DNA of 64,000 bases from Mycobacterium sp. DL440 (GTDB lineage Bacteria > Actinomycetota > Actinomycetes > Mycobacteriales > Mycobacteriaceae). The translations under genes were made by a program, and so were the position numbers. Positions within the stretch are counted from its first letter, which is position 1, and each line of letters begins with the position of its first letter. The notes under the pieces were generated by a model, which worked only from the letters and a program-made list of their open reading frames with translations, was not told the DNA's origin and searched no databases. Shown here in pieces: positions 1-64,000 of the stretch. Location: NCBI RefSeq assembly GCF_011745145.1, contig NZ_CP050191.1, forward strand, positions 2,743,054 to 2,807,053, given 5' to 3'.

Positions 1-1
1 C

Positions 2-922
2 ATCGAGCCCGCTCAGGCCGCAGTTTCGCCCCCGGTCACCACCACACCGGACGGCGAGATCCGACAATTACGCGGACACGCGGTGAGCGCGGTGTTCGAC
101 TCAGCAACCGGCACACTGGCCGTTCTGACCCCCGCGTCCGAAGGCCAGTCGACCCTGAGCCTGCTGACGGGCAGCCGGCCGCCGCGCGAGGTGACGCTGA
201 TGCCCGCGGCCACCGCGCTCAGCGTCGACGGCAAGGGTGGAGTCCTGGCGTCCACCCGGGGCGGATACTTCCGGGTCGACCTCGCCGACGCCAAGGCCAG
301 CAAAGTCGACGTGGACGGCGCCCAGGGCGTCGACTTCACCGCGGTCGCCATGCGCGCCGACGGCAATCCGGTGCTGGGCAGTGCCGACGGAGCGGTCTAC
401 ACATTGGGCAGCGACCACACCGTGGCCGCCCAGCTCAAGATCTTTGCCCGGGTGGATTCGCTTGTCACACAAGGAAACACCGCAGTGGTTCTGGACCGCG
501 GGCAAACCTCGGTGACTGCCGTCAACCCCAGCGGCACCAAAGCCGCGCAGGCACTGCGGGCCGGCGAAGGCGCCACCACCATGGCCGCCGATGCGCGCGG
601 CCGGGTCCTGGTCGCCGACACCCGCGGCGACGAGCTACTGGTGTTCGGCGCAGATCCCTTGATCATGCGCCAGCGTTACCCGGTACCCGCCGCCCCCTAC
701 GGCCTGGCCGGGTCCGACAAGCTGGCCTGGGTGTCGCAGACCGCGGCCAATACCGTGATTGGTTACGATCTCTCCACCGGCATACCGGTGGAAAAGGTGC
801 GTTATCGAACCGTGCAGCAACCGAACTCCCTGTCCTACGACGACAAGACCGACACCCTCTACGTGGTGTCGGGGTCCGGAGCGGGTATCCAGGTGATCGG
901 CAGCGCGTCGGGTCGCCGATGA
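2..922 (+). CDS. lppL: LppL-like lipoprotein, 5' end cut off by the window
   Basis: The reading frame is open from the first bases of the window and ends in TGA, so the N-terminus with any signal peptide and lipobox lies outside. About 306 residues are visible. The repeated short beta-strand pattern with recurring D-G and A-V-D motifs looks like a YncE/NHL-type beta-propeller. Position next to pyrD matches lppL (Rv2138) of M. tuberculosis, a predicted surface lipoprotein of unknown role. The last four bases overlap the start of the next gene, suggesting co-translation with it and pyrD. The propeller fold and the lppL name are inferred from pattern and synteny; the function is unknown. Confidence 0.75.
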
Positions 923-1188
923 CCACCATCCAACAGGGCCGCATGCCACCGGGGTGGGAAAAGGTCGTCGCCGAAGACCGTTCCGAGGAATACGACTGGA
1001 TACCGTTGCGGCTACCGCCCGATGTCACCAGGATCAGCGCCTCGATCCGCTTGTCCATCGAGGCCGAGTACCGCGGCTGGGAACTGACCCGCGTGCGGGC
1101 CTATACAGATGGGAGCCGACGGGTGCTGTTGCGCCGCAAGAAATCCGCGTCATCCATGCCGGGCACACCCCAGGCACCTTCGCTGTGA
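919..1188 (+). CDS. DUF5703 family small protein
   Basis: An 89-residue soluble protein starts [16 protein letters not shown], with no signal peptide or membrane segment. The central block '[13 protein letters not shown]' followed by '[19 protein letters not shown]' matches my recollection of the actinobacterial DUF5703 family, whose function is not known. It is tightly packed: its ATG overlaps the stop of the lipoprotein gene by 4 nt, and its TGA shares a base with the pyrD ATG. That suggests a single transcript with pyrD. The family call is from memory of its conserved core. Confidence 0.75.
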
Positions 1189-2249
1189 TGTACGCGGCTC
1201 TGCGGCGGGCATTCTTCCTGGTGCCCCCGGAACGAATTCACCAGTGGGTGTTCGCCCTTCTGCGTGCCGTCACCGGTCCGGCGATCCCGCGGCGGGCACT
1301 CGCACGCCGGCTGGCGCCCGCCGATCCAGTGCTGGCCAGCACGGTGTTCGGGGTGCGGTTCCCCGGTCCCATGGGCCTGGCCGCCGGTTTCGACAAGGAC
1401 GGCCGCGGCGTGGAGACCTGGGGTGCGCTGGGCTTCGGCTATGCCGAGGTCGGCACCGTCACGGCGCAACCGCAACCGGGGAATCCCGAGCCCCGGCTGT
1501 TCCGGCTGCCCGAGGACCATGCGCTGCTCAACCGGATGGGTTTCAACAACGAGGGCGCCGGAGCGTTGGCGATCCGACTGGCCCGGCACACCCCCGACGT
1601 GCCGATCGGGGTGAACATCGGCAAGACCAAGCTGACCCCGGCCGAAGACGCCGTCGCCGACTACGCCGAGAGCACCCGATTGGTCAGTGCACTGGCCGCC
1701 TACATCGTCGTCAACGTCAGCTCACCCAACACCCCCGGACTGCGGGATCTGCAGGCAGTGGAATCACTGCGGCCGATCCTGGCCGCGGTCAAGGCCGAGA
1801 CGGACAAGCCGGTGCTGGTCAAGATCGCCCCCGACCTCTCCGATGCCGATGTCGACGAAATCGCGGACCTGGCAGTCGAATTGGGGCTGGCGGGAATCGT
1901 CGCCACCAACACCACCGTGTCGCGTGACGGGTTGGCCACAGCCGGTGTCACCGAACTGGGTGCCGGCGGGGTCTCCGGACGCCCGGTCGCACACCGGTCA
2001 CTGGAGGTGTTGCGCCGGCTGTACTCGCGGGTGGGCGACAAGCTCGTGCTGATCAGCGTCGGCGGCATCGAGACCGCCGACGACGCGTGGGAACGGATCA
2101 CCTCCGGGGCCACCCTTCTGCAGGGCTACACCGGGTTCATCTACGGCGGCGGCCTGTGGGCCAAGCACATCCACGACGGTATCGCCGAGCGGTTGCGCGC
2201 CGGCGGGTTCACGTCGCTGAGCGACGCGGTGGGTTCGGCTGCACGCTGA
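1188..2249 (+). CDS. pyrD: Dihydroorotate dehydrogenase (quinone), class 2
   Basis: The 353-residue enzyme oxidises dihydroorotate to orotate using FMN and passes electrons to membrane quinone, in pyrimidine synthesis. The N-terminal helix ([20 protein letters not shown]) is the membrane-docking extension of class 2 enzymes. '[10 protein letters not shown]', 'NRMGFNN', the catalytic-loop '[11 protein letters not shown]', 'ATNTT' and the FMN phosphate-binding 'SVGGI' and 'GYTGFIY' stretches are all present. Length is normal for class 2. The ATG at 1188 overlaps the upstream stop; a GTG one codon earlier is possible. It corresponds to Rv2139. Confidence 0.97.
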
Positions 2250-2268
2250 CACCACCGCGCGCTGAGCA

Positions 2269-2793
2269 CTACTTCTGCTCGTAGGTGCCGTGGATGACGG
2301 CGCGGGCGATGGCCTGACCAAAGAGGTTGAAGCCCAGATAGGCCGGGGTCGCGCCCTCGGGCAGCTCCAACGATTCGACCGGCAGTGCGTGCACGGCGAT
2401 GTAGTAGCGATGCGGACCGTGACCGGCGGGCGGGGCCGCACCGAGGTAGCGCTTCAGGCTCGCGTCGTTGGTGAGCGTGACCGCGCCACCGGGCAGGTCG
2501 CCGCCGTCGCCGGCCCCGGCGGGCAGCTCGGTCACCGAGGCGGGCAGGTCGGCCACCGCCCAGTGCCAGAAGCCCGAGGCGGTCGGGGCATCCGGGTCGT
2601 ACACCGTGACCACGAAGCTCTTGGTCTCGTCGGGGAAGCCCGACCAGCTCAGCTGCGGCGAGGTGTCCGAACCGCCGGCCCCCATGATCCCGCTGACCTG
2701 GTCATTGGCCAGTGGCTGGCTATCGCTGACCGACTCGGAGGTCAGGGTGAACGTCGGCAGCTTCGGCAGGCTGTCGTACGGAGATGTGCTCAT
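2269..2793 (-). CDS. YbhB/YbcL (PEBP) family protein
   Basis: This 174-residue protein belongs to the phosphatidylethanolamine-binding-protein/Raf-kinase-inhibitor fold. Visible marks are 'SPQLSW' near residue 45, the 'YDPDAPT' ligand-pocket motif, '[10 protein letters not shown]', and the '[12 protein letters not shown]' segment that closes the anion-binding site. It is the counterpart of Rv2140c (TB18.6). The bacterial family's physiological role is unsettled; ligand binding has been shown for some members. There is no signal peptide. The next gene upstream on the same strand (M20 peptidase) ends 27 nt before it, so the two probably share a transcript. Confidence 0.93.
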
Positions 2794-2820
2794 GGTTCCC
2801 TCTCGTCGTGACTCGTGCAG

Positions 2821-4209
2821 TCAGCAGTTCCGCAAAAAGTGTTCCAGAACGCCCGCGCCGAATTGCAGCGCGTCCACCGGCACCCGCTCGTCGACACCGT
2901 GGAACAGCGCCGCGAAGTCCAGTTCGGGCGGCAGCCGCAGCGGAGCGAACCCGAAGCAGCGAATCCCCAACCGCTGGAACGACTTCGCGTCGGTCCCGCC
3001 CGACATCATGTAGGGCACGGTGCGGGCGTCGGGATCGAGTGCCAGGATCGCGGCGTTCATCGCGTCCACCAGATCACCGTCGAACGTGGTCTCGTAGGAC
3101 GGCAGATCCCGCTCCCAGCTGCGCGTCACATCGGGACCGATCAACTCGTCGACCTCGCGCTCGAAGGCCTCCTTGCGGCCCGGCAGCACCCGGCAGTCGA
3201 TCACGGCTTCCGCCGATGCGGGGATGACGTTGGCCTTGTAGCCGGCCTTGAGCATGGTCGGGTTGGCGGTGTCGCGCAGGGTGGCCGACACGATCCGGGC
3301 CACGCCGCCGAGTTTTGCGATGGTGCCGTCCAGGTCCGGCGAGGTCACGTCGAAGTCGTAGCCGGTCTCCTCGGCCACGGCGGTGAGGAACTCTTCCACT
3401 GCGGGATTGAGCACCAACGGGAACTGGTGACGGCCCAGCCGGTCGACGGCACCGGCGATGGCCGTCACGGCGTTGTCGTCATGCACCATCGAGCCGTGCC
3501 CGGCCCGGCCGCGTGCGGTCAGACGCATCCAGGCCAGTCCCTTTTCGGCGGTCTCGATCAGGTACAGCCGCCGCTCCCCGCCGTCCTTGCGCGGCACGGT
3601 CAGGGAGAACCCGCCCACCTCACCGATCGCCTCGGTCACGCCCTCGAACAGGTCTGGCCGGTTGTCCACCAGCCAGTTGGCGCCGTAGGTGCCACCGTGT
3701 TCCTCATCGGAGACGAACGCGAACACCAGGTCGCGGGGCGGGACGATGCCGGACCGCTTGAAATGCCGGGCCACCGCGATGGTCATCCCGACCATGTCCT
3801 TCATGTCCACCGCGCCGCGGCCCCAGACGTAGCCGTCCTTGACCGCACCCGAGAACGGGTGCACGCTCCAATCGGCGGGCTCGGCCGGGACGACGTCGAG
3901 GTGCCCGTGGATCATCAGGGCGCCGCGACTGGAGTCGGCACCGGGCAACCGGGCGAAGACATTGCCGCGCCCCGGCGCCCCGGCCTCGACGTATTCCGTC
4001 TCGTAGCCGACCTCGTGCAGCTGCTCGGCCACCCAGTGGGCACACTCTGCTTCAGGCTTGGTGGTGGCCGGGTCACCGGTATTGGAGGTGTCGAATCGGA
4101 TGAGCGCACTGACGAGATCGACTACCTCGTCCGCGCTGGAGGCGGGGACCGTCACAGTCCCATTGGTACCACCGATTCGGTCCGGGACGCCGGTTTGGGT
4201 CTTGGGCAC
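2821..4209 (-). CDS. M20/M25/M40 family metallopeptidase (Rv2141c-like)
   Basis: A 462-residue cytoplasmic M20-type hydrolase, the family of dinuclear zinc dipeptidases, acylases and deacetylases. The first metal-binding motif is 'HGHLDVVPA', the bridging aspartate lies in 'GRGAVDMKD', and the catalytic/metal acidic pair in 'VSDEEHGG'. The dimerisation domain sits in the middle of the protein ('GRAGHGS'), and a C-terminal metal His lies in 'LFHGVDERV'. The substrate cannot be read from sequence. The ATG at 4209 gives an N-terminus about 18 residues longer than the family core; an in-frame GTG at 4155 is a reasonable alternative start. It corresponds to Rv2141c. Confidence 0.92.
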   Translation of the reverse strand: MPKTQTGVPDRIGGTNGTVTVPASSADEVVDLVSALIRFDTSNTGDPATTKPEAECAHWVAEQLHEVGYETEYVEAGAPGRGNVFARLPGADSSRGALMIHGHLDVVPAEPADWSVHPFSGAVKDGYVWGRGAVDMKDMVGMTIAVARHFKRSGIVPPRDLVFAFVSDEEHGGTYGANWLVDNRPDLFEGVTEAIGEVGGFSLTVPRKDGGERRLYLIETAEKGLAWMRLTARGRAGHGSMVHDDNAVTAIAGAVDRLGRHQFPLVLNPAVEEFLTAVAEETGYDFDVTSPDLDGTIAKLGGVARIVSATLRDTANPTMLKAGYKANVIPASAEAVIDCRVLPGRKEAFEREVDELIGPDVTRSWERDLPSYETTFDGDLVDAMNAAILALDPDARTVPYMMSGGTDAKSFQRLGIRCFGFAPLRLPPELDFAALFHGVDERVPVDALQFGAGVLEHFLRNC

Positions 4210-4252
4210 CCAATCCGATAGCCTTAGGCGCCCAACCCCGAGTGGTTGGCAA

Positions 4253-4338
4253 GTCCGAGTGGCGGAATGGCAGACGCGCTAGCTTGAGGTGCTAGTGCCC
4301 TATTAACGGGCGTGGGGGTTCAAGTCCCCCCTCGGACA
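4253..4338 (+). tRNA. tRNA-Leu (anticodon GAG)
   Basis: An 86-nt cloverleaf can be folded by eye. The acceptor stem is GTCCGAG/CTCGGAC with discriminator A. The anticodon stem CTAGC/GCTAG carries loop TTGAGGT with anticodon GAG. There is a long class II variable arm (GCCC...GGGC) and a T-arm GGGGG-TTCAAGT-CCCCC. The long variable arm and the anticodon agree on leucine (CUC/CUU codons). The 3' CCA is not encoded. It sits at the left edge of the accessory block, a common integration position, but no integrase or repeat of its 3' end was seen. Confidence 0.96.
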
Positions 4339-4348
4339 CACGACTGAG

Positions 4349-4420
4349 GCGAGCGAAATGGACGCTCGCGTTCATTTCCGAGCCGATGGAGTGTGTTGAG
4401 CGGCGAAGCCGCGATCACAC
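4349..4420. terminator. Inverted repeats after tRNA-Leu, possible bidirectional terminator
   Basis: Two hairpins lie between the tRNA and the converging hydrolase gene. The first is a perfect 7-bp stem, GCGAGCG (4349-4355) with CGCTCGC (4363-4369). The second has GCGGC-GAA-GCCGC at 4400-4412 flanked by GTGTG and CACAC. There is no T-tract, so this is not a classical intrinsic terminator. The position between converging units suggests transcription ending or RNA 3' processing. Confidence 0.4.
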
Positions 4421-4426
4421 ACACAA

Positions 4427-5773
4427 TCAGGCCGGGATCAATTTCCCGGCAGTCGCGGCAACCCAACTGAGTTCCTTGTGGAAGATGTCGCTGTGCGCGC
4501 CCGACGGGCCGTCCTCCTTGGCCACGACGTCCGACGAATCCAGACTCAGGATCTGACCGGATTGGAACGGGTACGTCGTGCCCTCGTCGTCCAGGGGCAG
4601 TATGTCAGTGCGAAACGCCCCGAGTGCCCCCATGGCCCGCCAGCGGGCCAAGGGATCGTCGATGCCGGCCGCATCCTCGCCGGCGGTCAGTGATGCCAGC
4701 GGGTAGAACGTCCCCAATGCCTTGTCATGGCTGGAGAAGCAGACGGCCATCGGACCGTCGATCCGGGCCAGCCGCCCGACCAGAGCACCATCCCCATCTC
4801 GGAACGGCAGCCCCTTGGTGAAGGTGAACCGGGAGAACGCACCCTGAAGCAGCGTCACCGATTTCACCGATGACGGTGTCCGATCGGCGATCCCGTCGAG
4901 CGCGAACGACACCAGCCGGGCACCGAAGCTGTGGCCGACCAGATGAATACGCAGATTCGGGTGGGCGCCGACCACGTCATCGATTGCCGGGCCCAGACCC
5001 TTGCGGCCGACGACACCGGCACGGTTCTTCATCTTCCAGTAGCTCAGCTGACGCAGGACTTCCTTGGCGCCATGCCAGATCTTGCTGCCCAGATCGCCCA
5101 GACCGGCCTCACCGCCGCCACCGTCGCCGAATTGCACGCCGCCGTCGGCCAACCGGTCGGCGAACTTGTTGAAGACGTCGACGGGCGGGCGCTGTTCGTC
5201 GAGCATGCCCGGGACCTGCACCGGCTTGTCCTCCTCGCCGTCGTCGAAGCCGGTCTTGGTGGCCGCGTTGAACTTCCGCAACTCGTCGAACACCTTTCCG
5301 GCCCGCTCAGCGGTGGGCGGCAGTTCCAACAGGGCAGCGATGGCATCCAGATGCTCGCTGCCGTCGGGGAACATGTCCTTGAGATCCCTCAGCTCGGCAG
5401 GATCGATGGTGGCCGGCCCGGCCACCGTCACCGTCCGCTCGTCCAGCGCGGCGGCGCCCCCGCCGTCCGCCGCCGGCGCATCGTCGAAGTCCGGAATCGG
5501 TTCGTCGCGCCACAGTTGCGATGGCCAGCGGATACCGACGAAACCGACCTTGCGGTCCGGATCGAGCTGGTCGGCCAGCAGCCCGAACCAGCGGGCGTAC
5601 AACGACTCCGCCGCGGCCTCGTCGTTGTTCCAGCCGTGCGAGAACAGCACCAGATCGGTGATCGCCTCCGCACCGATGCCGTCACGCAGCGCGGACAGCG
5701 TTGCCTCATCGACATCGCCGTCGGCGTCGAACACCAACCGCCACAACGGCCTGCCTTTGACGGATTCGGTCAT
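4427..5773 (-). CDS. Alpha/beta-hydrolase-fold protein of unknown substrate
   Basis: A 448-residue protein with no signal peptide or membrane helix. An early 'LVLFSHGWNND' segment resembles the oxyanion-hole strand-loop of alpha/beta hydrolases. 'LVGHSFGARLVS' carries the nucleophile elbow GHSFG, with Ser282 as likely nucleophile. About 150 residues between them look like a lid or insert domain. The ATG at 5773 has a good AGGAG ribosome site and avoids overlap with the subtilase stop at 5805; a longer in-frame start at 5824 would overlap it. It is the third gene of a minus-strand hydrolase trio, 31 nt after the subtilase. Esterase, lipase or peptidase activity is possible; the substrate is not predictable. 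Confidence 0.75.
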   Translation of the reverse strand: MTESVKGRPLWRLVFDADGDVDEATLSALRDGIGAEAITDLVLFSHGWNNDEAAAESLYARWFGLLADQLDPDRKVGFVGIRWPSQLWRDEPIPDFDDAPAADGGGAAALDERTVTVAGPATIDPAELRDLKDMFPDGSEHLDAIAALLELPPTAERAGKVFDELRKFNAATKTGFDDGEEDKPVQVPGMLDEQRPPVDVFNKFADRLADGGVQFGDGGGGEAGLGDLGSKIWHGAKEVLRQLSYWKMKNRAGVVGRKGLGPAIDDVVGAHPNLRIHLVGHSFGARLVSFALDGIADRTPSSVKSVTLLQGAFSRFTFTKGLPFRDGDGALVGRLARIDGPMAVCFSSHDKALGTFYPLASLTAGEDAAGIDDPLARWRAMGALGAFRTDILPLDDEGTTYPFQSGQILSLDSSDVVAKEDGPSGAHSDIFHKELSWVAATAGKLIPA

Positions 5774-5804
5774 GTGGACTCCTTGAGGCTCGTGGATGAA
5801 CTCG

Positions 5805-7682
5805 TCACACGGACTGCAACGCACGCATCAGATCCAGCAGACCGCCGCCCTGGAATGCCGGGTCCCGGCCCAGGGAGGTAGCCGATTCGGTGAAGATGCG
5901 CTTGATCTCCTCGGGGTTCCCGATGAGTTCGCGCTGGACCGACAGAAACGCCGCAACCGCACCGGATACATGCGGCGCGGCCATGCTCGTCCCGGTGGCC
6001 TCGATGTAGATTGCCGCGCTCTGCGGCGGTGCGTCGGTCTGTCGCAGCACATCGCTGCGGAACTTGCCTGCCGCGACCGACGTGATGCGCTCACCGGGAG
6101 CCAACAGATCGGGTTTGCACCGACCATCGCCGGTCGGCCCCTTGGACGAGAAGTAGGAGACTCCGGAGGTGTGCGGGGCGTCGCGGTGCGTCGATCCCAC
6201 GGTGATCGCCCGCTGGGCGTTTCCGGGGTCGTTGATCGTCATGCCCGCACTGAATTTCGTGACGTCGGTGGTGAAAAGCGGATTGAGCGAAACGTATCCG
6301 CTGTTGCCCGCCGCGGCGACCACGATCACCCCCGACCGCACGGTCTTGTCGACCTCGATGCACAGCGGACTTTGCCCGCACGCGAACCACTCCGCCGCGA
6401 ACTCGTATCCCAGGCTCAGGTTCACACCGTGGATGCGGGGCATCCGCTCGCTCGCCGCATTGACCTCCCGGACGTAGGCGAGGGCGCGCATCACCCGGCT
6501 CACCCGCGAGGCCTTCTCGCCGGGACCCAGCACCTTGAGACTGACCAGCTTGGCCTCCGGCGCCATTCCCGCCAACCGACTGGGCTCGCTGACCACCCGC
6601 TTCTGCAGGATGGGTATATCACCTTCGGGTGCGCCGACATTGAAGCGCTTCTCGGCCACGTACACATCGTCGGCGGTCTTTTCGACCAGACCGCCGGCGA
6701 TGATGCCCGCGACGTGGGATCCGTGCCCGTCGGCATCCTGCAGGGCGCTCGGCGCGAACGCCTTCTCACCACCGGAGACGGTGAAATCCCGGTGCAGTTC
6801 GTGCACCGTCGGGTCACTCACGGTCGCGTGGTCGGTGAAGTGCGGATGCGTCTCGTCAATTCCGGAATCGACTACCGCCCAGACGATTCCCGCCCCATAG
6901 CAGGCGAAGGCCCGCTGCGCCGGGACCGCCTTGACGGTGTTGCCGGAGGCATCGATCTGGGGGTGCGCATCGAAGTCTGGCCAGATCCGGTACACCGCCC
7001 GCTGGGGCCAGCTCTGCGGGACGGAATCCGCCGACACCAGGCCCTCGATCTGCCTCGTCGTCAACTCGCCCACCATGAACTGGTCGGCAACCTCGAGCGG
7101 TTCGCCTGGTCCGTCCAACAGCCGCCACAGCTCACTCACCCGGGCCACCGCTGCCGCGACACCTTCGGCGTAGCGCAGATTCAACTCGATCATGATCGGC
7201 CACAACGTTTCCCGAGCCTTCTCCGGATCGCCAGGACCCACCACGAACTTCTCCCGCAGCGGCGGGGTGATCACCCCGGCCACCAACAGGTCGCGATGAG
7301 GCGGCTGCTCGGTCGGGGTCGGTGCCACCGTGCGGGCCCGCTCGGGGGGCGTCATCGCCTGCGAACACGCCTGCTCGGCGGCGGTCCGGCCGGCCGGGGT
7401 CAACCGCACGACCGGCTGCGCGGCATCAGCCCCGGCCTTCGCCGGCCTGCGCCGCGTCGCCAGTTTCTGGTGCACCAGGTGATCGACGGCATCGTCGACA
7501 CTGCGGTGCCACCGGGGTGCCCCGTCTACGCCGAGGCGATCATCGGGGTCGAACCGCGAAGCGAACCGGGCGGCCACCGCCTCCAGGATCTTTTGCGGAC
7601 TGGCATCGATCTCCTTGGCCGCCAGGTCCGACAGGGCGCACTGCACCCGATCGGTCCAGAGTTCACTGTCGGAAGGACTCAC
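5805..7682 (-). CDS. Subtilisin-like (S8) serine protease, apparently cytoplasmic
   Basis: About 625 residues. The catalytic triad is visible: Asp272 in 'VVDSGIDETHPHF', His320 in 'DGHGSHVAGI' and Ser566 in 'GTSMAAPHVSGA'. 'VVAAAGNSGY' supplies the oxyanion Asn. The N-terminal 200 residues are not part of the peptidase fold; they contain a helical, winged-helix-like segment ('SVDDAVDHLVHQKL'). There is no signal peptide and no C-terminal membrane helix, unlike the type VII mycosins, so it probably acts inside the cell or needs an unusual export route. The GTG at 7682 is chosen because GAGG lies 7 nt upstream; a GTG one codon earlier and an ATG at 7763 are alternatives. It lies between two other hydrolase genes on the same strand. 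Confidence 0.85.
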   Translation of the reverse strand: MSPSDSELWTDRVQCALSDLAAKEIDASPQKILEAVAARFASRFDPDDRLGVDGAPRWHRSVDDAVDHLVHQKLATRRRPAKAGADAAQPVVRLTPAGRTAAEQACSQAMTPPERARTVAPTPTEQPPHRDLLVAGVITPPLREKFVVGPGDPEKARETLWPIMIELNLRYAEGVAAAVARVSELWRLLDGPGEPLEVADQFMVGELTTRQIEGLVSADSVPQSWPQRAVYRIWPDFDAHPQIDASGNTVKAVPAQRAFACYGAGIVWAVVDSGIDETHPHFTDHATVSDPTVHELHRDFTVSGGEKAFAPSALQDADGHGSHVAGIIAGGLVEKTADDVYVAEKRFNVGAPEGDIPILQKRVVSEPSRLAGMAPEAKLVSLKVLGPGEKASRVSRVMRALAYVREVNAASERMPRIHGVNLSLGYEFAAEWFACGQSPLCIEVDKTVRSGVIVVAAAGNSGYVSLNPLFTTDVTKFSAGMTINDPGNAQRAITVGSTHRDAPHTSGVSYFSSKGPTGDGRCKPDLLAPGERITSVAAGKFRSDVLRQTDAPPQSAAIYIEATGTSMAAPHVSGAVAAFLSVQRELIGNPEEIKRIFTESATSLGRDPAFQGGGLLDLMRALQSV

Positions 7683-7831
7683 CACAACACCTCGGAACTG
7701 TGCTCGACCCTGCAGAAGGCATTCAACACAGGATCGGGCATTGTCGAGGCGATAGTGCGCCAAATCGGCATGCTGACCATCCTGGCTCGATTCCGGCCAT
7801 GCGACGCGAGTAGCCGACTACCCGGATCCCG

Positions 7832-8755
7832 CTAGTCCGGCCGGCCGACCCCGTCGGCCCACAACCCCGGCCAGTTACCGGCGATCGGCAGCGGATAGCC
7901 GGGGTCGGTCTTGCCTGCCGCGTCGTCGAACCGCGCGTACTGCGACCCATTGACGAAGTACAACTTGCCGTTGGGCCACACCGAACTCGGGGAAACCGGG
8001 CCCGGGTACAGGCTGGCTGCGAACTGGGCGTCCAGGTTGTCGATGTCGGTCCCACCCGGCACGGCGATCCCATCGGTCATGATCGACCCGGGCAGGTCGT
8101 AACACATGATGGAGTTCACGTCGGTCTCGTTGGTCGCGGTCAACGCCGAGACGTCGAACGGAGTCAGTACCTGCTCGATCACCTCATCCCGCGACCACCC
8201 CTGGGTGGCCATGAACAGGGCGATGGCCTTCTCACGGTCGATGCGGTCGACAATCGCCTTGCGCCGGTGCTCATGTGGGAAGCCGAGAGTGTGACCCGTC
8301 TCGTGCCGCACCACCCGGTGAAACTCCGACTCGGGCGTGTTCATCGTGAAGCCCTCGAGGTTCATGGTCTGCTCGTTCGCCGCGGCAAGCAGGATGTCGG
8401 TGCCGAGGTACGACCAATAGCCGTCGTCGGCAACGCGCGCGATCCGCACCTGGGGGTTGACGCCGGACGGCACGAACCTGATGTTGGCCCAGGCTCCCCA
8501 TGCGTTCATGTGGGCCAGGATTCGGCGCTGCAGGTCAGCCGGCGGGGAGTCGAGAAAGCCGACGGTGAGCCGGACACCATCGGCACTCCAGCGCTTGTTG
8601 GTCATGACCGCCAGGTGCTCCCGCGACGGTAGGTCGTCCGCGGACAGCCCCGTGATGTTGGGCGCATTCGCCGGATTGACCTCGACGGCCGCCTCCGCGG
8701 AGGCGACCAGTTTCTCGGCAGGCAACCCCTTGATCGTGCACGGGATGAATGTCAT
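7832..8755 (-). CDS. Zinc metalloprotease (astacin/matrixin-like) with hemopexin-like C-terminus
   Basis: A 307-residue metzincin-type protease. The zinc site is His151-Glu152-x-x-His155-x5-His161 ('HETGHTLGFPH'), followed by a Met-turn at Met217 in 'SIMCYD'. Residues before it include 'MNAWGAWANIRFV', typical of the matrixin/astacin fold. The last 50 residues ('GKLYFVNGSQYARFDD') resemble one blade of a hemopexin repeat, which in other proteins binds partners. No signal peptide or propeptide Cys switch is evident, although Cys6 is near the N-terminus. It is probably first in an operon with the subtilase (149-nt gap) and the alpha/beta hydrolase. The substrate is unknown. Confidence 0.82.
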   Translation of the reverse strand: MTFIPCTIKGLPAEKLVASAEAAVEVNPANAPNITGLSADDLPSREHLAVMTNKRWSADGVRLTVGFLDSPPADLQRRILAHMNAWGAWANIRFVPSGVNPQVRIARVADDGYWSYLGTDILLAAANEQTMNLEGFTMNTPESEFHRVVRHETGHTLGFPHEHRRKAIVDRIDREKAIALFMATQGWSRDEVIEQVLTPFDVSALTATNETDVNSIMCYDLPGSIMTDGIAVPGGTDIDNLDAQFAASLYPGPVSPSSVWPNGKLYFVNGSQYARFDDAAGKTDPGYPLPIAGNWPGLWADGVGRPD

Positions 8756-9021
8756 CGTCGCCCCTCCTTCGGTTCCGGACGTTATCGGTGATACGGCGAA
8801 CGTAGGACGGACCAGCGCGTGGCCACACGAGTGGAGCGCTACCTGTATTTCCGGGTGTCCTGAACCGGGACGTGCCCCGTGACCTGCCGGTGAGTCCGCG
8901 CGGCCCGACCGGTCCGGCGCACGGGTTCGAGTAGCGAACTACTCATGTCATTTCTGCTTCCGTGAACAACAATCGTGTCCAGCGAGACAGGCACGTGATT
9001 GCGGCCGGAGGGAAACAACGA

Positions 9022-10881
9022 ATGGTGATCACGGCGAGACAGGCACCAGCGTTCGTCGCCGCTGTCTGGTCCCGGTCGCGATCGATGACGGCCACCCTCG
9101 CGACCCGGATCGCCCAGTACATCGATCAGTCGGTGGGCTGGGCCCGGCTTCCCAAGGCGGTCGGACTGGCCGTCCTGGTCGGACTGCGCCATCAGCTGCA
9201 GACGTCGAATCTGTATGCCGCCGAAACTGCCCCGGCCCCGCCGGGCGCTCCCGCCGGTGTCGGCAACTATCTGGGCGCCCGCACCCGCGACGGTTCCTAC
9301 AACGACCTCAGTGACCCCGGGATGGGTGCGGTGGGTTGCCGGTTCGGCCGCAACGTTCCGCCCGAACACTCCTATCCGGAATCCGCCCAGCGATTGCTCG
9401 ACCCCAACCCACGGCTGATCAGCCGCACCCTGCTGACCCGCGACAGTTTCCAGCCCGCGACCACGCTGAACCTGCTGGCCGCAGCGTGGATTCAGTTCGA
9501 GGTGCACGACTGGTTCGCCCACGGCTCGGTCGCCACCCAACCCTGGGTGGTGCCGCTGCGCGACGACGATCCATGGCCGCAGCGGCCGATGCACGTCGAG
9601 CGCACACCCCCCGACCCTCATCCCGGCCCGGCCGGCCCGCCCACCTTCGTCACCCAAGAGTCGCACTGGTGGGACGCCTCCCAGATCTACGGGACCACAC
9701 CGGCATTCGCCAGCGCTCTGCGCGCACCCGACGGCGGCAAGCTGCGCATCGACAAGTCCGGTCTACCGCCACCTGAGGTCGAGGCCACCGCCGACCTCAC
9801 CGGCACCGCGGGGAACTTCTGGGTGGGCCTGGCCCTGCTGCACTCGCTGTTCATGCGCGAGCACAACACCATCTGCGACCACCTGGCGCAGAAGTACCCG
9901 TACCTCACCGGCCAACAGCTCTACGACAAGGCGCGGCTGGTCAATTCCGCATTGATGGCCAAGATCCACACGGTGGACTGGACGCCTGCCATCATCGCGC
10001 ACCCGACGACGGTGACGGCCATGCGCGTCAACTGGTTCGGTCTGCTGGGCGAGAAGCTGGGCCCCCAGTTCCGGCGAAGCTTCGGACGCGTCAGCAGCAG
10101 CGCCCTGCTGCACGGCATCCCCGGCTCGCCCACCACCCATCACGGCGTGCCGTATTCGTTGACCGAGGAATTCGTCGCGGTGTACCGGATGCACCCGTTG
10201 ATCCCCGACGAGTTCACGTTCCGCTCACTGGCCGACGACCGCGTCACCGCGCAGCACGAGCTACCCGAACTGTCGGTGCTCAATGTGCGTGCCCGGCTGA
10301 ACGAAAGCCCGATGGCCGACCTGTTCTACTCCTTCGGCCGCGCCCATCCCGGGGCGCTGTCGCTGCACAACTTCCCGAGACACCTGCAGCACATGCATCG
10401 CGTCGACGGCACCCTGATCGACCTGGCCACGATCGACCTGATCCGGTGCCGGGAACGAGGTGTCCCGCGCTACAACGAGTTCCGGAAGCTGTTCCGGCTC
10501 AAGCCGGTGCGGACGTTCGAGGAGCTGACCGGTGACTCCGCGCTGGCGGCCGAGCTGCGCGAGATCTACGACGACGTGGACCTGGTCGACCTGATGATCG
10601 GCCTGTACGCCGAGCCCAAACCACCCGGATTCGGCTTCAGCGACACCGCATTCCGGGTCTTCATCCTGATGGCCACCCGCCGGCTGGAAAGCGATCGCTT
10701 CTTCACCACCGACTTTCGCGAGGAAACGTACACCGTCGCCGGCATGAAGTGGGTTCGGGACAACGACATGCGCTCGGTGTTGTTGCGCCACTTCCCCGAA
10801 CTGACGCCCGCTCTGTCCGGTGTGGCCAACCCGTTCGCCCCGTGGAACCCTGTCTCCCCCACCCGAAAGGCATCCGCATGA
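9022..10881 (+). CDS. Cyclooxygenase-like haem dioxygenase (animal haem peroxidase family)
   Basis: A 619-residue member of the peroxidase-cyclooxygenase superfamily. The distal haem pocket is Q-x3-H in 'WIQFEVHDWF' (Gln158, His162), spaced as Gln203/His207 of PGHS. The proximal motif is 'VYRMHPLIPDEF', with Tyr388 three residues before the haem ligand His391. That matches the Tyr385-x-x-His388 catalytic tyrosine arrangement of PGHS and linoleate dioxygenases. 'LLHSLFMREHN' is the conserved Arg-Glu-His-Asn helix. A fatty-acid dioxygenase making hydroperoxides is inferred. The ATG at 9022 follows GGAGGG by 9 nt; an upstream ATG at 8962 lacks this. Its stop overlaps the catalase-related gene start by 4 nt. 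No signal peptide is seen. Confidence 0.87.
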   Translation: MVITARQAPAFVAAVWSRSRSMTATLATRIAQYIDQSVGWARLPKAVGLAVLVGLRHQLQTSNLYAAETAPAPPGAPAGVGNYLGARTRDGSYNDLSDPGMGAVGCRFGRNVPPEHSYPESAQRLLDPNPRLISRTLLTRDSFQPATTLNLLAAAWIQFEVHDWFAHGSVATQPWVVPLRDDDPWPQRPMHVERTPPDPHPGPAGPPTFVTQESHWWDASQIYGTTPAFASALRAPDGGKLRIDKSGLPPPEVEATADLTGTAGNFWVGLALLHSLFMREHNTICDHLAQKYPYLTGQQLYDKARLVNSALMAKIHTVDWTPAIIAHPTTVTAMRVNWFGLLGEKLGPQFRRSFGRVSSSALLHGIPGSPTTHHGVPYSLTEEFVAVYRMHPLIPDEFTFRSLADDRVTAQHELPELSVLNVRARLNESPMADLFYSFGRAHPGALSLHNFPRHLQHMHRVDGTLIDLATIDLIRCRERGVPRYNEFRKLFRLKPVRTFEELTGDSALAAELREIYDDVDLVDLMIGLYAEPKPPGFGFSDTAFRVFILMATRRLESDRFFTTDFREETYTVAGMKWVRDNDMRSVLLRHFPELTPALSGVANPFAPWNPVSPTRKASA

Positions 10882-12020
10882 CCTCATCGACGTCCCCAGC
10901 CATGACCGCCGCCGACGTACGTCGCATCGCCGAAAGCCTCGACCCGGTTCCCTACCGCGAGGGTCTCGAGCATCCCAAGGCGGGCGAGGCCGAGGACATC
11001 GAAAAGATCATCAAGTCTCTGCACAAGAACAACGAAAGGGCCTACAAGAAGTTCAAGCACGGGCTGCGTGACGCACACGCCAAGAGCCACGCCATCCTGC
11101 GCGGCGAACTCATCGTCAACCCGGATCTGCCGGAGGTGCTCGCCCAGGGGATTTTCGCCGAAACACGCAGCTACCCGGTGATCGCCCGTATCTCAACCAC
11201 CTCGGGGGTACTGCGCAGCGACCGGAACCGCGGCGTGCGCGGACTCGGCATCAAGGCCATCGGCGTGCACGGCGACCGCGCCATGAAGGACCCGAAGGAT
11301 GAACCGAATGTCACGCAGGACTTCGTGCTCGTCACCCACGAGGAATTCCTGTTCGCCGACGCCCACGCGTACCGCAAGCTGGGGATGCTGAGCGCGACTC
11401 TGCTGGCCCGGTTGTCCGACGGCGCGCTGTGGGCAGTCAGCGAACTGCTCGGCGCGCTCAAGAAGATCGGCCTGCCGATACCGGAGAATCTGGCCGTGTT
11501 CGCCGCGCCCAACCGTCCCATCCTGGGCGAGACGTTCTACTCCTCCGCACCGATCCGGTACGGCAACTACGTGGCGCGCTTCAAATACGAACCGACCTCA
11601 CCGGAGGCCAAAGCGCTTGCCGATCAGACCCTCCCGCGCAATCCTGGGCAGGACGAGCATCGCGATCTCATCATGGCGTTCTTCGAAAAGCACTCCGCGG
11701 AGTACACATTCAGCGTGCAACTGTGTCTCGACGAGGAGAAGATGCCGATCGAGGACGCCACGAAGCCCTGGAAATCGTCCCCATATCTGCCGGTGGCCAA
11801 GGTGGTGTTCGGAGAGCAGAACCCGTACAGCGCATTGCGCCGCGCATATGGCGACGACGTGCTGTCCTTCAACTCATGGCGCGGCCTGGAGGCACACCGG
11901 CCACTGGGATCGATCAACCGGCTGAAGCTCAAGGTGTACGAGGCATCGAGCGACTTCCGCCACAAGATGAATCACATCGACCGGCACGAGCCTTCCGACA
12001 TCGCCGAGCTTCCGGACTGA
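10878..12020 (+). CDS. Catalase-related haem protein, likely hydroperoxide-processing
   Basis: A 380-residue protein of the small catalase-related family that includes SrpA-type proteins, coral allene oxide synthase and a cyanobacterial hydroperoxide lyase. Family marks are 'ARIST' followed by 'DRNRGVRGLGIK', 'NVTQDFVLVTH', 'APIRYGNYVARF', 'MPIEDATKPW' and 'HRPLGSINRLKLKVYEAS'. The likely proximal Tyr ligand lies in the last of these. The residue four before that Tyr is Lys, where catalases have Arg. It is much shorter than monofunctional catalases and lacks their C-terminal domain. Translation is coupled to the dioxygenase by an ATGA overlap, so it probably converts the dioxygenase's fatty-acid hydroperoxide. 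A plain peroxide-scavenging role is possible. Confidence 0.85.
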   Translation: MTSSTSPAMTAADVRRIAESLDPVPYREGLEHPKAGEAEDIEKIIKSLHKNNERAYKKFKHGLRDAHAKSHAILRGELIVNPDLPEVLAQGIFAETRSYPVIARISTTSGVLRSDRNRGVRGLGIKAIGVHGDRAMKDPKDEPNVTQDFVLVTHEEFLFADAHAYRKLGMLSATLLARLSDGALWAVSELLGALKKIGLPIPENLAVFAAPNRPILGETFYSSAPIRYGNYVARFKYEPTSPEAKALADQTLPRNPGQDEHRDLIMAFFEKHSAEYTFSVQLCLDEEKMPIEDATKPWKSSPYLPVAKVVFGEQNPYSALRRAYGDDVLSFNSWRGLEAHRPLGSINRLKLKVYEASSDFRHKMNHIDRHEPSDIAELPD

Positions 12021-12044
12021 CCCAGCGAACGGGAAATACTTGCC

Positions 12045-14741
12045 ATGGGAAGAACATTCGCCGCCACCACTGACAACCACCGCCCGGTCGACCCCCTGTT
12101 CGGCAGCGATCCGGGCCCGGTACCCCTAGACTCAGGATTCATGCCTGGTCAGTGGCAGCTTTTGGACCGGCCCGCCGAGCACGAGGCCATTAGGGCCGCC
12201 CTCAGCGGGACCGACAGCTGCGGAGTCGTCCTAGTCGGAGCCGCCGGAGTCGGCAAGACCACACTGGCGCGCACGGTCACCGCATCGCTGAGCCAGAAGG
12301 TGCACTGGACCGCGTGCACCGAGTCTTCTCGCAGCATCCCGCTCGGCGCATTCGCCCACTGGGTGTCGTCGTCGGGATCACGTGACCCCATCGCCCTCAT
12401 CGGATCGGCACACGAATCGCTTGTCGCCGACGGCGACACCATCGTCGGAATCGACGATGCACATCTACTGGACCAGTTGTCGGCGACGCTGTTGCACCAG
12501 ATCGCCGTGGAGCGCTCGGGCCACGTGGTAGCCACCGTGCGCAGTGGTGAGCCGGTTCCCGATGCCGTCACCTCGCTGTGGAAGGACGGCTACCTCCAGC
12601 GCTTCGAACTCAGCCCGTTCACCAAACAGCAGAGCATCGCACTCATCGAAACCGTCCTGGGCGGAACGCTGGAGGGGCTCAGCGCCGACGTGATGTGGGA
12701 GACCTCGGGCGGCAACCCACTGTTCCTGCGCAACATGGTCGAGGGCGCGGTCGACGCCGGCACGCTGGCCAAGGTCAACGGGGTGTGGCAGTTCCGCGGC
12801 CCCACCGTCATTCCCTCCGGGCTCGTCGAACTGCTCGACGAACGTCTGGCACATGCCGGCGAGGATGTCCTGCACGCACTGAAGCTGCTGTCGCTGTGCG
12901 AGCCACTGGACATCGATGCGCTGGCAGAACTGGCCGGCGAGGACGCGGTGGACGCGGCCGAGATGCGCGGTCTGATCCGGATCGTCGCCGACGACGGCCA
13001 GATCAACGTCCGCTTCAGCCACCCACTGTTCGGCGAGGCGGTGCGCCGCCGGGTGGGCACCGCATCGGCCCGCAAGCTGCGGGGCCGCATCGCCAAGATC
13101 CTGCACGAGCGCAACCTCGATTCCCCTGCCAGCCGAATCAAGTTGGCCGAGTTGGCCATCGAGAGCGACCAGGGCACCGACATCGAACTGCTGATCACCG
13201 CCGCCAAGGACGCGGTGTTCCTGTCCAATCTCCCACTCGGGGAGAAACTGGCCCGCGCAGCCTTCGATCACGGCGGCGGACTCGGCGCGGCCGCGCTGCT
13301 GTCCCGTGCGTTGTTGTGGCAGGGCCATCCGGCACAGGCCGACAACATCCTCGAGCAGTTCTCCCCCGCCGATCTCAACGAGATGGAACTGGTGCAGTGG
13401 GGCATTCCGCGGTTGTCCAACCTGTTCTGGTCCATGGCCGATGTGGCGCGGGCCGATCAGGTGCTCGCCCTCCTACAGGAACGGGTCACCCACCCGACCC
13501 TGCGGCTGATCGTCGACGCGACCGGTGCCGGCATGGCCGTGCACCAGAACAAGATTCCCGAAGGGCTCGCAATCGCCGAACGGGTGCTGGCGAACCCCGA
13601 GGCCCCGCGGCAGGCAGTGGATTTCGCGGCATTCGCCGCCGGGCTGTCGATGCCACTGGTGGGGCGGGGCAACGATTTCCTGCCGATCGCGTCGCGGTGC
13701 CGCGCTCAGCGCAAGACCACCGACGGCATGGTCCGGATCATGGTTTTCTACGGCGAGGTGCTGGCCCTGGCCTACACCGGTCAATTCGAACTGGCTCAGC
13801 AGCGGGCCACCGACTACGCCGAGTTCTCCTCGTCCGGCCAGTTCGCCGGGTGGGCCATCGCCAAGATCATGGACGGCGTGGCCGCCACCCACAGCGGCCG
13901 GTTCCGCGATGCCATCCTGGCGATCGAACAGGCCCTCGCCGCGCTGAACGCCGAAAGCTCCCTGCCCTGGCAACTCCCCGGCCGGCTGCTGCTGGCCCGC
14001 GCCTACGCCGGGGTGGGAAGCCCCGCCGAAGCCGAGCGAGTGCTGGAGGATGCCAAGGAGCACTCGGGCGAATTCATGGCGCTGCACGAGCCCCTCCGGA
14101 TGCTCGCCAAGGCCTGGCTGGCCGCCGCCAAGGGCGGGCACCGCTCGGCGATCGACCTGGCCCGGGCGGCCGCAGATGCGGCACATTCCTCCGGCCAGTA
14201 CGCGGTCGAGGCCGAGGCGCTGCACAGCGCGGCACGCTTCGGCGACCGCAGTGTGACCCGTCGCCTACAGGACCTGGTCGACCGGGCGGACGGTCCGCTG
14301 CCCGCCCTGTACGCACGGCACGCCGCCGCGGTGGCCGCCGCCGACCCGAACGAACTGGACAAGGTGGCCGGCACATTCGAGGAGGCCGGCCTGCTGCTGT
14401 CGGCGGCGGACTCCGCCGCCCAGGCAGTGCCCCTGCACGACAAGGCCGGACACCGCCGAAACAGTACCGAATCCGCCGCGCACGCACTGCAATTGGCGTC
14501 CAAGTGCGGCGGTGCCGCCACCCCGGCGATTCGATCGGCCGCCCGCCCCCTGCCGGTGACGGGACGGGAACGCGAAGTGGCCGGTCTGGTCGCGCAGGGA
14601 TTGCCGAACCGCGACATCGCCGAACGACTGACCGTCTCGGTCCGCACCGTGGAGGGCCATATCTACCGGGCTTGCATCAAGCTCGGGGTGGCCGACCGCG
14701 ATGAGCTCGCCAAAATCGTCTGGAGCGACCTGGCTCAGTAA
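12045..14741 (+). CDS. Large ATP-binding LuxR-family transcriptional regulator (LAL/MalT type)
   Basis: 898 residues. An AAA/STAND-type ATPase at the N-terminus has Walker A 'GAAGVGKTT' near residues 65-73 and Walker B-like 'IVGIDDAHLLD'. A long helical TPR-like middle is rich in alanine. The C-terminal LuxR helix-turn-helix spans roughly 835-895 ('LTVSVRTVEGHIYRA'). It lies 24 nt after the catalase-related gene in the same direction, so it probably regulates or responds to the dioxygenase module. An ATG at 12141 (MPGQWQLLDR) is an alternative start that fits the domain boundary better. Its end overlaps the nitrate reductase stop tail to tail by 7 nt. The ligand is unknown. Confidence 0.9.
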   Translation: MGRTFAATTDNHRPVDPLFGSDPGPVPLDSGFMPGQWQLLDRPAEHEAIRAALSGTDSCGVVLVGAAGVGKTTLARTVTASLSQKVHWTACTESSRSIPLGAFAHWVSSSGSRDPIALIGSAHESLVADGDTIVGIDDAHLLDQLSATLLHQIAVERSGHVVATVRSGEPVPDAVTSLWKDGYLQRFELSPFTKQQSIALIETVLGGTLEGLSADVMWETSGGNPLFLRNMVEGAVDAGTLAKVNGVWQFRGPTVIPSGLVELLDERLAHAGEDVLHALKLLSLCEPLDIDALAELAGEDAVDAAEMRGLIRIVADDGQINVRFSHPLFGEAVRRRVGTASARKLRGRIAKILHERNLDSPASRIKLAELAIESDQGTDIELLITAAKDAVFLSNLPLGEKLARAAFDHGGGLGAAALLSRALLWQGHPAQADNILEQFSPADLNEMELVQWGIPRLSNLFWSMADVARADQVLALLQERVTHPTLRLIVDATGAGMAVHQNKIPEGLAIAERVLANPEAPRQAVDFAAFAAGLSMPLVGRGNDFLPIASRCRAQRKTTDGMVRIMVFYGEVLALAYTGQFELAQQRATDYAEFSSSGQFAGWAIAKIMDGVAATHSGRFRDAILAIEQALAALNAESSLPWQLPGRLLLARAYAGVGSPAEAERVLEDAKEHSGEFMALHEPLRMLAKAWLAAAKGGHRSAIDLARAAADAAHSSGQYAVEAEALHSAARFGDRSVTRRLQDLVDRADGPLPALYARHAAAVAAADPNELDKVAGTFEEAGLLLSAADSAAQAVPLHDKAGHRRNSTESAAHALQLASKCGGAATPAIRSAARPLPVTGREREVAGLVAQGLPNRDIAERLTVSVRTVEGHIYRACIKLGVADRDELAKIVWSDLAQ

Positions 14742-17700
14742 ACGTCGCGCACGTACCGCTTCTGGGCGACCAGTTCCCGCTTGTAGTCCCGCGCGGCGTC
14801 TTCGGACATCCCGCCGTGGGTGCGCAGGATCGTGGTCAGCGTGGCGTCCACATCCTTGGCCATTCGGGCGGCATCACCGCAGACGTAGAAGTGGGCGCCG
14901 TCGTCGAGCCAGCGCCATACGTCGGCCCCACGGTCCAGCATCCTGTGCTGCACATACACCCGGTCGGCCTGATCGCGGGAGAATGCCAGGTCCAGCCGGC
15001 TTAAGAACCCATCAGCAGCCATCTCCTCGAACTCGTTGCGATAGTAGAAGTTCTCGCTGCGGTGCTGGTCACCGAAGAACAGCCAGTTGCGGCCATCGTG
15101 TCCCAGGGCGCGGCGCTCCTGCAGGAATCCTCGGAACGGCGCCACCCCGGTACCCGGGCCGACCATGATCATCGGCGTGCCTGCATCTTCCGGCGGACGG
15201 AAATGCGGTGATCGCTGCAGGAACACGGGTGCGGCCGCAGCGCCGTCGGCCATGAACGTGGAACACACCCCACCGCGCGCCATGCCACCAGGCCCGCGGT
15301 AGCGCACCACCGACACCGTCAGCTGAATCTCGTGCGGACTGATCAGCGGGCTCGACGAGATCGAGTAGCTGCGCGGGGTCAACCGAACCAGAACGTCCTG
15401 CCATTCTTCGGGTTCGGCGCGGACCGCAAATTCGGTTACGACGTCGAGGCCGTGGCGGTTGCGCAACCAATTGCTGCGCCGCTCACCGGGATTGCGCAGA
15501 ATCTTGGCCGCAGAGCGGTCCGTGCAGGAGTCAGCGACGAACCGCAGCAGATCCGGGGTCACCCGGCAGATGTCGTACGACGAGATGAGCGCGTCGCGCA
15601 ACGACTGCTCGACACCGTCGACCTCGATCACCGAGTCCGGATTGAGCGCGGTGGCAGCCAGCCAGGAGTCCACCACGGCCGGGTTGTTGCCGGCATAGAC
15701 GCCCAGCGAGTCACCGACCGAATAACTCACGTCGTACTCGGAGATGTCGAAGCCGAACTGACGCACCTCCTTGGCCGCAGTCGGCGTCGTCAGTAGCTCG
15801 TTGCGCGCCAGCGCAGCCAGAATCGGCTTGGCCCTGGTGAATTCGTCCGGCTCGGTGGGGATGACGGTGCGGATACCGCGGCCGACGACCGCTGGGACGG
15901 GCGGCGCACCGGTGAGGGCCGTGGTGACCGCATCGGCCCAGCGTCGCATCGGTTCGTCGTCGTAGGCCTCGCAGTCGGTGCGGTCGAGCAGCTTGGTGGC
16001 ACCCAGATCGGCCAGCCGCTGATCCAGCGATTTGGCGTGCCCGCAGAAGTTGTCGTAGGACTTGTCCCCGATACCGAGCACCGCGTAGCGAAGCCCGTGC
16101 AACTGCGGGGCGTCCGGAGACTGCAGCCGACTCCAGAAATCGGCTCCGTTGTCCGGTGGCCCGCCGTCGCCGAACGTACTGGTGACGACCAGGATATCGC
16201 GCGCACTGGCCAGGTCGACGAGCGCGAGTTCGTCCATGTTGACCAACGCCGCCCCGTCGATACGGCCGGCCAGCCCGGCCGCGAACTCCTCGGCTGTCCC
16301 GGTCTGTGAGGCCCACAACACCAGCGGCCCTCCTGGCACCGAAAGCTCGCTCGGCGCACGGTCGCCGGCCCGCGAGTAGCGTCCCGCCAGTACCCCGTCC
16401 ACCCACAACCGTACCTTGTTACTGATCGGCGCCACGTCCGGAAGTACCGGCACTCCCGCGGGATCTTCCGGAAGGCCGGTGAAAAATCCGGACAGATAGA
16501 TCTTTTCGTCCTGGCTCAGGGCCGGCTTGTGCGCAGCACTCAATCCCATTTCCCCGGCCAGCGGATGCAGCGCCGGCGTGCCGTCCACCGTCCGGACCGG
16601 GCGCAGGCTGACCGCGCACACCTTGAACTCGGGCTGCAACGAGTCCGGGTCGACGGCGTCGTTGGTCACGGCGTTGACGGTGAGGTACTCGCCGTGTTCG
16701 TCGTTCCAGTGAAACGGCGCAAAGCAGTTGCCGGGCCGCACCCGGTCCGACAGCACCGCGGGGAGCACCGCGCGCCCCCGCCGGGACGTCAACTCGACCG
16801 GTTGCCCCTCCACGATGTCGAGTTCCAGTGCGTCCAGCGGGTGGATTTCGACGAACGGCGCGGGGTTGAGCTTGTTGAGCTTGTCCACCTTGCCGGTCTT
16901 GGTCATGGTGTGCCATTGATGCTGCAGCCGACCGGTGTTGAGCACCATCGGATAGTCGTCATCGGGCAGTTCCGCGGCATCCATGTGCGGCCGGGCGTGG
17001 AAGACGGCCCGCCGCGACGGCGTCGCGAAGGCCAGCCGGGGCCGGTGGCCGTCGGCGTCGACGAACAGCTCCTGGCTGATGCCGTCGTTGAGGTAGCGGA
17101 TCGGGTGCCGGTCGTCCTTCCCACCGGGGCCGTCGACCGGTGGAACCGGCCACTGCAGAGGGCTCTGACGCAGCCTCTCGTAGTCGGCGCCGCGCAGGTC
17201 ATATCCGGTCTTCGGGTTGGCGAACTCGCGGATCTCGGCGAAGATCTCTTCCGCCGAGGAGTAGTCGAAGTGTTCGGCGAACCCCAGATGCGCGGCCACC
17301 TGGCAGATCAGCTGCCAGTCCGGCCGGGCCTGCCCCAGCGGGGCGACCGACGGGGACAGCAGGGTCAGGTTTCGTTCCGAATTGACCATGACGCCTTCGG
17401 ATTCCGCCCACAACGCGGCGGGCAGCAGGATGTCCGCGTAGTGATTGGTGGCCGTGGACCGGTAGGCATCCTGGACGACGACCAGCTCGGCGGCCTCCAG
17501 GCCGTTGATGACCGTCTTGCGGTTGGCCACGCTGGCAACGGGATTGGTACAGATGATCCAGCAGGCCTTGATCAGACCTTCCTCCATCTGCTCGAACATG
17601 CCGATGGTGCCGGGACCGACCTCGGAGCGGATGGTGCCGGGCGCAAGCCCCCACCGGGTTTCGACGAACGCCCGGTCATCGGCTGCGAATACCGCCCGCT

Positions 17701-18805
17701 GACCGGGCAGACCCGGCCCCATGTACCCCATCTCACGGCCGCCCATGGCGTTGGGCTGACCGGTCAACGACATCGGGCCACTACCTGGGCGGCAGATGGC
17801 GCCGGTGGCCAGGTGCAGATTACAGATCGCGTTGGTGTTCCAGGTGCCGTGCGTGCTCTGGTTGAGCCCCATGGTCCAGCAACTCATCCACTCCCCTGCC
17901 TCGGCGATCATCGCTGCGGCGGTGCGGATGTCGGCTTCGGGGATTCCGGTGATCTCGGCGACCCGGTCCGGTGGGTAGTCGGTCAGGAACTCCGGCATCG
18001 CCTCCCAGCCCGCGGTGTGCTCGGCGATGAACTGATAATCAATCGCGCCGCTCGCAGCGTCTGCTAGCAGCAGGTGCAGCAGGCCGTTGAGCAACGCCAG
18101 ATCGGTACCCGGCTTGATCTGCAGGAACAGGTCGGCACGTTCGGCGGTCGCGTTCCGCCGCGGGTCCACCACGATCAGCTTGGCACCGGCCTTGAGCCGA
18201 TCGGCCATGCGCAGGAACAGGATCGGATGGCAGTCGGCCATGTTCGCACCGGTGACGAAGAACAGGTCGGCCCGGTCGAAGTCGGTATAGGAACCGGGCG
18301 GGCCATCGGAGCCGAGCGACTGTTTGAACCCGGTCCCCGCACTCGCCATGCACAACCGGGAATTCGATTCGATGTGCACGGTACGCAGGAAGCCCTTGGC
18401 GAGCTTGGTGGCCAGGTACTGCGCCTCCAGCGTCATCTGTCCGGACACATAGAGGGCGACGGCGTCGGGGCCGTGCTCGTCGACGATGGCCCGCAGTCGG
18501 CGCCCGGCCTCGGCCACCGCGTCGTCCACCGGCGTCGGCAGCAGTTCATCCGCACGCGTGGGCCGCAGCAAAGCGGACGTGAGCCGGTCATCGTCGGCGG
18601 CCATCAACTCGGCGTGCATCGCCCCCTTGGTGCACAACCGGCCGAAATTCGTGGGGTGCAGCTTGTCGCCGCTCACCCGGGCGATCACCGTGCGGCCGTC
18701 ATCGACCCTGGTAGTGACCTCGATACCGCAGCCGACACCACAGTACGAACACGCAGTCCGGTGTGTCTTGTCCGGGACCGAACCCGGAGCCGCGCCGTCC
18801 GCCAT
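14735..18805 (-). CDS. nasN: Assimilatory nitrate reductase fused to flavodoxin/FAD reductase
   Basis: A 1356-residue single-chain enzyme. The N-terminal half is a molybdopterin oxidoreductase with a [4Fe-4S] site (Cys19, Cys22, Cys26, Cys58) and bis-MGD domains. It is followed by a flavodoxin-like FMN domain ('LWASQTGTAEEFAAGL') and a CysJ-like FAD/NAD(P)H module ('MVGPGTGVAPFRGFLQERR', 'FYVCGDAARM'), ending in an aromatic Tyr as in that family. It should reduce nitrate to nitrite with NAD(P)H electrons delivered within one protein. The domain order matches the nitrate/sulfite-reductase fusion I recall as NasN in M. smegmatis; the gene symbol is from memory. No nirBD is nearby. Confidence 0.93.
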   Translation of the reverse strand: MADGAAPGSVPDKTHRTACSYCGVGCGIEVTTRVDDGRTVIARVSGDKLHPTNFGRLCTKGAMHAELMAADDDRLTSALLRPTRADELLPTPVDDAVAEAGRRLRAIVDEHGPDAVALYVSGQMTLEAQYLATKLAKGFLRTVHIESNSRLCMASAGTGFKQSLGSDGPPGSYTDFDRADLFFVTGANMADCHPILFLRMADRLKAGAKLIVVDPRRNATAERADLFLQIKPGTDLALLNGLLHLLLADAASGAIDYQFIAEHTAGWEAMPEFLTDYPPDRVAEITGIPEADIRTAAAMIAEAGEWMSCWTMGLNQSTHGTWNTNAICNLHLATGAICRPGSGPMSLTGQPNAMGGREMGYMGPGLPGQRAVFAADDRAFVETRWGLAPGTIRSEVGPGTIGMFEQMEEGLIKACWIICTNPVASVANRKTVINGLEAAELVVVQDAYRSTATNHYADILLPAALWAESEGVMVNSERNLTLLSPSVAPLGQARPDWQLICQVAAHLGFAEHFDYSSAEEIFAEIREFANPKTGYDLRGADYERLRQSPLQWPVPPVDGPGGKDDRHPIRYLNDGISQELFVDADGHRPRLAFATPSRRAVFHARPHMDAAELPDDDYPMVLNTGRLQHQWHTMTKTGKVDKLNKLNPAPFVEIHPLDALELDIVEGQPVELTSRRGRAVLPAVLSDRVRPGNCFAPFHWNDEHGEYLTVNAVTNDAVDPDSLQPEFKVCAVSLRPVRTVDGTPALHPLAGEMGLSAAHKPALSQDEKIYLSGFFTGLPEDPAGVPVLPDVAPISNKVRLWVDGVLAGRYSRAGDRAPSELSVPGGPLVLWASQTGTAEEFAAGLAGRIDGAALVNMDELALVDLASARDILVVTSTFGDGGPPDNGADFWSRLQSPDAPQLHGLRYAVLGIGDKSYDNFCGHAKSLDQRLADLGATKLLDRTDCEAYDDEPMRRWADAVTTALTGAPPVPAVVGRGIRTVIPTEPDEFTRAKPILAALARNELLTTPTAAKEVRQFGFDISEYDVSYSVGDSLGVYAGNNPAVVDSWLAATALNPDSVIEVDGVEQSLRDALISSYDICRVTPDLLRFVADSCTDRSAAKILRNPGERRSNWLRNRHGLDVVTEFAVRAEPEEWQDVLVRLTPRSYSISSSPLISPHEIQLTVSVVRYRGPGGMARGGVCSTFMADGAAAAPVFLQRSPHFRPPEDAGTPMIMVGPGTGVAPFRGFLQERRALGHDGRNWLFFGDQHRSENFYYRNEFEEMAADGFLSRLDLAFSRDQADRVYVQHRMLDRGADVWRWLDDGAHFYVCGDAARMAKDVDATLTTILRTHGGMSEDAARDYKRELVAQKRYVRDVY

Positions 18806-18838
18806 GCCCCCATCGTGCGGTGAGGGTGTTGTCGGATC

Positions 18839-18854
18839 TTTCCAGCGACGTTAT
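18839..18854 (-). promoter_or_regulatory. Possible GlnR-type half-site upstream of nitrate reductase
   Basis: On the minus strand the sequence ATAAC-N6-GGAAA lies about 35-50 nt upstream of the nitrate reductase ATG. It agrees at 7 of 9 specified positions with the actinobacterial GlnR consensus GTNAC-N6-GAAAC. Nitrogen control by GlnR is known for nitrate assimilation genes in mycobacteria. The second half-site expected 11 nt away is not convincing, so this is weak. Confidence 0.25.
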
Positions 18855-18924
18855 CGGCACGAAAACTGATCCTCACCGCACGGATACGCCCCCTGTGAGG
18901 GTCGTTACCACAGGTCAGAGCGGA

Positions 18925-19317
18925 TTAGTGATGTTCGGGTTTGACCGCCAGCACCGGTTTCGGGCACTCCAGCAGCAATTGTTGCGACACACTGCCGAGC
19001 AACAGCTTGCCCACCGGACTGCGGTGCCGGATACCGATCACCAGCAACTCCGCGTCGGCGACCTCCATTGCGTCGAGCAGTTCGGTGGCGGCGTCGACCC
19101 CCACCGGCTGGCGCAACTCGAACGGCACGCCGCTCTCCCGCAGCCGCTCCTCGACATCGTGGACCTGACCGGAACGGGCGAACCGGGCATCCACATAGGA
19201 CTCACCCGAGGTCGCGTTGATCACCAGCAGACCGGTGCCCCGCAGGGCGGCCTCGGCGATGCCGTGCTCGATGGCGGCGACGCCGAAGGGGTCCGCGGTG
19301 TACCCGATGACAATCAT
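18925..19317 (-). CDS. Universal stress protein (UspA family), single domain
   Basis: 130 residues, one Usp domain. It starts [12 protein letters not shown] and has the ATP-loop motif '[20 protein letters not shown]' (G-2X-G-9X-G-S/T type), so nucleotide binding is likely. Its ATG overlaps the tctA stop by 4 nt, making it the last gene of the tctCBA-usp operon. This suggests a role tied to the transporter or to its energy state rather than general stress. No membrane segment is present. Confidence 0.92.
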
Positions 19318-20855
19318 TGTTGGGCCGCCTTCTGCTGCTGATCCGCGTCGTCCTCGACGATCAACAATGTCTCCTCACTGCGATGCATCAGCTTGAGTAC
19401 CAACGGCATCAACAGCAGGATCGCCATGAGCACATAGGTGACGATCGCGACGGGCTCGGTGAACAGGCTGTTCCAGTCACCCCCGCCGAGTTGCAGACTC
19501 TGGCGCAGTTGTCGTTCGATGCGCGGGCCGAGGATCACCCCGATGATCAACGGCAGCACCGGCAATCCGAATCGGCGCATCATCAGACCCAGCAGCCCGA
19601 ACACCAGCAGCAGGACCAGATCCAGGGGTTGCACGTTGACCGCGAACGCCCCCAGCGTGGCGAAGAACAGGATGCCCGCGTACAGGTAGGGCCGCGGGGT
19701 GCGCAGCAGCTTGGCCCACAGCGGCGCCAGCGGCAGGTTGAGTACCAGTAGCAGGAAGTTGCCGATGAACAGGCTGGCGATCAGCGTCCAGATCAGCAAC
19801 GGTTCCTTTTCGAAAAGCGTTGGGCCGGGCTGAATTCCGTAGGAGACGAATGCGGTCAGCATCACCGCGGCGGTGGCGTTGGTGGGCAGACCGAGCGACA
19901 GCATCGGCACCAGCGTGCCCGCCGCCGACGCGTTGTTGGCCGCCTCCGGCCCGGCGACACCCTCGATGGCGCCCTTGCCGAACTCCTCCGGATGCTTCGA
20001 CAGCCGCTTCTCGGTGATGTAGGACAGGAACGTCGGCAACTCGGCACCACCGGCCGGCAGCGCGCCGAACGGGAACCCGTAGGCAGTGCCACGCAGCCAC
20101 GGCTTCCACGACCGGGCGAAGTCCTGGCGGCTCATCCACGGCCGCCCCATCGGGATCACGTCGGCCGGCCGGCGGCGCAGATGCGCGGCCACCCACAGCG
20201 CCTCGCCGAGCGCGAAGATCGCCACCGCGATCACCACGATGTCGATGCCGTCCGACAGCTGCGGCAGGCCGAAGGTGGCGCGCGGCTGGCCGGTCAGGAA
20301 GTCGATGCCGACCACCCCGATCGCCAGTCCGAGGAACAGCGAGATGGCGCCGCGCAGCTTGGAAGAACCGAGCACCGCGGTAACCGCGACCAGAGCGAAC
20401 AGCATGATCGCCAGGTAGGAGGGGGCACCCAGGGTCACCGCGAACCGCGAGATCGGCGGCGCGAACGCGGCCAGCAGCGCGGTGCCGATCGCACCCGCCA
20501 CGAAGGACCCGATCGCGGCGGTGGCCAGCGCCTGCGCGGCCCGGCCGGCCTTGGCCATCTTGTTGCCCTCGATCGCGGTGATCACCGACGAGGATTCACC
20601 GGGGGTGTTCAGCAGGATCGAGGTGGTCGATCCGCCGTACATGCCGCCGTAGAAGATCCCGGCGAACATGATGAACGCCGCGCTGGGGCTGACGTTGTAG
20701 GTCACCGGCAGCAGCAGGGCCACCGTCATGGCGGGACCGATGCCCGGCAGCACCCCGACCGCAGTGCCCAGCAGCACACCGATCACGGCGTACATCAGGT
20801 TCATCGGGGTCGCGGCCTCGGCGAACCCCTGAAGCAACCATTCGAAGTTACCCAT
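19314..20855 (-). CDS. tctA: Tripartite tricarboxylate transporter, large permease TctA
   Basis: 513 residues with about 12 hydrophobic segments. The TctA signature is present near the N-terminus: '[20 protein letters not shown]' and '[20 protein letters not shown]'. It forms the membrane channel of a secondary, solute-binding-protein-dependent uptake system for citrate-like tricarboxylates. It starts right after the tctB stop (no gap) and overlaps the usp gene. The charged tail after the last helix ('[16 protein letters not shown]') is probably cytoplasmic. Confidence 0.96.
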
Positions 20856-21341
20856 TTACAGAATCCCGTCCAGAATGCCTGCGGGCAGCGGGATTCCGAG
20901 CCCGGAGTAGAACGCGTAGAAGCTCGCCACTGACAACACCGTGCCGATCGCCAGGTTGCGTACGTAGTGGCGATTGCCGAGAATCGTTGCCGCCCCAGCG
21001 AACAGCAGCGCTCCCGTGATGGCCCAGCCCAGCGGCTTGACCAGGACGATCACCAGCACGAACAGTCCGACCAGCAACCCGACTGTGCGCCAGTCCCCCG
21101 GCAGGTTCGGGTCGACGTCCTCGCCGGCATCCGCCTCGCCGACCGATCCGCGCGGAATGGCGATCACCAGGACGATCGCCAGCGCGATCAGGATGATCCC
21201 GATCCCCAGCGGGAAAGCGCGCGGCCCAACGGGATCGACCTTGGCGAATCCCCCCGTCAACGTGAGCGCGTCATAGATCAGGAACGTGCCGACCGCCACC
21301 AGGACCGCGCAAACCAGATACTGGGCCTTGTCGACCTTCAC
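20856..21341 (-). CDS. tctB: Tripartite tricarboxylate transporter, small subunit TctB
   Basis: About 161 residues with four hydrophobic segments ('AVLVAVGTFLIYDALTL', 'GIGIILIALAIVLVIAI', then two in the second half) separated by a charged loop around 'GEADAGEDVDPN'. This is the usual TctB layout. The GTG start at 21341 overlaps the tctC TGA by 4 nt (GTGA). Longer in-frame starts would run deep into tctC and are unlikely. It is the small membrane partner of TctA. Confidence 0.9.
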   Translation of the reverse strand: MKVDKAQYLVCAVLVAVGTFLIYDALTLTGGFAKVDPVGPRAFPLGIGIILIALAIVLVIAIPRGSVGEADAGEDVDPNLPGDWRTVGLLVGLFVLVIVLVKPLGWAITGALLFAGAATILGNRHYVRNLAIGTVLSVASFYAFYSGLGIPLPAGILDGIL

Positions 21342-22321
21342 AACAACCCCAATTCGCTCAGCGTCGTCGAGACGCGGTTGTCCTGATCGCGCAGGAACTG
21401 TTCGAAGTCGGCTCCGGTGCTGAACGCGTCGCTCCAGCCGTTCTTGACCAGCGCGTCGCGCCACTGCTCGGTGCCGTGCAGGTCAGTCAGTGCCCGGACC
21501 ATCGCGTCCTTGGCCTCACCGGAAATGCCTGGCGGCGCGAGTATTCCGCGCCAGTTGGTGAACGTGAGGTCGATACCGGCCTCGGTCAGGGTCGGCGCAT
21601 CGATCCCCTCGACGCGCTTGGCACCCGACACCGCCAGCACCCGAACCTGCCCGGCCTCGATCTGGTCGACGAACTCCCCGAGCCCGGTGGTACCCGCCGC
21701 GATCTTCTTGCCCAGCAGGGCCGTCAGCAGATCACCGCCGCCGTCGTAGGTGATGTAGTTGACCTTGCGCGGGTCGACCCCGACCGCCCGCGCGGTCTCC
21801 ATCGGGAAAAGGTGATCCGGCCCGCCCGGCGAGGATCCGCCACCGATCGTGACCTTGGCCGGATCGGTCTTCCATGCCGAGACCAGATCGCCGATGGTGC
21901 GGAAGGGCGAATCTCCTGGCACCAGAATGCCTTCCTGCTCCTCGACCATCTTGGCCAGTGCGGTGGCGTCCGAGGCGCGCGCGTCCGAACCGTTGGTGTA
22001 GACGGCGCCCACCACGCCGAGCCCCATCATCATCATGAGGTCGTCGTTGCCCTTTTCGTTCATCAGCCGGGCCATCGCCACGGTGCCGCCGGCGCCGATG
22101 ACGTTGAACACCTCGATGCGCCCGGTGATGTCGGCGTCCTCCATGATCTTCACCGCGGTGCGCGCGGTCAGGTCATAGCCGCCGCCCGGGCTGTTCGGCA
22201 CCATCATGCGCAGTCGATGCAGGCCCCGGGATTGGTCGCCGCGGGTAACCCCGCAGGCCGTCACCAGCATCAGCGCGACCACGGCCACCATCAGCCCGGC
22301 ACCTAGTCTTCGAAACCTCAT
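21338..22321 (-). CDS. tctC: Tripartite tricarboxylate transporter, substrate-binding lipoprotein TctC
   Basis: 327 residues. The signal peptide MRFRRLGAGLMVAVVALML is followed by lipobox LVTAC, so Cys23 is the lipidated residue. The mature part has the Bug/TctC fold signature ('MMVPNSPGGGYDLTAR', 'NVIGAGGTVAMARL', 'TIGGGSSPGGPDHL'). It captures the substrate outside the membrane and delivers it to TctAB. The ATG at 22321 is set by the signal peptide; an in-frame ATG at 22342 is possible. It is first in the operon and divergent from the two-component genes, typical of citrate-responsive control. Confidence 0.94.
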   Translation of the reverse strand: MRFRRLGAGLMVAVVALMLVTACGVTRGDQSRGLHRLRMMVPNSPGGGYDLTARTAVKIMEDADITGRIEVFNVIGAGGTVAMARLMNEKGNDDLMMMMGLGVVGAVYTNGSDARASDATALAKMVEEQEGILVPGDSPFRTIGDLVSAWKTDPAKVTIGGGSSPGGPDHLFPMETARAVGVDPRKVNYITYDGGGDLLTALLGKKIAAGTTGLGEFVDQIEAGQVRVLAVSGAKRVEGIDAPTLTEAGIDLTFTNWRGILAPPGISGEAKDAMVRALTDLHGTEQWRDALVKNGWSDAFSTGADFEQFLRDQDNRVSTTLSELGLL

Positions 22322-22388
22322 GGTCAGCAATACTGGACCCATGACGTGACGCAGGTCACCTATTCGGACGCAAAGGAAGTTTTGTTCG
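22322..22388. promoter_or_regulatory. Divergent promoter region between tctC and the sensor kinase
   Basis: These 67 bases separate the tctCBA-usp operon from the divergent kinase/regulator pair, so both promoters, and probably a regulator site, must lie here or just inside the genes. AAAGGAAG at 22372-22379 is the ribosome site for the kinase TTG start. No clear -10/-35 pair or palindrome could be picked by eye. Confidence 0.5.
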
Positions 22389-24011
22389 TTGAGTTCACCA
22401 GTCGCGCGTTCACCGCGCACACGGACACGGTGGCTGCCCAATGGCAGCCTGGCCGCTCGCTTCCTGCTGTTCCAGCTGCTGGTGGTCGCGGTGGTGCTGA
22501 TCGCGGTGGCCGCGGTGTCGGTAGCGCAATCCACCCGGGAGTTCCGTGATGTCCGCGGGCAGCGCATGATCGCGGTCTCCGAGAACGTGGCGTCGACGCC
22601 GATTGTCCGGGACCGCTACGACGACCCGTTCGCCGCTTCGGTGCTGGCGCCCGAGGTGGAGCGCGCGGTGGCCCTGTCCGGCGCCGGGCTGGCCGAGATC
22701 ACCGATCCCGCCGGGAATGTGCGGGTGTCGTCGGATCCGGACCGTATCGGCCGGCGACTCGACCTGAGCAGCAGCCGGGCCGACGAGGGCCGTGCGTGGT
22801 CCGGCGACAGCAATGTCGACGGCACGCACCGCCTGGTGGGACAGGTCCCCATCCTTGCCGCCGACGGAGCAGTGCTGGCGATCGTGTCGGTCAGCGAACG
22901 TTACCCGTCGCTGTGGGAGTTGTTGGGTGGAGCCGGTGAGCGCCTGCTGATCTACCTCGGACTGGGTGCGACGCTCGGGATGCTGGCCTCGTGGTTGTTG
23001 TCACGCCGAATCAACCGGCACACCCGTGGCCTGGACATCGCAGAGATCGCCGACCTGGCCGATCACCGAGAAGCGCTGCTGCACAGCATCCGTGAGGGCG
23101 TGGTGGCGGTGAACAACGACGGGGTCATCACGCTGATCAACGACAGCGCATCCGATCTGCTGGGCATCGGCGCGGACGCGGTGGGCCGCCGTGCCGATGC
23201 GGTCGGCCTGGAACCGGCGGTCGTGGCATTCCTGTTGTCCGGAAAGGGAACTCGCGCCGACGAATCCGACGTGGTGATCACCACCCGCACCCGGGTGTTG
23301 GCACTCAACCGCCGCGCCGCCCGCAGTCAGGGCAGGAGGATCGGTACGGTGACCACCATGCGCGACAGCACCGAGCTCGCCGCACTCCAGGCTCAACTGT
23401 CCTCACACCGAAGCGTGACCGACACGCTGCGGGCCCAGACCCACGAGTTCTCCAATCAACTGCACACCATCTCCGGGCTGACCCAGTTGGGTGAGTTCGA
23501 CGCGGTCCGCGCTCTGGTGGGCACTCTGACCCGACGCCGCGCCGAGATCAACGAGGCGGTAACCCAACATGTTTCAGATCCGGCGGTGGCCGCGCTGCTG
23601 ATCGCCAAGACATCTCTGGCCGCCGAGAGCGAGGTCACCCTGTGCCTGACCGACGACAGCCACCTCGGCGCACTCGACCCGGCCCTGGCCACCGACGTGA
23701 TCACGTTGCTGGGCAACCTGATTGACAACGCCGTCGATGTGTCCGTCGGCTCGGCGGCAGCACAGGTGACGGTCCGCATCGATGACTCGTCCGGGCTGCT
23801 GCTGGCCGTCTCAGATTCGGGACCCGGCGTGCCCGAACATCTTCGGGAATCCATTTTCTCCCGTGGGGTCACGTCCAAGGCCGAGGTGCCCGGCGGCAGG
23901 GGCATCGGACTGGCCCTGGTGCGCCTGGTGACGGCCCAACACGGCGGTGATGTCGAGGTCACTGACGCCCCGGGTGGCGGCGCCCTGTTCGTGGTGAGGC
24001 TGCATGCGTGA
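22389..24011 (+). CDS. CitA/DcuS-type sensor histidine kinase
   Basis: 540 residues. TM1 spans about 22-45. A periplasmic PAS-like sensor (about 46-175) and TM2 (about 180-205) follow. Then come a cytoplasmic PAS domain (about 225-330) and a kinase core. The phospho-acceptor His352 sits in 'RAQTHEFSNQLHTISGL', the CitA/DcuS-class box. ATP-site motifs are 'NLIDNAVD', 'DSGPGVP' and 'GGRGIGLALV'. The start is a TTG with AAAGGAAG 9 nt upstream, a weak start codon that may keep levels low. It probably senses a di- or tricarboxylate and controls the divergent tctCBA genes. The last 8 nt overlap the regulator gene. Confidence 0.93.
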   Translation: MSSPVARSPRTRTRWLPNGSLAARFLLFQLLVVAVVLIAVAAVSVAQSTREFRDVRGQRMIAVSENVASTPIVRDRYDDPFAASVLAPEVERAVALSGAGLAEITDPAGNVRVSSDPDRIGRRLDLSSSRADEGRAWSGDSNVDGTHRLVGQVPILAADGAVLAIVSVSERYPSLWELLGGAGERLLIYLGLGATLGMLASWLLSRRINRHTRGLDIAEIADLADHREALLHSIREGVVAVNNDGVITLINDSASDLLGIGADAVGRRADAVGLEPAVVAFLLSGKGTRADESDVVITTRTRVLALNRRAARSQGRRIGTVTTMRDSTELAALQAQLSSHRSVTDTLRAQTHEFSNQLHTISGLTQLGEFDAVRALVGTLTRRRAEINEAVTQHVSDPAVAALLIAKTSLAAESEVTLCLTDDSHLGALDPALATDVITLLGNLIDNAVDVSVGSAAAQVTVRIDDSSGLLLAVSDSGPGVPEHLRESIFSRGVTSKAEVPGGRGIGLALVRLVTAQHGGDVEVTDAPGGGALFVVRLHA

Positions 24012-24654
24012 CGTGCTGGTGGTCGACGACGACTTCATGGTGGCCGAGATCCACCGCCGCTTCGTGGAACGCATCGACGGGTATCGCCCGGTCGGAGTGG
24101 CCCGCAACGGAACCGACGCCCTTGCCGCCGCGGCCGAGCTGCGTCCCGATGTGATCCTGCTCGACGTCTATCTGCCGGACATGACCGGGCTCGAGGTGCT
24201 CAGGCGGTTGCGCGCCGAGGGCAACCGCGTCGGCGTCATCATGGTCACCGCGGCCCGTGAACTCGACACGGTACGGGGCGCGTTGGACGGCGGAGCCGCC
24301 GATTACCTGGTCAAACCTTTCGACTTCGACCAGTTGCAGACGAAGTTGGCGGCCTTCGCCGCACGCGCCGAGGCGCTGGCAGGCGCCGGGGGCGCCGATC
24401 AATCGACCATCGACGCGCTGTTCGGCGGCTCGGCGGTCGTCCTTCCCAAAGGTCTCGGCGCCGAAACCGGCCGGCTCGTCATGGCCGCGGTACGCACAGC
24501 GGGCGAGGTTTCGGCCATGGAATGTGCTGAGCTGGTCGGTATTTCACGCGTCAGCGCACGTCGCTATCTCGAGTACTACCTGAGCACCGGGGCTCTGGAG
24601 CTGCGGCTGCAATACGGCACCGGTAGGCCCGAACGACGCTACCGAGCGAGGTGA
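24004..24654 (+). CDS. CitB/DpiA-type response regulator
   Basis: 216 residues. The receiver domain (about 1-120) has acidic pocket 'VVDDD', phospho-acceptor Asp54 in 'ILLDVYLPD' and 'YLVKPFDF'. The C-terminal helix-turn-helix (about 155-205) has 'MECAELVGISRVSARRYLEY', as in the CitB/DcuR family. It overlaps the kinase gene by 8 nt. By family and position it is the likely activator of tctCBA in response to citrate-like substrates. Confidence 0.94.
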   Translation: MRDVLVVDDDFMVAEIHRRFVERIDGYRPVGVARNGTDALAAAAELRPDVILLDVYLPDMTGLEVLRRLRAEGNRVGVIMVTAARELDTVRGALDGGAADYLVKPFDFDQLQTKLAAFAARAEALAGAGGADQSTIDALFGGSAVVLPKGLGAETGRLVMAAVRTAGEVSAMECAELVGISRVSARRYLEYYLSTGALELRLQYGTGRPERRYRAR

Positions 24655-24655
24655 G

Positions 24656-24805
24656 GGCCAGGCCGGCACCGACACCACCCGCAATCAACTCGCGGCGGCC
24701 GTCCAGGCGCTGTGCAACTACCCCGACCAGGGACGTGCCCCGTGGAAGCCGATGACCGGGATCACCGGGCCCGCGTCATTGCCGCTGATCTTCGAGGCCG
24801 CCTGA
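24656..24805 (+). pseudogene. Internally deleted cytochrome P450 relic
   Basis: One open frame without a start codon directly follows the response-regulator stop. It reads the P450 I-helix oxygen-binding motif 'AGTDTTRNQLAAAVQALC' and then jumps to 'APWKPMTGITGPASLPL', which resembles the last residues of mycobacterial P450s. It ends in TGA at 24803-24805. The K-helix ExxR and the haem-binding Cys region expected between these parts are gone, so it cannot make an enzyme. The I-helix match is strong; the C-terminal match is from memory of P450 ends. Confidence 0.7.
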
Positions 24806-24862
24806 AGGCCCAATAATTGGACCTGAAATTCCACGGGCGCCGGGCAGCGAAATAATGACGGC

Positions 24863-25585
24863 GTGACATCGAAGGTTCTGTTTCTGCGAAACGACCGCAC
24901 GGCCACCGAAGCCATGCTGGCCGACGTCTTCACCGAATGCGGATTCGACATCGACACGTTCGACGTCGTCGCGCCCGAGCGGGACGACGATCCCGCCGGC
25001 GAGGTGGCCTTCCCCGACCCGACCGACTATGACGTCATCGTTCCGCTGGGCGCCCGGTGGGCTGTCTACGACGAAGCCCTGTGCAACAGTTGGGTCGGAG
25101 CCGAGATGGCCGTGGTGCGCCGGTCCGTCGAGGCCGGAGTCGGCGTGCTCGGCGTGTGCTTCGGCGGACAGCTCATCGCGCAGGCCCTCGGCGGATCTGT
25201 CACGAGGTCGCCGGCGCCCGAAGTGGGCTGGTACGACGTCGCCACCGATGACGACCAACTGGTTCCGGGTGGCCGATGGTTCCAGTGGCATTTCGACCGC
25301 TGGACTCTTCCCCCCGGCGCCACCGAGGTCGCCCGGACGTCGGATGCCTCACAGGCCTTCACGCTGGGAACGGCACTGGCGCTGCAGTTTCACCCCGAGC
25401 TCGATTCCGAGCTGCTGGAGGTCTGGTTGGCCCACGACCGCGACGGCGAAGTAGCCGGAACCGGAAGCAGCCCCGACGAATTACGCTTGCAGACAAGGGA
25501 ATTCGTCGGCGATGCGGCAGCCCGGCTACGGACGCTGGTCCGGGGCTTCCTCAGCCGGGTGGTCCGGGCGCAGCCGTCGACGTAG
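24863..25585 (+). CDS. Class I glutamine amidotransferase-like protein
   Basis: 240 residues, a single GATase1 domain. The nucleophile is Cys99 in 'GVLGVCFGGQ', and the His177/Glu179 pair lies in 'LQFHPE', so the triad is complete. There is no synthetase domain fused or adjacent, as in the stand-alone GuaA-like group whose members include gamma-glutamyl hydrolases of polyamines. The start is a GTG; 57 nt separate it from the P450 relic upstream. The acceptor substrate is not known. Confidence 0.88.
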   Translation: MTSKVLFLRNDRTATEAMLADVFTECGFDIDTFDVVAPERDDDPAGEVAFPDPTDYDVIVPLGARWAVYDEALCNSWVGAEMAVVRRSVEAGVGVLGVCFGGQLIAQALGGSVTRSPAPEVGWYDVATDDDQLVPGGRWFQWHFDRWTLPPGATEVARTSDASQAFTLGTALALQFHPELDSELLEVWLAHDRDGEVAGTGSSPDELRLQTREFVGDAAARLRTLVRGFLSRVVRAQPST

Positions 25586-25630
25586 GCTGATGTCAGCCGG
25601 CGAAATTCTCGATGGCCGGCGACAGCGCCT

Positions 25631-26311
25631 ATGAATGCCTGGGGTCTGCGAGCGAGCAGGGAACGCACCTACCAGGACCGCCGAGAAGCGGGCCGGGTCC
25701 TGGCCGAACAGCTCGTGTCCTACCGGAACCGCCCCGACGTGCTCGTCCTCGGCCTGGCCCGGGGCGGAGTGCCGATCGCCGCAGAAGTTGCCTGCTACCT
25801 GCACGCCCCGTTGGATGTCTTCGTGGTCCGCAAGCTGGGGGTGCCGCAGTGGCAGGAACTCGCCATGGGTGCGGTGGCCTCCGGCGGCGGGTTGGTGATC
25901 AACGACGGGCTGGTGAGCCGCCTCGGCATCGACGACGACACCATCGTCGAGACGATCCGGCACGAGACCGCCGAAGTCGAGCGACGGGAACAGGCCTATC
26001 GAGGCGGGCGCCCGGCGCCGGACTTCACCGATCGAACGGTGATCCTGGTCGACGACGGCATCGCCACCGGGGCCACGATGCTGGCCGCGGTCCGTGCCGT
26101 GCGGGCGGCCCGGCAGGTCGTGGTGGCGGTACCGGTCGGACCGCCGACGGTAAGCGATCAGCTCATGGAAGAGGCCGACGATGTGGTGTGCACCAGCACC
26201 CCACCCCAATTCCAAGCGGTGGGCCAGGCGTTCGCAGACTTCCACCAGGTCAGCGACGACGAAGTTCGCCGCCTGCTGGCAGAGCCCACCCCAGAACCCG
26301 GCGAGGCGTAG
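25631..26311 (+). CDS. Phosphoribosyltransferase-domain protein (Rv2143-like)
   Basis: 226 residues with a type I phosphoribosyltransferase fold. The PRPP-binding motif is 'VILVDDGIATGATM', the early 'LGLARGGVPIAAEVA' loop binds pyrophosphate, and a flexible-hood region lies between. It resembles the Rv2143 family, which lacks an assigned base substrate. Its stop abuts, without a gap, the stop of the converging Rv2144c-like gene. It marks the return to conserved mycobacterial gene order after the accessory block. Confidence 0.9.
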   Translation: MNAWGLRASRERTYQDRREAGRVLAEQLVSYRNRPDVLVLGLARGGVPIAAEVACYLHAPLDVFVVRKLGVPQWQELAMGAVASGGGLVINDGLVSRLGIDDDTIVETIRHETAEVERREQAYRGGRPAPDFTDRTVILVDDGIATGATMLAAVRAVRAARQVVVAVPVGPPTVSDQLMEEADDVVCTSTPPQFQAVGQAFADFHQVSDDEVRRLLAEPTPEPGEA

Positions 26312-26671
26312 TTAGTTCTTGTTGTACTTCTCGGCGGAGTCGTCGGCCTCGACGTCCACCTCTGCGGCGTCTGACTCCACGGCGACGTCCGATTCAGGTT
26401 CGGCGACCAACTCGTCGGGATAATCCACCGGCGCCTCGACCGCGTCGAAGGTCTCGGTCGTCTCGGTGGCATTGGCCTCGTTGGCGGCCGCGGCCTCTTC
26501 GTCGGCCTTCGCACCGCGCGAGCGTTCCCGCAATGCGTCGACGATCAGCAGCAGCACGCCGATCACGCTGGCACCGATACAGACCCAGGCAATCAACTCA
26601 TTGCTGGTGACCACTGCGGTCACCAGCGCAGCCAGGCCGATGACGGCAAGCACGAGCGCAATGATCAACAT
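26312..26671 (-). CDS. Small membrane protein, Rv2144c-like
   Basis: 119 residues. Two membrane helices lie at about 2-20 and 27-46 ('MLIIALVLAVIGLAALVTAV', 'LIAWVCIGASVIGVLLLIV'), then a basic RERSRGAK anchor. The acidic, low-complexity tail of about 65 residues is rich in E, D, A and T. The tail is likely cytoplasmic. It lies downstream of wag31 on the same strand and is conserved in that position across mycobacteria (Rv2144c). The function is unknown; a link to polar growth is only suggested by position. Confidence 0.85.
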   Translation of the reverse strand: MLIIALVLAVIGLAALVTAVVTSNELIAWVCIGASVIGVLLLIVDALRERSRGAKADEEAAAANEANATETTETFDAVEAPVDYPDELVAEPESDVAVESDAAEVDVEADDSAEKYNKN

Positions 26672-26742
26672 CGTTCAACCCTAAGTGTGGTGGCCCGTGA
26701 TCGGGCCGGTTCACGACAGTGCGAGGAAGTCGGTCTTGCCGG

Positions 26743-27567
26743 TTAGTTATTGCCGCGGTTGAACTGGCTGAAACCGCCCGCCGAGTCGTTGTTGGCACTG
26801 GAATCCACCGGCGCGGCAGAACCGCGCTGGCCCAACTCCTCCAGCTGAGACTCCAGGTAGGTCTTCAGACGTGTCCGGTACTCACGCTCGAACGTGCGCA
26901 GCTGCTCCAGGCGGCCCTCCAGGACCGTGCGCTGCTGATTGATCGTGCCCATGATCTCGGAGTGCTTGCGCTCAGCGTCGGCCTGCAGTGCATCGGCCTT
27001 CTCCTGAGCCTGACGCAGCTGGGTCTCCGAACGGGTCTGCGCATCGGCCAGCATCGCGTCGGCGCGGGTGCGGGCCTCCGAGACTGTGGTCTCGGCGGTC
27101 TTGCGGGCATCGCTGACCATGGCGTCGGCCTGCGCCCGCGCGTCCGACAACAGCTTGTCCGACTCGGCCTTGGCCGTGGAGGTCAGGCGGTCGGCGGTGT
27201 CCTGCGCCAGGCTCAGCACCCGGGCGGCACGCACGGCGGTGTCCTCGCTGGGGGGCGCGGCCGGGGCGACCGGCGCCGCCGGGGCCTCGTAGACCGGCTG
27301 CGGGGCCGGGGTGGGCTCGGGCTCCGGCTCGTAGAGCGGGATGGACTGGCTGGACTGAGAGCTGCCCGCTCCGGACCGCGCCGACGCCAAGTCCTGATCG
27401 AGCTCGGACACGCGCTGCCGAAGATCGGCGTTCTCCTCGATGAGCCGAGTCAGCTCGTTCTCAACCAGATCGAGAAAGGCATCGACCTCGTCCTCGTTGT
27501 AGCCACGTTTGCCGATGGGCGGCTTGCTGAACGCGACGTTATGGACGTCCGCTGGTGTGAGCGGCAT
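26743..27567 (-). CDS. wag31: DivIVA-family polar growth protein Wag31
   Basis: 274 residues. The N-terminal DivIVA domain is '[20 protein letters not shown]' followed by '[18 protein letters not shown]'. A first coiled coil, a Pro/Glu-rich linker at about 75-105 ('[17 protein letters not shown]') and a long second coiled coil to about 250 follow. It assembles at curved membranes of the cell pole and directs new wall synthesis; it is essential in mycobacteria and phosphorylated by PknA. An AAGGGGG ribosome site precedes the ATG. It is transcribed separately from ftsZ by a 206-nt upstream gap. Confidence 0.97.
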
Positions 27568-27608
27568 TGTCTGCCCCCTTGAAGTCTTGGACCGTCAACT
27601 GATCTCAA

Positions 27609-27614
27609 AGTGTA
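27609..27614 (-). promoter_or_regulatory. Candidate -10 element for wag31
   Basis: On the minus strand TACACT lies about 42 nt upstream of the wag31 ATG and fits the mycobacterial SigA -10 pattern TANNNT. A TTGCGA further upstream has too short a spacing for a standard -35. The rest of 27615-27773 is comparatively AT-rich and carries nothing else I can name. Confidence 0.3.
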
Positions 27615-27773
27615 AAGCCTTGCTTGATCGCAACTGGAGTCCATCCTGTCACACCAGACCCGGCGGTTGCAGTGGAGGCCTATTTTTAAGAACGAATTTC
27701 AATCTTCTTACGCATTTGTGGACCATTCGGCAAACGCCGAGAGCGGCTCTCCATACCCACTCACACCAACGTT

Positions 27774-28064
27774 CTACATCGCGGCGCTGAACGCCAATTG
27801 CATCCCGATGAACGCCGCGAGAAGCAGCACCATGATCGACAGGTCGAAGCGCACGGCGCCTATCGTGAGCTGGGGAATGAGCCGCCGCAGAAGTTTCACC
27901 GGCGGATCGGTCACAGTCATGATGAGCTCCAGGACCACAACTGTCAGCCCCTTGGGATGCCAGTCGCGGCTGAAGGACCGGATGAACTCGACGACGACGC
28001 GCGCGATGAGCAGCAGCCAGAAGACGAACAGCGCGAAACCGAGAATTTCGAAGAACAGCGACAA
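27774..28064 (-). CDS. YggT family membrane protein (Rv2146c-like)
   Basis: With the TTG start at 28064 the protein is 96 residues (MSLFFEILGFALFVFWLLLI), matching my recollection of Rv2146c in length and N-terminus. An AGGT lies 8 nt upstream. A longer ATG start at 28127 is possible. Two membrane helices flank the conserved 'DPPVKLLRRLIPQ' loop, the YggT signature. Family members sit next to sepF in division clusters and affect osmotic tolerance or division in some bacteria. It is the last gene of the ftsZ-yfiH-yggS-sepF series. Confidence 0.9.
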   Translation of the reverse strand: MSLFFEILGFALFVFWLLLIARVVVEFIRSFSRDWHPKGLTVVVLELIMTVTDPPVKLLRRLIPQLTIGAVRFDLSIMVLLLAAFIGMQLAFSAAM

Positions 28065-28238
28065 CTGAGCCGACCTCACTACAGCAGGATGTGTGACATT
28101 GGATACAGGTCGCCGTAGGTTGACCACGTCTCACACAGAAGATGTGGTCAAACGATAGTGCGACGCCGCCAGCCTACCCGGGCCACTGCTGGGCATCAGC
28201 CCTGCATGGCGGCGCCACGGAGCTGCGGCGTCGCAGCT

Positions 28239-28877
28239 CTACTGATATGCGTAGAAGCCGGCCTCGGCGATCCGGCGCCGCTGCTCGGCACTGACGTCGA
28301 CGTCAGCCGGCGACAGCAAGAACACCTTGGTGGCCACCTTGTCGAACGAGCCCCGCAGTGCGAACGCCAGACCGGCGGCGAAGTCGACCAGGCGCTTGGC
28401 GTCGGCGTTGTCCATCGACACCAGGTCCATGATCACCGGGGTGCCATCGCGGAACCGCTCGCCGATGGTGCGGGCCTCGCTGTAGTCCTTGGGCCGGAGC
28501 GTGGTGATCTTCGCCAGCGGGCTGCCCGCCTCGAACAGCTCCGCCATCCGGCGGGGATCCATCGCCAACGCTCCCCGGGTGGACCCGGACAGTGCACCGA
28601 GACGCGGTGACGGACGGTCGAATTCGCGGGGGGCACGCAGCCGCGCATCGAACCGCGGTTCCTCGGCGAAACCGCCCGGATAGCCGCCCCGATAGGCCGG
28701 GCCCTCGTCGTACTCGGGGCCCTCGTAGCCGTAGCTGTCCTCTTCGAAACGCTCGTCACGGGGACGACGGGCGTAGCTGCGGGCCGCACCTCGATCGTCG
28801 TCCTCGTAGTACTCGTCGTCGTAGTCCTCCATCGGCGCCATCCCGAAGTAGGCCTTGACCTTGTGCAGTGTGCTCAT
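28239..28877 (-). CDS. sepF: Cell division protein SepF
   Basis: 212 residues. The N-terminal membrane-binding amphipathic segment is '[15 protein letters not shown]'. An acidic, Tyr/Arg-rich disordered linker spans about 17-110. The C-terminal SepF domain has '[19 protein letters not shown]' and '[20 protein letters not shown]', with the glycine turn used in dimerisation. It anchors FtsZ to the membrane; actinobacteria lack FtsA, so SepF is the main Z-ring tether. The ATG overlaps the yggS stop by 4 nt. Confidence 0.96.
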
Positions 28878-29707
28878 CTCGGCGACCCTTCTGCTGACGA
28901 TGGGGGTGGTGGTGACTGTGATGAAGATGTGACTGGTGTGACTACTTCCGGTGACGTTAGCGGGCGTTGCCCCATGAGCGCGGTACCGACACGCACACAC
29001 GTCGATCCGTGTTTGACCGCGCTTTCGAGATCGCCGGACATCCCCGCCGACAGTTCGAGCCGGTGCTGGTAGTCGCGCTGCACCCGGCCCCGCTCGCCGG
29101 CCAGCCGCGCGAATGCGTCGTCGGGATCCCACGCCAGTGGCGGGATTCCCATCAGACCTACGAACTCCAACGCCTCAGCGGAGTTCGCTGACCCACAGAT
29201 TTCGTCGACGAGATCGGGGGCATTCACATCGACACCGCCGCGTTCGGTGTCGCCGTCGAGACTGATCTGGATGTACACGCGCAGCGGCTGAGTTCGTGCG
29301 CCGGCGGCCAGTGCCTCACCCGCAGCCCGGTCCAGCGCGCTCAGCAGGCGGGTGCTGTCGACCGAGTGCGCGGTGTGCGCCCAGCCCACGACTGCTCTCG
29401 CCTTCTTCCGCTGGATGCGCCCCACCATGTGCCAGCGAATCGGAACGTCCGTTAATTCCGCGCGAACAGAAGCGACTTTATCGGCGGCCTCTTGTTCGCG
29501 GGATTCACCAAATGCGAGGCACCCTAATTGGTTCAGAATAATGACATCGGAGGCCGGAAAGTATTTCGTGATCGGAAGTAATTCAATTTCATTGACATTT
29601 CGCCCGACCGATTCTGCGGCCCGCGCCAGGCGCGCCCGCGCGGCACCGAGTGCGGCGGTCAACTGGGCCGTCCGATCGGCGTCACGCCCGCGCTGCACGG
29701 TGCTCAT
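28874..29707 (-). CDS. YggS/PLPBP family pyridoxal-phosphate-binding protein
   Basis: 277 residues, fold-type III PLP-binding barrel without known catalysis. The PLP lysine lies in '[14 protein letters not shown]'. '[12 protein letters not shown]', '[12 protein letters not shown]' and '[12 protein letters not shown]' follow the family pattern. It is involved in PLP homeostasis and amino acid metabolism. A Ser/Pro-rich tail of about 25 residues after the barrel is not part of the domain. It is coupled to sepF by a 4-nt overlap and follows yfiH by 18 nt. It corresponds to Rv2148c. Confidence 0.94.
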
Positions 29708-29725
29708 CTCACACTCACTCCAGGC

Positions 29726-30463
29726 TCATGAGGGGCTCGTTCCAGGCTTCATCCGCCGGCGATGCTCCATCCACACCACACTCGCCAGGCGTCCGGTCGG
29801 TGCGTCCCGGCGATGGCTGAACAGTGCACGGTCGGCGACCGTGCACCGCGGGTCCACGTCGATCGCGGTGACACCCAAATCCTTTAACTGCCGGGAGATT
29901 CCGGCCCGCAGGTCCAAGCCGGGCGTGCCGCGTGAGGTTGTCGTGCGAGCGCCCGGCAAGTCGGCCTCCACCTCGGCCGCCATCGCTTCGGGCACCTCGT
30001 AGTTGGCGCCGCTGACCGCCGGGCCGAGCAGTACGGAGATATCCCCGACATGCGCGCCGGCGGCCACCATCGCCTCCACCGTCCGGACGACGATGCCTTT
30101 TTGCGCGCCGACCCGTCCGGCATGGACAGCGGCGATCACCCCGGCGCGCGCATCGCCCATTAATACCGGGACACAATCAGCGGTCACCACAACCAATGCC
30201 AAACGCGGGGTCGTCGTCACCAATGCATCGGCATTATCGACCGCGGTGTCACGCGGTCCGTCCACCGTGACGACATGATCGCTGTGCACCTGATTCATCC
30301 AGACCAGCGCGTCGGCCCCGACGGCGGCCGCCAGGCGACGCCGGTTCTGGGCCACGGCCCCCGGATTGTCGCCGACATGGTCGCCGAGGTTGAACGAATC
30401 GAAGGGCGGTGCCGAGACACCACCGGCGCGCGTTGTCGTCACCCGCCGAATACGAACACTCAC
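29726..30463 (-). CDS. YfiH/LACC1 (PgeF-like) family protein
   Basis: 245 residues from a GTG start (MSVRIRRVTTTRAGG), consistent with Rv2149c. The zinc/catalytic residues of the multicopper-polyphenol-oxidase-like fold are present in 'MNQVHSDHV', 'VVTADCVPVL' and 'AAVHAGRVG'. Related proteins act as purine nucleoside phosphorylase/deaminases, and E. coli YfiH removes misplaced L-Ser from peptidoglycan precursors, which fits the location beside ftsZ and mur genes. A longer in-frame start would overlap ftsZ. Confidence 0.9.
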   Translation of the reverse strand: MSVRIRRVTTTRAGGVSAPPFDSFNLGDHVGDNPGAVAQNRRRLAAAVGADALVWMNQVHSDHVVTVDGPRDTAVDNADALVTTTPRLALVVVTADCVPVLMGDARAGVIAAVHAGRVGAQKGIVVRTVEAMVAAGAHVGDISVLLGPAVSGANYEVPEAMAAEVEADLPGARTTTSRGTPGLDLRAGISRQLKDLGVTAIDVDPRCTVADRALFSHRRDAPTGRLASVVWMEHRRRMKPGTSPS

Positions 30464-30497
30464 AATCCCAGTATCCGAACCCGCCGCCGGGCCCCGC

Positions 30498-31658
30498 TCA
30501 GTGCCGCATGAACGGCGGGACGTCGACATCGTCGTCGGCGATCCCGCCGTCTCCGTCGCCACCGACACTGACGGTGGCGCCATTGGTGTGTGCCGGGACG
30601 CTCACCGCATCCGTCGGTTCGAACAGGGACGTGGTCACCTTCCCGGAGCGGGCCGAGGCGATCGGCTGGGTGGGCGCCGCGCTCGGGCTGACCACCGGCT
30701 TGCGACTCGGCCCGGCCATGTCGAAGCCGGCGGCGATGACGGTGACCCGTACCTCGTCACCGAGCGAGTCGTCGATCACCGTGCCGAAGATGATGTTGGC
30801 CTCGGGATGGGCCGCGTCCTGCACCAGCGAAGCAGCCTCGTTGATCTCGAACAGGCCGAGGTCACTGCCGCCGGCCACCGACAGCAGCACGCCCTGTGCG
30901 CCTTCCATCGAGGCTTCCAGCAGCGGCGAGTTGATCGCGATCTCGGCGGCCTTGAGCGCCCGGCCGTCGCCACGCGCCGAGCCGATGCCCATCAGCGCCG
31001 TACCCGCGCCGCTCATCACACCCTTCACGTCGGCGAAGTCGACATTGATCAGACCTGGTGTGGTGATCAGATCGGTGATGCCCTGGACGCCGTTGAGCAG
31101 CACCTCGTCAGCGCTGCGGAACGCGTCCATCAACGACACCGCGGCGTCACCCATCTGCAACAGCCGGTCGTTGGGGATCACGATGAGGGTGTCGCAGCTC
31201 TCGCGCAGGGTCTGAATACCGTTCTCGGCCTGGTTACTTCGGCGCTTGCCCTCAAATGAGAACGGCCGCGTCACGACGCCGACGGTGAGCGCGCCGAGCT
31301 TGCGGGCGATCGACGCGACGACAGGTGCGCCACCGGTTCCGGTGCCGCCACCCTCACCGGCGGTGACGAACACCATGTCGGCGCCGCGCAGCAGCTCCTC
31401 GATGTCGTCCTTGGCGTCGTCGGCAGCCTTGCGCCCCACTTCGGGGTCTGCACCTGCGCCGAGCCCACGGGTCGAGTCGCGGCCGACGTCGAGCTTGACG
31501 TCGGCGTCGCTCATCAGCAGTGCCTGTGCGTCGGTATTGATGGCGATGAACTCGACGCCCTTGAGGCCCTGTTCGATCATCCGGTTGACGGCGTTGACAC
31601 CGCCGCCGCCGATACCAACCACCTTGATTACCGCGAGGTAGTTATGCGGGGGGGTCAT
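30498..31658 (-). CDS. ftsZ: Cell division GTPase FtsZ
   Basis: 386 residues. The tubulin signature 'GGGTGTG' is at about residues 103-109, '[13 protein letters not shown]' near the N-terminus, and the T7-loop '[12 protein letters not shown]' carries the catalytic acid. The conserved C-terminal tail '[11 protein letters not shown]' binds SepF/FtsW partners. It polymerises into the Z-ring at mid-cell. The ATG has a strong GGGAGGA ribosome site 8-10 nt upstream. That site lies inside a short upstream ORF whose stop overlaps the ftsZ start (see 31655-31690). 181 nt separate it from ftsQ and should carry a promoter. Confidence 0.99.
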
Positions 31659-31690
31659 GGTTCGTCTTCCTCCCAGGTTGGGTTGTTCAT
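31655..31690 (-). CDS. Possible 11-residue leader peptide coupled to ftsZ
   Basis: A short reading frame, [11 protein letters not shown] then TGA, ends in an ATGA overlap with the ftsZ start codon. It has its own purine-rich ribosome site (AGGAGGAGGG, about 10 nt before its ATG). The ftsZ ribosome site is inside its coding sequence. Good signals on both sides and the exact overlap suggest translational coupling, but a frame this short can arise by chance. Confidence 0.4.
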
Positions 31691-31839
31691 GGCCGCCGAA
31701 CCCTCCTCCTGCAAACTCTCAACCTCAACCATAGGCTTAGAGTTATGTCAAGTAGTTCCGCGCAAACAGAACGGTAGGGCGCCAACGCCGGTGATCGCGG
31801 CAGGCGCGCCGACGCGCCACGCGGCAATTTTCCGTCGAA

Positions 31840-32871
31840 CTACTTGACAGTGGGCAGATCTGGGCTGGACACGTCGTACGTATGCCCCGGCTGGGTCAGC
31901 AGGGCGGCCAGCTTCAGCGCCTTCTCATCGGTCCGATCGTTGGTCCCCCACACCACCACTCGGCCATCGGCCAGCGTCAGCGCGATCGAGGCCACCGAGG
32001 GGGCCGCGATCCGGCCCACCTGTGCCACCACATCCGGCGGCAGGGCCAACATCACCTCGAGCGCAGCCTTGGTGGCCGGATCGGCCGGGCCCGGATTGTC
32101 GGCATCCAGATACGGCAACGTCGGCGGCGGCGGTTCGGTGGCGAAATCGACACCGTCGCGGTCGAACAGATGCGGACCGTCGGGATAGTCCTTGACCACC
32201 ACCGGCACCCGCTCGACCACCGTGATCCGCAGGGTCGACGGATATTCGCGCTGCACCCGGGCGGTGGCGACACGCCGGATCATGGCCACCCGCTCGGCGA
32301 TCGCGTCCGTGTCGATCTGCAACAGCGGCGTGCCGGGTGCCACCGCGGCGGCCGCCAGCACCTGCTCCTGCGGCACAGCGGCCACGCCGTTGACCACCAC
32401 ATTGCGCGCCGACATCGCCGGTGTGAAGTACAGAACCAGACCCAGGGCCACTGCGACCACACTGACCAATGCGGACCAGAGCAGCACCTTCAGACCACGA
32501 ATAGTGCCGCGGGCCACCGCATTCGGAGCGTCCGAGGGCTGCCCGTTCACCTTGCGCTTGGCCTCGCGGCGAGCATGCTCGATCGCCACGGCCCGGTCCC
32601 GCGCAACCCGGCGCTCCTCGCGTTCGCGGCGGGCGCGGCGGCGGGGGCCCTCATAGTCGGCTTCCGCCGCGGGCGGCGAATTAGGCCCTGCCGCGGGCGG
32701 CGAATTAGGCCCCGCCGCGGGCGGCACATCAGCCCCTCCCGCGGGCTCCCCGGACTCAGCCGCGCTCTCGCCGGACTCAGCCGGACCGGGTTCCTCTTGA
32801 ACCGGGCCGGATTCCACCGCAGCAGTTTCCTCGGCGGCCTCGTCGGGACCGCCGGGGCCCGTCTCGTTCAC
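31840..32871 (-). CDS. ftsQ: Cell division protein FtsQ
   Basis: 343 residues. A long cytoplasmic N-terminus (about 1-125) rich in E, P, A and G contains a near-exact eight-residue repeat 'GPNSPPAA'. One membrane helix follows at about 135-155 ('[17 protein letters not shown]'). The extracytoplasmic POTRA domain starts '[19 protein letters not shown]', and the FtsQ beta domain runs to the end. It links FtsL/FtsB-type proteins to the division wall-synthesis machinery. The GTG start overlaps the murC stop (GTGA). Confidence 0.95.
32667..32738 (-). repeat. 24-bp tandem repeat inside ftsQ
   Basis: Two almost identical 24-bp units (32667-32690 and 32691-32714; they differ at one base) are followed by a diverged third (32715-32738). 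In frame they encode the Pro/Ala/Gly/Asn/Ser repeats of the cytoplasmic N-terminus of FtsQ. The count is a multiple of three, so expansion or loss keeps the frame. Confidence 0.85.
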
Positions 32872-34328
32872 GGCGAATCCGTCGATGAACTGCCCGGCGC
32901 ACTGCGATTCGCCTTGATTCCGAGCTCGGTCACGATTTCCTTGCCCAGCATGGTGACGTCACCAGCACCCATGGTGAGCACCACGTCACCGGCGCGGGCC
33001 GAGGCGGCGACCGCGGCGGCGACCGCCGAGAAGTCGGGAACATAGGTGACCGGCGCGCTGACATGCTGGGCGACCGTGGCACCGCTGATACCGGGAAGCG
33101 GCTGCTCACGCGCTCCGTACACGTCGAGCACGAAGACCTCGTCGGCAGCACTTAGGGCCGTGCCGAACTCGAAAGCGAAAGTCGCTGTGCGCGAGTACAA
33201 GTGCGGCTGGAAAGCGACGATGACCCGGCCACCGGTCTGGTCCACGACCGTCCTGGCGGCCTCGAGGGTGGCCCGGACCTCGGTGGGATGGTGCGCATAG
33301 TCATCAAAGACCCGGACGCCGCCGAGTGACCCGACCAGTTCGAACCGCCGCCGTACCCCCTCGAATCCGGCGAGCCCGTCGAGCACGGCCTCGGCCGGCG
33401 CGCCCACCTCGACGGCGGCCAGCAGCGCACCGAGCGCGTTGAGCGCCATGTGCCGGCCGGGCACCGCGAGCCGGATCGCGCGCGGATGCGGCTCACCGGC
33501 AAGCTGGATATGCGCCACCGCCCCGGTCCCCTGCTGTTCCCAGCTCAGCAAGGTGCCGGCCAGCTCGCCGGCAGGCGTGCTGCCGTAGCGCAACACCCGG
33601 ATCCCCAGTGAGTCAGTGTGTTCGGCGAGCGCTGCGGCCCCGGGATCGTCGGTGCAGACCACGAGCGCGCCGCCGGGCGCGATGCGATCGACGAATGCGG
33701 AGAACACCGCGGTATAGGCCTGCTCGCTACCGAAGAAATCCAGGTGGTCGGCCTCGATGTTGGTGACCACCGCGACATTCGGGGTGTACTCCAGCAGTGA
33801 GCCGTCACTCTCGTCGGCCTCGGCGACAAAGCACGTCCCGCTGCCGTGATGGGCGTTGGTGCCCGCCTCGCCCAGTTCGCCACCCACCGCGAACGACGGG
33901 TCGAAACCGCTGTGCTGCAACGCCACGATGAGCATCGACGTTGTCGTGGTCTTGCCGTGGGTGCCCGTCACCATCAGCGTGGTGTAACCGGCCATGAGCT
34001 TGGCCAGCACCACCGGGCGCAGAATCACCGGGATTCCGCGGCGCCGGGCCTCGACCAGTTCCGGATTGGTCTTGGGGATCGCGGCGTGGGTGGTCACCAC
34101 CGCGGTCGGCCCGCCCGGCAGCAGGTCCAGCGAGGATGCGTCATGGCCGATTCTGACCTCGGCACCGCGGGCCCGCAGCGCCACGACACCACGGGACTCC
34201 TTGGCGTCAGACCCGGACACCAGGCCACCCCGGTCCAGCAGGATCCGGGCCACGCCCGACATCCCGGCTCCCCCGATCCCGACCATGTGCACTCGCTGCA
34301 GTTCAGCCGGAAGTGAATTATCGTTCAC
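32868..34328 (-). CDS. murC: UDP-N-acetylmuramate--L-alanine ligase MurC
   Basis: 486 residues. The N-terminal Rossmann part is '[17 protein letters not shown]', the ATP P-loop '[14 protein letters not shown]', and the Mur-ligase C-terminal domain carries '[12 protein letters not shown]'. It adds L-Ala to UDP-MurNAc in the cytoplasm, the first step of the stem peptide. The GTG start overlaps the murG stop by 4 nt and the stop overlaps ftsQ. Length and motifs are normal. Confidence 0.98.
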
Positions 34329-35476
34329 TGCAGCCTCTTTCGTTGAGCGCGTGCGACATCAAGGGCGACCTGCGCCACCCGCCGAGCAGCGTCGGGATGG
34401 CCGGACAACAAGGCGGCAGCCGTCATCGCCGCCAACCGCGCGTCATCGGTCATCAGGCCGGCGACCGTATCCGCCACGAATCCACCATCGAGCCGGACAT
34501 CGTCGACGACGATGCCGCCACCGGCCGAAACGACCGGCAGGGCGTTGAGCCGCTGCTCACCGTTGCCGATCGGCAGCGGGACGTACACCGCGGGCAGTCC
34601 GACAGCAGTCACCTCGGCAACCGTCATCGCTCCGGACCGGCAGATCGCCAGATCTGCTGCGGCATAGGCCAGGTCCATCCGGTCCAGATACGGCACCGCG
34701 ACGTACGGCGGTGTCCCCGACGCCGCCGGCGGTAGATCAAGGGTGTTCTTCGGCCCGTGCGCATGCAGCACCGAAACACCGGCAGCCCCAAGGGCTTCGG
34801 CCGCCGAGGACACCGCGCGATTGATCGACTGTGCGCCCTGCGAACCACCGAACACCAACAGCACCTTGGCATCCGGTGCGAATCCGAAGAATGCCCTGGC
34901 CTCGGCGCGCAACGCCGCACGGTCCAAGGACGTGATCGCCGCACGCACCGGCACCCCGACCACCTCGACCTTGCGCAGCCCCGGTTCGGGCACCGCGGAG
35001 AGCACCCGGCGGGCCGACATCGCACCGACCCGGTTGGCCAGCCCGGCACTCGCGTTGGCCTCGTGGACCACCACCGGGACGGCGCGTCGGCGCCCATGCA
35101 TACCGAAGCCACCACGGGCCGCGAGGTAGGCAGGCAGCGCGACATAGCCGCCGAACCCGATTACCACGTCGGCCTCCACGCCCGCCAGCACCGAACGGGT
35201 CTGGCGGATCGCGGTGCGCACGCGCAGCGGCAACCGCACCAGGTCTCCCGAGGGCTTACGCGGCAGCGGCACCGGGGTGATCAGCTCGAGGTCATAGCCG
35301 CGCTGCGGCACCAGCCGGGTTTCCAGACCGCGGGCGGTTCCGAGGGCGGTGATCCGGACCTGCGGATCGAGTTCCCGCAGTGCGTCGGCCACCGCCATCG
35401 CCGGTTCGACGTGACCTGCCGTGCCACCCCCGGCCAGAACGACGGAAATCCCCCGGTCGCTTCTACCCTCACTCAC
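34325..35476 (-). CDS. murG: UDP-GlcNAc transferase MurG (lipid II synthase)
   Basis: 383 residues, GT-B fold. The N-terminal lipid I-binding loop is '[18 protein letters not shown]', the middle loop is '[17 protein letters not shown]', and the C-terminal UDP-GlcNAc site has '[12 protein letters not shown]' and '[11 protein letters not shown]'. It is a peripheral membrane enzyme that adds GlcNAc to lipid I. The GTG start overlaps the ftsW stop by 4 nt and the end overlaps murC. Confidence 0.98.
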
Positions 35477-37104
35477 CCGTAACGCTGACCTTCCAAAGTC
35501 CGGGCCCGTTGGCCTTGTTTCCGCTGGCCTGCAGGATATCGGACCGAGGACTTACCGCCCCCGGCCGGCTGCTGACCAGCGGCGTACCCGGAGCGGCGCA
35601 CCGGCCGGTCTCCGGTGCGCGGCGCGCGGCGGGTCGGCGTTTGTCTGGCGCCCGATTGTTTGGCCCTGGCCTGCTTGCCCGCCTGTTTACCGGACGGCTT
35701 GGCACCGGCCTTGCCGGCGGGCTTGCCCGCACCGCGCGAGGGCGACTTCCGACGATCGTGCAGCCGGTTGCGGGCGACCTCGATGCGGGTGGGGACATAG
35801 GGCTCGGGCAGCGGCAGCCGCAGCAGCCGGGTCACCCTGTCATCGCGCCCGGCCCGCAGCGCCGCCACGGCCTCCGGTTCGTGCCGGGCCGCGTTGGTGA
35901 TCAGACCCATCATCAGAAGTGTTGTGGCTTGCGACGATCCGCCCGCCGAGATCAGCGGCAGCTGCAGCCCAGTGACCGGCAACAGGCCCACCACGTAGCC
36001 GACGTTGATGAACATCTGGCCGACCACCCACAGTGTGGTGGTGGCCGTCAGCAGACGCAGGAACGGATCGGCCGAACGCCGGGCGATGCGCATCCCGGTG
36101 TACGCGAACAGTCCGAACAGGGCCAGCAGGCCCAATGCGCCGACGAACCCCAGCTCCTCGCCGATGATCGCGAAGATGAAGTCGTTGTGGGCGTTGGGCA
36201 GGTAGTTCCACTTCGCCGTCCCCTGGCCCAGTCCGTCGCCGAAGATACCCCCGTTGGCCAGGGCGAACCGGGCCTGCCGGGACTGATAGCCGATCCCCTG
36301 CGAATCGGCCGCCGGGTCTAGCCAGGACTGCACCCGGTCGGACCGGTAGCCCGCGGACAGTGCCAGCACGCCGGCCGCCACGACCGCGGCCAACAGCGAG
36401 GACATGAACACCCGCAGCGGGAGGCCCGCGTACCACAGCAGACCGAGCAAGATGATGCTCAGCGAGACGGTCTGCCCGAGGTCGGGCTGGGCGACGATCA
36501 GCGCCAGCGCGATCACCGCGGCAGGCACCAGCGGGATGAGCATCTCGCGCAACGAGGCCCGCTCCATGCGCCGGGCCGCCAGCAGGTGCGCACCCCAGAT
36601 GGCGAAGGCGATCTTGGCCAGCTCCGAGGGCTGCATCGAGAAGCCGGCAACGACGAACCAGCCGCGAGAGCCGTTGGCCACCTTGCCGATTCCGGGGATG
36701 AGCACCAGGATCAGCAGCACGATGGTGAAGCCGAACCCGGGGAACGCAACCCGGCGCAGGGTGCGGACGGGCATCCGCAGGGCCACGTAGAACGCGATCA
36801 GCCCGACGCCCGTCCACATCACCTGGCGACCGAACACCGCCCAGGGCGACCCGTCGAAGTCGTAGGAATACACGCCCGATGCCGAGAGCACCATGATCAG
36901 GCCGAGCGTGGTGAGCAGCGCGGTGACCGCGATGATCAGGTGGAACGAGGTCATCGGACGGCCCAGCCAGGCGCCGAACCGGGTCCGCGGAGCCGTCGCG
37001 TTGGGGTTGGGTGCGGCCTCGGACGATCCGCCTGCGGCTGAATCGGACGTTTCGCCGGTTGCGTCACCGTCACGGCGGCGCAGCCGGGCCAGGATGCCGG
37101 CCAC
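35473..37104 (-). CDS. ftsW: Septal peptidoglycan polymerase FtsW (SEDS family)
   Basis: 543 residues with about ten membrane helices between residues 50 and 420. SEDS marks include '[20 protein letters not shown]' and '[19 protein letters not shown]'. It is the glycosyltransferase partner of PbpB at the septum. The roughly 120-residue cytoplasmic tail is Lys/Arg/Ala/Gly-rich ('[20 protein letters not shown]'), longer and more basic than in most bacteria. The GTG start lies 5 nt after the murD stop; its stop overlaps murG. Confidence 0.97.
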
Positions 37105-37109
37105 CTCGG

Positions 37110-38603
37110 CTACCCGATCGCGGCGCGGACGGCGCCGGCGAATGCATCGCCACGCTGGCCGTAGCCGCTGAACTGATCGAAGGACGCGCCTGCCGGGGCC
37201 AGCAACACGGTGTCACCCGCACCGGCCAGCCCGCGGGCGACATCGACGACCGCCGCCATGACCGCGTCGGAGACCGGACGGTCCCCAACGTCGATCACAC
37301 GAGTCACATGATCACCAATAGACTCATTCGTCTCAAGCACCCCAGAATCCTCCCCCGTCACAACCTCCACAACGGGGACATCCGGGGCGTGTCGCGATAA
37401 CGCATCGGCAACCATCTGCCGGTCCCGCCCGATCAGCACCACAGCAACCAGGCGATTCGCCACGTGACGCACCAATTCGTCGACCGAAGCGCCCTTCAGC
37501 AAGCCCCCGGCGATCCAGATCACGCGGTCGAACGCGGTGATCGAAGCCTGCGCGGCGTGCGGATTGGTGGCCTTGGAATCGTCGACATAGCGCACCCCGT
37601 CGGCCTCCCCGACCAACTCGGCACGGTGCCTGCCGACCTGAAACGACGCCAACGCGCTCGCGATCGAGGCGGGGGCCACCCCGACGGCACGGGCCAACGC
37701 CGCGGCTGCCAACGCATCGAGCACGCCGACCGGACCGGCCACACCGATCGTCGCGGCATCAGCCAACTCGACATCGTCGTCGAACGCGCGGTCGACGAGC
37801 TTGCCGGCACGCACGCCGAGCTCGCCGGCGGCCGGTTCGCCCAGCCGGAATCCGACTCGAACCGGCGCCCCGGCGGCCGGCAGCAGACCGGCGGCCACCG
37901 GATCGTCGAGACCCACCACGGCCACCCGGCCGGCCAGCGCCCGGGCCTTGTCGGCGGCATAGCCAGCCATCGAACCGTGCCAGTCCAGGTGGTCCTCGGC
38001 GACATTGAGCACCACGCCGGCGTCCGGGCGCAGCGAGGGCGCCCAGTGCAGCTGAAAACTGGAGAGCTCGATCGCCAGCAACTCCGCGGGCTGGTCCAGA
38101 ACGGCCAGCACCGGGTCACCGATATTGCCGCACAACAGGCTTCGACGCCCGTCGGCCAGCAGCATCTCGTGCAGCATCGACGTAGTGGTGGTCTTGCCAT
38201 TGGTGCCGGTGACCACCAGCCAGCGCCGGGGCGGACCGTAACGGCCCGCGGCGTCCAGCCTCCAGGCCAGCTCCACATCGCCCCAGATCGATACCCCGGC
38301 TTCGGCCGCCGCGGCCAGCACGGGGGCCGTGGGCGGGAATCCCGGGCTGGTCACCACCAGCGCGTAGTCGGCGATCGCAGCGACGGCCGCGGCGGGATCG
38401 ATGACGGTGGTGCCCTGCCCGGCGAATGCGCGCAGAGCCTCGGCGTTGTCGTCGCACAGCGTCGCAGCCACGTTCAGCGGTGCCAGCGCCGCCAGCACAG
38501 CCCGTCCGGTGACCCCCGCGCCGGTTACCAACACCGGGGCACCCGGGGTCAGCAGAGAAAGATCCTCGTCACCGCCGCGCCCGCCGGATGGGCCCACCAC
38601 CAT
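37110..38603 (-). CDS. murD: UDP-MurNAc-L-Ala--D-Glu ligase MurD
   Basis: 497 residues from the ATG at 38603 ([20 protein letters not shown]), which shares a base with the mraY TGA. The N-terminal domain is '[20 protein letters not shown]', the P-loop '[15 protein letters not shown]', and the C-terminal domain carries '[12 protein letters not shown]' and '[10 protein letters not shown]'. It adds D-Glu to UDP-MurNAc-L-Ala. Longer in-frame starts would lie inside mraY and are rejected. Confidence 0.97.
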
Positions 38604-39682
38604 CAGGCCCCGACTGCGGTGAGCCACTCGCTGTAGAACAGGGCCACACCCAGACCACAGGCGATCGCCGTCAGCAGCCAGAACCGGATGATGACGGTCG
38701 TCTCGGCCCAACCCACCAGCTCGAAATGGTGATGGAACGGGGCCATCCGGAACACGCGGCGGCCCGTGGTACGGAACGCCAGGATCTGCACCACCACCGA
38801 CGTCACCTCGGCCACGAACAGTGCGCCCAGAACGACCGCGAGGATCTCCGTGCGACTGGTCACCGAAAGCCCGGCGATGATGCCGCCCAAAGCGAGCGAG
38901 CCGGTGTCCCCCATGAAGATCTTGGCCGGCGCGGCGTTCCACCACAGGAAGCCGATACACGCGCCCGCGGTCGCGGCCGCGATGATCGCCAGGTCCAACG
39001 GGTCACGCACGTTGTAGCAGCCCAGACCCGGTGCCGTGGCGCAGGCATTGCGGTACTGCCAGAAGGTGATCAGGACGTAGGCCGCGGTCACCATCGCCAT
39101 CGCGCCGGCCGCCAACCCGTCCAGACCGTCGGTGAAGTTCACCGCATTCGACCAGGCACTCACGATCACCACGCAGAACAACACGAAGACCCACGACGCC
39201 AGCGTCACCGTGGCGATCTCGCGGACATAGGACAGCTCGGGGCTGCCTGGGGTCAGCCCGTCACCGTTGCGGAACTGCAGGGCCAGCACGCCGAACAGCA
39301 CCGCGGCGGTCAGCTGGCCGACGGTCTTGGCGGTCTTGTTCAGGCCCAGGTTGCGCGAACGACGCAGCTTGATGAGGTCGTCGACGAAGCCCACCAGGCC
39401 GAGCATCGTGGCCAGCCCCAACACCAACAGCCCCGAGGCCGACGGACCGTCACCGCCCAGCGCCACCCCGACCAGATGGGTGCCCAGGTAGCCCGCCCAG
39501 ATGCCGGCGACGATCGCCACGCCGCCCATCGACGGCGTCCCGCGCTTCTTGGCGTGGCTGGCCGGGCCGTCCTCACGGATCTCGTGCCCCAGCCCGCGCT
39601 TGGTGAACAGCCGGACCAGTGCCGGGGTGAGCAGGATCGAGACCGTCAGTGCGATACCGACGGCGATGAGAATGAGCTTCAT
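38603..39682 (-). CDS. mraY: Phospho-MurNAc-pentapeptide transferase MraY (MurX)
   Basis: 359 residues with about ten membrane helices. Catalytic aspartates lie in '[14 protein letters not shown]' (the DD motif) and '[12 protein letters not shown]'; '[12 protein letters not shown]' and the His-rich '[11 protein letters not shown]' loop complete the active site. It transfers phospho-MurNAc-pentapeptide to decaprenyl phosphate to make lipid I and is the target of many natural nucleoside antibiotics. It overlaps murF at its start (4 nt) and murD at its end. Confidence 0.99.
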
Positions 39683-41217
39683 CGGTCGGCGTTCCCCATT
39701 TCCGCAACCAGCGCATCGGCCAGCGCACCCAACCCCACCGAGTTGGATGCCTTCACCAGCACCACATCCCCGGGCTCCAGCTCAGCCTGCAGCAGGGCCA
39801 GCGCGGCATCGGCGTCTTCGACCATCGTGGACTCAGATCCCCACGAACCCTCCATCACCGCGCCGTGGTGCATGGCGTTCATAGTCCTCCCGGTTCCGAC
39901 GACGATTAACCGAGACACATCTAAGCGCACCGCGAACCGTCCGATGGCGTCGTGCTCGGTTATCGCGTCGTCACCGAGTTCGGCCATCTCGCCCAACACG
40001 GCCCAGCTGCGCCGCTTGCCGTGCAGGTCACCGGTGGGTTCACCGGAGCTCTGGCGGGCCATCCAGGCCAGCGCCTTGAGTCCGGCGCGCATCGAATCGG
40101 GGTTGGCGTTGTAGGCGTCATTGATCACCGTCACACCGTCGGCGCGGGTACCGACCTGCATCCGGTGCCGCGAGACGGGGCCTGCGCCCGCCAACGCCGT
40201 CGCCACCTGGTCCAGGCCGGCGCCGCACTGCAGCGCGACCGCGGCCGCACACAACGCATTGCCGACCTGGTGATCGCCGTGCACCGCGAGTGCCACCTCT
40301 GTTTCCCGACCGGCCGACCCGCTACCCGCGTGCAGGGTGAACCGCGGGCGGGCCAGTTCATCGAGGGCCACCGGGCCGGCCCACACGTCGACCTCGGAAC
40401 CCGGCTCGCGTGACACCCGCACGACACGGGCGGCGGTCTTACCGGCCATGGCCGAGACCGCGGTGTCGTCGACGTTGAGGATCACCACACCCGAGGCCGG
40501 AACAGCTTGCGGCAACTCGGCTTTGGTATTCGCAATCGCCTCGCGCGAGCCGAACTCACCGAGGTGCGCGGTGCCGACGTTGAGCACCACCGCGATCTGC
40601 GGCGGGGCGATGGCCGCGAGGGCGGCGATATTCCCGGGATGCCGCGCCGACATCTCCAGGATCAGGTAATCGGTCTCGGGTGTCGCACGCAGCACGGTCC
40701 ACGGATGACCGAGCTCGTTGTTGAACGAGCCCGGCGGCGCAATCACCTGCCCGAGCGGGTCCAGTACCGCGGCCAGCAGATCTTTGGTCGAGGTCTTGCC
40801 CGAGGAACCCGTCACCCCGATGATCGTCAGCCCCTCGGCGACCAGCTCGACGGCCACCGCGGCCGCGAGTTTGGCCAGCGCGGCCAGGACCGCCGCGCCG
40901 GAGCCATCAGTGTCGAATTCCAAAGCGCCAGAAGCGGTGTCGGCCGCCCCCGGGTCAGGCGAAACGATGATCGCGGGCACCCCGACTGGGCGCGCGGCCA
41001 GCACCACGGCGGCTCCGGATGCCACCGCCGCCGCCGCGAAGTCATGGCCGTCGGATCGGGCGCCCGGCAGCGCCAGGAACAATCCGCCGGGGCCGATCGC
41101 GCGGGAGTCGAATTCGACGGTGCCCGTGACGGTCGTGGCGGCCGCGTCTTCGGCGGTGATGTCGGCCAACTCACCGCCGACGATCTCGGCGATCCTGGCG
41201 ATGGTCATCTCGATCAC
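39679..41217 (-). CDS. murF: UDP-MurNAc-tripeptide--D-Ala-D-Ala ligase MurF
   Basis: 512 residues. The P-loop is '[19 protein letters not shown]', followed by '[13 protein letters not shown]' and the C-terminal motif '[16 protein letters not shown]', characteristic of MurF. It completes the UDP-MurNAc-pentapeptide. The GTG start overlaps the murE stop by 4 nt; an ATG three codons in is an alternative. Length is usual. Confidence 0.98.
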
Positions 41218-42755
41218 GTGCCCGGCTCCCCTTCCTTGAGTGCCTCCAACGCCGCCGCCAACTCCTCACGGTCATCGAACGGCCGGGTGTGGCCGCCACC
41301 GGTCTGGCCGCTCTCGTGCCCCTTGCCGGCGATCAGCACGATGTCGCCGGGCCCGGCCCAGGCCACCGCATGGTCGATGGCCGCCCGCCGATCGCCGACC
41401 TCCACGACCTCGGCGCCCGCCTGCGCTTCGGCGGCCCCGGCCATGATCGCCGCGCGGATCAGTGCGGGGTCCTCGTCGCGGGGATTGTCATCGGTGACGA
41501 CGACGAGATCAGCCAGTTCGGCCGCGACCCGCCCCATCGGAGCTCGCTTGCCCGTATCCCGGTTGCCGCCCGCCCCGAACACCACCCCGATGCGACCCGG
41601 CCCGGAACCCCTCAATGTCTCCAGGACGGCCTGCAGAGCCCCGGGCTTGTGCGCGTAATCGACCAGTGCCAAGAACTGCTGTCCGCGGTCGATCGGCTGC
41701 AGCCGCCCCGGCACGGTCGCCGTCCGCAGTCCCGGGGCTGCCTGCTCGGGCGACACCCCGGCCCCGTCCAGCAGTGCGATCGCCAGCGACGCATTGGCGA
41801 CGTTGTAGGCACCGGTCAGCCCGATCCGAAGCTCGTGGGCCACCCCGGCCGGGTCGACGAGGGTGAACTCCTGGGACCCGACGCCGACCGCCGAGACATT
41901 GCGCACCTGCCAGTCCGCCGACGCTCCCGCGGCACTCACGGTCGTCACCTTCTCGGCACGGGCCGCCATCGCCGCGCCCGCATCGTCGTCGACACAGATC
42001 ACCGCGGCGGCGGCGTGGTTGCGCGACCCGGGATCGAACAGGCGGGCCTTGGCCTCGAAGTAGTCCTGCATCGTCGGATGGAAATCCAGGTGGTCGCGCG
42101 ACAGGTTGGTGAACCCGCCGAGCGCGAAAACGATCCCGTCGACCCGGCCCAGTGTCAGCGCATGGCTCGACACCTCCATCACCACGGTGTCGACACCCCT
42201 TTCGACCATCACGGCCAGCAACGCCTGAAGATCCGGCGCCTCGGGCGTGGTCAGAGCGCTCGGCAGATCGCGTCCGGCGATGCGCACGCCCACGGTGCCG
42301 ATCAGTCCGGCCACGCGGCCGGCAGCCCGAAGCCCCGCCTCGGCGAGATACGTCGTGGTGGTCTTACCCGAGGTTCCCGTCACCCCGATGACCGTCAACC
42401 GCTCCGACGGACGCCCGTACACCTCGGCCGCCACCTCACCGAGCACCGAGCGAGGGTCGGGATGGACCAGGACCGGGACGTCGAGGTCACCCAGATCGGC
42501 CGCGCCGGCAGCGTCGGTGAGCACCGCCGCCGCACCGGCGGCCACCGCGTCGGCCGCATAGCGCGCGCCGTGCACCGCCGATCCCGGCAGCGCGGCAAAC
42601 AGGTCCCCGGACCGGGCATCCTGGCCGCGCAGCGTCACTCCTGTCACCCGAAGTTCCGGCAGGGGATTTCCGGTGGCGGATACCGCTTGGACCTGTTCGG
42701 CGAGCGGCACGAGGTATTGGCCGGCGGGACGGTTGGGACGCAGCTTCATGGCCAT
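41214..42755 (-). CDS. murE: UDP-MurNAc-L-Ala-D-Glu--meso-DAP ligase MurE
   Basis: 513 residues. The P-loop is '[19 protein letters not shown]', '[15 protein letters not shown]' is present, and '[10 protein letters not shown]' carries the DNPR motif that marks meso-diaminopimelate specificity, as expected for mycobacterial peptidoglycan. The gap to pbpB upstream is only 52 nt. The extra genes found between them in M. tuberculosis (Rv2159c-Rv2162c, including a PE_PGRS gene) are absent here. Confidence 0.98.
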
Positions 42756-42807
42756 GCCACAGTACCCATCTGCGGTCCACCGGCCGCACCACCCACAACT
42801 ATCGCGG

Positions 42808-44736
42808 TCAGGTCGCCTGCAGGGTCAAGCGCGGCCCCGGATCGGCCGACAACGGGACGTTGTGACGTTGCAGCAGCCACGAGGCGATGTTGTGGAACAG
42901 CGGCGCCGCCGAAGATCCCGGTGAGCCGTCCGCGGCGCGGTGCGGCGCGTCCATCATGATGCCGACGACATAGCGCGGATCATCGGCAGGCGCCATGCCG
43001 GCGAAGGTGATCCAGTAGACGTCGTCGTAGTAGCAGCCGCACGCCGGATTGATCTGCTGCGCCGTACCGGTCTTGCCGGCGATCTGGTAGCCCTCGACCG
43101 CGGCCTGCGGGCCAGTACCCTGCTGCGCACCCATGGGATCACGCTGCACGATGGCGCGGAACATGTTGCGTACCGTGCGGGCGGTCTCCGGTGTCACCAC
43201 CCGAACCCCTTCCGGCCGCGGCTCATCGGTCCGGGTGCCATCGGGCGCAATCGTGGACTTGATGATCCGCGGCGGCATGCGGACCCCGTCGTTGGCGATC
43301 GTCTGATACATCCCGGTCATCTGCAGCAGAGTCATCGAAAGACCCTGTCCGATAGGGAGGTTGGAGAACGAGCTACCCGACCACTGATCGATGGGCGGAA
43401 CCAGACCCGAACTCTCACCCGGTAGCCCGACGCCGGTGCGCTGACCGAGCCCGAACCGGCGGACCATGTCGTAGAACCGATCCGGACCCACACGCTGGGC
43501 CAACATCAGGGTACCGACGTTGGACGACTTCCCGAACACACCGGTCGTCGTGTACGGCATCACGCCGTGGTTCCACGCGTCGCGGACCGTGACGCCGCCC
43601 ATGTCGATCGAGCCGGGCACCTGCAGCACCTCGTCGGGATTGGCCAGACCGTACTCGATCGCGGCCGACGCCGTGATGATCTTGTTCACCGAGCCGGGCT
43701 CGAACGGTGAGGACACCGGTAGGTTGCCCATCTGCCGGCTGTCCTGCCGACCGAGGTCCTGGCTCGGGTCGAACGTGTTGTCGTTCGACATCGCCAGTAC
43801 CTCACCGGATTTCGCGTCGAGCACCACCGCCGAGACATTCTTGGCACCCGAGGCGTCCTTGGCCTGCTGCACCTGCTGCTGAACGTAGTACTGGATGTCG
43901 TCATCGAGGGTCAGCTGCACATTGGAGCCGTTGACCGCGTCGTGCCGGTTGCGGTAGCTGCCCGGGATCACCACACCGTCCGAACCCCGGTCGTAGGTGA
44001 CCGAACCGTCGGAGCCGGCCAACACCGCGTCGAGAGAATCCTCAAGTCCCAGCAAGCCGTGACCGTCCCAGTCGATGCCGCCGACGATGTTCGCGGCCAG
44101 CGATCCTCCCGGGTACTGACGCAGGTCCTGGCGCTCGGAACCGACTTCGGGGAACTTGTCCATGATGGCGCTGGCGATCGCGGGATCCACCGCGCGGGCC
44201 AGATAGACGAAAGTCTCGTTGCTTCGGAGCTTCTTGAGCACCGTCTTGGCGTCCGGCCGGTTGTCCAGCCGGGTGGCGATCTCCTTGGCAATGTCCGAGA
44301 GCCGGCGATCCGGATCCGGCGCCTCGCTGGATTTGGCCTTGGCCTCGGCGAGCTGTTTGCGGACCCGGACCGGCTGGAATGTCAGCGCTTTGGCCTCGAT
44401 GGTGAACGCCAGCTTGTCGTCATTGCGGTCGACGATGCTGCCTCGCATGGCCGGGTTCACGTCGGTGACCTTGAGCTGGCTGGCCGCCTCGGCGCGCAGC
44501 CCCGCGGCCCTGGGCACCTGGAGCGTGAACAGCTGCACTGCCGCGATCACCAACACTGCGAGCATGACCAGGTTCCCGGTGCGATGCCGGAACACGAAAG
44601 ATGAGCTGCGCAAACCTGTTTCGGTGGCGGCCACCCTGGTTCGGCGGTCCCGGGCCTCATGTCCGGGCCCCGGCGAGGCCTTCTTGGCCCGCTGCGGCTT
44701 GGGCGACTGACCCTGACGGCCCGGGCGGCGGCTCAT
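42808..44736 (-). CDS. pbpB: Penicillin-binding protein PbpB (FtsI, class B transpeptidase)
   Basis: 642 residues. A basic cytoplasmic start and one membrane helix at about 50-70 ('[16 protein letters not shown]') precede the class B N-terminal dimerisation domain. The transpeptidase domain has active-site Ser349-x-x-Lys352 ('GSVNK'), the SxN motif in 'GKSSNVGTL' and 'KTGTAQQ'. It crosslinks septal peptidoglycan with FtsW. A short loop '[14 protein letters not shown]' holds two close cysteines. The start overlaps the stop of the FtsL-like gene by 4 nt. It corresponds to Rv2163c. Confidence 0.98.
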
Positions 44737-45197
44737 ACGGCCGGCGCCTGCGCGTTGACGCCGGCAGCCGGAACATGTGCCGCGGGGGCCGCCGGTGGGC
44801 TGAATTGCTCCAGCGGAACGACGGGGCCCGGGGCGGGGGCGGCCAGCGCCTGCGCCTGCGCGGCCGGTCCCGGAGCGGCCGGTCCCGGCAGGACCGGTCC
44901 GGGCGCGGTCGGCACACCGGCGGTGGGCACGTGCGTCGGATCAGTGACCTGTTGTGGTGCGAGTTGAGCGGGATCAACCGGCGCGGGCGGCGCCAAGGGG
45001 ACCGGAGCCGGAGCCGCGAGCACGTTCGGTGCCGGCGCGGGTCCCGGCAGGACCGGCCCGGGCACCGGCGGTACGGCTCCCGGCACGCCATGGGGTGCGT
45101 CGGCCTGCGGGACCGGGATGCCCGGAACGGCAGGAGAACCCGGGCGCGGCGCCCGCACCGTCAGCTCCCGCGGATCGACCACCCGCGGGGCCGGGGG
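44733..45197 (-). CDS. FtsL-like proline-rich protein, 3' part (gene split by adapter)
   Basis: The C-terminal part, rich in Pro, Ala, Gly and Val ('GPVLPGPAAPGPAAQAQALA'), of the gene whose 5' part lies at 45284-45963. It ends 4 nt inside pbpB. The apparent start of this frame (MYNRQ...) lies in adapter sequence and is not real; genuine coding begins at about 'PPAPRVVDPRELTV'. Long Pro/Ala-rich tails are known for the mycobacterial Rv2164c family. The two parts are in different frames; removing an 85- or 88-nt insert would restore one frame, 86 would not. Some true sequence may also be missing. Confidence 0.8.
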   Translation of the reverse strand, partial: PPAPRVVDPRELTVRAPRPGSPAVPGIPVPQADAPHGVPGAVPPVPGPVLPGPAPAPNVLAAPAPVPLAPPAPVDPAQLAPQQVTDPTHVPTAGVPTAPGPVLPGPAAPGPAAQAQALAAPAPGPVVPLEQFSPPAAPAAHVPAAGVNAQAPAV

Positions 45198-45283
45198 CTG
45201 TCGATTATACACATCTCCGAGCCCACGACACTAAGCAGGACATCGTATGCCGTCGTCTGCTTGAAAAAACAAAAGAGAAACAA
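45198..45283. other. Illumina Nextera adapter sequence left in the assembly
   Basis: Read on the plus strand, 45198-45216 is the 19-base Nextera mosaic end with two mismatches (CTGTC..TTATACACATCT). Next come the CCGAGCCCACGA.AC linker, an 8-base index-like stretch at 45232-45239, and the flow-cell end A..TCGTATGCCGTC.TCTGCTTG at 45240-45263. A run of A and an A-rich tail follow to about 45283. The order and spacing match the i7-side adapter read through from an insert. This is not genomic DNA. Confidence 0.96.
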
Positions 45284-45963
45284 GCGACCGAGCCATCGGT
45301 GTTCAACGGGGGCGGCGGCACCCCTTCGGCCGGCTTGGGGGTCCCGACGACAGTCCAGTTGCCCGCTGCGTCCTGCACCAGGTGTGCGGTATCGCGCGAC
45401 GGGATCATTCCCAGATTGCGGGCAGACTCGGCCAGCGCCGGTGCGGCCTGCGCCTCGAGCACATCGCGCTCCAGCGCCTCTTTCTGTTGCAACAGACCCT
45501 GATTGACCTGGCGGGCATGGCCCAACTGGTAGGACCGCTCGGCCGAACCGGTCGACAGCCACAGCGTGACCGCAAGTCCCAGACCCAGTGCCGCGATCAC
45601 CAACACAACGAACGGCACACGGGAGACCAGGACGCGGGGGTTCAGCTCGATCGAGGCCAGCCGGACCAGCAGACGTTCCCGGAGCCGAACGCGCAGTGGC
45701 GGACGGACAACCTTGGGAGCCTTGGCTTTACGAGCCTTCGCCCGCGCTTTTGCCTGGCTGGCACTCTTGGGCCGGGCCGGCCGGGTACCCGGCCGCTGAA
45801 TCGGCCCGGCACTCGGTGCCGTACGCGCGGGTCGCTGCTCGGAACCCGGCCGGCGCTTGCGCGGCGGGGCCTGATCGGTGCGCCGCCCACCACCTCGGGC
45901 CGGTTGACGCACCGGACGCCTGCGGTCTGCCTCGCGCAGCTGTTCGGGTCGCTTGACCTTCAT
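45284..45963 (-). CDS. FtsL-like membrane protein, 5' part (Rv2164c family, gene split by adapter)
   Basis: A basic, disordered cytoplasmic N-terminus of about 120 residues ([20 protein letters not shown]). One membrane helix follows at about 125-145 ('[20 protein letters not shown]'), then a short coiled coil ('[20 protein letters not shown]') and '[14 protein letters not shown]'. This is the FtsL layout: a bitopic division protein working with FtsQ and a DivIC partner to activate FtsW-PbpB. Its ATG overlaps the rsmH stop. The reliable part ends near '[14 protein letters not shown]'; the predicted residues beyond (FSSRRRHT and after) are adapter translation. It joins the piece at 44733-45197. 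Confidence 0.85.
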
Positions 45964-47147
45964 GAGTTGCCCCCTTCCCCAACCTTTTCCAGTGCCCGCA
46001 GCCGCACCGGAGCGCTACGCGGATTGCGATCGATCTCACTTTGGCGGGCCTTCTCGGCGCCGCGGGTCAACGTGACGAATTCGGGTTCATGGCCGGGCAG
46101 TTCGATGGGTAGGCCGGGCGGGGTCCGCGATGCCGTGGCAGCAGCGAACGCCTGCTTGACGATCCGGTCCTCGAGTGACTGATACGACATCACCACGATC
46201 CGTCCGCCGTCGGTCAGCGCGGCGAGCGCGGCAGGCAACGCGGCGCGCAGCGAATCCAGTTCGCCGTTGACCGCGACCCGCAGCGCCTGGAAGGTGCGCT
46301 TACCCGGATGCCCCCCGGTACGGCGGGCCGGTGCCGGGATCGCCTCGTAGAGCAGTTCCACCAGTTCACCGGTGGTGGAAAACGGTTGCTGCGCACGCCG
46401 TTTGACGACCTTGTCGGCTATCCGGCCGGCGAAGCGCTCGTCGCCGAAATCGCGCAGAATCCGCGCGATCGACTTGGTGTCGTAGGTGTTGAGGATGTCC
46501 GCGGCCGTCAGCGGTGCATCGGGATCCATCCTCATGTCCAGCGGCGCGTCGGTGGAGTAGGAGAAGCCGCGCTCGGTCTGATCGAGCTGCATCGAGGACA
46601 CCCCGAGGTCGAACAGCACACCGTCGATCTGGGTGAAGCCGGATTCCGCTATCGCCCCGGCGATTCCGTCATAACGGGTCCGCACCGGTCGCATCCGGTC
46701 GCCGAACGGCGCCAGGCGGGCACCGGCGATGCCGAGCGCATTGGGGTCACGGTCCAGGCCGATCACCCGCAGACCGGGAAACTCGGTCAGGAAGCGTTCG
46801 GAATGGCCGCCCGCGCCGAGCGTGGCGTCCACCAGCACTGCGTCGGTGCCGTCCTGGTGGTGACGGGTGAGCGCGGGGGCCAGCAGCTCGACACAGCGGT
46901 CGAGCAGAACCGGGATGTGACCGTGGCCCTGGGAGTCGGACCGATCTGGGGAATCTGGCACCGCTGAAACACCTCCGCTCGGAATGGCCCCTGCACCGGG
47001 GTCTCTGTCCGAATTAACGGACCTGGCGTTGGGGAAGTACGCCAGGGCCAATTCGGGCAGAGGCCTCGCTGCACGGGCTAAGTCCAGGCCGGCCGCCGGT
47101 TGACGGGCCGTATCAGGGGCACCATCAGAGAACGTCGCGAGTCTCAT
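45960..47147 (-). CDS. rsmH: 16S rRNA (cytosine1402-N4)-methyltransferase RsmH
   Basis: 395 residues. The SAM-binding core is '[16 protein letters not shown]' followed by '[15 protein letters not shown]' and 'GLDRDPNAL', then '[20 protein letters not shown]' and 'ERIVKQAF'-type C-terminal motifs. It methylates C1402 of 16S rRNA. An N-terminal extension of about 70 residues includes '[17 protein letters not shown]', which I recall from the M. tuberculosis homologue Rv2165c; it supports the ATG at 47147, 23 nt inside mraZ. No ribosome site is seen there, so translation is probably coupled. The stop overlaps the FtsL-like start. Confidence 0.94.
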
Positions 47148-47553
47148 CAGTGGCCGCGGAGAAGTTTTCTTCGTGGGTCTGCTGGTACTCCTGCCACGCG
47201 TCGGCATCCCAGATCTCCAGGTAGTCGACCGACCCGATAACCACACATTCCTTGGACAGGTTTGCGTAGCGACGGTGATCCGCCGACAAGGTGATCCGAC
47301 CCTGGGTGTCCGGACGCTGTTCGTCTGCGGCCGCGGCGAACACCCGCAACTGCGCACGACGTTCCGGATGCGCCTTGGCCTCTTCCACCGCTTTGCGTGC
47401 GCGTTCCTCGAACTCGTCCCGCGGGTACACGGCCAGGCTGTGATCTTGACTCTTCGTGACCATCAACCCTCCTGCCAGTACGTCGCGGAACTTGGCGGGC
47501 AGCGTGAGCCGCCCTTTGTCGTCGAGCTTGGGCGTGTAGGTACCCAGAAACAT
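47125..47553 (-). CDS. mraZ: Transcriptional regulator MraZ
   Basis: 142 residues, two AbrB-like SpoVT repeats: '[20 protein letters not shown]' with 'KFRD', and '[18 protein letters not shown]'. The start is set by a GGGAGGTG ribosome site 5 nt upstream; longer in-frame starts would enter the operator region. MraZ binds repeated TGGGN-type boxes before its own gene and controls the dcw operon. Such an array is visible about 100 nt upstream. It corresponds to Rv2166c. Confidence 0.97.
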
Positions 47554-47653
47554 CTGGACACCTCCCGCCACCGGAGTTCGGATCCCGAGTCGCTTGTGAG
47601 ATCCAGGCCAGGCCTTCTGCCCTCCGAACGGGGTTCCGTTTTCCCCGTTGGCC

Positions 47654-47690
47654 GCCACTTTACCCCACGATCCCCCACTTTGCTCCATTT
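47654..47690 (-). promoter_or_regulatory. MraZ box array upstream of mraZ
   Basis: On the minus strand three GTGG(G/C)G repeats and one degenerate copy (ATGGAG) occur at an exact 10-bp period; the GTG/ATG triplets map to 47686-47688, 47676-47678, 47666-47668 and 47656-47658. Two copies have the AAAGTGG context. The period and core match known MraZ operators (GTGGGN with 5-nt spacers). The array lies about 100-135 nt before the mraZ ATG and probably overlaps its promoter. Confidence 0.8.
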
Positions 47691-47814
47691 AGTCCGCCAA
47701 GTTTGGGCGTTCTCCCCACCCAAGCCCCCCAGAACAGACCCCTCAGCGCGTCTTCGCACCCAAACCCGGGCCATAGAAACGGAGAAACCGCAGGTAGACA
47801 CCTGCGGTGAAAGA

Positions 47815-47830
47815 GTGGGGGGTTGTGGGG
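47815..47830 (+). promoter_or_regulatory. Second MraZ-box-like pair, opposite orientation
   Basis: GTGGGG occurs at 47815-47820 and again at 47825-47830 on the plus strand, again 10 bp apart. It lies about 265 nt upstream of mraZ and faces away from it. The match to the MraZ core is good, but two copies in GC-rich DNA could be chance. Confidence 0.4.
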
Positions 47831-47858
47831 TGAAATTCCCTGAGAATCTGCTGCGCTC

Positions 47859-47882
47859 CCCCACACAGCCCCACGGCCCCAC
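47859..47882 (-). promoter_or_regulatory. Third MraZ-box-like cluster
   Basis: On the minus strand GTGGGG-type cores with GTG at 47864-47862 and 47874-47872 are 10 bp apart; a further GTGGGG at 47882-47880 is 8 bp away. The orientation is the same as the main array. It may be an auxiliary operator or only local G-richness. Confidence 0.35.
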
Positions 47883-47950
47883 CCGGAGACCTGATCCGGC
47901 GTGTCGCTGGACATGCCCCCGACACCCGACCCGGGCACACGACAACGCAC

Positions 47951-47982
47951 AAAAAAAGGGGCAACCCGTTACGGGCTGCCCC
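47951..47982 (-). terminator. Intrinsic terminator after the DUF3040 gene
   Basis: On the minus strand a hairpin with stems GGGGCA/TGCCCC and CCCGT/ACGGG (11 bp with single-base bulges) is followed by seven T. It begins 18 nt after the DUF3040 stop and separates that gene from the mraZ operator region. Clear T-tract terminators are uncommon in mycobacteria. Confidence 0.88.
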
Positions 47983-48000
47983 CTGAATCCGTCTGACGGC

Positions 48001-48402
48001 TCAGTCGTCGAACCGGCGTCGGAATCGGTCTTCCATCCGAGTGGTGAAAGACCCGCCGCGCTGGCGACGCTGTCGCGGTGCATTGCCGGAACCCTGGGCC
48101 GCACGCCCCGGTCCACCGGTCACGCGCGGGCCCGTGATCGCGAACACCACGCCACCGAACATCACCACGAATCCCACCACCGACAGGATCGGGAACCCGC
48201 CGAGCATGGTGGCCTTCACGGCCACACCGATGACCAGCAGGGCCAGACCCACGATGAACAGCAACGCGCCCTGAAGCCGGCGCCGAGCCGATGGCGCGCG
48301 CAAGGTCCCACCACGAACGCTCGAGGCGAACTTGGGGTCCTCGGCATAGAGCGCGCTCTCGATCTGGTCGAGCATGCGCTGCTCATGATCGGAGAGTGGC
48401 AT
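48001..48402 (-). CDS. DUF3040 family membrane protein (Rv2169c-like)
   Basis: 133 residues from the ATG at 48402, set by AAGGAGG 7 nt upstream. The N-terminal 'MPLSDHEQRMLDQIESALYA' motif defines DUF3040. Two membrane helices follow at about 45-65 and 70-90, then an Arg/Gly/Gln-rich cytoplasmic tail. It is conserved next to mraZ in actinobacteria; the function is unknown, and a link to envelope or division is only suggested by position. It is transcribed as its own unit, ending in the terminator just downstream. Confidence 0.92.
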   Translation of the reverse strand: MPLSDHEQRMLDQIESALYAEDPKFASSVRGGTLRAPSARRRLQGALLFIVGLALLVIGVAVKATMLGGFPILSVVGFVVMFGGVVFAITGPRVTGGPGRAAQGSGNAPRQRRQRGGSFTTRMEDRFRRRFDD

Positions 48403-48631
48403 TCGTCCCTCCTTGCCGACGCCGCCGTCGCTTTTCAAGATTTCACGTGCCCGCAATCACGGGCACCTAACCCTAATGATACGAGGTCGATCCGAGCCGT
48501 ACCACCTTGTTCGCCGTCGATTGTAGGTCGTCGCGAGATAGCTCGGGTCGACGGGACCGACCGTCTCGCAGCCGGATAATGCTGAAGATAATGAGTTAGG
48601 CAGGACACCGGGCGGGCGAAAGGCGAAGGCA

Positions 48632-49240
48632 TTGGCGACGTATCTCATCGATCTGTCGCCGGACGACATGAAGCGCCGGCTTCCCGACGCACTGCGCGTG
48701 TACGTCGACGCCATGCATTACCCACGCGGAACCGAGGAGCAACGCGCGGCCCTGTGGCTCGAACACACCCGGCGCACGGACTGGAAATGCGTGGCCGCGG
48801 TCGAGGCGCCCGATGCCGATGCGGAATCAGGCGCGGGCCCGAACCGGGCAGATCTGGTCGACGCACCGCTGAACGGAATCGCATACGGCTACAGCGGCGC
48901 GCCGGATCAATGGTGGCAGCAGCAGGTCATCTCCGGCCTGCAGCGGATGGGCGCCAACCCGGGACAGATCGCCGACCTGATGGGCAGCTACTTCGAACTC
49001 ACCGAGCTGCACATCGCGCCCCGCGCCCAGGGCCAGGGCCTCGGCGAGGCTCTGACCAGGCGACTGTTGGACGGACGGGATGAATCTCACGTGCTGTTGT
49101 CGACCCCTGAGATCAACGGCGAGGCCAATCGGGCGTGGCGGTTGTACCGGCGGCTGGGCTTCACCGACGTCATCCGCGGGTACCACTTCGCCGGGGACCC
49201 CCGGCCGTTCGCCATCCTCGGTCGCCCACTGCCGTTGTGA
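48632..49240 (+). CDS. GNAT family N-acetyltransferase (Rv2170-like)
   Basis: 202 residues. The acetyl-CoA loop is in 'LHIAPRAQGQGLGEALTRRL' (R/Q-x-x-G-x-G/A type). 'ANRAWRLYRRLGFTDVIRGY' is the usual C-terminal GNAT end. An insert around residues 75-110 contains 'APDQWWQQQV'. In M. tuberculosis Rv2170 has been reported to acetylate metabolic enzymes; the substrate here is not shown. The start is a TTG (MATYLIDLSPDD) without a strong ribosome site. It is divergent from DUF3040 across 229 nt. Confidence 0.88.
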   Translation: MATYLIDLSPDDMKRRLPDALRVYVDAMHYPRGTEEQRAALWLEHTRRTDWKCVAAVEAPDADAESGAGPNRADLVDAPLNGIAYGYSGAPDQWWQQQVISGLQRMGANPGQIADLMGSYFELTELHIAPRAQGQGLGEALTRRLLDGRDESHVLLSTPEINGEANRAWRLYRRLGFTDVIRGYHFAGDPRPFAILGRPLPL

Positions 49241-49251
49241 GATCTGGCACG

Positions 49252-49968
49252 ATGACCAGCGTGCACGTCCGACCACCGAGCCGCCTTCCCAGACGTAGCC
49301 GACGGACCCGCCTGCTCACGTTGGTGATGTTGTTGCTGATCCTGCCCATGGCGGTGGGCTGCGTCCGGGTCCGCACTTCGATCACGGTCTCCCCCGACGA
49401 CAGGGTGTCCGGTCAGATCATCGCCGCAGCCAAGCCGCGGGACGCCGATGACAGGGGCCCGCAACTGCTGAACAACCTCCCGTTCGCCACGAAGGTCTCC
49501 GTCTCGGAGTACAGCCGCGACGACTTCGTCGGTTCCCAGGCGGTGTTCTCCGACCTCACGTTCGCCGAACTGCCCCAGCTGGCCGGCATGAGCCGAGATG
49601 CCGCCGGAGTCGACATCTCCCTGCGCCGCGCCGGTGACCTGGTGATCCTGGAAGGCCGGGTGGACCTCACCTCGCTCAACGATCCGCAGGCCGACGTTCT
49701 GCTCACGGTGTCGTTCCCCGGCGAAGTGACCTCGACCAACGGCGATCAGGTCAGTTCCTCGATCGTGGAATGGAAACTGCGGCCGGGCATCGTCAGCACC
49801 ATGAGCGCCCAGGCCCGCTACACCGATCCCAGTGCCCGGTCCTTCACCACCGCGACCATCTGGCTCGTCGTGGGCGCATTCCTGGTGGCCGGCGTGATCG
49901 GTGCCCTGGCCTGGATGAGCCGGGACACCTCCCCGAAACCGGGTGACCCGGTCGCCGGCAGCGACTGA
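49252..49968 (+). CDS. lppM: Lipoprotein LppM
   Basis: 238 residues. A basic leader and hydrophobic core ('LLTLVMLLLILPMAVGC') carry lipobox AVGC, so Cys37 is lipidated. The outer domain (about 38-195) is beta-rich. One membrane helix lies near the C-terminus ('IWLVVGAFLVAGVIGALAW') with a short cytoplasmic tail. It corresponds to Rv2171, linked to phagosome behaviour and lipoglycan content in M. tuberculosis. It starts 11 nt after the GNAT gene, so the two probably share a transcript. Confidence 0.93.
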   Translation: MTSVHVRPPSRLPRRSRRTRLLTLVMLLLILPMAVGCVRVRTSITVSPDDRVSGQIIAAAKPRDADDRGPQLLNNLPFATKVSVSEYSRDDFVGSQAVFSDLTFAELPQLAGMSRDAAGVDISLRRAGDLVILEGRVDLTSLNDPQADVLLTVSFPGEVTSTNGDQVSSSIVEWKLRPGIVSTMSAQARYTDPSARSFTTATIWLVVGAFLVAGVIGALAWMSRDTSPKPGDPVAGSD

Positions 49969-51186
<1,218 letters not shown>

Positions 51187-51189
51187 GAG

Positions 51190-52719
51190 ATGCCGACCGA
51201 CACCCCGGGCACCGGGGTCTCGCAACACATCTCACGCCTGGCCGCATTCGCGGTGTCCGCCGATGCCCGCCCGGCCCGGCTGGGTTTCCTGGGCGCGGCC
51301 CTGCTCACCATCGGCGGGCTCGGCGCGGGCAGCACCCGATTGCACGACCCGCTCCTGGAGTCACTGCACCTGTCCTGGCTGCGATTCGGGCACGGCCTGG
51401 TGCTGTCCTCGATCCTGCTGTGGGTCGGCATCGCGGTGATGCTGATCGCCTGGCTGTGGCTGGGCCGGCGCGTGATCGACCGCACCGCAACCGAATACAC
51501 CATGGTGGCCACGACAGGTTTCTGGCTCGCGCCTCTGCTGCTGAGCGTTCCGCTGTTCAGCCGGGACACCTACTCCTACCTCGCCCAGGGCGCGCTGCTG
51601 CGCGACGGCTTCGACCCCTACGTGGTGGGGCCGGTGGAGAATCCGAACGTCCTGCTGGACAACGTGAGCCCGATCTGGACGACGACCACCGCGCCCTACG
51701 GACCGGCGTTCATCCTGGTCGCGAAGTTCGTCACGTTGCTGGTGCGCGACGACGTCGTGGCCGGCACCATGTTGCTGCGGCTCTGCATGCTGCCGGGCCT
51801 GGTATTGCTGATCTGGGCGACGCAGCGCGTCGCCCGCCACATCGGCGCGAGTCCGGCCACTGCGCTGTGGGTCTGCGTGCTCAACCCGCTGGTGATCATC
51901 CACCTGATGGGCGGCGTACACAACGAGATGCTGATGGTCGGGCTCATGATGGCCGGCATCGCACTGACGTTCCGACAGCACCCCGTCTGGGGTGTCGGCC
52001 TGATCGCCATGGCCGTCGCAGTCAAAGCGACCGCGGGACTGGCACTTCCGTTCGTCGTCTGGGTGTGGACGCGGCAGCTGCGCGACCGCCACGACCACCC
52101 ACCGGTACGGGCATTCGTCCTGGCGACCGCCGCTTCCATGGCGATCCTCGCCGCGGTGTTCGCGCTGATGTCATGGCTGGCCGGCGTCGGCCTCGGTTGG
52201 CTGTCCGCCCTCGCGGCGGGAAACGTGAAGATCATCAACTGGCTGACCGTGCCCACGGCCGCCGCCAACCTGATCAACGCCATCGGCGGCCTGATCTTCC
52301 CGGTCAACTTCTACGCCGTGCTCGAGGTCACCCGCGTCATCGGCATCCTCACCATCGTGATCGCCCTACCGCTGTTGTGGTGGCGCTACCGGCACACCGA
52401 CCGCGAAGCCCTCACCGGCACCGCCCTGGCCATGGCGGTGGTCGTGTTGTTCGTTCCCGCTGCGCTGCCCTGGTACTACACGTGGCCGCTGGCCGTCGCG
52501 GCCGCCCTGATCCAGACCCGGCCCGCCATCGCGGTGGTGGCCGGGCTCTCCACCTGGATCATGGTGATGTGGAAACCCGATGGGGCACACGGCATGTACT
52601 CGTGGGCGCACGTGCTGCTGACCACGGCATGCGCGGTGGCGGCGTGGTACTCGCTGTACCGTGCACCCTCGAGCCCCGCGCCTGAGCCGGCGGCCGAGAA
52701 CCAGCCGTCAGTAACCTAG
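51190..52719 (+). CDS. mptA: Alpha-(1->6)-mannosyltransferase MptA
   Basis: 509 residues, GT-C integral membrane enzyme with about 12-13 helices. The signature loop with the catalytic Asp is 'SRDTYSYLAQGALLRDGFDP'. It uses decaprenyl-phosphomannose on the outer face to extend the mannan core of lipomannan and lipoarabinomannan. The ATG is set by TAGGAG, which includes the idsA2 stop. It corresponds to Rv2174. Its 3' end overlaps the converging Rv2175c-like gene by 12 nt. Confidence 0.95.
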   Translation: MPTDTPGTGVSQHISRLAAFAVSADARPARLGFLGAALLTIGGLGAGSTRLHDPLLESLHLSWLRFGHGLVLSSILLWVGIAVMLIAWLWLGRRVIDRTATEYTMVATTGFWLAPLLLSVPLFSRDTYSYLAQGALLRDGFDPYVVGPVENPNVLLDNVSPIWTTTTAPYGPAFILVAKFVTLLVRDDVVAGTMLLRLCMLPGLVLLIWATQRVARHIGASPATALWVCVLNPLVIIHLMGGVHNEMLMVGLMMAGIALTFRQHPVWGVGLIAMAVAVKATAGLALPFVVWVWTRQLRDRHDHPPVRAFVLATAASMAILAAVFALMSWLAGVGLGWLSALAAGNVKIINWLTVPTAAANLINAIGGLIFPVNFYAVLEVTRVIGILTIVIALPLLWWRYRHTDREALTGTALAMAVVVLFVPAALPWYYTWPLAVAAALIQTRPAIAVVAGLSTWIMVMWKPDGAHGMYSWAHVLLTTACAVAAWYSLYRAPSSPAPEPAAENQPSVT

Positions 52720-53112
52720 CGCCTGCGCGCGGCGCAGCACCTCACGTGCCTGGTGGGAATGCAGGGCGTCGACCGGGCGGGCATTGGCCACCTGCTCGGT
52801 GCGGCCGTCGGCGGTGATCGTCAGCGACTCGTCCGGGGTGAACAGCCAGCGCACGATCTCGGTGTCGCGGTACCCGCCGTCGCGCAGCACGACCAGCAGG
52901 CCAGGCAGGTGCTTGACCACATGCCCGTCGCCATCGAAGAAGATCTTCGGCACCACCATGACGCGGTCGCGGCGCACGGCGATCAACTGACCGTCGCGCA
53001 ACTGTTGATGGACCTTGGTGACCGGAATGCCGAGCAAACCCGACACCGTCGGTAGGTCGTACACGGGCTCGTCGGGGTCCAAGACGTCATCGGCGACCGG
53101 AATGCTGCTCAC
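52708..53112 (-). CDS. Rv2175c-like DNA-binding protein, likely PknL substrate
   Basis: 134 residues with a MerR-like winged-helix N-terminal part ('LPTVSGLLGIPVTKVHQQL', then 'RDRVMVVPKIFF') and a small C-terminal domain. The M. tuberculosis homologue binds DNA and is phosphorylated by PknL, whose gene is divergent 36 nt away. The GTG start (MSSIPVADDVLDP) fits the spacing to pknL; the frame continues open far upstream antisense to pknL, but that part is not real. Confidence 0.9.
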   Translation of the reverse strand: MSSIPVADDVLDPDEPVYDLPTVSGLLGIPVTKVHQQLRDGQLIAVRRDRVMVVPKIFFDGDGHVVKHLPGLLVVLRDGGYRDTEIVRWLFTPDESLTITADGRTEQVANARPVDALHSHQAREVLRRAQALGY

Positions 53113-53148
53113 CGCACTGATTCTAAGACCACGGCCGCAACTCGTAAC

Positions 53149-54408
53149 ATGTGTCCGGTGGAGCAGCAATCGGATCCACTCGTCGGCACCATGCTCGACG
53201 GGCGCTATCGCGTTGACACCGTCATCGCCACCGGCGGCATGTCCACGGTCTATCGCGGGCTCGATGTCCGCCTGGACCGTCCCGTCGCGCTGAAGGTGAT
53301 GGACTCCCGCTACAGCGGCGACAACCACTTCCTGACCAGGTTCGGGCGCGAGGCCAAGGCGGTGGCCCGGTTGAAGGATCCCGGGTTGGTCGCCGTCTAC
53401 GACCAGGGGATCGACCACCAACACCCGTTCCTCGTGATGGAGCTGATCGAGGGCGGCACACTCCGCGAACTGCTGGCCGAACGCGGCCCGATGCCCCCGC
53501 ACGCGGTCGCCGCGGTGCTGGCTCCGGTACTCGGTGGGCTCGCGGTGGCACACCGCGCCGGCCTGGTGCACCGCGACATCAAGCCCGAGAACGTCCTGAT
53601 CTCCGACGACGGCGAGGTCAAGATCGCCGACTTCGGCCTGGTGCGCGCCGTCGCCGAGGCCAAGATCACCTCGACCAGCGTGATCCTGGGCACCGCGGCC
53701 TACCTGTCCCCCGAGCAGGTGAGCACCGGCGACGCCGACCCGCGCAGCGACGTGTACGCCGTCGGCATCCTCACCTACGAACTGCTCACGGGCGTCACGC
53801 CATTCACCGGAGACTCGGCGCTCACCGTGGCCTATCAGCGCATGGACAACGATGTGCCCGCACCGAGCGGGATAATCGCCGGGGTGCCAAAGCAATTCGA
53901 CCAGTTCGTGCGCCGCGCCACCGCACGCGATCCGGGACAACGCTTCGCCGACGCCGACGACATGCGGGCCGAACTGGCCGAGATCGTCGACGACCTCGGC
54001 CTGCCGGCGTTCCGCGTACCCGCACCGCGGCATTCGGCGCAGCACCTGGCCGCCACCCGTGTGCACGACCTCGGCGCCCCCGACGACCGCCATGCAGAGA
54101 CGACCGTCGTAACTGCCGCGCCGCCGTCCCCGCCGGTGGCGCCCCCGGTTGCTCCCGCACCGCGGCAGCCCACCCGCGAGATCACCCGCGACCAGCACGA
54201 CTGGGCACCGATCCCGGCCGATCCCCAAGCGGCCGAATACTCGCTCGGGGCAGGGCAATTCGCCGGTATCGAAATGAGCGAGTTCCACTGGGCCCGCCAA
54301 CGCGCCCAACGGGCGCTGGCGTTCTGGGTGATCGCGGTACTCACCCTGACGGGCCTGGTCGCCGCCGCAGCGTGGACGCTGGGCAGCAACATCGGCGCGT
54401 TGCTCTAG
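53149..54408 (+). CDS. pknL: Serine/threonine protein kinase PknL
   Basis: 419 residues. The kinase domain (about 15-285) has the Gly loop 'VIATGGMSTVYRG', the catalytic Lys in 'VALKVMD', 'HRDIKPEN' with catalytic Asp143, and 'IADFGLVRAV' (DFG). A juxtamembrane Pro-rich linker follows, then one membrane helix near the end ('VIAVLTLTGLVAAAAWTL'). Almost no extracellular part remains, as in M. tuberculosis PknL. An alternative start is the GTG at 53158. It converges with aroG, 9 nt apart. Confidence 0.97.
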   Translation: MCPVEQQSDPLVGTMLDGRYRVDTVIATGGMSTVYRGLDVRLDRPVALKVMDSRYSGDNHFLTRFGREAKAVARLKDPGLVAVYDQGIDHQHPFLVMELIEGGTLRELLAERGPMPPHAVAAVLAPVLGGLAVAHRAGLVHRDIKPENVLISDDGEVKIADFGLVRAVAEAKITSTSVILGTAAYLSPEQVSTGDADPRSDVYAVGILTYELLTGVTPFTGDSALTVAYQRMDNDVPAPSGIIAGVPKQFDQFVRRATARDPGQRFADADDMRAELAEIVDDLGLPAFRVPAPRHSAQHLAATRVHDLGAPDDRHAETTVVTAAPPSPPVAPPVAPAPRQPTREITRDQHDWAPIPADPQAAEYSLGAGQFAGIEMSEFHWARQRAQRALAFWVIAVLTLTGLVAAAAWTLGSNIGALL

Positions 54409-54417
54409 CCGACAGTC

Positions 54418-55848
<1,431 letters not shown>

Positions 55849-56367
55849 TCAGGGTTGTGTGGTGCCGGATTCCCGCGCCGGGGTGAGCCCGATCCCCGTC
55901 ATCAACTGGAACCGGTGCAGATTGTGCCTGGCATCGACGAGTGCGTCGTGCGCATCGGTCGGTCGCGCGGGCATTCGCGGTGATCCACGGTCCTCCCAGA
56001 ACTGGCGCAGTTCGCGGGTGAACCGCGGCATCGCCGGAGGCAGATCGGTCATCGGGCCCCACAGCTGGCACAACACCACGTGGTCATAGGCACCCACCCA
56101 CGCCCACAACTCGATCGGTTCGTCACCGTCGACGTTGAAGAAATCCTCCAGCTCCGACCGGATCTGCCGCCGTGACCGCCACAGCTTCGACGCCGGGGAC
56201 GGCAGCTTGGGCAGCACATGCTTGCGCACCCACCGGCCGGCCCGGTCCGGATTGAATTCCGTCGAGATCGCGTAGTACTCGCGGCCGTCCTCGGCGGCGA
56301 CGCCGATCGAGATCAGCTCGATGGTGCGACCGTCGTCGATGAACTCGGTGTCATAGAAGTAGCGCAT
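55849..56367 (-). CDS. 3'-exoribonuclease, RNase AS (Rv2179c-like)
   Basis: 172 residues, DEDD exonuclease fold. Asp6 and Glu8 lie in 'MRYFYDTEFIDDG', a third acid in 'WAWVGAYDHVVLCQLWG', and the last His/Asp pair in 'TDAHDALVDARHNL'. The M. tuberculosis protein trims poly(A)-rich 3' ends. The ATG at 56367 shares a base with the stop of the upstream membrane-protein gene; a GTG one codon earlier is possible. Confidence 0.93.
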   Translation of the reverse strand: MRYFYDTEFIDDGRTIELISIGVAAEDGREYYAISTEFNPDRAGRWVRKHVLPKLPSPASKLWRSRRQIRSELEDFFNVDGDEPIELWAWVGAYDHVVLCQLWGPMTDLPPAMPRFTRELRQFWEDRGSPRMPARPTDAHDALVDARHNLHRFQLMTGIGLTPARESGTTQP

Positions 56368-57251
56368 CACCCGATCCGTCCGGTCCGCTCGGCGGAGGCT
56401 CCCGGTGACTGCGCCGGGGCGGGGGCCGCGTGGATCTCACGATCCAGCTGCGCGTCGACGGTGGCGTCGTCGGGGAACTTCGGCATGCCGGTGATCGCGT
56501 CCTGCAACCACAACTTGGCCTGCACCACAGGCCGGCGCAGCCAGCGCTCTCGCTCCAGAGCGCGGTGCATCTTGCCTGGATGGCCGGTGTAGCGCCAACG
56601 CGCCCACGGCGCATGCGGCCGCGACAGCCGAACTGCCCCGACGAACAACAACGGGGTTATGAACATGCCCACCAATCCAGTCCACACCTTGCCTTTGAGC
56701 AGCACCACCACCGCCAGGAGCAGGGTCAGTACCGCAACTATGACCACGAGCGCCCGCATGGCCGCCGACTGGTCCTCGCGCCAGATACCGATATCAAAGA
56801 ATGACAGCGGATTGAAACCCAGGATCAACAACCCCGCCACCGCCACTGCGGCGAACACCGCATCCACCGAGGTACGGCCGTCCTCGGCCCAGTACACGTC
56901 CGACAGATGCAGGATCAGTGCGAACTCGTCGAGCACCAGGGCCGCGCCGATGCCGAAGAACACCGCGGCCACCGTGAACTCCGGTACACCGCCGTTGACC
57001 GCGAGCGTCACCATCGTCACACCCGAAGCCATCACCAGCACGACGCCGATCACCATGTGATGGATGTGCACGGATCCGTGCCCCATGTTGCGAGGCTGCC
57101 ACCACTTCGGCGGCCGTTCGCGGCCGGCATTCCTGCGGATGTAACGCACCACGAGACGCGTCACGAAGAACGTGAGAATGAACGCCACCAGGCAGCACAG
57201 CAACGGCAGGCGATCGCGGGTGAGGAAATCGAGGTGAACGGTCGCATGCAC
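56367..57251 (-). CDS. Integral membrane protein (Rv2180c-like)
   Basis: 294 residues with about six membrane helices ('LLCCLVAFILTFFVTRLVV' first). A His-containing loop 'NMGHGSVHIHHMVIGVVLVM' and the acidic 'FALILHLSDVYWAEDGR' lie between helices. The roughly 80-residue C-terminal tail is soluble. The conserved His/Asp residues could bind metal, but no function is established. It is co-transcribed with the RNase AS gene (TGATG overlap) and divergent from mptC across 81 nt. Confidence 0.88.
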   Translation of the reverse strand: MHATVHLDFLTRDRLPLLCCLVAFILTFFVTRLVVRYIRRNAGRERPPKWWQPRNMGHGSVHIHHMVIGVVLVMASGVTMVTLAVNGGVPEFTVAAVFFGIGAALVLDEFALILHLSDVYWAEDGRTSVDAVFAAVAVAGLLILGFNPLSFFDIGIWREDQSAAMRALVVIVAVLTLLLAVVVLLKGKVWTGLVGMFITPLLFVGAVRLSRPHAPWARWRYTGHPGKMHRALERERWLRRPVVQAKLWLQDAITGMPKFPDDATVDAQLDREIHAAPAPAQSPGASAERTGRIG

Positions 57252-57332
57252 GCACAGAACTTACGCCGACCTGCGCGCGTCGCGAGTGCGGATGCGCCGT
57301 CGGAGTGTGGCCCCCGATAGTCTGTTGAGGAC

Positions 57333-58646
57333 ATGAGTAAGCGGCAGTCGCCCGGCGGGGCTGGTTGGGCACCGACGATCGGGTGGCGGCTTTTTCAGTT
57401 GCTCACAGCGGCCGGGTTGATCCTGGTCGGCTGGAGGCTTCTGGGGCACGTGCCCTATCGCATCGACATCGACGTGTATCGGATGGGCGGGCGGGCGTGG
57501 CTGGACAACCAGTCGCTGTACGCCGACGGCGCCATCTTCCACACCCAGGGCGGCCTGGACCTGCCGTTCACCTATCCCCCGCTCGCGGCGATCATGTTCG
57601 CCCCGTTTGCCTGGCTCTCGTTGCCTGCGGCCAGTCTGGCGATCACCGCCACCACGCTGGTGCTGCTGATCGTCTCCATGGTGATCGTGCTGACCCGGCT
57701 GAACGTTTGGCCGGACACCGCGATCAGCTCCGAGCCCGCCTGGCTGCGGCGCTGCTGGCTGGCCACCGCGCTGGTGGCACCCGCGGTCATCTGGCTGGAG
57801 CCGATCCGGTCGAACTTCGAGTTCGGGCAGATCAACGTGGTGCTGATGATGCTGGTGGTCGCCGACTGCGTTCCGCGCCGCACGCCGTGGCCGCGCGGTG
57901 TGTTGTTGGGTGTGGCGATCGCGCTCAAGCTGACCCCCGCGGTATTCCTGCTGTACTTCCTGCTGCGCCGCGATGTACGCACCCTGCTGCGGACCGCCGC
58001 GGCCGCAGTGGCAGCGACGCTGGCCGGGTTCGTCCTGGCCTGGACGGACTCGATCGAGTACTGGACCGAGACGGTGCGCAACACCGACCGGATCGGTACG
58101 GCCACGCTCAATACCAACCAGAACATTGCGGGCACTCTGGCCCGGCTCGGCCTGTCCGAGGGTCCGCGGTTCGCCTTGTGGGTCGTCGCCTGCTTCGCGG
58201 TGTTGGCGCTGACGGTGTGGGCGGCAAGGCGCGTCCTGCGCACCGGCGCCGATGAGGCCCCGGTGGTCACCCTGATCTGTGTGGCGATGTTCGGCCTGGT
58301 GGTCTCACCGGTGTCGTGGTCGCATCACTGGGTGTGGTCACTACCCACCTTGTTGGTGACCGGCGTGCTCGCCTACCGGATGCGCCAGTTCCATCTGTCC
58401 GCGCTGGCCCTGGCCCTGGTGACCCTGATCGGGTTCGCCTTGATGGTGTGGACGCCTATCGCGTTGTTGACCCCGCACCACGAAACTGCGGCATCGGTGA
58501 TGCGGCAGCTGGCCGGTGACGCCTACCTGTGGTGGGCGCTCGCGGTCATCGCCGTCATCGGACTCGTGTCCACATCCAGGACGGGCCAGACCACCGCCGT
58601 CCCCGCCACCCCGCTGGTCCAACTCAGCGGGGGCGAAGCGGCCTAA
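57333..58646 (+). CDS. mptC: Alpha-(1->2)-mannosyltransferase MptC (GT87)
   Basis: 437 residues, about ten membrane helices, DUF2029/GT87 type. The catalytic Asp lies in the first outer loop ('[20 protein letters not shown]'), and '[19 protein letters not shown]' and '[18 protein letters not shown]'-type stretches follow. It corresponds to Rv2181, which adds single alpha-1,2-mannose branches and caps on lipomannan/LAM using decaprenyl-phosphomannose. The start [12 protein letters not shown] is just inside the cytoplasm. The 3' end overlaps the converging acyltransferase gene by 4 nt. Confidence 0.94.
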
Positions 58647-59386
58647 CCGGCCGCGGCGTGCGGCAGGCGCGACGCGGGCTTGGTCGTATCGACCGGCTGA
58701 CCGTTGGTCTGCTGCGCGCTCTCCTTGATGGCAGCGGCGTAGAGGTCGACGTATTCCTGACCGGAAAGGTCCATGAGGTCGTACATCACCTCGTCGATCA
58801 CCGCGCGCTCGATGAAGCGGTTGCCGGCCAGACCGTCGAACCGGCTGAAGTCCATGGGCTTGCCGAATCTGACCTCGACCCGGCCGAACCGCAGCCCCTT
58901 CGTCCCGGGCGGATTGACCACGTCGGTACCGACCATGGCCACCGGAATCACCGGAACCCCGGTCTCCAGCGCCAACCGGGCCAGTCCGGTCTTGCCCTTG
59001 TAGAGGCGCCCATCGGGCGAACGGGTGCCCTCGGGATACATGCCGAGCAGCTTGCCCTCGCCGAGGATCCGGGTGGCGGTGACCAGAGCTGCCTGCGCCG
59101 AGTCCGCGTCGGTGCGGTCGATCGGAACCTGGCCGGCCACCGTGTAGAACCACGCCAGGATCCGGCCCTTGATTCCCGTGCCGGTGAAGTACTCCTGCTT
59201 GGCCAGGAACGTGATGCGGCGGTTGACCACCAGCGGCAGGTAGAAGCTGTCCATCACCGCCAGGTGGTTACTGGCCAGGATGGCCGGACCATCACTCGGG
59301 ACATGTTCCAGCCCAGTGATTTTCGGCCGGCCGAGGACGGCCAGTAAGGGGCCCAACAGGACGTACTTGAACAGCCAATACCACAT
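58643..59386 (-). CDS. 1-acylglycerol-3-phosphate O-acyltransferase (PlsC family)
   Basis: 247 residues. The acyltransferase motif I is '[10 protein letters not shown]' (H-x4-D), motif III '[18 protein letters not shown]' and motif IV '[10 protein letters not shown]'. A hydrophobic N-terminus ([19 protein letters not shown]) anchors it to the membrane. The ATG at 59386 has GGTGGAGGG directly upstream and is preferred to an in-frame ATG 19 codons earlier. It matches Rv2182c. The likely role is phosphatidic acid or related phospholipid synthesis. Confidence 0.94.
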
Positions 59387-59494
59387 GGACCCTCCACCTT
59401 GGGCGCACCGCACAATGCTCTGCGACAACTGTACCCAGGCCATGTTGTGGCTACCACATCAAGTCCTGGATGCCTGCTGAGTCTCAGCGGCAGC

Positions 59495-59929
59495 TCAATC
59501 CGCTGGGCCCTCCACGGTGACCGGGATGTGCTGGTAGCGGCCAGGAGGCGGCGGGGGCGGGTAATCGTCGGGCGGAGACCCCTCCGGCCCGCCGTCGGGG
59601 TCCGGGCTATCTCCGCCGGGACCGGTACCGCCACTGCCGGATCCACCGCCGGCGGACTCATCGACCCCCTCATCAAGGACCGCGCGGATCACCGTCAGCA
59701 AGGCCACGCTGTGCTCGGCGATGACCGACAGCAGCGGATGCTGCTCGCCGTTGGCCACCGCTGCCAGCGCACACACCGGGCACCACACCTGCTGACACTT
59801 GCCGGGTGTGCTGTCGGCCGACGCCGCGAAGTTGGCCGCCGCCAACCGCACCGCCGGATCCAGCCGGTCCAGGATGTCCTGTGCCAATTGCCGCAGCTCC
59901 GAACCCAGCTCGGGATGAGACCCCGTCAT
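59495..59929 (-). CDS. Rv2183c-like protein with Cys pair and Pro/Gly-rich tail
   Basis: 144 residues. A helical N-terminal part has 'CQQVWCPVCALAAVANGEQH', which could hold a metal through Cys and His. A Gly/Ser/Asp/Pro-rich disordered tail follows ('PPDDYPPPPPPGRYQHIPV'). Its ATG overlaps the stop of the ArsA-like gene by 4 nt, a conserved pairing in mycobacteria. The function is unknown; it may be a small partner of the ATPase. Confidence 0.85.
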   Translation of the reverse strand: MTGSHPELGSELRQLAQDILDRLDPAVRLAAANFAASADSTPGKCQQVWCPVCALAAVANGEQHPLLSVIAEHSVALLTVIRAVLDEGVDESAGGGSGSGGTGPGGDSPDPDGGPEGSPPDDYPPPPPPGRYQHIPVTVEGPAD

Positions 59930-61185
59930 GCCGGCCACACCTCCGGGTTCGGACGAAAACGTACCGTCAGCTCGCCACCTCGCAATTGGGCATCCGTCAC
60001 AATGCACCGACGCAGGACGGAGGCCAACCGCACGCGGCGACGCATCCCTGCGACGCCGATGATCAAGTCGTCATCGACGCGACCCAGCGTGAGGCCGGCC
60101 GAATCGATCTGCGGCAACTCTAGCCGCAACCGGTACACCGCTTCGAGTCCAGACCCCGACTCACGGTCGACGATGGGCCGCAGCGGGCCCGGCGGCGGCG
60201 ACCCGTCGCGCCGTCGAGCGCCGTCGATCAGCTCCCCCAGCGCCTTGGCACCGATCGGTTCCCCCGGGACGTGCGGAACCAGCACCAGCTGCACGTCACC
60301 GATCGTGGTGTCGAGGTCGTCGAGCACGGTCCGCTGCTCGGCGATCCGCTCGGTGTACCAGTCGAATGCGGGATGCGCCGGCAGGTTCTGGTATTCGAAC
60401 GAATCATCCTGCACCAAAATCTGATTGACGATGATCTCGGCCACCTCGACGCCCATCAGGGCAAGCGATCCCAGGGTCCGTGAGGCCTCCGCGGCCACCA
60501 CCCGCTCCGGGGTGAGCACCAGATGTGCGCTCACCCGGGACCCGTCGGTGAGCAGGGTGCCGAGCCGGCGGATACCGGCATCCACGCGTTCGATCAGGGC
60601 GACGATCGCCGCACTGACCTCATCGGGTGAGCCCGAGAGTCGGCGGTGCCGCGGCCAGGCCCGCTCCAGATAGAGGCCGAAGGTGTCCGGCAGCGTCAGC
60701 ATCCGCAGTGCATCGGCAGTCGAGGCGCAGTCCACCACCACGTGATCCCAGCGCCCGGAATCGGCGAGCTCACCCACCTCGTGCAGCCCGAGGACTTCCT
60801 GGATTCCGGGAAGTGCCGAAAGTTCTTCAGGGGCAACGTCTCCCAGATCGGACTCGGGGAACCGGGCCGCCAGCGGGCCGGCCGTCTCGGCCCAGCGCGC
60901 CCCCAGCAGCGCCAGCGTGTCGAGGGCCAGGGCGTCCAGGACACCGCCTTCGTCGGTCAGGCCGGTGTCCAGATCGCTGAGCACGCGGGTGGGGGCCCGC
61001 TGCCCCGTAGGGGCGAGCGCGATCCCGAGGACGTCTCCGGTGGAATGCGCCTGATCGGTGGACACGATCAGCACCCGCTCACCGGACGCGGCGTCCCGGA
61101 CCGCGGTGGCGGTCGCCAGCGTCGACTTACCTACCCCGCCCTTGCCGACGAACAGGCTTATCCTGGCGGGGGTCGAGGGTGTCAC
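59926..61185 (-). CDS. ArsA/GET3-like P-loop ATPase (Rv2184c-like)
   Basis: 419 residues. The deviant Walker A is 'FVGKGGVGKSTLATATAV', followed by 'STDQAHSTGDVLG' (switch I type) and 'WDHVVVDCASTADALRML' (Walker B/switch II). This is the ArsA/GET3 family of SIMIBI ATPases. A C-terminal beta-rich domain spans about 320-419. There is no arsenic operon, so arsenite export is unlikely; protein or lipid handling is possible. It overlaps both neighbours by 4 nt. Confidence 0.92.
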   Translation of the reverse strand: MTPSTPARISLFVGKGGVGKSTLATATAVRDAASGERVLIVSTDQAHSTGDVLGIALAPTGQRAPTRVLSDLDTGLTDEGGVLDALALDTLALLGARWAETAGPLAARFPESDLGDVAPEELSALPGIQEVLGLHEVGELADSGRWDHVVVDCASTADALRMLTLPDTFGLYLERAWPRHRRLSGSPDEVSAAIVALIERVDAGIRRLGTLLTDGSRVSAHLVLTPERVVAAEASRTLGSLALMGVEVAEIIVNQILVQDDSFEYQNLPAHPAFDWYTERIAEQRTVLDDLDTTIGDVQLVLVPHVPGEPIGAKALGELIDGARRRDGSPPPGPLRPIVDRESGSGLEAVYRLRLELPQIDSAGLTLGRVDDDLIIGVAGMRRRVRLASVLRRCIVTDAQLRGGELTVRFRPNPEVWPA

Positions 61186-61619
61186 TCAGCCTCTGCTCGT
61201 TTCTTGAGGTCTTTGAGCGCGGTATCGGTGAGCCGCCGCTCGGCCTTGCGCTTGAGCAGCCCGATCATCGGGATGACCAGATCGACCGAGAGCTCATAGG
61301 TCACCTCGGTGCCGGAACCCTTGGGCGCCAAGCGATATGCACCGTCCAGAGCGCGCAGCAACGAACTGGACACCAGCGACCACGTCACCGAGGTGCGGTC
61401 GGCAGGCCACACGTAGGCCAGCACCATGGTGTCCTTGAGTACCGCGGCATCGAGCACCAGCCTGGCGGTCTGGGGATTGCCCTGGGCGTCGGTCTCGAGG
61501 ACCTCGGCCTCCTTGTATTCGGCCACCCACTGCGGGTATGAGCCGATATCGGCGATGACATCCATCACCGTCACCGGATCAGCGTCGATGTAGATGGTCT
61601 GTGTCGTCTTGTCGGCCAC
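61182..61619 (-). CDS. SRPBCC/START-like protein (Rv2185c-like, TB16.3)
   Basis: 145 residues from the GTG at 61619 (MADKTTQTIYIDADPVTV), chosen because AAGG is about 8 nt upstream and the length agrees with Rv2185c. The fold pattern of polyketide-cyclase/START proteins is clear: 'VMDVIADIGSYPQWV' and a long C-terminal helix 'LTDTALKDLKKRAEAE'. Such proteins bind hydrophobic ligands. It is coupled to the ArsA-like gene by a 4-nt overlap. The ligand is not known. Confidence 0.92.
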   Translation of the reverse strand: MADKTTQTIYIDADPVTVMDVIADIGSYPQWVAEYKEAEVLETDAQGNPQTARLVLDAAVLKDTMVLAYVWPADRTSVTWSLVSSSLLRALDGAYRLAPKGSGTEVTYELSVDLVIPMIGLLKRKAERRLTDTALKDLKKRAEAE

Positions 61620-61638
61620 CGCCACACCCTTCTCCCCG

Positions 61639-61675
61639 CCCCGCGGGGGCCCATTGTCCCCCACCCCGCGGGGGC
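61639..61675. repeat. Repeated GC palindrome before the Rv2185c-like gene
   Basis: CCCCGCGGGGGC occurs at 61639-61650 and again at 61664-61675; each contains the self-complementary CCCCGCGGGG. They lie 20-56 nt upstream of the GTG start, so they would be in the 5' leader or promoter. The role is unknown. Confidence 0.6.
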
Positions 61676-61730
61676 GCCTGGCTCTCGCCGAGAAATCTAC
61701 CCTCCCGTAGAGCGACGCGGACGACACCGG

Positions 61731-62120
61731 TCAGGCCAGTCGGGACACTCCGACCGGGCGTGCCGACTCCAACCGCCGCTTGATCCCGAAGGCCATCGTC
61801 TTGCCCGCCACGCGGCGTTGGTGGTTCGCCTTTGCCAGATCCATGCCGGCCAAGTCCTTTGCCGTGGCGCCGGACGGTTCGGCGTGCAGGAAGTAATGCA
61901 GCACCACCCCGTCCATCACCTGCTCCAGCCAGACCTCCATGGTGCCGGTCAGCGCACCGGTTACATTCCAGCGGTGGCCCTTTTCGGCGCGATCCTCGAC
62001 GACCTTGAGCACCAGGTCGGGCCACCACCGCCGCCAACTGGCGGGATCGGCGACCGCGGCGCCCACGGCGACCGGATCGGCGCAGACGAACGTCTCGTCG
62101 GCGATCTGAATGCTGTTCAT
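61731..62120 (-). CDS. SRPBCC family protein (Rv2186c-like)
   Basis: 129 residues, polyketide-cyclase/START-like: 'DPVAVGAAVADPASWRRWWP' at the front and 'MEVWLEQVMDGVVLHYFL' in the sheet. It is a second hydrophobic-ligand-binding candidate next to the Rv2185c-like gene (111-nt gap). It is divergent from fadD15 across about 95 nt. The conserved neighbourhood suggests lipid handling, but no substrate is known. Confidence 0.88.
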   Translation of the reverse strand: MNSIQIADETFVCADPVAVGAAVADPASWRRWWPDLVLKVVEDRAEKGHRWNVTGALTGTMEVWLEQVMDGVVLHYFLHAEPSGATAKDLAGMDLAKANHQRRVAGKTMAFGIKRRLESARPVGVSRLA

Positions 62121-62214
62121 CGCGGACTAGCTTCACACATGCGCGATCACCTGCCTACCGCGGCCGACTAGGCTGACCCGCAAAGCCGGTATCACAAGCC
62201 TGGAGGGCAAGATC

Positions 62215-64000
62215 GTGCCTGAGTCAATGCGGGAGTACAGCGTGCCCGCGTCTTTTGCCGTCGGCGAGCACGACAGCATCGTCAGCTCGGTATCCGCACA
62301 CGCGGCCGACAGCCCCGACCACGTCATCTTCCGGCGCCTGGTCAACGGCGCTTGGACCGACGTGACCTGTGCCGAGGCGGCCGACCAGATCCGTTCGGTC
62401 GCCCTGGGCCTGATCGCCGAGGGCATCCAGGCCGGCGATCGCGTGGCGATCATCTCGGCCACCCGCTACGAGTGGCCGATCATCGACTTCGCGATCCTGT
62501 CAATCGGCGCGGTCACCGTGCCGATCTACGAGACCTCCTCGGCCGAGCAGGTGCAATTCGTCCTCGACAACTCCGCGGCGAAGATCATCTTCGCCGAGAC
62601 CGACGCGCACGCCGAGACGGTGGAACAACTGCGCGGCCAGTTACCCGAGTTGCGCAAGGTGCTGCGGATCGACGGCACCGGCACACCTGCGCTGGAGACC
62701 ATGGCCGCGGCCGGTGAGTCGACCGATGTCGCCGAACTCGACAAGCGGCTGGCCGGAATTCGCTCGGCCGATGCGGCCACCCTGATCTACACCTCCGGAA
62801 CCACCGGCCAGCCCAAGGGCTGCCAGCTGACCCACTCGAACCTGCTCTACGAGATCAATGGAGCCAAGGCCTGCTTCCCCTCCGAGCTGGCCAAGGGTGA
62901 GCGGATGCTGGTGTTCCTGCCGCTGGCCCACGTGCTGGCCCGGGCCATCACCATCGCGGCCTTCGCCAACAAGGTCACCCTCGGCTTCACCAGTGACATC
63001 AAGAACCTCGTCCCTACCTTCGGCGTGTTCAAGCCGACCCTGGTGGTCTCGGTGCCCCGGGTGTTCGAGAAGGTCTACAACACCGCCGAGCAGAACGCCC
63101 GCAACGACGGCAAGGGCAAGATCTTCGCGATCGCCGCCGACACTGCGATCGAATGGAGTAAGGCCCAGGACACCGGCGGAGCCGGCCTGCTGCTCCGCGC
63201 CAAGCATGCGGTGTTCGACCGGCTCGTGTACGGCAAGCTGCGGGCTGCCCTCGGTGGTGAATGCCGGGCGGCGATCTCCGGAGGCGCACCGCTGGGCGCG
63301 CGGCTGGGCCACTTCTATCGTGGTGTGGGACTGAGCATCTACGAAGGCTACGGGCTCACCGAGACCAGCGCGGCAATCACCGTGAACCGGGTCAACGACC
63401 TCAAGGTCGGCTCGGTCGGCAAGCTGATGCCCGGCAACAGCATGCGCCTCGCCGAAGACGGCGAGCTGCTGGTCAAGGGCGGCGTGGTGTTCAGCGGCTA
63501 CTGGGGCAACAAGTCCGAGACCAATGCGGTGTTCTCCGACGGCTGGTTCCACACCGGCGATCTGGGCGCCATCGATGACGACGGCTTCCTCACCATCGTC
63601 GGGCGCAAGAAGGAGATCATCGTCACCGCCGGCGGCAAGAACGTCGCACCCGCCCTGCTGGAGGACCGGCTGCGCGCCCACCCGTTGATCAGCCAGGCGA
63701 TGGCAGTGGGCGATCAGCAGCCGTTCATCGCCGCGCTCATCACCATCGACCCGGAGGCGTTCGGAGGGTGGAAGCAGCGCAACAGTAAGGACGGCGACGC
63801 CTCGGTCGGCGATCTCGCCGACGACCCGGACCTGCTGGCCGAGATCAACCTGGCGGTCAAGGACGCCAATCAGGCGGTGTCCCATGCCGAATCGATCCGC
63901 AAGTTCCGGATCCTGCCCGTCGACTTCACCGAGGACACCGGTGAACTGACCCCCACACTCAAGGTCAAGCGCAAGGTCGTGGCCGAGAAGTTCGCCGCCG
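62215..64000 (+). CDS. fadD15: Long-chain acyl-CoA synthetase FadD15, 3' end outside the window
   Basis: About 595 residues are visible and the frame is open to the last base. The AMP-binding motif is '[20 protein letters not shown]', 'YGLTETSAA' is motif II, 'GWFHTGDLG' is the core Asp motif and '[14 protein letters not shown]' is the hinge. It activates fatty acids with ATP and CoA. GGAGGG 7 nt before the GTG at 62215 decides that start ([14 protein letters not shown]); an ATG at 62227 matches the M. tuberculosis N-terminus but has no ribosome site. It corresponds to Rv2187. Confidence 0.95.

What the first reader, a model, noticed from the sequence alone, without database searches (positions are those of the whole stretch)
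45198..45283. Illumina Nextera adapter inside the chromosome breaks a division gene
The stretch matches the i7-side Nextera adapter in order and spacing: mosaic end, linker, 8-base index, flow-cell end, then an A run, with scattered mismatches. It interrupts the FtsL-like gene between rsmH and pbpB and makes two false protein ends. Translations through it give FSSRRRHT on one frame and KQTTAYD...VGSEMCI on another, peptides I recognise as adapter hallmarks in public proteomes. The two true parts would be in one frame if 85 or 88 bases were foreign; genuine Pro/Ala-rich sequence may also have been lost.
Basis: seen in the sequence. Interest (0 to 1): 0.9.

Follow-up and report, generated by a model that had tools for sequence, protein, structure and literature searches.

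The report
Sequencing adapter assembled into bacterial chromosome
A piece of laboratory sequencing oligonucleotide was built by mistake into a mycobacterial chromosome record, where it makes an ordinary cell-division gene look broken; it is a data error, not biology, and the same record holds several more.

Summary
Window 45198-45269 matches the Nextera i7 read-through oligonucleotide without gaps at 58 of 64 fixed bases (next best place in 64 kb: 33 of 64). Mosaic end, linker, 8-base index slot and flow-cell end come in order, followed by an A-rich run-off tail. Two refinements: the foreign stretch is about 100 bases (45198-45297), not 86, and it stands where nearest relatives have about 36 genuine bases. 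In 13 of 14 nearest relatives both flanks could be placed, and the net difference is 64 bases in all 13. The same single-contig genome holds at least eight more Nextera remnants, one ending at a run of exactly 100 N. Three i5 remnants carry the exact S503 index and one i7 remnant the exact N706 index; the window's slot is nearest to N706 (6 of 8). A reversed oligonucleotide gives nothing below E 2.5. The FtsL domain lies wholly in the intact first part. Best explanation: untrimmed, poor read ends were taken as sequence during short-read assembly or gap closing. Nothing biological is novel. In 23 of 297 same-genus genomes the 23-base adapter piece occurs at up to 2 mismatches.

The parts
45198..45216 (+). 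Nextera (Tn5) mosaic end, read-through orientation, 17 of 19 bases
45217..45231 (+). Nextera i7-side linker, 14 of 15 bases
   Evidence: linker as printed in PMC6265951
45232..45239 (+). 8-base i7 index slot TAAGCAGG, nearest to N706 (TAGGCATG), 6 of 8
   Evidence: index list from PMC7589761; exact N706 copy at L177
45240..45263 (+). P7 flow-cell end, 21 of 24 bases
   Evidence: the 20-mer occurs only here in the genome at up to 3 mismatches
45264..45284 (+). A-rich run-off tail (16 A of 21), the A-richest 21-mer of the window (tied with the one starting a base earlier)
45285..45297 (+). junk bases up to the return of homology; the 23-mer over the tail occurs nowhere else in the genome at up to 3 mismatches
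45298..45963 (-). genuine N-terminal 222 codons of the FtsL-like gene (Rv2164c homologue), holding the whole FtsL domain match (residues 116-197)
44733..45197 (-). genuine C-terminal Pro/Ala-rich part of the same gene, left in another frame (mechanical ORF 44733-45212 starts inside the adapter)

Best explanation
It is an assembly artefact. A short library insert ended at about 45197, so the Illumina read ran on through the mosaic end, i7 linker, index and P7 oligonucleotide and then past the end of the molecule, where base calls turn to A and noise. The read was not trimmed. In relatives the missing stretch is about 36 bases at 86-89% G+C, where coverage is likely to be poor. There the assembler or gap closer took this poor read end as sequence and joined it to the next genuine stretch at 45298. 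The record thus gained about 100 foreign bases, lacks about 36 genuine ones, and splits one ftsL-like gene into two false proteins. Shown: oligonucleotide identity, break points, net length, sister remnants with catalogue indexes, one remnant ending at a run of exactly 100 N. Inferred: that coverage failed there, and which program made the join.
For: 58/64 ungapped match in the right order with substitutions only. A-rich tail after the flow-cell end. Breaks in homology at 45198 and 45298/45299 in the nearest relatives, net 64 bases in 13 of 13 placeable loci. All 119 other listed homologous proteins cover at most 88% of the 252-aa ORF, that is the 222 genuine codons (120 listed of 2147). Eight further remnants in the same 6.38-Mb contig: 730540, 2929154, 4155178, 4225056, 4460626, 5308640, 5472339, 5965507. 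Three of them carry exactly AGAGGATA (reverse complement of S503) and one exactly TAGGCATG (N706) (names from PMC7589761). The remnant at 5472339 runs into exactly 100 N. At 5965507, of four relatives searched, three have both flanks on one contig with 165-167 bases between them where the record has 15-17. Reversed-oligonucleotide control: 7 matches at E up to 10, best E 2.52.
Against: No raw reads were available, so depth and clipping at the site were not seen. The window's index slot differs from N706 at 2 of 8 bases. Unlike the remnants at 2929154 and 4225056, no opposed mosaic end is detectable in the tail here (10/19, reached by 118 of 319 control pieces), so how the right side was joined is not shown. 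High G+C beside the adapter is not general: in the left 100 bases of seven other sites it is 0.60-0.79, against a mean of 0.675 in the window, and only two of the seven are in the top 5%. The 100-N run is read as a scaffold gap but could in principle be a masked stretch.
Confidence: 0.99

Rival explanations
1. A real Tn5-type transposon insertion or a laboratory transposon mutant sits in the gene; the mosaic end is natural DNA.
For: The 19-base mosaic end is the Tn5 transposase recognition end (recalled), and it is present at 17/19.
Against: A transposon does not carry the Nextera linker, an index slot and the P7 flow-cell end. No second mosaic end above chance and no room for a transposon gene lie between the flanks, which are about 36 bases short relative to relatives instead of showing a target duplication. 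Eight sister remnants carry i5- or i7-type parts.
Confidence: 0.002
2. The foreign bases come from a chimeric library molecule (adapter between two genomic pieces), faithfully sequenced, not from a read running off its end.
For: Opposed mosaic ends at 2929154 and 4225056 (16/19 each; control maximum 13/19 in 319 pieces) show two adapter tails meeting, which a chimera could also give.
Against: The A-rich tail after the flow-cell end is what base calling gives beyond a template (recalled), not library DNA; 6 substitutions in 64 bases suit one or few poor read ends; flanks are collinear with relatives, with only a short loss.
Confidence: 0.02
3. The gene really is frame-shifted or truncated in this strain, and the adapter covers a genuine lesion.
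For: The adapter hides the true sequence, so the strain's own state over about 36 bases is unseen.
Against: Both parts align with relatives right up to the adapter edges, and 30 of the 31 nearest listed homologues (P0002-P0032) are 370-396 aa long; the other, 297 aa, is labelled partial.
Confidence: 0.01

Closest known systems
Illumina Nextera / Nextera XT i7 adapter read-through (mosaic end, linker, i7 index, P7)
   Same: Order, spacing and 58 of 64 fixed bases, plus A run-off; arms as printed in PMC6265951 (passage)
   Different: Six substitutions and a poorly called index, as expected of a low-quality read end
Synthetic-sequence contamination of public genome records (the class that NCBI screens with VecScreen, per a passage of PMC7218494)
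   Same: Adapter DNA left in an assembly, with false protein ends as a result
   Different: Lies inside a single-contig chromosome; of 128 adapter matches in 119 stretches of other genomes, 126 lie within 100 bases of a stretch end
FtsL of Actinobacteria (NCBIfam NF053549; Rv2164c)
   Same: The N-terminal ORF scores 93.8 bits against a cut-off of 55
   Different: The record splits its Pro/Ala-rich tail off by the artefact

Membership tests
Nextera i7 read-through adapter | Mosaic end, linker, 8-base index slot and P7 end in order and without indels | tested here: met
   58/64, no gap; next best place 33/64
Nextera i7 read-through adapter | Index slot equals a catalogue index | tested here: inconclusive
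   6/8 to N706, best of the 20 i7 indexes compared (those visible in the passages of PMC7589761; some rows of its table were not shown); chance of 6 or more of 8 for one given index is 0.004; the exact N706 index is at L177 in the same genome
Nextera i7 read-through adapter | A-rich run-off after the flow-cell end | tested here: met
   16 A of 21, A-richest 21-mer of the window
Library contamination of this genome record | Other adapter remnants with one index pair | tested here: met
   Eight more places; 3 exact S503 and 1 exact N706 slot; in the other 4 the slot is noisy (5308640), cut (5472339) or absent (4225056, 5965507)
Library contamination of this genome record | Read depth drop and clipped reads at the site | not testable with these tools
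   No raw reads held
Tn5-type transposon insertion | Two opposed mosaic ends with cargo and a target-site duplication | tested here: not met
   No opposed end above chance; about 100 bases leave no room for cargo; bases lost, not duplicated
FtsL (Actinobacteria) | NF053549 score above the curated cut-off | tested here: met
   93.8 bits against 55, residues 116-197 of the N-terminal ORF

The most novel reading that the evidence does not exclude
The artefact is not random. In high-GC genomes sequenced from Nextera libraries, Pro/Ala-rich coding stretches fail, and adapter tails preferentially replace them, so the low-complexity tails of some protein families are systematically falsified in reference genomes. 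For: the missing ftsL stretch is 86-89% G+C in four relatives; the site at 5965507 lies, by eye, before a Pro/Ala-coding stretch; and another Nextera-contaminated species, G033, has that same gene split over two contigs, with an adapter 51 bases beyond the aligned right part. Against: in the left 100 bases of seven other sites G+C is 0.60-0.79 and only two are in the top 5% of window pieces, which is why I put the odds at 0.3 and not higher.
Probability: 0.3. Interest if true: 0.35.

Novelty: not a real feature. Interest (0 to 1): 0.2.

Why it matters
A single-contig genome rated 100% complete can still carry adapter joins that split conserved genes and create false proteins. The index pair left in the remnants works as a forensic barcode. 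In 23 of 297 same-genus genomes searched (this one included) the adapter piece occurs at up to 2 mismatches, against 0 for the reversed pattern. Anyone using this record to study ftsL or its Pro-rich tail would be misled.

Tried and rejected
TruSeq adapters as the source: the TruSeq i7 oligonucleotide reaches 35/64 at the site, explained by the P7 end it shares; otherwise background. Nextera i5 oligonucleotide in the window: background only, best 33/62, not at the site. A second, opposed mosaic end in the 45270-45300 tail: not above shuffles (530 of 2000 reach the score) nor above control pieces. The tail as a misplaced genomic piece: its 23-mer occurs only here at up to 3 mismatches. Pfam gave no family above its cut-off for the three ORFs tried. 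Paper searches for the adapter peptides (SSRRRHT: 0 papers) and for adapter contamination of genomes (listings only) gave the general contamination paper PMC7218494 (passages); I saw no survey of Nextera remnants in those listings. Not pursued: of the 34 rows lie above E 0.01; 6 of these repeat named sites and 20 were not read. The control gave 7 rows at E up to 10 against 9 and 25 rows, so some of the 20 may be short remnants; nine remnants is a lower bound. Species name: not fixed; the best protein hits with a name are from Mycobacterium sp. 134, M. peregrinum and relatives, with M. fortuitum close behind.

Full report
What is there. At 45198-45269 the window matches the Nextera i7 read-through oligonucleotide without a gap at 58 of 64 fixed positions: mosaic end 17/19, linker 14/15, 8-base index slot, P7 flow-cell end 21/24, six A. 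The next best place in the 64-kb window is 33/64, and 200 shuffles of the oligonucleotide reach at most 34 in the 4 kb around the site. The 21 bases after the flow-cell end hold 16 A, the highest count of any 21-mer of the window (tied with the one a base earlier), in which A is 16.8%. G+C falls to 50% over 45200-45299, against 80% over 45100-45199.

Where it ends. BLASTN of the unaltered window stretch against the same locus in relatives puts the last homologous base on the left at 45198 (45197 in one, 45194 in three of the more distant ones) and the first on the right at 45298-45301. In 13 of the 14 loci L141-L154 both flanks could be placed, and the record is 64 bases longer between them in all 13. 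L152 was dropped because its flanks did not align next to the site. In the nearest five, 99-100 bases in the window stand for 35-36 in the relative. The relatives' stretch is 86-89% G+C in the four measured. In the more distant loci L122-L140 no left flank aligned next to the site, so they do not bear on the length.

The gene. The 252-aa ORF 45205-45963 (-) has 222 genuine codons and 30 foreign ones. It scores 93.8 bits against NF053549, FtsL of Actinobacteria (cut-off 55), at residues 116-197, so the FtsL domain is whole. The second ORF, 44733-45212 (-), starts inside the adapter and holds the Pro/Ala-rich tail. Of 2147 homologous proteins found, 120 were listed. One is the window's own; the other 119 cover at most 88% of the query, that is, up to the adapter. 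Of the 31 nearest (P0002-P0032), 30 are 370-396 aa long and one, labelled partial, has 297. Named ones are from Mycobacterium or Mycolicibacterium. The name Rv2164c = FtsL is in PMC3989709 and PMC4450064 (passages).

The rest of the genome. The window lies in a genome of one 6,381,854-base contig. Pattern and BLAST searches with Nextera pieces found eight further remnants (alignments): 730540 (i7, minus strand), 2929154, 4155178, 4225056, 4460626, 5308640 and 5472339 (i5), and 5965507 (mosaic end and first linker bases). Seven of these eight reach E 0.01 or better; 5308640 was found by the mosaic-end pattern at 2 mismatches and matches the i5 oligonucleotide at 46/62. The reversed i5 oligonucleotide gives 7 matches, the best at E 2.52. 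Twenty weaker rows were not read, so nine is a lower bound.

Index forensics. At 2929154, 4155178 and 4460626 the i5 slot reads AGAGGATA exactly, the reverse complement of S503. At 730540 the i7 slot reads TAGGCATG exactly, N706 (index names from Table A2 of PMC7589761, passages; that table pairs the indexes with other arms, so only its index names are used). The window's slot TAAGCAGG is nearest to N706, 6 of 8, among the 20 indexes compared (next 5 of 8); chance for one given index is 0.004. At 5308640 the slot is noisy (4 of 8 to S503). At 5472339, 4225056 and 5965507 it is cut off or absent.

How the joins arose. At 5472339 the adapter ends and exactly 100 N begin, which I read as a scaffold gap. 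At 2929154 and 4225056 an opposed mosaic end follows (16/19 each; the best of 319 control pieces is 13/19), so two adapter-tailed ends were glued to each other; at 730540 the same is visible by eye with one extra base, though the ungapped test gives only 10/19 there. At 5965507 relatives hold 165-167 bases where the record has 15-17 (three of the four relatives; in G033 the two flanks lie on different contigs). G033 is itself contaminated (3 matches), and one of its adapters, at 5843-5865 of contig C44, lies 51 bases beyond the right part of that gene. The window site shows no opposed mosaic end, so its right junction is a noisy tail joined to genuine sequence. The common cause, inferred, is untrimmed short-insert reads whose ends were taken as sequence where coverage was weak. 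That the weak places are GC-rich fits the window site (left 100 bases 81% G+C, top 1% of window pieces) but not all others: the left 100 bases of seven other sites range from 0.60 to 0.79, two of them in the top 5%.

How common. In the genus, 23 of 297 genomes searched, this one included, have it at up to 2 mismatches, and 0 of 297 have the reversed pattern.

Verdict. It is an artefact of assembly and of no biological novelty; its value is in curation and as a clear, index-traceable example inside a single-contig chromosome.

Noticed in passing
L171/L180 (genome 5472339), outside the window: Nextera i5 remnant that ends at a run of exactly 100 N; the frame right of the gap matches positions 437-872 of 992 of the MmpL3 profile, so the single contig seems to be a scaffold with at least one gap.
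   Followed up: partly
L172 (genome 2929154-2929307), outside the window: i5 adapter tail followed by an opposed mosaic end with junk between: two adapter-tailed ends glued; a Ser/Thr-kinase-like frame lies to the right.
   Followed up: partly
L193 (genome 4225056), outside the window: Truncated i5 tail meeting an opposed mosaic end (16/19), between a frame weakly like alpha/beta hydrolases and an ABC-transporter frame.
   Followed up: partly
L173 (genome 4155178), outside the window: i5 remnant with exact S503 index inside an open frame matching an F420-dependent LLM oxidoreductase family (TIGR03621).
   Followed up: partly
L179 (genome 5308640), outside the window: Noisy i5 remnant inside an open 493-aa frame with weak MinD/ParA-like matches.
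   Followed up: partly
L176 (genome 5965507), outside the window: Mosaic-end remnant where three relatives hold about 150 more bases; it leaves an open 496-aa frame, so frame-based annotation would not flag it.
   Followed up: partly
Same-genus genomes, such as G162, G256, G247, G086, G245, G092, G150, G121, G053, G275: 23 of 297 same-genus genomes (this one included) hold the adapter piece at up to 2 mismatches; the single-contig G162 has 3 copies and G053 has 45.
   Followed up: no
L038 (contig JAOAJQ010000047.1) at 3946-3968: One of only two of 128 matches that lie more than 100 bases from a stretch end (the other is L018, 159 bases away): an adapter in the middle of a Crenarchaeota MAG contig.
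   Followed up: no
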